Source: Scatophagus argus
Lineage: Eukaryota > Chordata > Actinopteri > Scatophagidae
DNA: 64,000 nt
Reading direction: 5' to 3'
Assembly: GCF_020382885.2 (NCBI RefSeq)
Contig: NC_058512.1
Coordinates: forward strand, 5,730,802 to 5,794,801
Shown here: one piece after another, positions 1 to 64,000 of the stretch
Layout: each line of letters begins with the position of its first letter
Numbering within the stretch: the first letter of the stretch is position 1
Notes under the pieces: model-generated
Database searches by the model: none
Seen by the model: the letters and a program-made list of their open reading frames with translations, nothing else
Told to the model about the DNA's origin: nothing
Made by a program: the position numbers and the translations under genes

Positions 1-30
1 TTGGTGCCAGTGCTTAGTAGATTTGAGATA

Positions 31-1223
31 CAGTGCATCTGGAAAGTATTCACACTACTTCGCTTTTTGCACATTTTTTTATGTTACAGTCTCATTCCAA
101 AATGGATTTAATTCATTTTTTCCCTCAAAATTCTACACAAAATACCCCATAATGACAAAGTGAAACAAGTTTGATTCATTTTTTTGCATATTTGTTAAAA
201 ATGAAAAACAAAAAATGTAACATGGACCTAAGCATTCACATTCTTTGCCATGACACTCAAAATTGAGCTCAGGTGCCTCCTGTTTCCATTGATTATCCCT
301 CAGAGGTTTCTACAACTTGAGCTGAGTCCACCTGTGGTAAGTTCAGCTGATTGGGCATGATTTGGAAAGGCACACACCTGTCTATATAAGCCCTCACAGT
401 TGACGGCGCGTGTCGCAGCACAAACCAAGCCAAATTCTCCAAACAGCCAAACAAAATTCTGATGATACAAATCATCAGATGATGATACAAATATTAAGCT
501 CTTTGACATGAATGACAAGTGTCATGTCTGGAGGAAACCAGGCACTGCTCATCACCTGACCAATGCCATTCCTAATGTTAAGCATACTGGTGGTAGCATC
601 ATGCTGTGGGGATGTTCTGCAGCAGCAGAAACTGGGAGACTAGTGAGGGTCGAGGGAAAGATGACTGCAGCAATATACAGACACATCTTTGCTGATAACC
701 TGCTTCCAACAGGACAATGAGCCTAAGCATACAGCCAACATCACAAAGGAGTGGCTTCAGGACAACTCTTTGAATGTCCTTGAATAGCCCAGCCAGAGCC
801 CAGACTTGAACCCTATTGAGAATCTCTGGAGAGATCTGAAAATGGCTGTGCGCTGACACTCCCCATCCAACATGATGGAGCCTGAGAGGTTCTGCATTAA
901 AGAGTGGGAGAAACTGCCAAATAATAAATTACTTATAGAATCATATTCAAAAAGACTTGAGGCTGTAATTGCTGCCAAAGGGGCTTCAACAAAGTATTGC
1001 TCACAGGGTGTGAATACTTAAATAAAGTAAATGTTATATATAAAAATATATTTTAATAAATTTGCTGAAAAAATTCAAGCAAACTTGTTTCCCATTGTCA
1101 TTATGGGATATTTTGTGTAGAATTTTGAGGGGAAAAAATGAATTTAATCCATTTTGGAATGAGACTGTTACATAACAAAATGTGCAAGAAGTGAAGCAGT
1201 GTGAATACTTTCCGGATGCACTG
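31..1223 (+). mobile_element. Tc1-like DNA transposon relic with both terminal inverted repeats
   Basis: The left end (from 31, reading CAGTGCATCTGGAAAG) and the right end (to 1223, whose reverse complement begins CAGTGCATCCGGAAAG) are inverted copies of one another for about 150 bp, including the inner stretch with the AATACCCCATAATGACA-type motif. A TA lies at 29-30; the matching dinucleotide after 1223 is CA, so one target-site copy has probably mutated. Inside, 508-985 translates in pieces to Tc1/mariner transposase: a block with [20 protein letters not shown], an EPKHTA block, and an SPDLNPIENLWRDLK block. The helix-turn-helix N-terminus is missing, part of the DDE domain is deleted, and there are frame changes and stops, so it cannot make transposase. 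The family is clear; the exact subfamily is not assigned. Confidence 0.93.
508..985 (+). pseudogene. Broken Tc1-like transposase remnant
   Basis: This covers the C-terminal half of a Tc1-like transposase, the enzyme that cuts the element out and pastes it at TA sites. A 70-codon open stretch (508-720) holds the GGSIMLWGC region. It then stops, and the reading resumes in another frame with NEPKHTA and NPIENLWRDLK. A gap relative to intact family members removes the part around the second catalytic aspartate. No full-length frame exists. It lies wholly inside the element at 31-1223. Confidence 0.88.
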
Positions 1224-1284
1224 CATTTCACAGGAAAACTTTGAAAACTTTGACTTGTTCGTGACACTAGACGAAAAGTCAGAA

Positions 1285-1375
1285 GATGATGATGTCAATA
1301 AGTTTTACTCTCTGGGCACCATGAATATCTGTACCAAAGTGGTGTCAACCCATCCAGCAGTTGTTGAGACAGACT
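1285..1375 (+). repeat. Fragment of a common teleost interspersed repeat
   Basis: The stretch reading CTCTGGGCACCATGAATATC and continuing to GCAGTTGTTGAGACAGACTG has a second copy around 6750-6825 and a weaker third around 61810-61880. I recognise it as a widespread fish repeat but cannot name the family. It lies between the Tc1 relic and the first coding exon of slc14a2, so the 5' flank of that gene is largely transposon-derived. Confidence 0.6.
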
Positions 1376-1442
1376 GACTGACTTTGCACAATTATACATA
1401 CTGCAATAAAATGGCAACTGTGATAAACTGTTCACAGCCAGC

Positions 1443-4336
1443 ATGGACAACAGCAACCATCCCTCATATGAAGAAGCTCCAGCTCGGTCCCTCCTCTTCA
1501 GAGCTGTTGGGCTTTTCACTGGAGACATGCATCTCTGCAGAGAATGGGTGAAAAGTAGGTGATGATCTTATCTTGTCTTCTCTGATGAAGACAGCTGATC
1601 AAACTGAAGTCACTATCTATCAATGACAGGACAGGTTGTGGTAATCCAGCTGCTGGACTGGATTTTCCGAGGAGTGGCCCAGGTCATGTTCGTCAACAAC
1701 CCTCTAAGTGGGCTCCTCATCACTTTAGGTCTCTTCCTGCAGAACCCTTGGTGGGCCCTGAATGGTCTACTGGGTACCCTTGTGTCCACTGTGTCTGCCA
1801 TCTTACTGGGGCAAAACAGGTCAGATAGCATCTCCCTATCCTTATTTGACTTCATCATAGATGAAAAAAAAAAACATTTTCCTCCCGCCAGGAAGCCATT
1901 ATTACTGTTTGTTTCACTTATATTCCCCGGGGCTCCATTTTCTTTAGCTTTCACACTGTGCTATTTTCACAGTTGTGTTTTTCACTTAATTGTGTTTTGC
2001 TGTCATGTTGACTACATCTGTCACACTCACCTCAGGGAAGCCATATCAGCGGGTTTATATGGCTACAATGGAACCTTGGTGGGCATACTGATGGCTGTTT
2101 TCTCAGCCAAAGCGAGCTGGTACTGGTGGCTGTTATTGCCAAATGTGTTCATGACCATGTTGTGGTGAGTGTTCAATTCATCTGATTCATTTGATTGCTC
2201 ACACATGGTAACTGCACACTATAAAAAAGCTATAAAAAGAGACTAAAGCAACAGCATGCAGTGCAAATCAGGAAACAGGTCACCCAGGTTGACTTTATCT
2301 CTTTCAAAAGAACTGAGCCTCTGCTAAGCCCCACAGCCTTAATTACTATCATTTTTTTCCATTCTTGCAAGGTACATATGAAATCTAGAGTATTAATGGT
2401 AGCAATTTACCACTTGAAACACTTAGAGTAGTGCCTCACTGCTCATATTTTCAAACAGTACATCTCAGTTTTAATGTTACAAGACAAAAGGCTTTGAGGA
2501 CTGGGACTAACTGATGTGTTTGACAAAAGTAATGTTCAGGTAATATCCTGACTTATAAGTTTGACTGAGGTTGGTGGAGCAGGATGAAGCTACCAGTGTT
2601 ACCCCACACTTTAACCCACAGCAGGTGTGCTAGCAGTTTAATCCCACAAAAGTTGGCCAATGCAACGCTTGGCAAAGCTTGGCAAAGCCAAGCGTCACAC
2701 TGTGGGAGGGTTAGGCTACTATAGGCAAACAGACGCATGTCTTTGCTAGCTAAAGTTAAGATGTGAATTTCTATTTGTTCACATAGAATGGAAGTGAATA
2801 TTTGTTAATTTTGCATTTGGGTGGCTGTGAGAGCACGATTTGCCTTTCCCTCTACTCATTAATACATGTCTTGCTTCTGTTCGCAGCCCAGTGGTCTCCA
2901 GTGCTTTGTCCTCAATTGCCAGTAAATGGGACGTCCCAATATTCACCCTGCCCTTTAATATTTTGGTGTCTCTGCATATTGCAGCGACAGGAGCTAATCA
3001 CCCCTACTTTCCAGAGGTACAGTGGAACCCTGTCATGTGCAAACAAGGTTGTGCATGATGCAAATGAAAGTTTAGCCTACTTTTTCTGCAATTTCAGATG
3101 GATATCCAACCAAACTACCATCTGTACCCTTCTAATGACTCCATCAAAAGCCTCAATATCTCTCAGGTATAACAGGAACATTATTGGACCACTAGCTCTT
3201 TGAAAGTCTCCACACAATCTAAATTATACTGTCTAGATTGCACATATGTTATTTTAATTAATAAACGGCGCTACTTGTTTAAATTGTCAGTAAATGGAGG
3301 CTTTCCATTTGCAGCTATTCCTGTCAGTGCCAGTTGGTGTTGGCCAGGTGTATGGCTGTGACAGCCCTTGGACAGGAGGTCTCGTACTTCTGGCCCTGCT
3401 GCTTTCCTCTCCAACTATCTGTTTTCATGCCATGTTAGGCTCTGCTGCTGGCGTCCTGTCTGGTAAAAAGACCCACCATTTGCATAGTATATGCATAATA
3501 TGCATAATGTCTGTTGAAGCTACAGCAGGAGCTTTGGCTCTTCAAAGGGCACCATGGCATTATGGTGAATGAACCATGGCATGTTTTTTCGAATAACGCT
3601 GTAAAGCCTGTTTGTTTGCCAGTTTTTTTCTGACATTTGTGCAATCTTTTACTGTTTAATAATGAATTACAATGTTCGGTGCAGGACTTGCTCTGGCAGC
3701 TCCTCACAAGGATATTTACTCAGGACTGTGGGGATATAACAGTGCCTTGTCCTGCATTGCCATTGGAGGGGTCTTCTATGTCATAACATGGCAAACCCAC
3801 TTTCTGGCTCTAATATGTGGTAAGACTGAAAAACAACACAATCAATATGCTCCTTCACATACTATTAGAAAAAAAATCTTCCTTAAAAATGGAAAAATAT
3901 GTTTCCTTCCAGCACTTTTCTGTGCATACATGACTGCAGCAATCTCAAAGCTGATGTCTGTGGTAAGTCCGAATCTTTCTTCCTGAGTCAAACATGGTAA
4001 GTGTCATCTGAACACCCAGATGTCCCTCATATCATGTGTCATGCTCTCTCCTATGACATCCCCTTTCAGCTTGCATTACCAGCCTGCACGTGGCCTTTCT
4101 GCCTGTCGACTCTCATCTTCCTCCTCATTTCCTCTGAGATCCCAGCCATCTGCAGACTGCCTTTGTCTGTGGTCTCCTACCCTGAGGAGAATCTGCGCTA
4201 CAAGAGAAAATTAAAGGCCTCGGAGGAAGCTCAGCACCATCAGCAGAGCAGCAGTCAAGAAGAGGCCCAGCTGAAGGAGGATGGAGGTCCGAGTGTCCAG
4301 TTGGTGGTGGACAGGGACTGCAGTGAATCTGTATGA
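1443..4336 (+). CDS. slc14a2: Urea transporter (SLC14 family), 9 exons, 409 aa
   Basis: This is a facilitated urea channel of the plasma membrane, acting in gill, kidney and other epithelia of fish. Coding exons are 1443-1554, 1630-1819, 2036-2164, 2887-3016, 3098-3166, 3315-3462, 3685-3819, 3913-3962 and 4070-4336; all have GT-AG introns and sum to 410 codons. Family blocks are clear: [11 protein letters not shown] and NPWWALNG in exon 2, GYNGTLVG in exon 3, and the two-fold urea-transporter signature (VPIFTLPF at residues 160-167; LPACTWPF at 324-331). [15 protein letters not shown] lies in exon 6 and [13 protein letters not shown] in exon 7. The length fits a single-unit UT. The start [11 protein letters not shown] was chosen because it is the first ATG in the exon and gives a short hydrophilic N-terminus. 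The C-terminus ends in a Gln/Glu-rich tail. SLC14A1 and SLC14A2 cannot be separated with certainty by eye; the synteny fits either. Confidence 0.93.
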
Positions 4337-4381
4337 TCACACAGGATGCTATTATGTCTTGATATTTACCTAATTGCTGTA

Positions 4382-4387
4382 AATAAA
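4382..4387 (+). terminator. Polyadenylation signal AATAAA of slc14a2
   Basis: AATAAA lies 46 bases past the slc14a2 stop codon, which implies a very short 3' UTR. It is the first canonical hexamer downstream on the plus strand. Confidence 0.65.
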
Positions 4388-6469
4388 GGAAACAGTGCAG
4401 TGATAAACGGTTTTGGTATTTCCTTTCTTACATAAAAATATTTGTTATATAAAATGGCTGGCATTGCAGTGAAAAATATCAATATTTTCATGTGTAGTAT
4501 AGATATTCTACACAGCAGAGGGCAGCACTTTCCAAGGAAAGACAGAACCACTCTTGTTACTGGGCAGATTTGAATGTAGGAATACAATAATGTATAGCAA
4601 TTTTGTTCGTAATAATATGCATTGTATGAATTATATTCCTGTAGTGATGTTATTTAGTTCCCTCTAGTCACAATAGCAAAATTTTCACGCTTGCTGTGAG
4701 ATGATTTAAAATGCAGCAGCCAAAGCATTTCATTAGTGCACACAGTGAGCTGTAGGGGAGAATTCATAAAGTGCTCCCCCTGCAAAAACACCCTTTTCTC
4801 TGCCAGACATAATCCATCTCTGCCTCCTGTTGTCCAATATGTCCCACTGATTTATCTTATTGTTTCTCTTTACCTCTCTTTTGGTTTCTTTTGAGGTGCC
4901 TCTCCTCAAACTCTTTCCTGCTTATCTACAAATTCTTCTTCACTTTTCCTCCACTTCCCTATTCTGCCATTATCTGTCAGTTTCTGTCCTTATCTCCTCT
5001 TCTGAGGACAGCTGTTCTCCTTCTTCCTCAAGCAAGAAGATTTTGATCTCTTTGAAAAAGAAGCTAGCAAGATGTCAGCTGATAAAACGACTGTCTGGGT
5101 CTGTGTCTGCGTTTATATTTACATTTATGAGTAAGTCTTTGTGTGACTTTATTCCCATCTGCCTGTCTGTGTGTCTGGTGCACCGAGGCACATGGATTTA
5201 ATCCAGTCAGTGCTACACATAAAAGACAGTCACACTCCAGGACATGTGTGGGAGCTGCGGTACATGGGGGGAAGAAGGTGCGAGACGAGGGAACGAGACG
5301 ATGTTGAAAATGAGAACATCTTATTTGCCTGGTGATAAAATATGACTTGTTATGACTGTTCTTTCTAGAATATCTAATGTGCATTTTTTTTCTCTCTGCC
5401 CTCCTTTTGAACCCAATAACTCCTCAAGTCAGTTTTCTACTTAATATTCTTAAAGTATTATAGAGGAAAGCTTTCCTCAAATCTTCTAGACGTAGTATTT
5501 TCTCTTATCCACTGTAGCCTGTAGGTAAAAGTGACCTTAGTCAGAGGATTTTTCAGTGGACTTTTGCACAGCATTGATTCATCCAGCGACCTTTGAAGGT
5601 CGGGATAAGTGTTGGCAGTGGGACGATGTGAGATGAGGTTGGTGTCACTTCCCCTGTGTCAGTGCTGTGTGCTCACAGCAGTGTGATTCACCTTCCAGAG
5701 TCCCCTGTAGGCAGCACCTACTGCTCCCACAAAACATAAGAGTGTAAAGTGAGACAGAGCTGAACCTGTGAAGAATCTCCCCACACACTCACATACACCT
5801 GTATACATGCAGAGGAAAATGTATGCGCTTGTGTTGTGCTGGCAGTTTGTCTGCTCTGCTGTCAAAGTCTCATATAACAATGTAGGCCAAAGTGTTTTGT
5901 AACTGCTGTTAAGAACAGCTCAACAGAAAGAAGCTAATGATCGTGTGAAGGACACAAGAACAGGAGAAGAAGGTCTATGACATGACAGTGTCCAAAATAG
6001 AGTGAATATTTCTGGTAAATTGGGGAGGACGTTCTGCTACTGAAAAGCTATATATGGTGGGCATCAAGGTTGTTCATTGGCCAAGAACACATTAGTTTCT
6101 GCACCTCTTTTCATTTAATCAGTCAAATTGGCAAAATAGGTACATGTATGTGGTTTTAGATGTGTATTAAGTTTAGGTTGTGCTGTACCACCTGCTCATT
6201 GTACCTTACGCCACTATTAGTTAACCCTTCATTCACTGTATTATGTAGTATACAGCCTTAAAGGCCACCAGTATGGCCAAATAGTGGGAATTCAGTTGAA
6301 TAATTCCACAACTCAACAACTAGTTTTAAGGCAAAAACAAATAAACAAATGAGGAAAATGCTATATCTTTATCAGAATATTACCCTTTGTAGTGTGAAAA
6401 GATCTTTGAAATAATAAGGAGATTAATGAGATGAGATTAATGTTGGGAAAGAATACGTACAAAAAAATA

Positions 6470-6830
6470 CAATTGCTAAATGCTAGCGCTATCATGGCAA
6501 GATGATCACAATATAATGCTAACATCCAAATGATTACCATGCATTAGCATGCTACTAGCTAGCACTCAGAATGAAGTACAGCTAAAATGAAGTCTTGAAC
6601 AAAGGGGCGTGTCCAGAAGGGGGCCACAGTCCACCCATGAAGTCTGGCTGGCCACCGCAAGTGCCACCATTTTTTTCCCTTAAGTACAACTGGCTATCTT
6701 ACCAGTGAGAGGCAGGAAGCCACTTAGGATTCAACCTCTGGACACCATGAATGTCTGCACCAAATTTCACACTCATCCACGTAAAAGTTGTTGAAATATT
6801 TAAATTGGGACCAAAATAATTTGCATATAT
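6470..6830 (+). repeat. Degraded teleost interspersed repeat
   Basis: The left part has GCTAGC- and GCTAACATCC-type words. The right part (about 6750-6830, CTCTGGACACCATGAATGTC onward) matches the fragment at 1285-1375, including the GTTGTTGAAATATTT motif. It is probably an old non-autonomous DNA element; the boundaries are approximate. Confidence 0.5.
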
Positions 6831-8875
6831 GGATATTTTATGTATTGGATAGGATACACGATTGACATAACTCTCTCTGCACTAAAGCAAAATAAAAGAG
6901 GGTATTGTACTGAGCTGTCTTCCATTTTATTTTAAGTCATATAATACTTTCATTAAACCTTAACACCAAAGATAAACAAGTGGTGACTCTCAGTAGCTGT
7001 TCCATGCATTTGCTACTGAGCATGTCAGAACACTAGACTGCATGTAAGCTGTCCGCCTTCTCGCCTCCTTACAATAACAGTGTCAGTGCAGCTCGGGACC
7101 TTAATTAGCATTATTTTCTCAGAGACTGACAGGCAACTTTGTATGTGTTTCTGCGAGAGAGACAGCTTGAATGTGCGAAAATACAGGCCAAACACACAGT
7201 CAGACTGTTCCTGTAGGCAGGAAGAATGAGCGCGATGTAAGAGTCTGTTCTGATTCACTCTATCATGCTCAATCTGTGAATAGTATGTAAGAGCTGCTAT
7301 CTGGTGCATGACGCTCCAGGCTCAGTATGATCAGACCAAATTTGTCCGTCGTTTCCTGTAAGACGAAAGGAGAATCCCCAGGAAACTCCATCCTCCATTG
7401 GATGCATGAAGCATCACAGCAGAGGAAGCACTGCCATGTATGTACGCTCCCTGTGACACTCATTTCCATATCCATGGCTGCACTGCCGGCTGCAGAGTCG
7501 ATTCCAGTGTCGTAATCTTGTAGTATGAGTGTGATCTCTCTAAATAGAAATAGTGACTATTTCAATGGGAGGAAAAGCGGCATTCAAGCAGATGACTTGC
7601 CGTATTTCATCATTAAAGAGTGGTCATGATGTGATGTTAAGTCAACAAGATCATGTGGGTCCGTGAGATTTTTTTAGATTCTTCTTTTTTTTTTACACGT
7701 TTTATTTATCTGACACACCAAATAGGCCCTCATAAATAGACTTTCTACAATTACTTCTCCTATCTTTACAAAGTATTTTCCTCATTAGGGACTGTAAATA
7801 AATTAGTGGGAAAATGGGGCCAGAAAAGGGGAAAAGCTACGTCCATTTTCTTTGGCTAAAAGGAGATTTGTTTGATTGCTCTGATCAAACAAGGTGTCTT
7901 TTTTTGCCTGTTTCACTGGAAGACTTGGATCTAAATGTTTAAGTCCAAAAAAATGCCATTTGTCCGCACCATGAGCCATAAAGGGGTATTTTGTCTTATG
8001 TAGACGAGTCTCGGAGTCTAACTACACTGTATAACTGCTGGCCGAACAATGTCATTTTCGTCTTCACTTAACTCCACATCAGAACAGAAGTGCTGTAAGG
8101 GTAAACGTTATCCTATGAAATACTGCATGACTGAAACTCTACTAATATGTGAGGTAAAAAAGACAGTGGTTATAACTGTCACTGAACAGCTGTGTGATTC
8201 AGGCTGGGTAAAAGATACTGTTCACTCAATATATTTATTTTGAACAGAGCTGATTTATTAGGGGTGTCAGTCTTGTTTTTTTAAAAAAGTCAGACACAAG
8301 GTTTGATCCGCCTCATACACCAATAGTTTTTATACAGTTCCTTATCATTACAGACTGAACATCAGACTCTACAAATAGTTGTTAATGTTTCTGGAAAGGT
8401 AATCAGCCTCTTCCAGTCAGTCAACAAGCGTTTGAGGTGAGATCTTGAATTTTCACAGGAGGAAGACATCTGAACACAAGATTTTTAACACATTCACTTA
8501 CATAACTTGAAGCGGCACCTTCCTACCACAGCTGTTTTCTGTTGGTTATTAAGTGGCTCATTTGCATTGATTTGCAGTCATTGTCTGTGGAACCGCACAC
8601 CGTCGCTGTGCAGAACTACGTGGGTGGACACATTTAAATGAACACCTGCACAATGGATATATGAGGCGTTAAACAAATGCTGCCTCTGTAAAGCTTACTG
8701 ACCTTCTCCATTCAGAGAACTGTTAATTGTGGCTGCACTAAATGAACCTGGAAACATTTAGAGTTTAGACTGCTTAATGGACATTTTGAGTTTGCAATTT
8801 GCTGTAGCCTACTTTTGCTTTGACATAACGACATATTTTGTTATCAGTCATTTATGTGAGTGGAAATTCAAATAC

Positions 8876-9215
8876 AATTGGGTGTCGTACTTTACTTGAG
8901 TATTTCTGTTCCATTCTACTCCACTGCATGTACTGCGTTTCAGATTAAGTCTCAACACTACGAAACGTATAATAATTATATAAATTACACTGCACTGTTG
9001 AAGGTTCGTTACCTCTTCCAGGACAAAACATGCATCGTATATTTGCTTCAGATTCATTAGCAGTTACACCAGGGAGAAATGTCCCCCCTCAACGTAATGA
9101 CATATCAGTTACAGGGGGCATTTTACTGCAGAGTGAGGACTTCAGGCACAGTTTGTTCTTAATACTTCTGTGCTTTTACTTAAGAAGGATTTTGAATGCA
9201 GGATTTGTCCGTTTA
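8876..9215 (+). repeat. Teleost interspersed repeat, copy A
   Basis: Words such as TTTACTTGAGTATTTCTGTT, CTACTCCACTGCATGTACTG and CTTCTGTGCTTTTACTTAAG occur in the order of a very abundant fish repeat. A second, more complete copy lies at 13800-14455, partly in the opposite orientation. It is non-coding. Confidence 0.55.
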
Positions 9216-9875
9216 TACATGCATTTAATTTTGTTTAAGCTATGTATCCACATGCAGCTGTTTCCTTTAATAACATTAGACTGTTTAGGTGTTCCTATTA
9301 TTGTGTCAGCCTTATGCAAGCATTGGTAAATGTACACTTTCAGATATCTGGCTGTTTAGCACACGGTCCTGCAGAATTCTAATCTGCTCAAAACAGCTGT
9401 TCTAAAGCAAGACCTGAAATCCTCTAAAATAGGAAAGAGGTTCAGTTCAGTTCAGCGTTTTCTCACCTGCAGCAAAAACATAGACTAAAGCCATATAGAT
9501 TTAAAGCGCGTGGGCTCGTGCTCGTACAAAATGTTCAAAAAAAAAAGCCATTTGAGGACATTTGATTGACTGTCTGGGGGCCGTCTGGACTGCATGTCTG
9601 GATGTTCTGTTCCGTCTCAGGGAAACAGGAGAACTCTTTGTACCGTGTCGTGACTGACTGCTCGGCTCCGCCTTTAAGAACTCCGGAAACAAGTCTCGAG
9701 ATGGAGAAGGAGGCTGCAACATCCGCGTGATCATCGCAGGTGCACCAATGGCCTTCCACGGGGCGAACTGAACAACCGGTATCCCCTGCCGCGCGTGAGG
9801 AAATGGGCGGATCCGGGGAAAGCTCGGTCACGCTGCGTGGGTGGGTGAGTGTATAGTAAAGGAGCTGCCGCGGCG

Positions 9876-9883
9876 GTATTTAA
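9876..9883 (+). promoter_or_regulatory. Possible TATA-like element upstream of dnajb5-like gene
   Basis: TATTTAA lies in a CpG-rich stretch about 130 bases before the start codon at 10014. The region 9480-10010 has the composition of a vertebrate promoter. No clear array of alternating GAA/TTC heat-shock units could be read by eye. Confidence 0.35.
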
Positions 9884-10013
9884 CAGAGAGCCGAGGAGAG
9901 CTCAGACAGGACGAAGCCCGACTGAAAGCGGAGCGATTTCAGCACCAGCGCGACTGGACAGCGACACGTAGCCCCCCCATCCTTAGCAAAAGAAAAACTT
10001 TCGAGCAGTCATC

Positions 10014-13000
10014 ATGGTTCTGATCTGGACTCAGTTCGGTATGAAGCACAAAAATGTCAATGTCAAGTGCAAAGTGCGAGTTATGCACAGGGGTGACAGC
10101 TCAGGCTCATCATCATCAGCGGTAAGTACTTTTTCTTTTTTTAAAATCACCAATTAAATCATCAGTTACTCAAATTGTAGTAAGTCAGATATACAGCTTG
10201 GATGTTTAAGTTTCATACAAGGCAATGCTGTACCGGTGAAGCCGGCGTAAAAGTCAGCTTTGAAGTGTGTTTAATGATCAGTGATTAATGATGCTGTGGG
10301 TCCATTCAAACGCGTGAGTCGCTGATTTCGCGTTCAGCCAATCGCTACAGAGAATCTCAGTCGTTGGGGGAAATCTTTTGCCCCTCACGGGTCTCCCCCC
10401 CCCCTCCCCCCTCTCCATCTCTTACGCTGTGTAAAATTCATGGATATGCAGGGCAGAGATGAGGGTGTTTTCCCAGAGAGTTTGTTTTTTTTGGTCCTTT
10501 TTTTCCCGGGGCTGAATTTCTGAATATTAATAGATGCTGTGCAGCAGTTGGTGTGGAGGATGTGCAGTACATCATCCATCCTGTTTTGCATTCTAGAAGA
10601 TGTACGCCTATTAGTTATTCATCATCGGCTGTTTTGCAGCGTCTAAGAATGAGAACTGACGTATGAGATTTGGGGGGAAAAAAAGCTTTTATGAATGACA
10701 AGTATTAAAGGTCTAATGGCCCATTGTTCTTGTTTCCACAGGAAAGCAGCAGGTCTGAGCAGGACGCACCCTGCCTGTCCATCAAGCCCTCAGGCAAGGA
10801 CTTCTACAAGGTCCTGGGTGTCTCCCCTGAATCCAATGAGGACGAGATCAAGAAGGCCTACAGGAAGCTGGCTCTCAAGTTCCACCCAGATAAGAACAGC
10901 GATGCGGACGCAGAGGACAAGTTCAAAGAGATCGCAGAGGCCTACGAGATCCTGACTGACCCCAAAAAGAGAAGCATATATGACCAGTTTGGGGAAGAAG
11001 GTGAGACTGAGGGAGGATTTATATAGTTGTGATTTCATTTACAATTGAAATATCTCAAATATTATTAGTGGCTAATTATTGAAGCATAAGCTGGTGCATC
11101 AACTCTTAATGTCAACATCAAGGCTAAATACTGATGTGCAATGGGAAGATAAAGACTGAAACATTGTTGATGAATTATTAAGAGTGTAGTTTTCCTTTAA
11201 ACTAAATAGCTCTGTAGTTCTGTAAACCTTCTACAAGGATAGCGTGAATGAAATATTAAATAAGGAAGCGGTTTTTAATTGAACTCTTTTTGTTGTCTCT
11301 GTGTTTTTTAGGCCTTAAAAATGGAATGTCACTGGCAGGCCAAGGCAAAGTTTTCCGCCATAATTTCCAGGGTGACCCCCACGCCACCTTCTCTTCCTTC
11401 TTCCATGGCTCCGACCACTTCGACATCTTCTTTGGCTCCGGCTTTGACAGCGAAGATGACCTCTTCAACCCCTTCAGACGCTTCCCCTTCAACCACATGG
11501 GTGGGTTTTCTGGCCAAGACGGCGGGCTGCGAAGAGGCCAGCGGCGGCTGCAGGGCGATGAGGTGGTGCACGACCTGCTGGTGACCCTGGAGGAGGTAAT
11601 GCACGGCTGCACGAAGCACGTGAAGATCACCCGCTGCCGCCTCAGCCCCGACAGCGGCAGCCTGAGAACTGAGGAAAAGGTGCTGAATGTGGTGGTGAAG
11701 AAAGGCTGGAAGGCGGGCACCAAGATCACCTTCCCCAGGGAGGGAGATGAGACACCCAACAGCACCCCTGCAGATATCACCTTCATTCTCAGGGACAAGG
11801 AGCACTCCCAGTACAAAAGAGACGGCTCCAACATCGTCTACACAGCCAAGATCACACTCAAAGAGGTGAGTTTGGTGCCTTTGCATGAAGCTCTGAGGTC
11901 TGTCAGAGTTAGGAGAAAGGCCATCAGTCCTGATCAAATGAATTATACATTATGAAACATGCGACCGGTCTATAAGTAGATATAGCATGAAACCACTTGC
12001 CCCTGCACAGAGAAAAGCTCAAATCCATACACCATTTTTTTATCTTTACATAACTGTCAAATGATGCAGTCTCTGAAATCTAAGAAAATCAATAATAAGG
12101 CAGAGAGGGTAATATCTGAACACAGTGTTCTGTTTTGAGCCCCCCCACTCCTCCCCCTGCTTACAATGGGCTGACAGACCCCCACTAACAGAACAGCAGC
12201 AGCAGCCTGCCAACGCCTCAGTTACCTCACGAGCCCCTGCAGAGTGAGAGAGAGCAGCAGCTAAATTTAGCCTCAGCGCTGACTGCCCCCACGAATCGCA
12301 CTTGACTCTGGCTCTCAGCTACTATGTGTGCTGCAGACTCCTCTGCCTGTATGAGGCAGGCAGAGAGGCAGCATTTTTTGGCTCGCTCTGTCGCTGGCTC
12401 TCACTTCTACCAACCCACACACAGATTAGCAGGGTAGCAGTCACAGAGACTGGCATTTCAAAGAGCTCCTCCATCTTCCTGCAGCTCCTTTCAGTCACTA
12501 AAGCACTTAACTCCCACGCACAGCCAGAAAATAGTGCAACGATTATAACATCCGCAACACCAGTTTGTTGCATAACACTGAAAATAGTGATGCTTTTACA
12601 AAGGCAGACGCTCCATATTTATCTGTTATGCAACTTGACACTTTAAAAGATCAGGCCTTTAATTTTTTCTGTCATTGTTGTAAGTGTACTTCATCCCAGC
12701 CAGTCCACTCACAAAGCCTCATGAAACCTGTAAATATAACCAGTCTACATAAGTAACTTTTTCTCCCTTTTGCCTCCTCCAGGCTCTCTGCGGCTGCACA
12801 GTTAACGTCCCAACACTTGACAACCGGATGATGCCTCTACCATGCAGCGATGTTATCAAGCCAGGTGCTATCCGACGGCTGAGGGGCGAAGGTCTGCCCC
12901 TGCCCAAGAGCCCATCCCAGCGAGGCGACTTGGTGGTGGAGTTCCAGGTGCTCTTCCCCGACAGGATCCCACCACAGTCCCGTGAGATCATCAAGCACAG

Positions 13001-13016
13001 CCTGGGCCAGTGCTAG
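10014..13016 (+). CDS. dnajb5: DnaJ/HSP40 subfamily B co-chaperone, DNAJB5-like, 4 exons, 384 aa
   Basis: It stimulates the ATPase of HSP70 through its J domain and hands over unfolded clients. Exons are 10014-10121, 10742-11000, 11312-11865 and 12783-13016 (385 codons). Residues 1-54 are a separate basic/serine extension (includes [12 protein letters not shown]). The J domain starts at KDFYKVLGV (residue 55), with the HPD triad at 84-86. A Phe/Gly-containing linker with HATFSSFF and [13 protein letters not shown] follows, then the two beta-sandwich client-binding domains (from about [14 protein letters not shown]) and the [15 protein letters not shown] and [12 protein letters not shown] blocks of class B HSP40s. 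The C-terminal words VIKPG and RRLRGEGLP favour DNAJB5 over DNAJB4 and DNAJB1. The linker differs from mammalian DNAJB5, so this could be a fish paralogue. The start is the first ATG in the 5' exon. Confidence 0.9.
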
Positions 13017-13690
13017 CCTGCTTCTGTGCGACGGCCTGATTGACGCAGCATCACCGTGCGTGTATGTTGTTGTCCATTCACAAACACAGCCTTGCGCAAG
13101 GTGCTAGTATCACAACCAATCACAACCTCTTATTGTGTTTGGAAATGGCAAGTGATTTGTAGTTCAGTGAGGCGATGACTTTCTGCAGGCATGATGCACA
13201 TCACCTATGATGCCACATGAGCAGTGAGTTCAGAACTGATGAATGGGGTCTTTAGTATCTGAGGGCATCCATTGACTCTGTAGCCTTTCTCTTGAATGAA
13301 AAGCTATTCTGTACTGTTATACTTGCAAACCCATAGCAGGATATCAGTGTGCTATTCAAGTCTGTATAGACTTCCTTAAACCTGAATGGTAGAAAAATGC
13401 TAAAAAAAAAAAAAAAAAAGAAAAAAAAAGAAAAACAACTTTATTATAGTTATATGGTGTTCATATGACTGATCTTTTGCATTGATTTATTACAATAGCA
13501 AGATATACTTGTGTACAAAGATCTACTTTGTGTACAAAATGCAAAAACATTGTCTCTAAGAGAGATTCATCTGTCAAATGTTCTATTGAATTATTTGAAA
13601 TGTTTCTATATATTCTGCAGCGTTGATGTATTATTTCCTGATAGAGACTTGTCTGGAAGCATGAAAAATAAAGAAAAACACTCAATTTCA
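13017..13690 (+). other. 3' UTR of dnajb5-like gene, with poly(A) signal
   Basis: This is AT-rich untranslated sequence with an A-rich tract at 13400-13434. AATAAA occurs at 13667-13672, followed by a GT-rich stretch, which fits the end of the transcript. Confidence 0.55.
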
Positions 13691-13799
13691 GTTGTGTTCT
13701 CCGCCCTTCTTTGTGATAAGCGTGTGTTTTAAAAGACAGTGTACTCGTGTAAGAGGACTACAAATGTCCTCAAGAAACCAACAGACCGGAGGTATAATT

Positions 13800-14455
13800 T
13801 AACACAGTACATTTACCCAATTACTGCACTTAAAGCAGAAATTCAAGGGGCATTTTATGCAACTTTAGTCATCATCTGCACTGCATTTGTCTGATGGCCT
13901 GAGTTACTTTGGAGATTACAATTTTACATACCCTTCCTGTACAGCAAAACCCATTTATCACCAAGTCTGTAGGTTGTGAATTTGACTTTTTCTGATAAAC
14001 TGAAGGATGAAATGTTCCTTTAAAGGTTGAAAATCCTCCTAAATCTTAAGCTAAAACAATAATTTAATTAAGACCTTTTTGAATTAGCTGAATACGCATG
14101 CAAATCAATGAGTTGAAAAGATTAGATTTTATTTGTTTATTTATTTTAATGCAAAATCAGTTTTTCTTAGGAAGACCTGATTGTCACAGGACAGCAATGC
14201 TACCAGTATATGATCTTATGGGAAATGATGCATTAATCCTGTAATTACAGTATATAAAGCAGTTAAAAATTAACATCAACCACAGCAGTAAAACACAGCA
14301 CCCATGCAGCAGCAATATTAATCCAAAAACAATTTCTATAAAAGTAAAAAACTGACTGGAATGAGTACTTTTGCTTTTGATACTTAAAGTAATACTAATG
14401 CTAATACTTAGATAGTTTTACTGTGAGGTTTTGAAAGCAGGACCTGTGCGGTTGG
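13800..14455 (-). repeat. Teleost interspersed repeat, copy B
   Basis: ACATTTACCCAATTACTGCA and CATTTTATGCAACTTTAG at the left, and GAGTACTTTTGCTTTTGATA and TGAGGTTTTGAAAGCAGGAC at the right, follow the order of the same abundant fish repeat as 8876-9215. The orientation is uncertain because the family has partly symmetrical halves. It separates the dnajb5-like 3' UTR from hwa. Confidence 0.5.
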
Positions 14456-14954
14456 TGTTTTTTTTTACCTCAGTATACTTCTTCCAGCACTGTATCAGAC
14501 ACTGCAGTCCACAAAATCCCATTTCAGAGCAGGAAAATCATCAGTCCAGCAGTCCGACTATCTGCTGCCATCTTGTGGCCACTGGCTGCTACAACAACGC
14601 AAAACTTCCTGCGCATTAATAGGACACACCTGTTGATCTGCGCGGCTGTCAACTGACTGCGTGTCGCGTAGTCGTCCATGATCGAGCACTTGCTTTGTTA
14701 ACGCTGACAATATTATTCTGTAGTTATGAAGACCAGGGGGATAAAAGGCAACACTTACATTAGGAGATCATTTAAATTCAGGATACAAGCTGGCATGTTG
14801 CTGCTAAGTAAGAACAATATATACTTTAAAAAATATATACAAACACGAAGCAGTCCGCATTGATTGAACCACCTGTGCATTCAGACACAACGTGAAATCT
14901 CAATTGAGATCAGCAACTCCTTTAAAGTTCACCCTTTATGTCCCCTGGAATGAA

Positions 14955-17043
14955 ATGTCGCAAATAGGTCAGCCCACATCATCCAATCTGACTGAGGGTC
15001 ACCCCGTGACAAATCTGACTTTGGTTGTCCTGTTGCTGATACCCTGCGTGGTCATCCTGCTTCTGCTCAACTGCCTGTTTCTGGGTTACAAGTTACTGAT
15101 CCTGTCAAAGAACAGACACAAGCGAGAGGACACAGAGGAGATGCTTCTGCAGTCCACCCTGCACAGAGTCAGACGAGTATCCGACGTGGCTTTCCCCCCG
15201 CTGCAGGACGGGAGGAGGGCCTACATGTCTCTGTCGGAGCCGGTCCTGCCCCATCCTGTCACCTCTTCCAGGGCATCGTCCAGGGAGAGAGCCGGGGTGG
15301 ATCACAGGTTCCGGCTCCTGAGGCCGGATGGCGCCACCGGTTCAGGGTCCCTGAGGGCGCCGAGCACCATCCGAGCTGCTTCTTCTGCGGCTGGTTTCAC
15401 CCCGAGACTCGACCAGGCCTCCGGGTCACGGACTTACAGCGTCAGTAAAGGGGGCTGGTGTAAAAGTGCACCAGTTCTACCGCAGTCCAGTGACTCAGAG
15501 GCTGAAACCAGAGTGAACCTGGTGCCGCCAAACTCTCCAGTGGTGAGTGTAAATAACTCAATATAACCGGGAAGAGGCCTAATGAGTCAGGCGACATTTC
15601 TTACAGTTGTGGAGGTGGACTGATATTTATTCAAATATTTCTGCAGGTACCACAGCTTAAAAATATGTTGTGCTACCATTAAACATATTACAATTTTGAC
15701 TTTGACATTTGGCAGCCAATGCGGGCAGGTTCCTGCTCTGCAACTGCACTCACCAGCATGGCCGGATTAACTTGCTTTGGGGCTTTGGGGCCCTGGAGCT
15801 GCTGGACCCCTCTGAACACCCTTTTACTCTTCCTCACCCTTCATGGTGTACTTTATTCCTGGAATAATACCCAGTGTTTTAAGTGTGGTGATTCAAATTA
15901 ATACAAATTCAAAACCATGGAAGCACAACATAAGTGAGGGTTTTATGACTAGATTTTGACAGCAGTCCTCAAACACACCTCATTGTTTAGGGGCTCTGCA
16001 GTTCTCAAAGATCACATGTCAGTCATTGTGTTTAATCAGACACAAAATACCAAAACTTAATGCCCACCCAAGATCCAACATAATGAAAGAAGTAATAAGT
16101 CTTCCTACTCTAAAGCGTGGGGTCTGTTTTTCCTTCTTCTACAGCAGCAGACAGAACATGTGGGTCTTATTCGTCGGAGCAGTACTTACGAGATGCTGAC
16201 AGATGTGGTCCCAGGTGTTGCAGCATTTGACAAAGCAGACGTGGTGTGCGAGTACACCAGCCCGCCTTCAGAGGCATCCTGCCTGAACACATCTGCAGTG
16301 GGTCCTGGACTGGACAGCGACTTTGGTGCAAGCGCAGGTATGCTTCAGAGTCCTTCAGCTGCAACGGAATCAGTATGGCTGCCATTTATAACTAATGCAC
16401 CAAGAGGTGCAATTTATGTGGACAGTCATTTGTTATTATATTTCTCAGCTAATCAAGAAAACAGCTGTAGATCTCTTTTACAGACAGTCAAAAATGTTTT
16501 GTCATCTGAAATATATGAATTCATCTGCTTGGTGAAATTGCCTAATACAATAACCAAATTGGCCTACAAAAAACGGTTTGGATTTGATTAAATGCCCTGC
16601 GAGAGGAAAATTGTCTGGTGATGGTGAATTAGATTTATTACTCAGAGAGTCGGGGATTTACAAGCAACAAGTTTCAAAGTTGAACTGTTTTATTTCAAGT
16701 CCCTCGTCTGCTCGAACTTGTTTTGTGTAGAGCTAATTGATTTGGATGTTTGAGCTTCACTGCGCGGAGTTTTGACCCTGAAAGGCTGATTTGAGCAATA
16801 TTTGCATATCTGATGCACACTTTTATTCAAAGTAAAGAACTGATGAAGACAAAAATTCTTAAATACTTGTGTTCAGGAGTCTCCCTGCGGATTCTGTCGG
16901 CGGACAGTGACGGTCTGTCAAACGGCGTTCTGGCTTCAGCGTTGGAGTGGGATTATTACGACCCCTGCTATGTCAAGCAGAATAACGTACCCAAACATAA
17001 ACATCACAGGCCTGCGGTGCACGCCAAACAGTACTGGGTGTAA
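14955..17043 (+). CDS. hwa: Huluwa, maternal dorsal determinant membrane protein, 3 exons, 315 aa
   Basis: Huluwa is a maternally supplied plasma-membrane protein that promotes Axin degradation, stabilises beta-catenin and sets the dorsal organizer in fish and frog embryos. Exons are 14955-15542, 16145-16337 and 16877-17043 (316 codons). The N-terminus is short and outside-facing, with two NLT glycosylation sites (residues 11-13, 20-22). One transmembrane helix spans about 21-43 (LTLVVLLLIPCVVILLLL), then comes a basic stop-transfer segment (KNRHKRE). The long cytoplasmic tail holds the PPNSP motif (191-195) and an IRRSSTYEML motif (205-214). From memory, PPNSP and a SLRRSST-type motif are the functional motifs reported for zebrafish Huluwa, whose published length is about 294 aa. 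The conserved tail ends in HAKQYWV. ATG 14955 is the first in-frame ATG; the frame is open upstream, so an extra 5' exon is possible. The exon 2 acceptor is CAGCAGCAG, so one- or two-residue slippage may occur. Confidence 0.87.
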
Positions 17044-17397
17044 TAAGTCTCAGTAGTAGTTTTAATGTTTGTTTTATTATTTATTTCATTTAAATAACCT
17101 ATGATTTTATTTTTTTGTTGCCAAGTCTTTATTTATTCCACTAATTATCACTATGACTTCACACTAGTTTAAACCGACAATTTGATGATTGCACACTGAA
17201 CACACACTTAATTTGTCCAACTGTGAAATATTTTCTCTGCACCTTCTCTTGAGTTATTGTGAAATATTTGCTGTGTGTTTCCTTCACTTACATCAATATA
17301 AATTAGAGTCACTGTTTCACATTATAGCGGGCTGTTCAGCCTGTTCACGCTACGATTTAAATTCACTTCTATTGTTTGAAACGTTTTCACTCTGACC

Positions 17398-17403
17398 AAT
17401 AAA
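17398..17403 (+). terminator. Polyadenylation signal AATAAA of hwa
   Basis: AATAAA lies 355 bases after the hwa stop codon; a second copy occurs at about 17455. It sits only about 330 bases from the convergent atp5f1a signal. Confidence 0.5.
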
Positions 17404-17727
17404 GACTAATTTAGTAAAGTGTTTCTTGATTACTTTTGTCTCACAAGCAGAATTAATAAAGAATGCAATGTTTAAATAAACGCAACTTTCCTTTTCCTTT
17501 ATCAGCAAATTTCCATCTGCTTAATTCTCGACAAATGAGAGGTGGGAATTTAAGAAACCAACAGTTTAGATCAGCTCGCCTTTTCCACTGTGTTATAACG
17601 ATCAGTTGGAACAGCAAATTGTAGAGACAACAATAGTTTCACCATCACGGAACATCAAAACACAGAGTGACCAAGCAACACTTCTCTGAACCCAGTAAGA
17701 GACAGTCAAGTCCACTAGCTGGAATAC

Positions 17728-17733
17728 TTTATT
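17728..17733 (-). terminator. Polyadenylation signal of atp5f1a (minus strand)
   Basis: TTTATT on the plus strand reads AATAAA on the minus strand, about 130 bases past the atp5f1a stop codon. Confidence 0.55.
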
Positions 17734-17864
17734 CTCTGCTGAGAGATATCTGTACATTAAAGATCAAGTGCCACTTGAATTGTTTTTTTTTAAAGTTCAT
17801 AGAAAGTTATGACTAACGCTGCACTATGCAAACATGAAAAACATCTGGACTGAAAAGCATGACT

Positions 17865-22342
<4,478 letters not shown>

Positions 22343-23640
22343 GTTGATGTTCTGCTGAATGTGTCCTGCTCCGGAGCAGAGAGAGAAGGATGGCGGACAC
22401 GGGAACGATTTGTAGAAAGGTCACAATGACCCGGAAGCACTTAAAAATAAACTGCATTTATTTCTTTTCTTTGTCTTTTCTTTCGATTTCTCCGTTTTCA
22501 AAAATAAATGGTACGCCGTGTAATTTTGTATTGATATATATTGATGTATAAATATATTGATAAGTCCTTCAATTGTGAAATATCGAATTAAACAACTGAA
22601 TATCCTTAAAATTATACAAGGACACAATAAATAATCAATTAAATATAGGTCCATGTTCAGTGAAATATATAAAATCTTATGTCTTTTAATTCGATTTTTA
22701 TTTTAATTTTTTAATACAAAATAACATAGCGCCTACAGTCCGTTAGCTCGATGCTAACACATAGCGAGAACTACCGTTATTGCGCCAGCAGAAATTAGCT
22801 GCGCGATCAGGATAATATCGTAACAAACCATCCATTTTACTTTGCATGCTTAACATAAAACGACATATTTGCTCAAACTTGCAGGCACACATTTTCTGTA
22901 TTTTGTGGAAACAAACTAACAGCAGCAGCAGCAGCAGCCTCAAAGGGTCAAAAAACTCCCCAAAAAGTCCCCAATGGGTTTCGAAATGCACCCACCGGTG
23001 CAGGTATAGCATGCCAGGAGAGGGCAGCACACACAGTATGCTCTTCATATTTTCTAGTCTCTTATTTATTTTTACAGCACTGTAGCCTGAGGAGCAAAAA
23101 CGGCTAGACGTAGTAGACGTAGAAATTTATGTCAAAATGTGTATATGCTATCCAAATAACAACAGCTCTTGTGAAACACTCAACACAGAAAAGCAAGAAA
23201 CATCTGCAGATAGAGCCCAATGAAAGAGCAGGGCTACAGACAACTAGGATGGCATGATTGCAGTTCAAATATGTTCAAATGTTAAACATCCCAAGGTATG
23301 AGTAGAAATTACTGTAATTCAATTTACAACATTTTTTCATGTGATCTAATACCTCAGGATACTTTTAACAATTTAATCAACAGGTCTAGATTTTGACCTA
23401 GTCTTGTTATATCTAGGGTACGAGTATATGAGTCCGAAATCTCTATGGTGGTTTTTACTTTATCATCTTATCTTGAGATCTGGTCTTGGAGAGCGGCATC
23501 AAAATGTGTTTTTCATTTTCTGAGCTCATACACTGTTGGATCCATCCAGGCACACACCACTGATTTGTTCCACTGTTGGTCGTGCTTGTGCTGTGGTATT
23601 TTCCCTTCCTGTATTTTTATGTTCGACCAACAGGGGCGCT
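22343..23640. other. Intergenic interval between the divergent atp5f1a and ark2n promoters
   Basis: The atp5f1a 5' UTR and promoter occupy roughly 22343-22440. The rest is AT-rich, with a short (AGC)6 tract at about 22919-22937. No coding exon was seen. In human, HAUS1 lies next to ATP5F1A as I recall; nothing resembling it was found here. Confidence 0.5.
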
Positions 23641-23924
23641 CGACCATGAATAAAAGGCCGGAAGTGGCGCATGTAACTTTGTGAAAGACAGACGACTGAT
23701 GGAGACATTTTAAAATAAACACACAGCTAGCGGCTAACTGCTAACAGGGCTCGCTAAAGTGCGAGCTCACTGCGCCAAAACCCATTCAAATTCTCCCAAA
23801 TTGTAAAGAAGTGCAGTACATTTATCAGTGCATTGCTTATCTATCGCAAGTCAAAGAGGCTACAATTTACCGAAGATGTCCAAAAGTCTGACACTGGGAA
23901 AAGGAGAATATAACTAACACCGCG
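23640..23924 (+). promoter_or_regulatory. Promoter and first non-coding exon of ark2n
   Basis: A TATA-like GAATAAAAGG lies at about 23648, and a donor CACCGCG|GTAAGT ends the exon at 23924. The next acceptor (CTTCCAACAG at 25291-25300) leads into the coding exon. The exact transcription start is not determined. Confidence 0.45.
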
Positions 23925-25365
23925 GTAAGTTACAACTAGCGCAGCCGATTTAAATGCTAAATTGGCTATCGCTTTGAGATAACATTAGCCGTTAGCCGTT
24001 ATCCTGCTTTTACGCCTCTGGGTGGCTAGATACTGCTTCCATTTATAGGATCTTGCGAGGCAGCTGTCATGCAGCCTGAACATTTTCCCATGACTTGTCG
24101 TCTTCTCGCCAAGTTTGCGGAGCGAAAGGTTATGACCGAGGTTAGCTTCACTACGCAGCTAAAAGTAGTGTCTTCATCCGAGGCTGTGTTAGCATGAGCT
24201 AGCGACAGACACAACTAAAGTCATTAATTCAGCCCCTAAGAAATATCTCTTTGCACACACTGACACACACACTGATATATAATGGACTTTCACGAAATCA
24301 TTCTCATGCTTTGTGAGATGTAAAAGTAGAATAAAAAGGTAAACGTTTATTGCACTCATAAGCTAGCCAGCGTCAGTTGCTGACTAGCAGTCATTAATGA
24401 CGATATCTGATCAAAGTATATATTAAATTACTAATGCGATTATTTGTTGTTGTTTGATCTGAACACTCGGCACTTATGCATCATGTTAACTGAGCACAAC
24501 ATGCAGAAAATGAGCTTAATTTCATGCGATTTTGGAAAGAGAAAAAAGTAATTGCTTTACTATGCCACTAAAAGTTATAGTTGAATCGGAGAGTTACATG
24601 TTTAAGAACAAATGTCCAAAATAATATTTATGTAACAATTGCCAAGAAATTATGGTAAATGCCTTATATTTGATGAAAACCATGATTTATTGTTCATAAA
24701 TTAATGTTATTTATTCCACGCATATGTATTTGAGGTACCTTAGACGCAAAGAGAGTGGCAGCACAAACAATTTTTAGTACAACGAAAGTTTGACATTTGT
24801 CCATGGGCGGGCTGAACTTATTTGGCACTGCGTGCAGCTGTGTTAATGTCAGCTGTGGCTTGGCAAACATGACACTGTTCAACTTCTAGATTTATTTTGT
24901 GTTTGACTGGGTGTTTTCTCAAGTTGGATATGTTTCCCTGGCCAGCTTTGCGTTTTGCATTACAGACACTGCAGCGAGTGTTTTTTGCGTCAAGTTTAGA
25001 AAAGTGTAACCATGCCTGCAGGGGTGATTTCGTCTCACACTCTGTCTTTCTCTTTATGCTGAGTTACATCCATCCAGATACACTCTTGGGTATAGATATT
25101 GATAGGCACTGATTTGATTTAAAATGATGTGTCACTCTGTAATACCAGCTTCAGTTGGTCAGCAGCCTCCAAAGTAGAGTTTGATACCCAGCCATAATTG
25201 TGCCCAGTGCTCTCAGACATCCAGCATCTTGCACAAAATGCATGTGTTGCCCATATTTAGACTATGAGTTGGAATTAGTGGTATGTTTTTCTTCCAACAG
25301 GTGAGCTCTAGTCCAGGCACATTGGTCCATGTCCGTTGGACCTTTGGGCTCTGGGCTCAACTAGT

Positions 25366-28300
25366 ATGAAGATGGCTGATTCAGAGAAGGCAGAGGAATT
25401 TGTGGATGCTGAGTGCCCGCTAGAGTGCCTTGATGAAGTACAATCAGCCACAACTCTTCAGGGAGAGCAAGATGACCATCTGAAAACAGAGACCACCACC
25501 AGTACCAGCTCACCACCAAGGGAAAAGGAGGCAGACAGCCCTTTGAATACAGAGGGGGAGCAGAGTCTCCTCTCCATGCCATGCCTGATGAAAGAGCTCC
25601 GCAGAGACTCTCCAGAGTCCCAGCACGCCTCTACAGGGAGTGACAAACCCGTGTCTCGTCATATCTATGAGAGTGACTCCTCAAACCCCTGCATGCTCTC
25701 CCCTTCATCCAGTGGCCACCTTGCTGACTCAGACACACTCTCCTCAGGGGAAGAAGGTGCTGCTCCTCGCACTGGGGAAGAAGAGGGAAGCATGGAGGCT
25801 GCAAATGATCCTGGAGAGGCTACAGGAAGGCAAGCATCTGCCACGGCTGCAGGGGGTCGAAAGTCTCGGCGGTCACATTCAGAGAGTGAGATGCCTCCCA
25901 ATGCAATGGCTGCAAAGAAAAACCGCTGCCAGCCCTCCATGATAGCAGCAGGAGGGCAAGAAAAACAAACCAATGGCAAGCTGGCAAAAGTGAAAGGTCA
26001 CCGGAGCCAGAAACACAAGGAACGGATGCGTTTACTGAGGCAAAAACGAGAGGCAGCAGCACGGAAGAAGTATAACCTGCTGCAGGACAGCAGTACAAGT
26101 GACAGCGAGCTCACGTGTGACTCCAGCACCAGCTCATCCGAGGATGAGGATGATGACACTTCAGGAGGTAGCAAGACAATCAAGACGGATATTTCAGGTA
26201 ACGTCCAGTGTTCACTACACATGCTAATAACACAGTACTACTACCACTGTCCATAGTAATACTAGCAGTTACTTAGATTTCCAGTGCAAAACACTGTATC
26301 ACATGGTAATTATGGTGATCTAAGTCTATAGCCATCATATTAAAACATAGAGCTTAACAGTAAGAGGCCTGCATGACCTTACAATTTCAGGCAACCCAAA
26401 CAAAGTCCTTCATTTGCCTCATTTAGTAAGAACATGTAATGTGGCTGTACAAAGCCTCTGCAATATTAGATCAGTACAAGCACTGCTTTGTTTGTCTGTT
26501 TGATCAGTCACTTTCTGTTGTTGTTTTATTTTTAATTAATTTATTTTTTGGGGATTGTTCCTCACTCATCTGTCTTCACTCACCCTGTCCTTAGATACAT
26601 AGACTGTATGTATAGAAGGGCCTGTGGCCGCTCACTTGTAGTAATGTACGTGTTTTGTTGGAACTTTGTCTCGTTGTCTCATTTGCATGCTGTGGAAGTC
26701 TAGTGGACATTCTTCAACTCATGGAATGATATAAACTGGGTTTTCTCAATTTAACCCATATTGCAACTTCTGCAGTTCAACAAGAGATCCATTTATATCC
26801 TTAGCCTTTGCTGTAAGTAGACAATGGAGTATGATCTCACTATGCTAGTCTGAGCTGGAAGACTTGTTAAGTATATCCTGCTTTTTATTGTCTCTGCCTA
26901 TGGCTTTTAGGTCTATCATATACTGCACTCTGCCAACACAAGAGATGATGAAGCTTTTTAGAATTGCAAACAGGTGGTTCTCATACTTATAATGGGTTCT
27001 GTAGCACATTTGATGAGTCAGATGGCTCTTGTATCATCAGCTAGAAAATATTAATGCCTATACAGTGCTGACCGACAATGGCTTTATGCTGTAAGCTAAA
27101 ACTCAGCAGAAGAAACACCGACAGTATGGTTGCAACATTGACCTTATGTTATTCTCTTAGTTGACCTCATGTTTCATGATGACGGTAGAAATCTCTTTGG
27201 TGAGTTGAGTTCCCATAAGTAGCTACTGCCAGAGTGGTATGCACAGGCCCTACCACTGCTGTTGATGGAGAAGTCACTTTGTTTGCCTTAGGCTGATCTT
27301 ATCACTGTGTTCTCATTTCTTAGAAGAAAACCTTATCAGTTTGTCCTGCTAGGCAGTTTTTCTTTTAAATTAAATTAAGAATTTGAGAGTTTGTACCGAT
27401 TTTTGTTTAATTATTGTCACGTTTTTAAGTGGAACCAGTTTATCAAGTCTTATTTTTCTTCAAGAGTATCATAGTGGTATTATAAGGTTTGCCTCTTTGG
27501 GTTGATGCTCACCCTACTGCATATTTTACAAAGTTGATTGATGATAAGACATACTTGCTGCAATTTATCATAGACTTGTGTTGAATTTGCCTCAAAAGGG
27601 TGCATTTACCTCAGAGTCTCTCCGGGTAACACATTTTGCAAACCACAGTCACTGAATCAGCTCCCAGAGACATCAGTTATCTTACTTCAGGGACCTGTAC
27701 TACATTAAATGTTTTCAACCATTTTTACATCCCGCACACAGATTTGAGTGCTACAACTGCATGATGTAGTCCATCAGCATGAAAGAGTCGATCTGCACGT
27801 AACCAAAAACAAACTCATTTTCTCTTTAATACAAAAGTCCACCTCCGAAGCATGAACGTGCTACTGTATTTTCTTATGGCTTGGCCTCAATGTCTTTAAA
27901 GCTGGCTTCAGACGTGCATCGGAGAGATCCAGAGTGGGCGCCCAGATTCATGGGCTGCTGGACAGCGGTGCGTGGGACAGGAACGGCATCGGCAGTGTTC
28001 TGGAGGAGGCCATGACGCGCTTTGCTGTGATGCAGCGCCAGACTGAGGAGCGCTTCCGCATCTGGATGGAAAAGCTTGCACACCTGGACTCAGACAACGA
28101 CTCGTCCAAACGCTCAAGTGATGCCGTAGAGGGGCAGCAGCAACCTGCCCAGGGGGCACGCCCATCCCCACCCAGTTCCTACTTGCCATCATCAGAGTCT
28201 GCAGAGACTATGGCTGCCTACATCTTGGCACGAGAGAACAACAGTCTCGGCCCCACCCCTATAAACAACAACATCCTACCTGAAGTGATCACTCAGAATG

Positions 28301-31300
28301 GAAATCTAGGTGTTCAGGACCCTGGTCTCTTGAATGTTTAGATTACATCTCTACTTCACTCTTCGTTGTTTCATACTTTGATCTTACCAAGTGTAGAACT
28401 AGTTGATGCAGAAAGCATGGCAATGGGTAATAATAGGTAAATGATATGAGCTTACTAAATAGACACACCATCAACAGCAGTTGGGCCTGAACTGGTCATT
28501 TGAACTTGACTCTGCAGACCTGAGGCCCAGTGCATCTGCTGGCACTGAATCACTGTGAGATTTGACATTCTGAATAATTCAACTCACCTGTTGGATTTCT
28601 GCAGCATCTGTGACACGGACACGGGGCATATCTCAGTAGACTGTTGAGTCAGGGCTCTTACTCTATTGCTTAATGGATGGCTTGTTTGTTTTTGTTTACC
28701 AGCTGTATAAACACACACGCACGCACACACAGACAGTCGCTGATTATGTCATTCATATAGAATGCACATTACAGCACCTGGGCAGCCATCATGACAGTGC
28801 TTGGTGGGGTGCTGCTGCTTAATAGCATGTGCCTTGTCATTCTGTCTTCATGCTGGGGACGCTAGAGCATCATAGAAATTAGGGTCAACACACATTTTCC
28901 CTTCTTTGTCCTGAACTGTTTGCACCTTGCTTGTAAATTGTTCAGGACTTTAAAATTTTGTGACAACCTTTTTTTTTTTTGGTGGCATAGCTTTACTCAC
29001 ATCAAAACATTTAAACAGATTTGTCTATAAATATGAACACCATATACTAACCCACAGGATTTCTTGCTTTTTAAAATCCTATTACTTAATTGATTAGATG
29101 TGTTTACACTTTTTTATGTTTGCCTTTCTGTTACAGTTGCTGCTATTGCTGCTTTTGTGCAGTAACAAGACACTAGCGAGGGAGGAATGTTTATTTTTAG
29201 TAGCCTGTGTATGGATTATGTGCATCAGATAAGGCATGGGTTCCTTTACTGTGGCTATTAGCTGCAACGAGTTTCAAATCTTCACTCATATAGTATTTGC
29301 CTAGTTAACCATATTATTTTGCACTGGTCTGCCAGCTTGGCCTGTGTTTCCTGCAGCTTGACTTTAAACTGAAATCCCAGGCATCAAACTAACAAATATA
29401 CAGCAGTTATATAGCTGCAGTATGTTGCATGGTAATGTTTACTGATTTCCTAAAAACTGACTGATCAAGTGGCCTTCTCTGGTTCAGATCCTGTGGTTTT
29501 TGAGGTGAACACACTCTTCCTCAACGCTCTTCCCTAACTAAGATGACCATACTGTTACAGTTCTTGACACTAACGGTATTGAACCATCGGAGACGCTGAT
29601 GAAGGAATCTTTGGTCTAATCATATTTATAGTTAGAAAAAAAAATTGTTCCGTTTTCATTATGTGTATATGTAGCCCTGTCAGTTTTACATAACTGACAG
29701 CATCGTTTCCCCACCTGTTTGCATGTGATTATATTAGTATTTAGATTGTGCAAGGCCAAATTAGTTTTCATCAGCATGTGTGCAAGATGTGTTGCATTGC
29801 GTATGCTGATAAATGGTGATTGAACATTTTATCTATTTAGTTTTCTTGTAGTCTAAAGGGTTTGTTTCAGATTGTGTTAATGTGTGTTTTTAGTGCCATG
29901 GTGCATAATTACTTTGGTTTTAAATTGATCTGCTGTTGCGTATTTGTCAAATTACCTTTTAAATCAACAGTTTTATCAGCGTGCTAAACAGAGTCTGCCG
30001 CATACAATCACAAACTGTGTGCATTAGAAACAACACTAAGGACAGTCTGTTGCTTACCAAAGAGACTATCCTGGTTTATATTAGTCCTTTTTCTATCTTT
30101 AATACATGGTCTTTACATTGGCAAGTTGTTGGTTTCTCTGGTAACCTCAAAGGCAGCGTTCTCTTATAGTACATGCTGTCCAGACAAACCCCCTCACACA
30201 CACCCACAGACTTGTCTGGATAGCAGTGTGTGTCTCTCAAAGGGACTTTACAGGGTAGAACAAAGCTTCATGTTCCTGCTCTTCCACAGAGCTATTCTTC
30301 TGTTGTTTGGCTTTTTTTATTATTATTATCCCACTACATTTCATTCACCAAGTAAGATCATTTTGAAGTGTTTTGTAATGACTGTATCCTTGTGTAGTTT
30401 TTATGTGAATGGCTGTTATTTTAAAAGCAATAAATGGAGAGGAAAAAAACTGCTGCTGAAAAAGGTTTGTCACTATACTGCAAACAAAAGCAACCACTCT
30501 TATATTTAAAAAAAGCCTCTTTAGTATAGCTTCGAAAAGTGGTGTTAACCTGGAAGGTTTCTCTAATTTATATATGATTTACTTCATATATATTTACTTC
30601 CCTATTGGTGTAAATCTTTGCATCTGGGGAAAAAATGGCGTGTTGTGTGTATTGTAGATGCCGCAGCTAGCAGGACTACGAATGCAGCGTCCAGTCTCTG
30701 TTCCAAGCAGTCCTACGATTCCCAGGCATGATTTGAATAATGAAGTATTTTCTTTGTTTTCTGCAGACGGGCCTCCAGTAGTGGGTCACTATGATATTTC
30801 AGACACTGATTCTAACCAGGAGAGTATGAGTGTGGAGACAGTCCGGCCTACGGTGATAAAGCATGAGCTAAAAACACACAGAGGCCAGGATATGGCAGCT
30901 CACTCTGGGTGTATAAGAGCTCTGAGCTCTATCTCAGGTCAGTTACAAACCCTGTAAATCCAAACTGATAATTTCCACTCCTCTCAGTGAAGACAGGACA
31001 ATTAGAGGCATGGGTGTCATCTTTAAGCAACGTTCTGTATGGGGGACACGGTGTTATTAATCTCAGCAAGACGTCTTTGAAGTACTACTGCTTTTATCCC
31101 ACACACCACTGGCTCGCATTTGGTGCTGTTTAAAAAAGGTCTTTCTGTCTTGCTTCAAGGCAAGAGAATTGAACTTTTTACAACTGACTAGCCGGCATTG
31201 TCAAAACATGAATATCAAGTCCACAATTTCTGTTTTGTCCAGTGTGTCAGTCCCTGCTGTCCAGTCAGCTTTTCGAACACAAGTGTCCGAGTCATCATTG

Positions 31301-31824
31301 TTTTGTTGTTGTCTGTGTCAAAGCAGCTGCAGTCTTTATGTCAGCAAGGCCTGAAGCTCTCTACTGCTCTGGTCCTCCTCACAGTGCGTGACTCTGTTCT
31401 TCTTGTTTGTTTCAGGCCGCGTGGAGGCAGAGCTGTCGCACAAGGAAGGTTCTCAACACAAGGGCCAGATTAACATTGCTTCCTCTGACAGTGAGGTGGA
31501 AATAGTCGGAGTGCAAGAGAAAGCACGGTAAAGACATTCAGTGAGGAAGCTCAGTCTTTATACTGACAGTGTGAATTGTCCCCTGGTTTTACAAACGAAT
31601 TCAACTTTTTAAAATACTCTGTGTCTAACTCCAGATGTGCCCACCCATGCGGCGGGGTGATAAAGAGTCTGTCCTCCTGGAAGGAGAACTCAGTGGAGCA
31701 GTTAAACAGCACAAATCAGCCACAGCTCTGGACTACTGTTTCCCCTCAGCCCAACTGGGTGTCCCCACCCGAAGTGGTGGACCTCACGCTGGATGAGGAC
31801 GCCGGACACAAATACCTACTTTAA
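25366..31824 (+). CDS. ark2n: ARK2N (C18orf25/ARKL1 homologue), Arkadia N-terminal-like protein, 434 aa
   Basis: ARK2N resembles the N-terminal half of the SUMO-targeted ubiquitin ligase Arkadia (RNF111) but has no RING domain; human ARKL1 is a nuclear protein linked to casein kinase 2. Exons are 25366-26197, 30767-30937, 31416-31527 and 31635-31824 (435 codons). The start [12 protein letters not shown] matches the human MKM start. Conserved blocks are [52 protein letters not shown], and [20 protein letters not shown] with an acidic serine cluster after it. [16 protein letters not shown] opens exon 2. Two SUMO-interaction-type motifs are near the end: VEIVGV after SSDSE, and VVDLTLDED. The C-terminus KYLL matches human. 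An alternative exon and acceptor are listed separately. Acidic and Ser-rich composition suggests disorder outside the basic helix. Confidence 0.94.
27902..28309 (+). other. ark2n: Putative in-phase cassette or alternative terminal exon of ark2n
   Basis: The acceptor TTTAAAG|CTGGC gives exactly the phase left by the 25366-26197 exon. The frame then stays open for 146 codons to a TAG at 28339. The protein is not simple repeat: it contains [40 protein letters not shown] and [20 protein letters not shown] donor CTAG|GTGTTC after 28309 closes a 408-nt phase-1 cassette (136 codons); a weaker donor after 28114 gives 213 nt (71 codons). Without either donor it is a terminal exon ending in LLNV. The human gene is known to have a longer isoform, but I cannot confirm that this is its counterpart. 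Confidence 0.65.
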
Positions 31825-34450
31825 ACTACTTGTACACTGAAGACTCCTTATTTCTTCCTCTCACGCCTCCTCACCCCTCTTTGCCTTGCTTCCATGTTAT
31901 GGCTGAAATCCTTCCTATAGTTGCGGCCTCACCTGTAACGGCTTGTGGATTCTTCCTGCTCCAGGGCACTGTTTGTTTTTAACATACTGTCAAACAATCT
32001 TATGTATCAAAGCCATTCTACTGATGTGAATCCCTGATCTTGGCTTGTCAGCTCTGAATTTAGTTGTAATAAAATGGCACAGCCCTTCAAGTGCAGGTGG
32101 AAATGTCTGTAAGAGTGACTTATCTGTTTATGATAGCAATATCCTACCTTCATTTATTACCTCAGTTACCCCTTGATAACAGATGTAGGTAGTGATGTGT
32201 TGTGTGCTTGCAAGCTGTATAGTGAAAATTATGTTGCTGCTTGAGAGCAGGCTGTTACCATGACACAACTGACATGGCTGTTGACCTGCTTCACCACAGA
32301 CTCTGAACGGTATATTTTCAGCCTTGATTCAGCGTTTTTATCTTCAGACACAGCTGCGCTCAACACAGAAACAGGCAGCTGGTACACTTTCTGTTGTACA
32401 GTAGATCATAGATCGATGGCAAAGTTTGCTTTGTCACCTGTCTGTGGTCACTTTTCAAAAGTCTCACCACTGGTTTCACCTTTAGTTCAGTCTGCATTGA
32501 TAGTTGTGCTTTTACTCTGTCCAGCATAGGTGCAGCCTATGCTCTGGTGCTGTCGGGAGGGTTTTGGGTAATCCTAAAGTAATTTTTCAACATTTTGAGA
32601 AATATGCTTGTATGCTTTCTTACCAAGGGTCAGGGCAGAAGACTGATGCCGCTTTCATGTCTCTGTTGAATATAAGGCTACAGCCAGCCGCCCAGTTAGG
32701 CAAAGCTAGCCCAGCACTGTCCGAAGGTAACAAAATCCACCTACCAGCATCATCTCTCAGGCTCACTGATTATCTCTCTTTTTTTTTTCTTAATCCACAC
32801 AAAAACCCAAATGTAAAAACATTTCTGGACTATTTCTTGGTGAGGGACAGTAACTTCTCCACTGGGTTACTCAGACAGAGCGTGGCTAGCTGCTTCTCTT
32901 TCTCTAGTCTTTGTGCTAGCTGTAGCTTCATGTTTAATGGATAGACGTGAGCTCTTTTCACCAGAAAACAAGTATGCATGCTTCCCAAAAAGTTGTGATT
33001 TAAATTCATTTTTTGTTTCTGTCACTATCAGTACAAGTTTTTCTTTTTTTCTTTTTAAAACAGAAAGCCACTGGTCAAAAGTCGGACTCTGAGGGAAAAG
33101 TACAAACACACTACAAAATGTGACTCATTTCCACCCCAGCACTACTGTATGTGGTGGTGGTGCTATATTGGCAATAGCAATTATGTATCTATATACTTTG
33201 TGTTGGAGGCCACTGAGTCTGCAAGTGTCCCAGGTGATGTGGTTATCAGTGAATGTATGATCCTTCAGTGCTGATTGGGTGCACTTACTGTTTGCATGCT
33301 TGTCCTGAATGGATGCAAACCCCTTTAAACCTCTGGGGACCCCTTTACAACAACCAAGGAAATGTATTTTCCATAGAATACTGCAAAGAAAGATGGCCTG
33401 AATGCCTTGAAATGTGCACTATTTTCTTTTAGAATCGTATAAAGCTTATTCTTTTACCTTACCAAGCAATGGATTTTGCTATCTCAACAATAAATATTTT
33501 AATAATAGATGTGAATTCAGCACATATAAAAAGAGTAAAAGTGTTGCTTGTGCCCACATGCAGGGCCTTTATAGAAGAGACTTTTACAGTATGAACTGTT
33601 TTTACCCTGATCCTGAGGGCCTGCTTTCCCTCTTCCCCTGTGGTCTTATTTTTCTCTTCATGCAGTACTGCAACCACGCTGGTAATTTTTTTTTTTTTTT
33701 ATTGTTATTGATGATCCAACTTGACACCCTGTTTTAACAGTTAAGATTTGTTTTATTACATATTAAATAACACCTTCTTCCTAAATGATGCTTGAGAATT
33801 GTTGAATCAAATTATTTTACTTCTGCTGGTCACAGAAGGCAAGGGAAAATCCTAAATATAAGTAACTAAACCAAAGTCTAAATGGAATTTATGTTTTCAG
33901 TTTGTCTTCTTTCCCAATTTGAAATTTGCTTCCAGTCTGTTCTATGAAATCTGCTCTGTAAATTTAAATCTGTTGTGAAATGAGGTGACATGAATTCAGT
34001 TTTAGACTCAACATACGGTTTGGCATAATGTGATTTATTTAACTTTGGCCAGTTCTTTCCACTATATGCAGCTACCACTGTAATGAGAAGTCTTTTCCCC
34101 AACCACTTCTGCTTGCAAAATCCATTTTGCTATTGTTCCTTAGGCTTATTATGAAATGTCAGTAAGACTCTTTTCGCTAGTGATAGAGTTTGGTAGAGAA
34201 TTAGGGCAGTGCTGCTCGACTATGGTTGCACACAGCATGTTTGTTCACATCTTTAACCTCAAGTCAGATATTATCCCCATTATCAGTAATTTAGCTTTGC
34301 TCTTCTGTTATTTTTGTTTTTATTTTACTGTCAGTATTTTAAATTAACAAAACAGGTGTTTATTTTGTTGCTTCTGCAAGTCCTTGACTTCCTTGAAAGT
34401 ATGTCTGTAGAACAAAAAGAAACTATTTTAAAACTAAATAAATAGAGCAT
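31825..34450 (+). other. 3' UTR of ark2n and flanking non-coding DNA
   Basis: The first AATAAA is at about 32069-32074; further signals occur near 33489 and 34436. A foldback element copy (32573-32935) is embedded, so the longer UTR forms would carry it. Most of the rest is AT-rich, with no exon seen. Confidence 0.45.
32573..32935 (+). repeat. TTAGCTTAGC-type foldback element, copy in ark2n 3' region
   Basis: CAACATTTTGAGAAATATGC, CAGAAGACTGATGCCGCTTT and GGCTACAGCCAGCCGCCCAG follow the order of an abundant fish element, and GTAACAAAATCCACCTACCA is its typical middle. Related copies are at 40975-41290, 43005-43344, 46335-46700 and 46965-47162. Confidence 0.6.
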
Positions 34451-34499
34451 TATTTAATGACCCTCTTTTACTGTAATTTTTTTGTTGTGTGTTGTTTCA

Positions 34500-37400
34500 T
34501 TTTCAGTATGATGAATCAGTGCCTACGTGGCAAAAATCAAAAGTACTCTAATGGGGACTGAAGATGATGTCCAACGTGCTTTTCATCCTGTCAGACATCT
34601 TGAAATGCAACTTAAATTCTACTGTAAAAAGTTGTTGCTCGATTTTTAAATGACAGTAAATGTATGCGGAGTCTCAGCATATATTTTTAAAAAAATCTAT
34701 AAAAACTGATCAGGTAGAACCTTAAATCTGTTGTCTTCGCTTTATTTTCTTTTCTTTTCTGGGATCAGGATTGTACAAAACTTAATGAGACGTCCCATTG
34801 TTTGCTTTTATCCTGTGGCCAAACAGTCTAGACAACTGCCTCGCTGCAAACAATGCACCTTCGCCCTCACTCACAAAAGTGTCATGCCGGGTCAGAGGTC
34901 ACACTGTGACACCTGCCGCTAGGGGGACATATGGAGTTCACATGAAGAGGACAAGGAGGGAGTGGAGCAATTCAGTGCGCGGGGCCCTTCTCCTAAAACC
35001 AAAGCCCTTTAGCCGACTCTTTTCACCCTGGGGGCAGAACATCAGCTGTATGCTAATTTTTACAGAGCGGTGGCGGCCTCACAGAGCAGTGAATGTGCTG
35101 GCTCACTCTCAAAAGTTTTTTTTTTTTTTTTTTCTTTTGCAGATGTCTTTTTAGTGGTGAATGATGCAGTTTTTCATTCTGTGTTGTGCAAGTGCTGTGT
35201 CCAGGTTTATTCAGAATGACAGCTCACTCTCCAGCCACTACCGGAGGGCTCCACACCAACAAAAAATAAAGCATGTGACAACTTCTGAATACCAGACAAC
35301 ACATCATATACACATCATTTTTGCTGGTTCATAACCAACTTCCTCCTGTCACTAATCTCGGTCATTTCAGGGGTGAAAATGGAGTGATTAACCACTTCAA
35401 TCTTTTTTCTAGCAAAATAGTGAAAAGATTTTTCTCTGGTTCATTTAAGTTTATGGAATGAGAAGATTTGCTACTTCTTATTGTAAAGTGAACATCTTAG
35501 GCTTTTGGTTGAACAAAACAAGACATTTGCAGACATCATTCATTACATTCCAAAGACTAAATAACCGGCAATATACAGTGATCCAGAATTAAAGTAATTG
35601 CTGGTTGCAGCTCTGAACGTATTAAATAGTTTCATTGAAAGTAAAAAACAATGTGACCTGCAAGGACAAGAAGGAAATAACAATTTTCAAGAAAATTAAA
35701 AATTGCAGTAGCTACTGATTTTGTCTTGTTTATTAAGCATGCTTTGTGGTACAAAGTGAGAGTTTGTCCATATTAAATATCGAAGGTCTGTCATTTGTGA
35801 ATAAAGGGAACTGATTGCAGTAGTTTGACCTCCACTGATAATAAAGCACTGTGAAAGGCTCTTTGTGTAGCACCGCGGGCTTAAAGCATTAGATGGTGGG
35901 AACTGGAAGACAAGGACATATGGGACTAAGAGTTTTGTGACCCCCTCAGCCTCCTCATGCCCATCTGTTCCTCCACCCTTCAGGCTTAACACTAAAGGCA
36001 GAGAGGTTTTCAGGACACAGACATTTTTCAGTATGTCTGCTGTACACAAAAACTGTTCAGCATAGGGAGAGGTTGCTTTGCAAAGGAATTATGATAAGAA
36101 TGAAATATAAAAACAATAAATGAATGGTCTGTAGCAGATTAGCAGCATATTCAAATACATTTCCCCAAAGGTATTGGTAACTTTAATCTAATTGGGATGA
36201 AGGTCTATGAAGACAGAAGTACTCTTTTTGGGGCTTTTTTGTGGCTCTAGAGGGAGCTGTGGGAAATCTGATTGGGTGTGTCGAGTAATGTCACTTGTGT
36301 AAGCACCGGTTGGTGTTAAAGACTTGAAGACTGCAACTGAAAATATCAGGAGGTGTAGAGGTAGAAGTAAAGGAGCTTACCAGACCTGGGTAGGCCAGTC
36401 CTTCTATCTTGTTTAGGCTGAAGACATTAGCTGTGACTAGCAAAAGACACCTGAATCTCAGACAGAGCTGTTGTCTTTGGAGTTGCATGATGGGTAATAT
36501 AGCTGCCATGTTTTGACAAGGGAGAAAAATATGCAGAATAAAGAAGAAAATATATCTGTGGTTCTGCAGTATGAATTTTCATTCCTTTTTTAAAAAATGT
36601 CCCTTGTGAGACCAGGGGTACAATCCTACAGTGGTCTTTTAAGTAAAATCAGAAATATCATCATGTAAAAACATTCTTTTACAAGTAAAATTCGTCCTTT
36701 CAAAATACTACATGAATAAAGGAACAGAGTAGTGTGATTAAACTACAGTACAACTCATGCAAATTCTCCTCTTTTATAGGGTTGAATTTATTACATTAGT
36801 GGGCTGTTTTTATTGATTGTTGTTATACCCACGATCCACCTCTTTTGGGCCTGTGTGGGCATGCACAGACTGGGATTAATTAACACCTATCTTGCTATAT
36901 TGTTTGAAAACCAGTGGATCATCTGTCCGAGGTAGGACTCCTCAGCGAAACGTTACGACTACAGGCGTTAGGAAATGGTAAAAAGTACTGGGTAATATAT
37001 ATCATTATTATTTTAATTATTATATAAGGTAGGCTACCCATTTCTGAAGTATACATTTAATGCTAATATGAGATTGGTGATCTGCGCAGGTCCAATCTGA
37101 AAAGGTCTTATTAGCCACAATAATTGAAAACCCCTGTGTTGGCATTCAGGGACTTTAATCTTAAATGATGCATCATATTAATATAAACTGTTACATAATA
37201 TAAACTGTTTTGCAGGTAAAACAACTAACACTACTACTTAGGCTTTGCACCCTCTATATCTGTATATATATTGCATCTATATTGTAATTTCCCAGGAATG
37301 GAACTGATAAAGGATTATCTTATCTTATCTTATCTTATCTTATCTTATCTTATCTTATCTTATCTTATCTTAAAATCATTGTAACCGGTTACCGTGGCTA

Positions 37401-37500
37401 ATGAATGAATACAGCCAAAAGGCGCACAGCAGTCACATATGTCAAATATCCGTTTTAATTCTTTTGATAAGCAGGCCCATATTTCACTAGAAGACATGTG
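34500..37500. other. Intergenic interval between ark2n and ark2c
   Basis: No supported exon was found. It contains a T-rich tract at 35116-35134 and a retroposon end with a pentanucleotide tail at 37240-37372. A small hairpin sequence at 36920-36960 is discussed in the findings. Confidence 0.5.
37240..37372 (+). repeat. Retroposon end with (TTATC)n microsatellite tail, copy 2
   Basis: The 3' part GTAATTTCCCAGGAATGGAA plus CTGATAAAGGATTATCTTAT mirrors the minus-strand element at 21429-21700. The tail holds about 11 perfect TCTTA units ending at 37372. Confidence 0.6.
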
Positions 37501-37795
37501 AAATCCTAAAGAAATAGTAGAGGTTGTACGGTGGGATGAAATGCAACCAGATGGGGGTTCATGTCAATTTGAGGCTGCCCAAAACAGAGACATCCCCGCC
37601 CCGGCGGCCATCCCATTGGTGGAGCAGAATGCCAAAGCCGGAGGGTCCTGATCGGAGGGGTCCACTGATTGGTTGCTTGGGTGTGTGTGTGCAGGCATCG
37701 CAGCCTGTCCGTTTGAATGTGCTGGGGACTGGAGGGGATCATTTCCATGGACCATCTGTCTCACTGGCTACCCACACAACAAAGAAGGACCCAGG

Positions 37796-47520
<9,725 letters not shown>

Positions 47521-47974
47521 TGAGATTTAAACTCCCTCCCACTTTGTCAATCACCCTTGTGTGGTTCCTGCTTTCTTCCATCCCGGCTTGCCGGCCCCAC
47601 CCCCACCCCCTCCCCCGTTGGGTGCTTTGCCAAATGTCTCCAGACTTCATGTGACATCACCACCCTTCTGACTCACGCTTTACTGAGCCAAGCCAGGATA
47701 ACTCGCACTGCACGAGAGGCCGCAAGGAGCTCTCTTTGTATAGAAGCACATCTCTCTGGAGGCAAAAGACACGCAAACACACACACACACACATACTCAT
47801 GTACACAGGGTTTACTTGTAGCTTGCTGGTCGTAAGTGGGGTGTTGTTGCTGTTGTGGTGTTGTACTGTAGGTAGCCCCGGGCTGTGTAGCATGTCCTCA
47901 AAGCCATGACTTAATGTCCTGAGAATGGAAAACACATAACCCCACACTGAGCTGGCTACTTTCTCTCTCTCTTT

Positions 47975-48015
47975 CTATATATGTATATATATGTATATAT
48001 ACATATACATATACA

Positions 48016-48042
<27 letters not shown>
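47975..48042. repeat. AT-rich alternating TATATG/CATATA palindromic tract
   Basis: This alternating TATATGTATATA and ACATATACATAT tract can fold on itself. It is a simple-sequence repeat in the ark2c 3' UTR. Confidence 0.8.
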
Positions 48043-48046
<4 letters not shown>

Positions 48047-49949
48047 CTCTCTTTTCAAACACCTTTCAATCAAAATGAATATTCTGCCACACAAGAAAAC
48101 GTAACAAACTAAATGCTCTGATGCCATGTTTACTTAAAGATCATCTGTGGTTGTAGTAGAGTAGCAGTAACCAACAAGTGATATCTGGTGTGCTGTTGTC
48201 TTCTTAGGGGCAAGCACCAGCCAGCTGAGTGTTTTAATTCTATCATGCAGCTTTGACATTTTGCAATACAGTTGTACATTTACCTTGGGTCGGTGTCATG
48301 TGAGATGGTGTCATGTGATTAGGTCTCTTTTGCTGCCGCAGAAACCGAGCCTAGTGATCGAGTCGTAGTGTGTTTAAAAATTTCAAAATACGTAGAAAGT
48401 GGGGTGTTTTTTTTTTTGTTTTGTTTTGTTTTTCACCAAAATGCATTTTGTCACAGTGTAGCTTGAGCCTGACGTGCAGGTTCACGTGTGTGTGTGTGTG
48501 TGTGTGTGTGTGCTCTGCCCAGCTGTGTGTGGCTCAAAGAATGTGTCTAACCAATGTGTGGATGTTTGGAAAGTGCAAATGTGAGCGTGTTTCCAGGGTT
48601 CGAGAGAACACCTAGACGTTAACTTACTGTAGGTTAATGGCAGGGTCGCTGGAGTGCTTACACAACACAAAGCCAAAAAAGGGATGAAAAAACGGAAACT
48701 ATCATGCGCTACAGAGCGAGGTGGGAGGAAGACTCAGCTGCCCTTGTACCTGTATCTTCACCTGGCGCGGGGCCAGTAGCGGAACAGTGTGTGCTAAAAA
48801 TGCATGCTTCATCATCGACTCGGGCTGACAGCTTCGGTAGCGTTTCTTCTGTTTCAAAAAGGTACAGAGATGGCTTTGCATGACTTAGTTAATCTGAGCT
48901 GTGACTATCTTCTCAACACTAACAAACAAACAAAAAAGAAAAAAAAGAAAAATGAGCACGGTGTCAGTGGCTGCTCCCCTGACTTGTAGCGTGTGTTCAT
49001 CCCTGTCCCCCTTGGTGGCAACGATGGGATCCTCTTTTTGATGTTTACCTTATTGCCTAAAGAACAAGCACATGTGACAATAATCATACCAACAAAAGGT
49101 TTCTCCTTGGTATTGCGTTTGCGTTGGTTTATATTTAGGTATAGATTCATCCTGCTGCAGTGTTTCAGCAGAGAGACAAGCTTGCATATTGATCTTGTGT
49201 ACTTGTGTGACAGACCTCCCCTCGTGGTTGCTATGCTGGTTGCTATGCTGTATTGCTAGAACATTTAGAACGTGGTGGTGCGACGGAGGCAGCCTCGCTC
49301 TTGCAGTGCACACAGATATGAGAAGGCTCAACAACAGGAACACATTCAGGCTGTTAAAACAAGTCAACCCCACCCACCCATCCACTTGCTACCAGTTTTC
49401 ACTTCGACTTGTCATTTCGGTTCCACTTGGCCTAATGTTGAAAGGACGCCTTTAGGACCCTCGCTGTCCTATGCACTGTGATAGTAAAGGACAAGACTTG
49501 GTCCGGAGGTTCTCTCAGCCTCGCCGGGCCAAAGATCAATTAACATGGATTGCTTGTGCACTGTCAGTGTTGACGCTGCCTCCTGCTGTAGTGGAGTCAT
49601 CTGTGACTTTTCATAGTTTACACAGGGTGTTGTCAGTTCAGATGCCTTAAGTATTTAACAATCATAATTTATTACTAACTGTAGATATTGTGGGTATGTA
49701 TTTAATTTTATATAGTTTTTTTCGGGGAGGGTATTGAATCATAATTTATTTATTTAGAAATAACACAAAAATGCTATGAAAAAACTATTACCTCATTTTT
49801 GCATTGTTTTAAATGGGAATGCTTTGCATGCAGTTGTACTTTTTAAAACACTAAAGTTAAAGAAAAAAAAGAGCCCTGCTGTTTGATCTCCACAAGCTGG
49901 CTGTGCGATGTTTACTGTCCAAGGCTGAGCTACTGAGCCCGCTCTTCGT

Positions 49950-50057
49950 CTCTTCCTCTCTCTCTCGCCCTCCGTCTCTCTCTCTCTCTGTCTCTCTCTC
50001 TCATTCTCTCTGTCTGTCTCTCTCTCTCATTCTCTCTGTCTGTCTCTCTCTCTCTCA
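49950..50057 (+). repeat. (TC)n pyrimidine tract
   Basis: A long CT-rich run interrupted by TCATTCTCTCTGTCTG units. It lies in the likely ark2c 3' UTR. Confidence 0.85.
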
Positions 50058-51752
50058 TGTGGTGCTGTGGATCTTGGTTACATTCCATTCAATGCAATTT
50101 CTCTGATCCCCCATGCTGTGATGTAGTGGACAAACTGCAATGAAGTGAATTGATTTTAGTTTGTGGTTTTTTTTTTTGTTTGTTTTGTTTTGATTTTTTT
50201 GCACTCATTTGTTTAAATATGGGAACCCTCTCACTGGCAAAAGAAAAAAAATAGTTTAGATAATTTAATATCATCACTAAGAACTCTGGCTTTTTGCTTC
50301 TCACAATGCACTATGGGTCTTAATAATGACGTGAAGCATGTTCCTTTGCTTTAACTTGTTGTATCTATCTTTTTTTCCATCTCTCTGGCGTTTCTCTTCA
50401 GTTATTTTTCCAGAATAGTTTGTAGACTTAAGCATAACAAGTGCCTCGCTTTAAGTGTTAGGAGATATTTCCATATTACTGAAACCATCAATAACAATCT
50501 GTCCATGAAGTCACCATGCCTTATTGGTTGCATAATTAATGAAAAGTATGAGTCATGAAAGAGCTAAGACAACATGTGACAGGTGTCTACAAAAGCCATT
50601 ATCCTCGAAATTTAAGTCAAGCTGTCCAAAATAGCTGTTGGTTTGTCGTGCTGAAGCATTTAACTATTGTGGAATAGGATAAAGAGGCATGTTTCACTGT
50701 GGGCTTTACAAATACTACATTCATTTCTCTTTTCTGTTTAGGCTCTATCTCCTACTCGTCTTTTTTATTTTACTGTACGTCTCAGACTCTACCCTGTTTC
50801 CTTTCACAGTCTAAAAGGAAGACCGGGATTTAAAAGCACAACCTTTTCTAAAAATGCATGTTTTCTCAGGTTTCGATATAGTCTCAATGGTTTAATAGTA
50901 TACGATGAAAATATATACAAAGAATATAACAGAAAAAAAAATAGTTTTGTTGCTGTTTGAATCTGAAAAACAAAGCTGAAGAGAAAATATCCCAAAAAGT
51001 GCCAGTGAAAGGGCTGCCGCCATCCTTGTATGAAAATCTGCTGTTTAGCTGTGACTGCGCAATGTTTTTCAATATAGGATATTTTATCTGAAAATAGAAT
51101 ATTTATCATTAATATTAAAGCAATAGCGCATTAATGGTGGTGAGTGTGTTGATGAGGAAATGGATGAGCATATTATGGGTAAATGTTAGATTCACGTGGT
51201 GGAATTTTGTACTTTATTTATTATTACTAATAATAATAATGATAATGATTTCAAAAGTTGCATTGCTAAACCCAAACTGTTCTGTTTTGTTTTTTAATTT
51301 TAATTTTATTTCATGGCTTGTATATTATCCTTTTGTATGTGCTCTTTTTGTAATAAATTGGATAAAACTGACAAGTACTTGTTTTTGTGTTCTGTATTCT
51401 GGCACACTATGGTCTCAGCTTTGTTAAGGTGTGGTTGTAATTTGATCCTTTGACACTTAATGATGGAGAAAATGCAACCATCTTTACGTCGAACTCCATC
51501 TAATTCTATAATCCTCACTAGATTACTTAAAGTTTTTAGCCACTTGGGGGCAGTAGAATAAACTGTAAACCCAAAACTGACATATTATCTCTTTAGATAT
51601 TTGTTAATGCTAACACGTTTGCACTTTTACACACTCAACACACACAGAGCAGCATTAACATTCATTTGGAGCTGTTGAATCCAGTTCACACTCCTTTTAG
51701 CTCTGTTTTTGGTCAGTTTTTAGGGAAATAACTTTTCTGACCAGGTAGTTGC

Positions 51753-52175
51753 ACTGATAAAAATATTGTGCCTGATCTACTTAAAAAAGGTAAGGCAACT
51801 TTTTGCATCAGATTATTATGTAGATAAAGCAAGGCTAGTCTTTGTATAGGCTACTTACTTTCTTGTGTGTAAGAAATGAGTTTTGCAAGTAAAGTCAATA
51901 TTAACTTATCAGGTAAAGTCAACTTAATTTTTCAAGTAACATCAACTTAGTTTTGCAAATGAGTGAACTTAATTTTATGAGTAAAGTCTATATAATTAAG
52001 CTAAGTTGACTTTACTTGCAAAATTAAGTAGACTTTACTTCCTTAAACCATTTCTTACATTCCAGAAAGTAAGTAGCCTGTACAAAGACTAGCCTTGCAT
52101 TATCTACATAATAATCTGATGCAAAAAGTTGCCTTACCTTTTGTAAGTAGATCAGGCACAATATTTTGTATCATG
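51753..52175. repeat. Near-perfect foldback (palindromic MITE-like) element
   Basis: The left arm from AAAATATTGTGCCTGATCTA through GGTAAGGCAACTTTTTGCAT and GCAAGGCTAGTCTTTGTATA to TAAGAAATG recurs as the inverted right arm. Arms are about 110-120 bp with only a handful of mismatches. The centre is a run of imperfect AAGTAAAGTCAACTTAATTT units, themselves in opposite orientations. There is no coding potential. It lies between ark2c and the SAMD3-like gene. Confidence 0.85.
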
Positions 52176-52289
52176 CTTGGTCTACTTAAAAAGTTAAGTA
52201 TGTGTCATCTATCTGTTGGAAATGACAATCCTCTTATCACATGTCAAGATATGTTGCCGTGGACCTAAGTGTTGACCATACTGATAAAT

Positions 52290-52530
52290 AGCCAGGAGCT
52301 GGAACGATTAGTTGATTAATCAATTAGTTGCTAACAACTAAATTAATCGTCAACAATTATGATTTTTTTTTTTTTGTCATTTTTTTTAAGAAGAAAAATC
52401 CCAGATTCTCTGATGTGAATGTTTTAAATTGTGGACTGTTGATTAGGACAAATCAAACAGTGATTAATTTTTCACCATTTTCTTACATAGTATGGACCAA
52501 ACTACAAATCGATTTATCACACTGTATACC
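52290..52530 (+). repeat. Teleost interspersed repeat rich in ATTAATCG words
   Basis: CCAGGAGCTGGAACGATTAG, TTGATTAATCAATTAGTTGC and AAATCCCAGATTCTCTGATG follow the order of a repeat I know to be abundant in fish. It is non-coding. Confidence 0.5.
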
Positions 52531-52625
52531 ATGAACAAGACCCACATGAGTCAAACAATCTTAGGTATAATTATGCATCTTAACCCAAAACAAGACTTGG
52601 AAGTCGTTTAGCTCAAATAAACAAA

Positions 52626-52631
52626 TTTATT
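52626..52631 (-). terminator. Candidate poly(A) signal of the SAMD3-like gene (minus strand)
   Basis: TTTATT on the plus strand reads AATAAA on the minus strand, about 370 bases past the stop at 53003-53005. Confidence 0.3.
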
Positions 52632-53002
52632 TGACAATAAGAACTGAACTCTATGAACTCCAGACATACTATTAGAACCCCACTGACAATCTTTCTTAGA
52701 GATCAGAACACTATAACTAAATGAAATCCTAGCTGTCAAAACAGCTACATCCATTATGTGTGCCATTTAAAGTGCAGAGAACAGATAGAATGCGCAATAC
52801 ATAACAAAATTAAGCATGCACCAGCATCATCATATTCAATCAAATTAAGTATTTTCCAGCATCACATAATAAAGAAACAAGTAGTGTAACCTGAGAGAGT
52901 GCATTGGGAGAACCTCAGAATGTGCAGTGTAAAACTAACTGTCAAACTTGACAAGAGTGAGTTCACTCAAATCCTATACTTTCAACACCATCTGTATGGC
53001 TT

Positions 53003-55017
53003 TTAAGCATGCAAACAGACTTTGAGATCATGGACTTTGGAGGACATTTTTTTGTTTGCATCCTCCAGCTCCAAAAAGATCTTCTGAAAGACCTCAAATG
53101 TGTATTTCAGTTTATTAGGGTACCTTAGTTCCAAGGCATAGATAAGGCCCATCAGATAGGTGCAAGCATGTGCCACATCTGGGATACCAAAAAGGACTTC
53201 TGCTCCCTCGATGGCTATTCCAGCTTGCTTGGGGAGACCATCCCTGGCTTTGCTGACCACAAAGATGCCGAGGACAAATGTAGTAATGGCTTCTTGGACA
53301 GCTGCAGCATCGTCGTCATCGAAAACCTGTGAAATACACCAGAGAGAATAAAACTTATTTATTGTATAGTAATGTTAAGGATGCATAACTCTTTGTTAAA
53401 TTTACAAAATAAATCTTGTCAAATTATCAATAACAGCTATTTTTGCACAAACGTATCTCATACTGACAGGGCTTTGAATCAAAAGTTATATTTTCTTTAC
53501 CTGGAAGTCCTTGATTAACTCTCCAGTGTTTTCACCAAGGTAGAGAATGAGGCCTCTGATCACAACTTCTCTTCGGGACTCAATGTTGCTGTCCTACAAA
53601 AATATGAAATGAGATTACTCATTAATATGAGAAATATGAGATTAATATAAAATATGAGATTACAGATGTCAGAAGACAACTTCTTAAAACTAACTACTAC
53701 TACACTGTTGTAAATACATGCCTCATTCAGCATGTCAAGGGTCTCATCAAGTTTCTTCCCAACGGCTCCACCCTTCCTCCTGTACAGGCTCAACAGCTGG
53801 GGTGTGTATTGGTCCAACTTGCCCAGGAATGTGGACAGAAGTGGCTTCAGTGTGATCCTGCGGAATTCCTCCTCAATCTGAGAGACCAAGAGACAAACAT
53901 GTAGAAACATAATGAGATACAGAGAGAAAAGAATTACAGACGCACATGGGCAAGAGAAACAGATTAAAATGAGAAGACATGATTAAAATGTTCATTATAC
54001 CTGGGAAAACTCAAACAAGGCAGGCCATCGAGCTTTGAAGTCAATCACAGGTGGTTTGTTGAGGATTACATCATTTCGACACAGTGAGAAGGTTTTTGCC
54101 ATCTTTTCATTTATGAGTTTGTTATTGTCTCTTTTCTTGTACTCATAGAGAATCTCCACTCGCTCCTTCTCAAGTGTTGCATCAGTTTCACCAGAGTGGG
54201 GTGGGAGGTAGTTTACCTCAGATTTCGTCGCCTTTTTCAAGTGTCTACACAGAGTGCTGGAGTCTGCAGCCAATTTTTTCTTTCGAGAGTTTACATTTAG
54301 CTCTGGTAGTCCAGGGTGCCTCACCTTTGCTCTGTAATTGCCAAGCTTATACTTCAAGCTGTTGTGCCAACTATATAAACCATTGAACGATACTGGGTCC
54401 CTCAAAGATGGGTGCTTTGCAACAAGGGCCTCAGCAACCTGCTCCCTTTGTGCTTGTGAAGGATAGGCAGTGTAGACAAAGATGCTAGCTGCTAATTTGT
54501 CCAGAATGTTGGATTTTACTGCAGGATTGTTGAGTAAGGTTCCGTCCTTTCTGTAAGCTTCATTTGCAGCTTGCAGAATGAGTTCAGTGTCAAAGGAGAA
54601 GGTAGGTATCTCAAACTGAGCTGGCCAGGACTCAGAGTGAAGGGAGGAGGTGCTCTCTGGAGAAGACAGAATTATGGTGGATGCTGTGGAACAGGTATCT
54701 TTCGATGACTCTGCATGACTGCAGTCAGTGCTCTCTTGGAGTCCTTTAGCATTCAAACAATCCTCAAATGTTAGTGTGATCACTGGTTCAATAAGAACCA
54801 CCTTGATAGTGTCTTTGTCCTTTATGTCCTTAGTTTCAAGGAGACTAAAAAACTGACCATCGAAATCTTGGTCCTGAAACTGAATACTAAAATCTTGTTC
54901 AATTGCAAATGTCTCTTGTAAAATATTCTTCAATTCCCCCACAGTCTGAGGGATTCCTGAGGGCAAGGTAAGCTTGCGAATTTCTTCCTGCAGTATGACT
55001 CGAAGTCTGACAGACAT
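53003..55017 (-). CDS. SAMD3-like uncharacterised fish protein with N-terminal PB1-like domain, 4 exons, 529 aa
   Basis: Exons in transcript order are 55017-54001, 53877-53722, 53593-53501 and 53326-53003 (530 codons, all phase 0). Residues 1-78 look like a PB1 fold (MSVRLRVILQEEIRKL, IQFQDQDFDGQF, DTIKVVLIEP). An acidic/Ser linker follows, then WPAQFEIPTFSFDTELILQA, which is typical of the multi-copy fish proteins annotated as sterile alpha motif domain-containing protein 3-like. The C-terminal part (RREVVIRGLILYLGE, CTYLMGLIYALELRYPNKLK, YTFEVFQKIFLELE) also fits that family. No SAM domain is visible. The second intron uses a GC donor (GAG|GCATGT). The frame is intact and the splice sites are usable, so it is probably expressed, but its function is unknown. 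Start: first ATG of the exon. Confidence 0.82.
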
Positions 55018-55439
55018 GTTGATTCTGTAGTAGGAAAAAAAGACAAAAGGTTATTTTGAATTTAGGCATGCAAAAAATTCATTTACATCTTATTACAAAG
55101 AGATAACTTAAAAACTTTTTTTTTTTTAAAAAAAGAGAGCAGTATTAAAACGCATAAGAGGCATTCTCAGGTAAATAAATCACTACATTGAACACTAAAA
55201 CAGCCTCTTAGGCAGGTGATTTTAATGTTGTGGATAATCAGTGTATGCAATAGAATGTACGTCCAGAATGTATTCAACTGGCTCAACCACATTAAAAGTC
55301 TTCTTATAAAACTCCTTTCTTTTGTAAGATGTGGCAAGAGGACCATCAGCTCTTAAAGCTGTGCTAATTGGGTTTGACTCACTCAACTGTTTGACTAAAT
55401 CGGAGACAACTAGGTTATCAAGTACACAGTCATGTTTCC

Positions 55440-55733
55440 TTAAACCAGGCAGGATTGAATGATCTTAATGTTTGTACCAAATGCATGCTTTGGGTAACTA
55501 CCCAGTATTGGCTGAGATGGTGCATTGCCATTTAAGTCATTAGGTAGCTGAGCAGGCTGCTTTGGGGCAGCACTTGTTGGGGAAGGTACAGGAGAAGCAG
55601 TGCTTGCTGATGCTAAAGTAGTAGTTATGCTAGCTGCTGTCTCTGATGTACTAGCAGCAGCATCATTGCTACTACTATCAATACAGGCAGGAGCAGCACT
55701 GCACTTTTTAAAAGCTCTGAAAAACAGATGCAT
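55440..55733 (-). pseudogene. Probable hAT-type (TTF zinc finger) transposase N-terminal fragment
   Basis: The minus-strand frame opens with FFRAFKKC, has a Ser/Thr/Ala/Pro-rich linker, and ends PSQPILGSYPKHAFG before a stop. Many hAT transposases with a TTF zinc finger start with a DSFFKK-like motif, a disordered linker and a QPxLxxYPKxxFG block just before the zinc finger. Here the zinc finger and catalytic part are absent. It could instead be an untranslated exon of the SAMD3-like gene. Confidence 0.4.
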
Positions 55734-55878
55734 TACACAGCATTAACTTTCTCTTTGTGAGCTGCTGAAAGATGGAGAGGAAAATAAGCAAGCTGGCTTT
55801 GTAAAAACCGCTGTGATTATTTGAAACAAAACAGTGCAGAACTACAGCCTGGTGTGCCTGCGAAAACGCTGCTGCTTC

Positions 55879-56107
55879 TGCTGCGTTCAATTACACTCGG
55901 AACTTGGAAAGATCTGGGTCGGAAATTCCGACTTCCGAGGTAAATGTGTTTCACTGCGCAACCTCGGAAAACATGACTGGTCACAGTAAGTTGATGTTTG
56001 TTTGGATGTCTTTCGAGCATTTAAAATACTTCTAAGGAAGTACATCAGCTACTTAAGGGAGAGAGGAAACGAGAAACGTCATATTCCGAGTGTAAGTGAA
56101 TGCAGCA
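55879..56107. repeat. Short MITE-like element with terminal inverted repeats
   Basis: TGCTGCGTTCAATTACACTC at the left is matched by the reverse complement of the right end, TGCTGCATTCACTTACACTC. Internal TCGGAAATTCCGACTTCCGA is itself palindromic. It is non-coding, about 229 bp, upstream of the SAMD3-like gene. Confidence 0.7.
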
Positions 56108-56109
56108 AG

Positions 56110-57489
56110 TCCGTGGCCGTGCTGAAACCTGAAGATACACAGCGGAGATGAGAGGAGTCTGATGTATCGTGTCCATTTTTCGGCGGATTTTTCCGCTATT
56201 GTAGATATTTTGTCAACTTGTAATATATTAATTTTGTGAGGATATTAAAATGTTGTTTTTTCAACTTCTAAAATTTTGATTTGAGGGGGCAATACATTTA
56301 TTTGAGGGAGCCGGCCTCGGTTACAATCTTCATGAAACTGAATGTGATGCATTTTTGTCTGATGACAGCAGTGTTTCCTCATTACTTTTTATAACTTCTG
56401 CCCACTGCTTCAACAAAATAACAATTCTCCTTTTCATACATTAATAATTGCAAGTCGCTTTTTCCGCAAGTTTACTTTTTAATTCTGCAACACTATGAAA
56501 AATAGAAACTGGCGTCCCTGCTGGCGCCGGCTAATTTCTGGCGGTCCTGTTGACTGGCGTTCTGAGCCAAAGCACAGGGGAAAAAACACATAAAACATTA
56601 TGAAAACTGAAAAGACAGTAATATCTAATCTAACTAGCTACTTGGCAAACTTTATTCTTACCTTAAAGGTTAGTCGACTCAACCATACGCTCAGCCTCTG
56701 GAAATGTGGCGCTGTTTTCATGCAGGAGGTACCCAGAATGCATGTCGGTTGGCGGGATTACGGCACGAAGTAAATGAAACAAGTTTATTGTTTGTTGAGT
56801 GTTTGTACTTGAGAAGATCGACTGGGATAACTAAAAAACGCTTGTAAATTAAAAAACACACAATACTTTGTATTTTGAACAAATGCATATTAATTTCAAA
56901 CGATACATTTTCATGTAAAGATACAAACTACGATTTTTATTGTTAATTTCACAGATTTAATTTATGTTAGGTTTACAAATGCTCAGAATCACTTTTTTCA
57001 GTGTGGAAATGTCTGTCTGCTGTAAACCCATGAAATTGTGGGCCGTAAAGCAGAAACATTGAGTTAAAAAATGCTGTAACACTGTGTAGAGCCATAATGC
57101 AACCGCAGAGCTAGCTGATAAGTCTTTATTAGTCAACAGCTGTGATTTTGAGTATCACAAAAGTGTTTAATCTTTTATAAAATGTTCATTATGACAAGGC
57201 AACTGAGCAAACCATCCCTGACAAATTTATAAAGAATGGCACATTCAGTTTCTTGACCTAAGAAAATATTGTCACAGTATTGCATTGTGGGCTATATTCC
57301 CAGGAAGTATTAAATATTGAACTAGAGTGTAATAATAATAATAATAAATAAATAAAAAACAACAACTATGAATGTAAAAAATATGCCTCAGTTCCTGAGA
57401 TATAAAACTTGCCAGAGAAGAATCCCTTTGGTCATTGACTTTAAATACGAAGGGGAATCTCTCTACAATGTTAGTAAATAATACCTTTG
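56110..57489. other. Intergenic interval upstream of the SAMD3-like gene and downstream of loxhd1
   Basis: No supported coding exon. On the minus strand, AATAAA (plus TTTATT at 57125-57130) could end loxhd1 about 360 bases past its stop. A short A/T trinucleotide run lies at about 57330-57360. Confidence 0.4.
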
Positions 57490-60400
57490 CTAGTATTTTG
57501 GGTAGAGAACCCTGGCGATCTGCCCGTCAGCCTTCTTAGTGTCCAACCACTTTCCACAGAGGAAGATGGTGGTGACGCCATTGGCCGTGTTAGTGACTTC
57601 AACACGATCCAGCAGCCAGCCAGGGTTCAAACCAGAGTTGTCATGCTCCACCCGAACCTTCTGCAGCTCTCCCATGTCCAGCATTTCCAGCAGGAAACGG
57701 TCGGTCTGCTCACGTTCGAAAAGGTTGCGAAACTTCTGCCGCAGTTGCCGACGGCCTGAATCTCCATTGGAGCCGTAGATAGTGATGAAAACATTGGCAT
57801 CTGTACCTGCTCCTTTCTCATCACCTGTGATGACGATGATCTCGTACTTGACGGGCACCAGGCTTCGAGCTTTACTGGCAAAGCTCTCGATGGACTTTGT
57901 GCACTCAAAGGTCAAGAATTCATCCCTCTTTGGAGAGAGAGGCACTAGGGCATTGCAAATGAAGATGTACCTGGAGGTAAAGATACAGAGAAGTACAAAG
58001 AAAGAAAGAATTTGTTACCAACAAATCCTAAGAGTATGAGAAAGAATGAATGGATGTAGACGTGGGTCATCTGTGAGCAATAGCTGGTGTTTTACTTGTT
58101 TCCCAATTCTCTTTCAGTAACAACGACCTCCTCCACATGCCAGTAAACCTCTCCCTTTACTTTCTTTCCATCCTTGGGTGTGTGGCCCAGGCAGACAGCA
58201 GCGATGTCACCCAGGTTCTTGGACGAAAACTCAAACCTGTCAACATTTCCCCTATAATGAGAGGGAAATAAGCCTGTAAGAATGAGTGGCCATTCTCTAC
58301 TCTACAGGGTGGTGTAATGTCATGATGCAGGGAATGCAGCGTTGGTCTGAGCTAAAGTACTTGGTGCTGGTGGCATTATCATAATAAGTGTGAAGGGAGA
58401 AATAGAGGGAGAGAAAGCACCTTTTTCTCAAGCTTTTTTATGCAAACAAGTTGCAGGTCATTGAGTTAATCTTACCGCAAGAACCTCTTCTTCTTTGAGG
58501 AGTTCTCCATTACAAATTCTTTTGATCGGCCCTTCTTCCCCTCAAGTATAATCCAGGCATTTTCTTTCGTTTCAGCTTCATCCGTGTCTCCAGTTGTGAC
58601 ACAAATTTCATACTCTTTTAGAGATAAAACATGAACAGGTAAAAAATGACTTGTCATGCGCATAAAGATGCAATAGTGTGAAAATATATGGAATAAATTT
58701 AAGTAATACTCAAAACCCAGTCCCATTTTTATACTATTTGAGGTCAGCATTTTTTCTGTATTAGCCATTTCATGTATTTGCCTTCTGTAAATCTGTCGCT
58801 ATATGACATTCTGTATTCTTAACTAATACAACTTTTAAACGCATTGTGCGTTATATGTCCTTACTTGTTTTCTCATTGAGGTCTAAGTAGTCATTGTTAG
58901 CACAGGCCAATTCTCTTATTATCTGTCCATCGTCATCATTTTTAGCAAGCCAGCGGTCACAGGGGAAACGAAATGTTTTGTCCATGATCTCATCCTTCAC
59001 TTCAATATAATCCAAGTGCCATCCTGGAGCAAGACCTGAGTGTAATGGGATCATGAAACAAACAAGGCAGCAAGTAAAAATGTTGTCAAGATCCGGCAGT
59101 CTTTCAAGCCAATGGGTAAAAATGGCATCAGCCCCTCGGGTTTCCTCAAAGTCAGATGATGATGTAGCAGTGGTTAATATTAGTCTATGAAGCCATCAAC
59201 TGTCCAGGTTTCATCAACATTATAAAAGTGGTGACTCAGACATCTCTTGTGGTGTCTGGATAGACCAGACCAGATTTATCTTAGCTGTGTGATTATAACT
59301 TAAGGTTACATGTAATCTTAGGAAATTATGTAGTACTTTACCCCACGCAGATTTAACGATACCTGCAGAGTAACTGTTCATCTGAGTGGCTGACCTGTGT
59401 TGTCGTGCCAAACTCGTACTTTGGAGAGCTCTCCCAGACTGAGAATATCCGAGAAGCGAAATGTGTCCACCTGCTTGCGCTCAAACTTGTTGGACTTGTT
59501 GCACTCTTTCAGTGCCAGTGTCCCAGTGTCTCCATTTTCTCCAAAAATGATGATCCACACATTGGCATCAGTGCCTGCCCCTGAAGAGACAGGAAAGAAT
59601 TACCTATTTGCAAAAATTAATCAGGACTTCTGCTTCTCTCTGTGTCCCTTTGTCCTATTTTCTAAACATAAATCACTGGATTGGATTAAACAAAGCAGAA
59701 TATGACAAACAAACAGCATTAAGCTCATAGAAATGTTGACAAAAAATGGCCTTGACCCCATCTGTGAGCAGTTTGTTGTGATTATAAATTCAAAAGTGTT
59801 TGCACTTTGCTTTAGATCTTTTAAATTACAATTCATCTCTAACTATGTCAGAGTATACAGTTTTTTGTTGAATTACTTGTTGAAATAAATACTTCGCAAA
59901 GCAGAGGTATGAGAAGGTAATCATACAATCAACAACAGAAGAATCAAGCACAGAATAAGGTGAGCAGCAGAGAAAGGAGCATTCTTTGATGAAACAACGC
60001 ATCTAGAATCCTGCTGTGCCTATTTTGTTACAGTGGGTGTATATTAGATGATGATGAGCACAATCCTCACTCGCTCTGCAGCAGGTTTTCATTGTCCCAG
60101 TTTTGAACGTGTCTGTACACTAAGCCACAAATGCAATATTTTAATTAAGAGCTCCGTTGTTATAATGAGCAACAAAAGTGTTTGCAATGTTAGAAATCTT
60201 ATGTTAGCAATTGAATTTTATCTTGTTGTTACCTTTAAATGATTATTTTCTTTACATATGCCCTCCTATATGCACATGTACATACTTGATATTCAGTGCC
60301 TCAGTACCTCAGTCCACGCACAATGATCATAAGGGCACCATTTCCTTATGCACAGCATTGCCTATGTAGTGTTGCCTGCTTGCATATGCCTCTATGTGTG

Positions 60401-63400
60401 TGTGTGTTTCAGCCAGGCTCATTATCCCTCCCAGAGTCTCAGCGGTGGTGCAGGACTACAGCTTCCAGTAACTGCCAGGGGCCGTGAACAGTCCTTTGAA
60501 GTCGGCTCAGACTTCTTGCCATGCTATCGTATTGATCAACAGCACTGCTGAGCTACAAAAATACTGCATGAAGAAAAAGAGGGAGCAAAACTGTGTAGAG
60601 GGCTTTCCAAAGACATTTCCTTTCATTATCATGTTTCAGTCAAACAGGAATTACTCCACCTTCGCTCCTCCTGGAAAACACAAAACTCTGCACAAAAGCA
60701 GGTCAATTTAGGAGACGTAAACAGGTTTGTACACGGTTGTAGCACTGATTTGGTGTTACAGGGTGGGGAGTTCACCAATCTGAGGGATGCAACATCCATT
60801 TTGAGCCATTTGAGCACTTGGATGTTAGATGCCTTATTTTGAAAGGGTTCAGAAAACAGCAGTGAAGTGATGGCATGGTGGACCCAGAACACAATTGACA
60901 GATGAGACCTCTCGTCTGACCTTTTAGTCCTTCCTTGGGAAGGACTGGAGGATTTTTCTGGTGAAAGAGGATGTCTGAGCTGCTCTTTTCACTCTGAGTG
61001 TTCCTGGGTCTGACCCAGAAATGGATGGATACTGCTGGCATGACTAATAAGTAGACTTGAAACGCCTTCATTTATTGTTGTCTCAGAACTCTTCAGGTGT
61101 GGTGCCTCACAGGTTTGAGTCAAATGTTAATGTGAAAGGTGTTCCACAAAGATCAATCCTTGGTCCCTTACTTTTTCTGGTGTAAATGCTAGAAATTTAA
61201 AACACCGGGCTGCTACTGTATTCAAACAAAGCAAGACAAATTACACTGACAACAATGACACTGGCAACCTGCGATGATGATGAGCCGCAAGTAGAAAGAG
61301 TTTTGTTTGGTCACCAGCCAAAAAGTTGGGAATCACTCTTAAATAATAATCCTGTCTGGTAATCTAAGTACACAAATACAAAAAATGGATCCCAAGATAC
61401 ATGTAAACATTTGCAAGTCAACAAAAGCTCTCTGACTGCGTTGAGGACATACCTGAAATATCACTGGTCTTGATCTGTATGACATAGGTGGTGAGCTCCA
61501 CCATCATCTTCTCATCTACCACAGCAGCCATTTCGCAGATCATGGTTCTCTTAGGTCCACGTGTCCTAGACAGCCAGTCCTCATACGTGAACACGGACAC
61601 CTCCTCTGTGGTCAGGTTACGCATGATCACCTGGATGGACAGAGTTAACTTTTCAGGTATAACACCGCACTTAGTTTAAATGGCCTTCAGAATCCTTTGA
61701 AACATCTCAACATCATCAGTAACTCCAGTGGCCCGACGCTACTTCACTGTGTGATCACATTACATCTTTTCTTGTCGTTGTGTTGATTATGAGAACCCTA
61801 ATGGCAGAAATTACAACCTCTGGGGACCAGGAATGTGCAAATTTTTGTGTCAATCCATCAAATCACCGTCAATCCACTTAGTGTAGCTGAAAGCAAGATG
61901 AGCACATGAATAAGTATTGTGTCATCTGTTACTTACATGTTATCAGTATTTACACAAACCCTGCTTCCTCCAAGATGTCTGATCACTAATCCTGGGAAAC
62001 ATATCATTACTAGGCAAAGACTCAGCTCAGGCAGCCACACTTGTATTAGCTCTCCACTCTGCATATTTATTTGGGCAGATTACTATGCTGGCAGTTTGCC
62101 CAGTGCACTGTTGTGTCCATTTCAATACACGGTCCCAGCAATCCATAAAGGCAGCACATCTGCTTGTGATGCTGAACACACAAGGCTCTGTGCAGGGTCA
62201 AGTCAAGGAGATGTTTGCAGCCGCTGAGTCCCAGGCACGGACAGACAGGGCTTGGTATTGTTCCTGACTGCTCTGCTGCTCTGCAGGCATGGTGCTTCTA
62301 CTCGAGGAGACATTTGCATAGGAAATGTGCTCTGTTTCATCAAAGCTTTTGGCCTGAGACATCAGACTGAATTTGGAGGTGAGCGGTGATGTTGTCCTCA
62401 CAGGGTCAGCCATAGAGAACAAGTGCTAAACTCTTTTGAGAAACTATATGTATTTATGCAGTCGATTATATCGCTTGACTATGAATTAAAAGGGTGTGAG
62501 ATTTACACTAACAATTCACACTAGAAGGAAAGTTAAAATGAAGTGTTTTCTCTCTACTAAATGCAAAAACAGGCAGTGTTCATTGCGTGTGTGTGTGTGT
62601 GTGTACTGTATGTGTCTGTGTGTGTCCACAATGCCAGAAAACAACAGCATGGTGAATAAAATGGGTCAATATGCTCACTCCAGGAGCTCATAGCCCTGCT
62701 GAGTGTGAGTGTGTGTATGTCTCTATCTCTTTGTGGGTGGGTGAATCACTGACCATTCTCCTGCAGGCAGGGATAGATGTGTGCGTGCGTATTAGTCTGT
62801 GTGATATAATAGACTGATGATCCTGTGACCTACAGCATACAGTGCCAGGCTAAAAAACACAAACCTGTGACTGCTTTGTACTATTGATTTTGGAAGGAGC
62901 TGGCAGTTGCTGTGCTGATTTTTATTCTCCTGCTTTTATGTTTTATGGATGAGAGCTTCTTTTCACTTTCTTCTTGATAACCAATTAGCTCTCAACAAGA
63001 GGAGAAGAAAGGAGACAAATTGTTTGTGATCAGCTCATTCTGGAGACTCAGACCTGCTTAAAGATTTCCTGCGGTTGTAATCCTTGATAATTTCCTTACA
63101 TGCAAACATCACCTGAACTGTTTAGTAAGCTGCTAATGTATCCTGAAGATGAGGAGCAGCCTGCAGAGGTCTAGTAAGCTTCCTTCTTCCATACATATGC
63201 GGAGACACTTTTTTTTATATATATGCTTATATGCATATATGCATATATGCTGTAACACTCCCCAAGCTCTGTTAACACACCTGATCCAGAAACCAATCAG
63301 GTCGACTGCCGGAGCCATCAATACGAAGCCTCATTTTCCTCAGTGGGGCAATGTCTTCAATCTCCATGTCGAAGGTGTCTTCCTGACCGCGCTCAAACCT

Positions 63401-63615
63401 GTTATTCACCAAGCAAACAACACAGAGTTTATAATCTGCAGCATAATGAGATATATTATATCGTGTCTGATGTACGTGTTTGGTTACCTGTCCTCATTCT
63501 TCTGCAGCAGCATCTCCTCTGTGCTGCCGTTGGCTCCAAACACAGACATGTAGATCAGGGTGTCTGTTCCTGCATTCTGCACGTCTCCTGTTACTACGGT
63601 CACCTCGTAAATAGT
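57490..63615 (-). CDS. loxhd1: LOXHD1 (lipoxygenase homology/PLAT domain protein), 3' part, 8 exons, 518 codons in window
   Basis: LOXHD1 is built of about 15 PLAT domains along the membrane of inner-ear hair-cell stereocilia and is needed for hearing. Exons in transcript order are 63615-63488, 63398-63281, 61630-61453, 59580-59395, 59035-58865, 58614-58476, 58251-58096 and 57970-57490; all phases agree and the stop is TAG at 57492-57490. PLAT repeats (window numbering): [20 protein letters not shown] (from about 3); one spanning [20 protein letters not shown] to the CDRWLA block (about 130-250); [20 protein letters not shown] (from about 262, divergent); and a final one from [19 protein letters not shown] to LYPKY (about 400-518). 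Each canonical copy has GAGTDAN, KVR, HDN(S/T)G, PGW and DGQI landmarks. The 5' part lies beyond the right edge. The gene could be loxhd1a or loxhd1b. Confidence 0.95.
61080..61195 (+). repeat. Non-LTR retrotransposon reverse-transcriptase relic in loxhd1 intron
   Basis: The plus strand at about 61131-61182 reads [17 protein letters not shown], close to the GVPQGSxLGPLLFxIYIND motif of non-LTR reverse transcriptases. The preceding [11 protein letters not shown] fits a degenerate version of the same region. A stop follows, and neither the catalytic DD motif nor the endonuclease was found nearby. Confidence 0.6.
61790..61885 (+). repeat. Fragment of the same repeat as 1285-1375 and 6750-6825
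   Basis: CAACCTCTGGGGACCAGGAA and TGTGTCAATCCATCAAATCA resemble the repeat at the left of the window but with more changes. It lies in a loxhd1 intron. Confidence 0.4.
62198..62460 (-). promoter_or_regulatory. Possible internal promoter and first exon for a short loxhd1 transcript
   Basis: On the minus strand a TATA-like GCATAAATACATA (about 62447-62460) lies some 45 bases before an ATG at 62413. The ATG opens a frame reading [20 protein letters not shown], then [18 protein letters not shown] and [16 protein letters not shown]. The composition is protein-like. It sits in a loxhd1 intron between the 63398-63281 and 61630-61453 exons. No strong donor was identified, so this is speculative. Confidence 0.25.
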
Positions 63616-64000
63616 CTAAAATATTGGAGATTTTACTTCTTACATTTTCTTTACATTCTGTACCCATGTCCCACACGCAGCATTACATTTAAACAATTAC
63701 GAGATGAGGAGTTGAATTTACCTTGCAGCTAATGTACAAGTTGTAAATCAGCGCAATTGTATCGTATTGGTTACATGTATATTTCTACCTTGTCTGACAC
63801 CAAGAAGATAATAAGATACCCTGAGGTAGATACTCATCATTTCTGATCTTACTTGACATGCTACTGTACATAACTTTCAGTTTATTGAAATGCCTCCAAA
63901 GTTGAAGACCCCCACGCATTTATAAACATAATACAACCAGTATAAACAGGGGAAATGTATTTTTCATAAAAATCACAAATTTTCTAGAGATGTCTGATGT

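Follow-up and report, generated by a model that had tools for sequence, protein, structure and literature searches.

A complete gene, very probably huluwa, in Scatophagus argus

The dorsal organizer of vertebrates is switched on by Huluwa (Hwa), a maternal membrane protein, supplied by the egg, which sets the back of the embryo. Its original description is reportedly that of Yan et al. 2018. The question raised by the present locus of Scatophagus argus is whether a gene of the plus strand, read as huluwa (hwa) in an earlier note on the same DNA, is a complete orthologue, and in what respects it resembles or departs from the known protein. We analysed the window, i.e. the whole stretch of 64,000 nucleotides (64 kb) in which the gene lies. 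The gene has three exons, with limits predicted from the sequence:

14955..15542, plus strand: hwa exon 1, codons 1-196 (ectodomain, transmembrane segment and tail through PPNSP-V); open frame with a GTGAGT donor
16145..16337, plus strand: hwa exon 2, from codon 197 to the first base of codon 261; contains RRSST; acceptor TTCTTCTACAG
16877..17043, plus strand: hwa exon 3, with the TAA stop at 17041-17043; C-terminus QYWV

The product has 315 residues. Both introns are bounded by GT and AG, the first in phase 0 (exon 1 ends in CCAGTG and the intron opens with GTGAGT) and the second in phase 1, and the reading frame is intact over the three exons. The start is at 14955, the first in-frame ATG downstream of a stop at 14865; between that stop and 14955 no in-frame ATG was found. 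The coordinates, reading frame, motif residues and intron positions of the earlier gene model were all reproduced. The features of the protein are the following:

14985..15020, plus strand: two N-glycosylation sequons NLT (residues 11-13 and 20-22) of the ectodomain, read from the sequence
15021..15083, plus strand: transmembrane segment, residues 23-43 (Kyte-Doolittle maximum 3.15)
15525..15539, plus strand: PPNSP, residues 191-195; Ser194 is the counterpart of zebrafish Ser168
16172..16186, plus strand: RRSST, residues 206-210, inside IRRSSTYEML (205-214)

The product consists of a 22-residue ectodomain, one transmembrane segment, a basic juxtamembrane stretch and a cytoplasmic tail of about 271-272 residues. 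We scanned it by the Kyte-Doolittle method with windows of 19 residues: the top window (residues 23-41) has a mean of 3.15, and past residue 56 a single window rises above 1.0 (starting at residue 213, with 1.07). The single strongly hydrophobic segment bears out the single-pass topology that had been proposed, and the two NLT sequons (residues 11 and 20) lie ahead of it, in the short glycosylatable N-terminus. A third sequon, N244, is situated in the tail, where glycosylation is not expected under a single-pass topology. PPNSP and IRRSSTYEML stand exactly where they had been claimed to be; in the six frames of the whole window PPN[ST]P and RRSST occur once each, both within hwa. The two motifs do straddle intron 1, as had also been claimed: V196 is the sole codon between PPNSP and the intron, exon 2 opens with Q197, and in the joined gene model RRSST starts after nine codons of exon 2. 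At the other end of the protein, the C-terminus QYWV (17032-17043) is similar to a class II PDZ ligand; YWV being expected in 7.8% of shuffles, this likeness is weak and we do not claim it.

These traits can be set against the published account. According to the excerpted text of PMC11576741, Hwa crosses the membrane once, can dispense with its ectodomain and has a large disordered intracellular domain, in which PPN(S/T)P and then RRSST are conserved; Li et al. 2024 (same excerpt) give the RRSST region as residues 181-190, with SST at its end (188-190). The zebrafish gene is drawn with exons E1-E3 in the legend of Fig. 4 of PMC12758452, so that the three-exon structure is common to both species, as far as an exon count from a figure legend goes. 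Topology, order of PPNSP and RRSST and number of exons thus agree with the zebrafish account, and no competing family appeared. The 315-residue protein has no family match in Pfam, none in NCBIfam (a prokaryote-oriented library) and none among PDB sequences. When relatives were sought in prokaryote genome contigs and in viral contigs, 374 and 18 pattern matches respectively were obtained and none was confirmed, as expected of a vertebrate gene. Since every trait of Hwa which can be read from a sequence is present and no other family matches, we conclude that the gene is, almost certainly, a complete huluwa orthologue, matched to Hwa by its published motifs, topology and exon count. The family is already known, halibut included, and the Scatophagus argus gene adds one further member to it. 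In halibut, hwa was identified by name as a maternal transcript in a transcriptome study (PMC12722812, excerpt), and the zebrafish gene is reported in the excerpt of PMC11652594 to be expressed specifically in oocytes and eggs; the excerpts of PMC10620976 and PMC8282044 do not mention hwa.

We searched the reading frames of the window for neighbouring genes with Pfam, which gave matches for 11 of the 36 frames tried:

1608-2168 and 3294-3572, plus strand: frames of a urea transporter
10709..13016, plus strand: DNAJB-type gene, upstream of hwa (DnaJ frame 10709-11026; DnaJ_C frames 11260-11955 and 12753-13016)
18673..20364, minus strand: ATP synthase alpha/beta-family gene, downstream and convergent (two frames only, 18673-18927 and 20131-20364)
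25312-26256, plus strand: protein with an Arkadia N-terminus (RNF111_N)
57490-58014, minus strand: PLAT domain
58472-58798 and 58851-59195: two partial PLAT matches that fall short of the curated cut-off

The flanks announced by the earlier note, dnajb5-like and atp5f1a, were found as to their kind: a DnaJ/DnaJ_C gene upstream on the plus strand and ATP synthase alpha/beta-family exons downstream on the opposite strand. The label dnajb5 is tentative, the closest solved relative of the upstream gene being DNAJB1, and the label of alpha subunit (atp5f1a) is that of the earlier note, Pfam resolving here the alpha/beta family only. From 1608 to 58014 the order is: urea transporter, DNAJB, hwa, ATP synthase, RNF111_N protein, PLAT domain. 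On human 18q, SLC14A2, ATP5F1A, C18orf25, RNF165 and LOXHD1 share one neighbourhood. The neighbouring frames of the window may correspond to these genes, and this neighbourhood of human 18q would then be a possible place of the loss of hwa in mammals.

The sequence which follows the stop codon was then considered:

17044..17420, plus strand: hwa 3'UTR, about 377 nt, its end placed from the AATAAA at 17398

It contains UUCAC six times (at 17158, 17283, 17316, 17344, 17362 and 17386), for 1.03 expected. UUCAC is a motif of vegetal localization in the Vg1 and VegT mRNAs (PMC1973087, PMC5974320); the Vg1 element has four copies in about 350 nt (PMC1973087), as against six in 377 nt here. The excerpt of PMC11576741 reports that hwa mRNA is deposited vegetally, and zebrafish vegetal mRNAs are, according to the excerpt of PMC8184788, enriched for motifs with a CAC core. 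The cluster is perhaps a vegetal localization element of the hwa mRNA, and we propose it as a candidate from the motif count. It is also a real possibility, a little short of probable, that the six copies reflect mere compositional chance in an A+T-rich 3'UTR. The motif was spotted by eye before any test, so that the lead is post hoc; it does rank first among the five-mers occurring at least three times in this 3'UTR, but the significance of its Poisson P (7.7e-4) would be lost on correction for 1,024 five-mers. Chance has to contend, on the other hand, with the fact that the motif had been named in the literature beforehand and that six copies were reached in just one of 5,000 dinucleotide shuffles. 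It must also contend with position: when segments of 377 nt were taken in steps of 50 bases on both strands, three of the 2,546 had six copies, with starts at 17051, 17101 and 17151; at least five copies were found in seven segments of the plus strand, all overlapping the hwa 3'UTR, and in none of the minus strand.

Other counts were made along the same lines. Among 338 non-overlapping segments the maximum for UUCAC is 4. The E2 form occurs eight times in the hwa 3'UTR and at most seven times in the 338 segments, and CAC occurs 16 times, a number that five of them reach. The density of UUCAC is 15.9 per kb in the hwa 3'UTR versus 0 to 3.3 in seven control stretches (the dnajb 3' side, both introns, the upstream sequence, the CDS, the downstream spacer and the ATP synthase 3' side, with assumed limits). 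UUCAC is found twice in antisense in the 3'UTR. UGCAC is not enriched there (two copies, a count reached by 35 of the 338 segments). Neither is VM1 (5 versus 3.3 expected): the UUCAC cluster is what the hwa 3'UTR has in common with the Vg1 and VegT elements, and the lack of VM1 enrichment favours chance again, as does the report that CAC motifs are insufficient for localization by themselves (PMC1973087, PMC5974320). The 3'UTRs of zebrafish vegetal mRNAs are reported to be longer than others (mean 1.06 kb versus 0.6 kb; PMC8184788, excerpt), whereas that of hwa is 377 nt long here; the main text of the same paper does not mention hwa. A localization element of hwa was not found in the open-licence literature; the main Hwa papers from before 2024 lie outside this search and may map such a site. 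Elsewhere in the 3'UTR, between 17077 and 17137, one can notice two UUAUUUAUU nonamers (17077 and 17129) together with seven consecutive U (17110), of a kind linked to the decay or stability of maternal mRNAs.

We come back to the protein and to the surroundings of Ser194. Phosphorylation of the zebrafish PPNSP serine, Ser168, is reported to increase tankyrase binding and Axin loss; Cdk16, Cdk2 and GSK3beta can each phosphorylate it, and the arginine at +4 in the zebrafish PPNSPVLR is said to favour Cdk16 (all in the excerpt of PMC11576741). This arginine is missing here. Exon 2 has three in-frame tandem NAG acceptors (CAGCAG after TTCTACAG, at 16145-16153), the choice among which would drop one or two glutamines directly behind the PPNSP switch; the residues at +3 and +4 are QQ, QT or TE according to the acceptor, none of them basic. 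Ser194 is therefore predicted to be less reliant on Cdk16. Cdk16 would not be the sole kinase in zebrafish either, since maternal-zygotic cdk16 mutants are reported to be normal (PMC11576741, excerpt).

Hwa binds tankyrase directly, according to the excerpted part of a review (PMC11348223). Canonical tankyrase-binding motifs, narrow (R..[PGAV][DEIP]G) or loose (R....G[^P]), were not found in the protein. An extended class, one residue longer, has been described as R1-x5-G7 with no P following (PMC10706912, excerpt), and one stretch of the tail fits this pattern:

15312..15338, plus strand: R120-LLRPDG-AT128, candidate one-residue extended tankyrase-binding motif, by pattern fit

We suggest that R120-LLRPDG may dock tankyrase; this is a candidate motif, picked after the sequence had been seen. 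Its nearest parallel in our comparison is the extended motif RSRRPDG of RNF146, with which RLLRPDG shares R-x-x-R-P-D-G and a spacer from R1 to G that is longer by one residue. The RNF146 motif scored 0.53 in Table 3 of PMC10706912 (excerpt), where only confirmed motifs of the proteins listed exceed 0.5; this score belongs to RNF146, not to Hwa. The strict pattern R...PDG[^P] is met in 0.57% of 50,000 shuffled tails and R.{2,5}PDG[^P] in 2.0% of them, both patterns being post hoc. Looser extended patterns match Hwa at several further places. One of the forms tried, R.{4,7}G[^P], was discarded as uninformative because 99.5% of 50,000 shuffled tails carry it, and the PDG form alone was kept. A tankyrase-binding motif of Hwa was not found in the open-licence literature (again, the main pre-2024 Hwa papers are outside that search and may map one), and huluwa does not appear in a review from 2026 on the proteins that tankyrase binds (PMC12940019).

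RRSST is flanked by two further patterns:

16154..16198, plus strand: E200HVGLI...Y211EML, putative dileucine-type and YxxPhi-type sorting signals, by pattern match

We take E200HVGLI and Y211EML to resemble endosomal sorting signals. The combination occurs in 2.2% of shuffled tails and was chosen post hoc; it deserves attention in view of the report that ZNRF3 routes frog Hwa to lysosomes (PMC11348223, excerpt).

Upstream of the start codon, the ATGs at 14938 and 14950 open one shared frame (MSPGMKCRK and a stop, 14938-14967) which overlaps the start codon of hwa in a different frame. Should these ATGs be transcribed, translation of Hwa would need leaky scanning or reinitiation. One may then wonder whether the gene is a decayed or non-expressed copy, in a lineage which no longer uses Hwa as dorsal determinant, for such a short frame could reduce translation; but the coding frame is intact over three exons with GT-AG sites, both essential motifs are kept, and hwa is expressed maternally in halibut (PMC12722812, excerpt), so that we regard decay as very unlikely. 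Still less credible is an unrelated single-pass protein which owes its PPNSP and RRSST to chance or to convergence of short motifs (such as a phospho-receptor tail of the LRP5/6 kind): the lack of a family match, the length of each motif (just five residues) and a comparison with Hwa made by description leave it some room, but when the 271-residue tail was shuffled 20,000 times, PPN[ST]P arose in 9 cases and RRSST in 39, never the two in one shuffle, the order of the motifs, the topology and the three-exon structure fit Hwa as well, and the LRP motif PPP(S/T)P is not present in the 315-residue sequence.

With the gene read as a huluwa orthologue, the mechanism reported for zebrafish and frog can be carried over to Scatophagus argus. 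The hwa mRNA would be produced in the oocyte and held at the vegetal pole, perhaps by way of the UUCAC cluster of its 3'UTR. After fertilization it would shift to the future dorsal side and be translated into a plasma-membrane protein, in which the phosphorylated serine of PPNSP (Ser194) would promote the binding of tankyrase 1/2. Tankyrase 1/2 would mark Axin for destruction, beta-catenin would be stabilized without a Wnt ligand and the organizer would be induced. Gene structure, topology, both motifs and the motif enrichment of the 3'UTR are established here. By analogy with zebrafish and frog, we infer that Scatophagus argus Hwa would be expressed, become phosphorylated, dock tankyrase and induce an axis. 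Three features are post hoc leads, drawn from sequence: the copies of UUCAC, the candidate extended motif for tankyrase and the absent +4 arginine. Taken jointly they would describe a lineage wired unlike zebrafish, where R120-LLRPDG docks tankyrase, the +4 arginine preferred by Cdk16 is lost, tandem acceptors vary the adjacent residues and the UUCAC cluster places the mRNA; we judge this whole picture unlikely as it stands. The docking motif and the localization element are candidates which, in a complete orthologue such as this, can both be tested directly in zebrafish maternal mutants.

Finally, the gene can be compared with the known systems. Zebrafish Hwa, in the excerpted sources, is likewise a single-pass protein with a short ectodomain, PPNSP followed by RRSST in the cytoplasmic tail, and three exons. 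It differs by the numbering of the phospho-serine (Ser168, versus Ser194 here), by the residues which follow (PPNSPVLR with Arg at +4, versus PPNSPV-QQ, or QT or TE through the tandem acceptors) and by the spacing of the motifs: from P165 to R186 there are 21 residues in zebrafish, as counted from the residue numbering in the excerpt of PMC11576741, versus 15 from P191 to R206 here. Halibut offers another fish hwa with a maternal transcript, the comparison being one of expression only (PMC12722812, excerpt). The tails of LRP5/6 share with Hwa a membrane-anchored, proline-directed phospho-switch upstream of Axin (PMC11576741, excerpt). The present protein is nevertheless no member of that family, for it has no PPP(S/T)P in its sequence and no LDLR-type or other Pfam domain: it carries PPNSP instead of PPPSP, in one copy, and is devoid of the large ectodomain. 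Unlike LRP5/6, Hwa is reported to be active without Wnt ligands and receptors (PMC11576741, excerpt).
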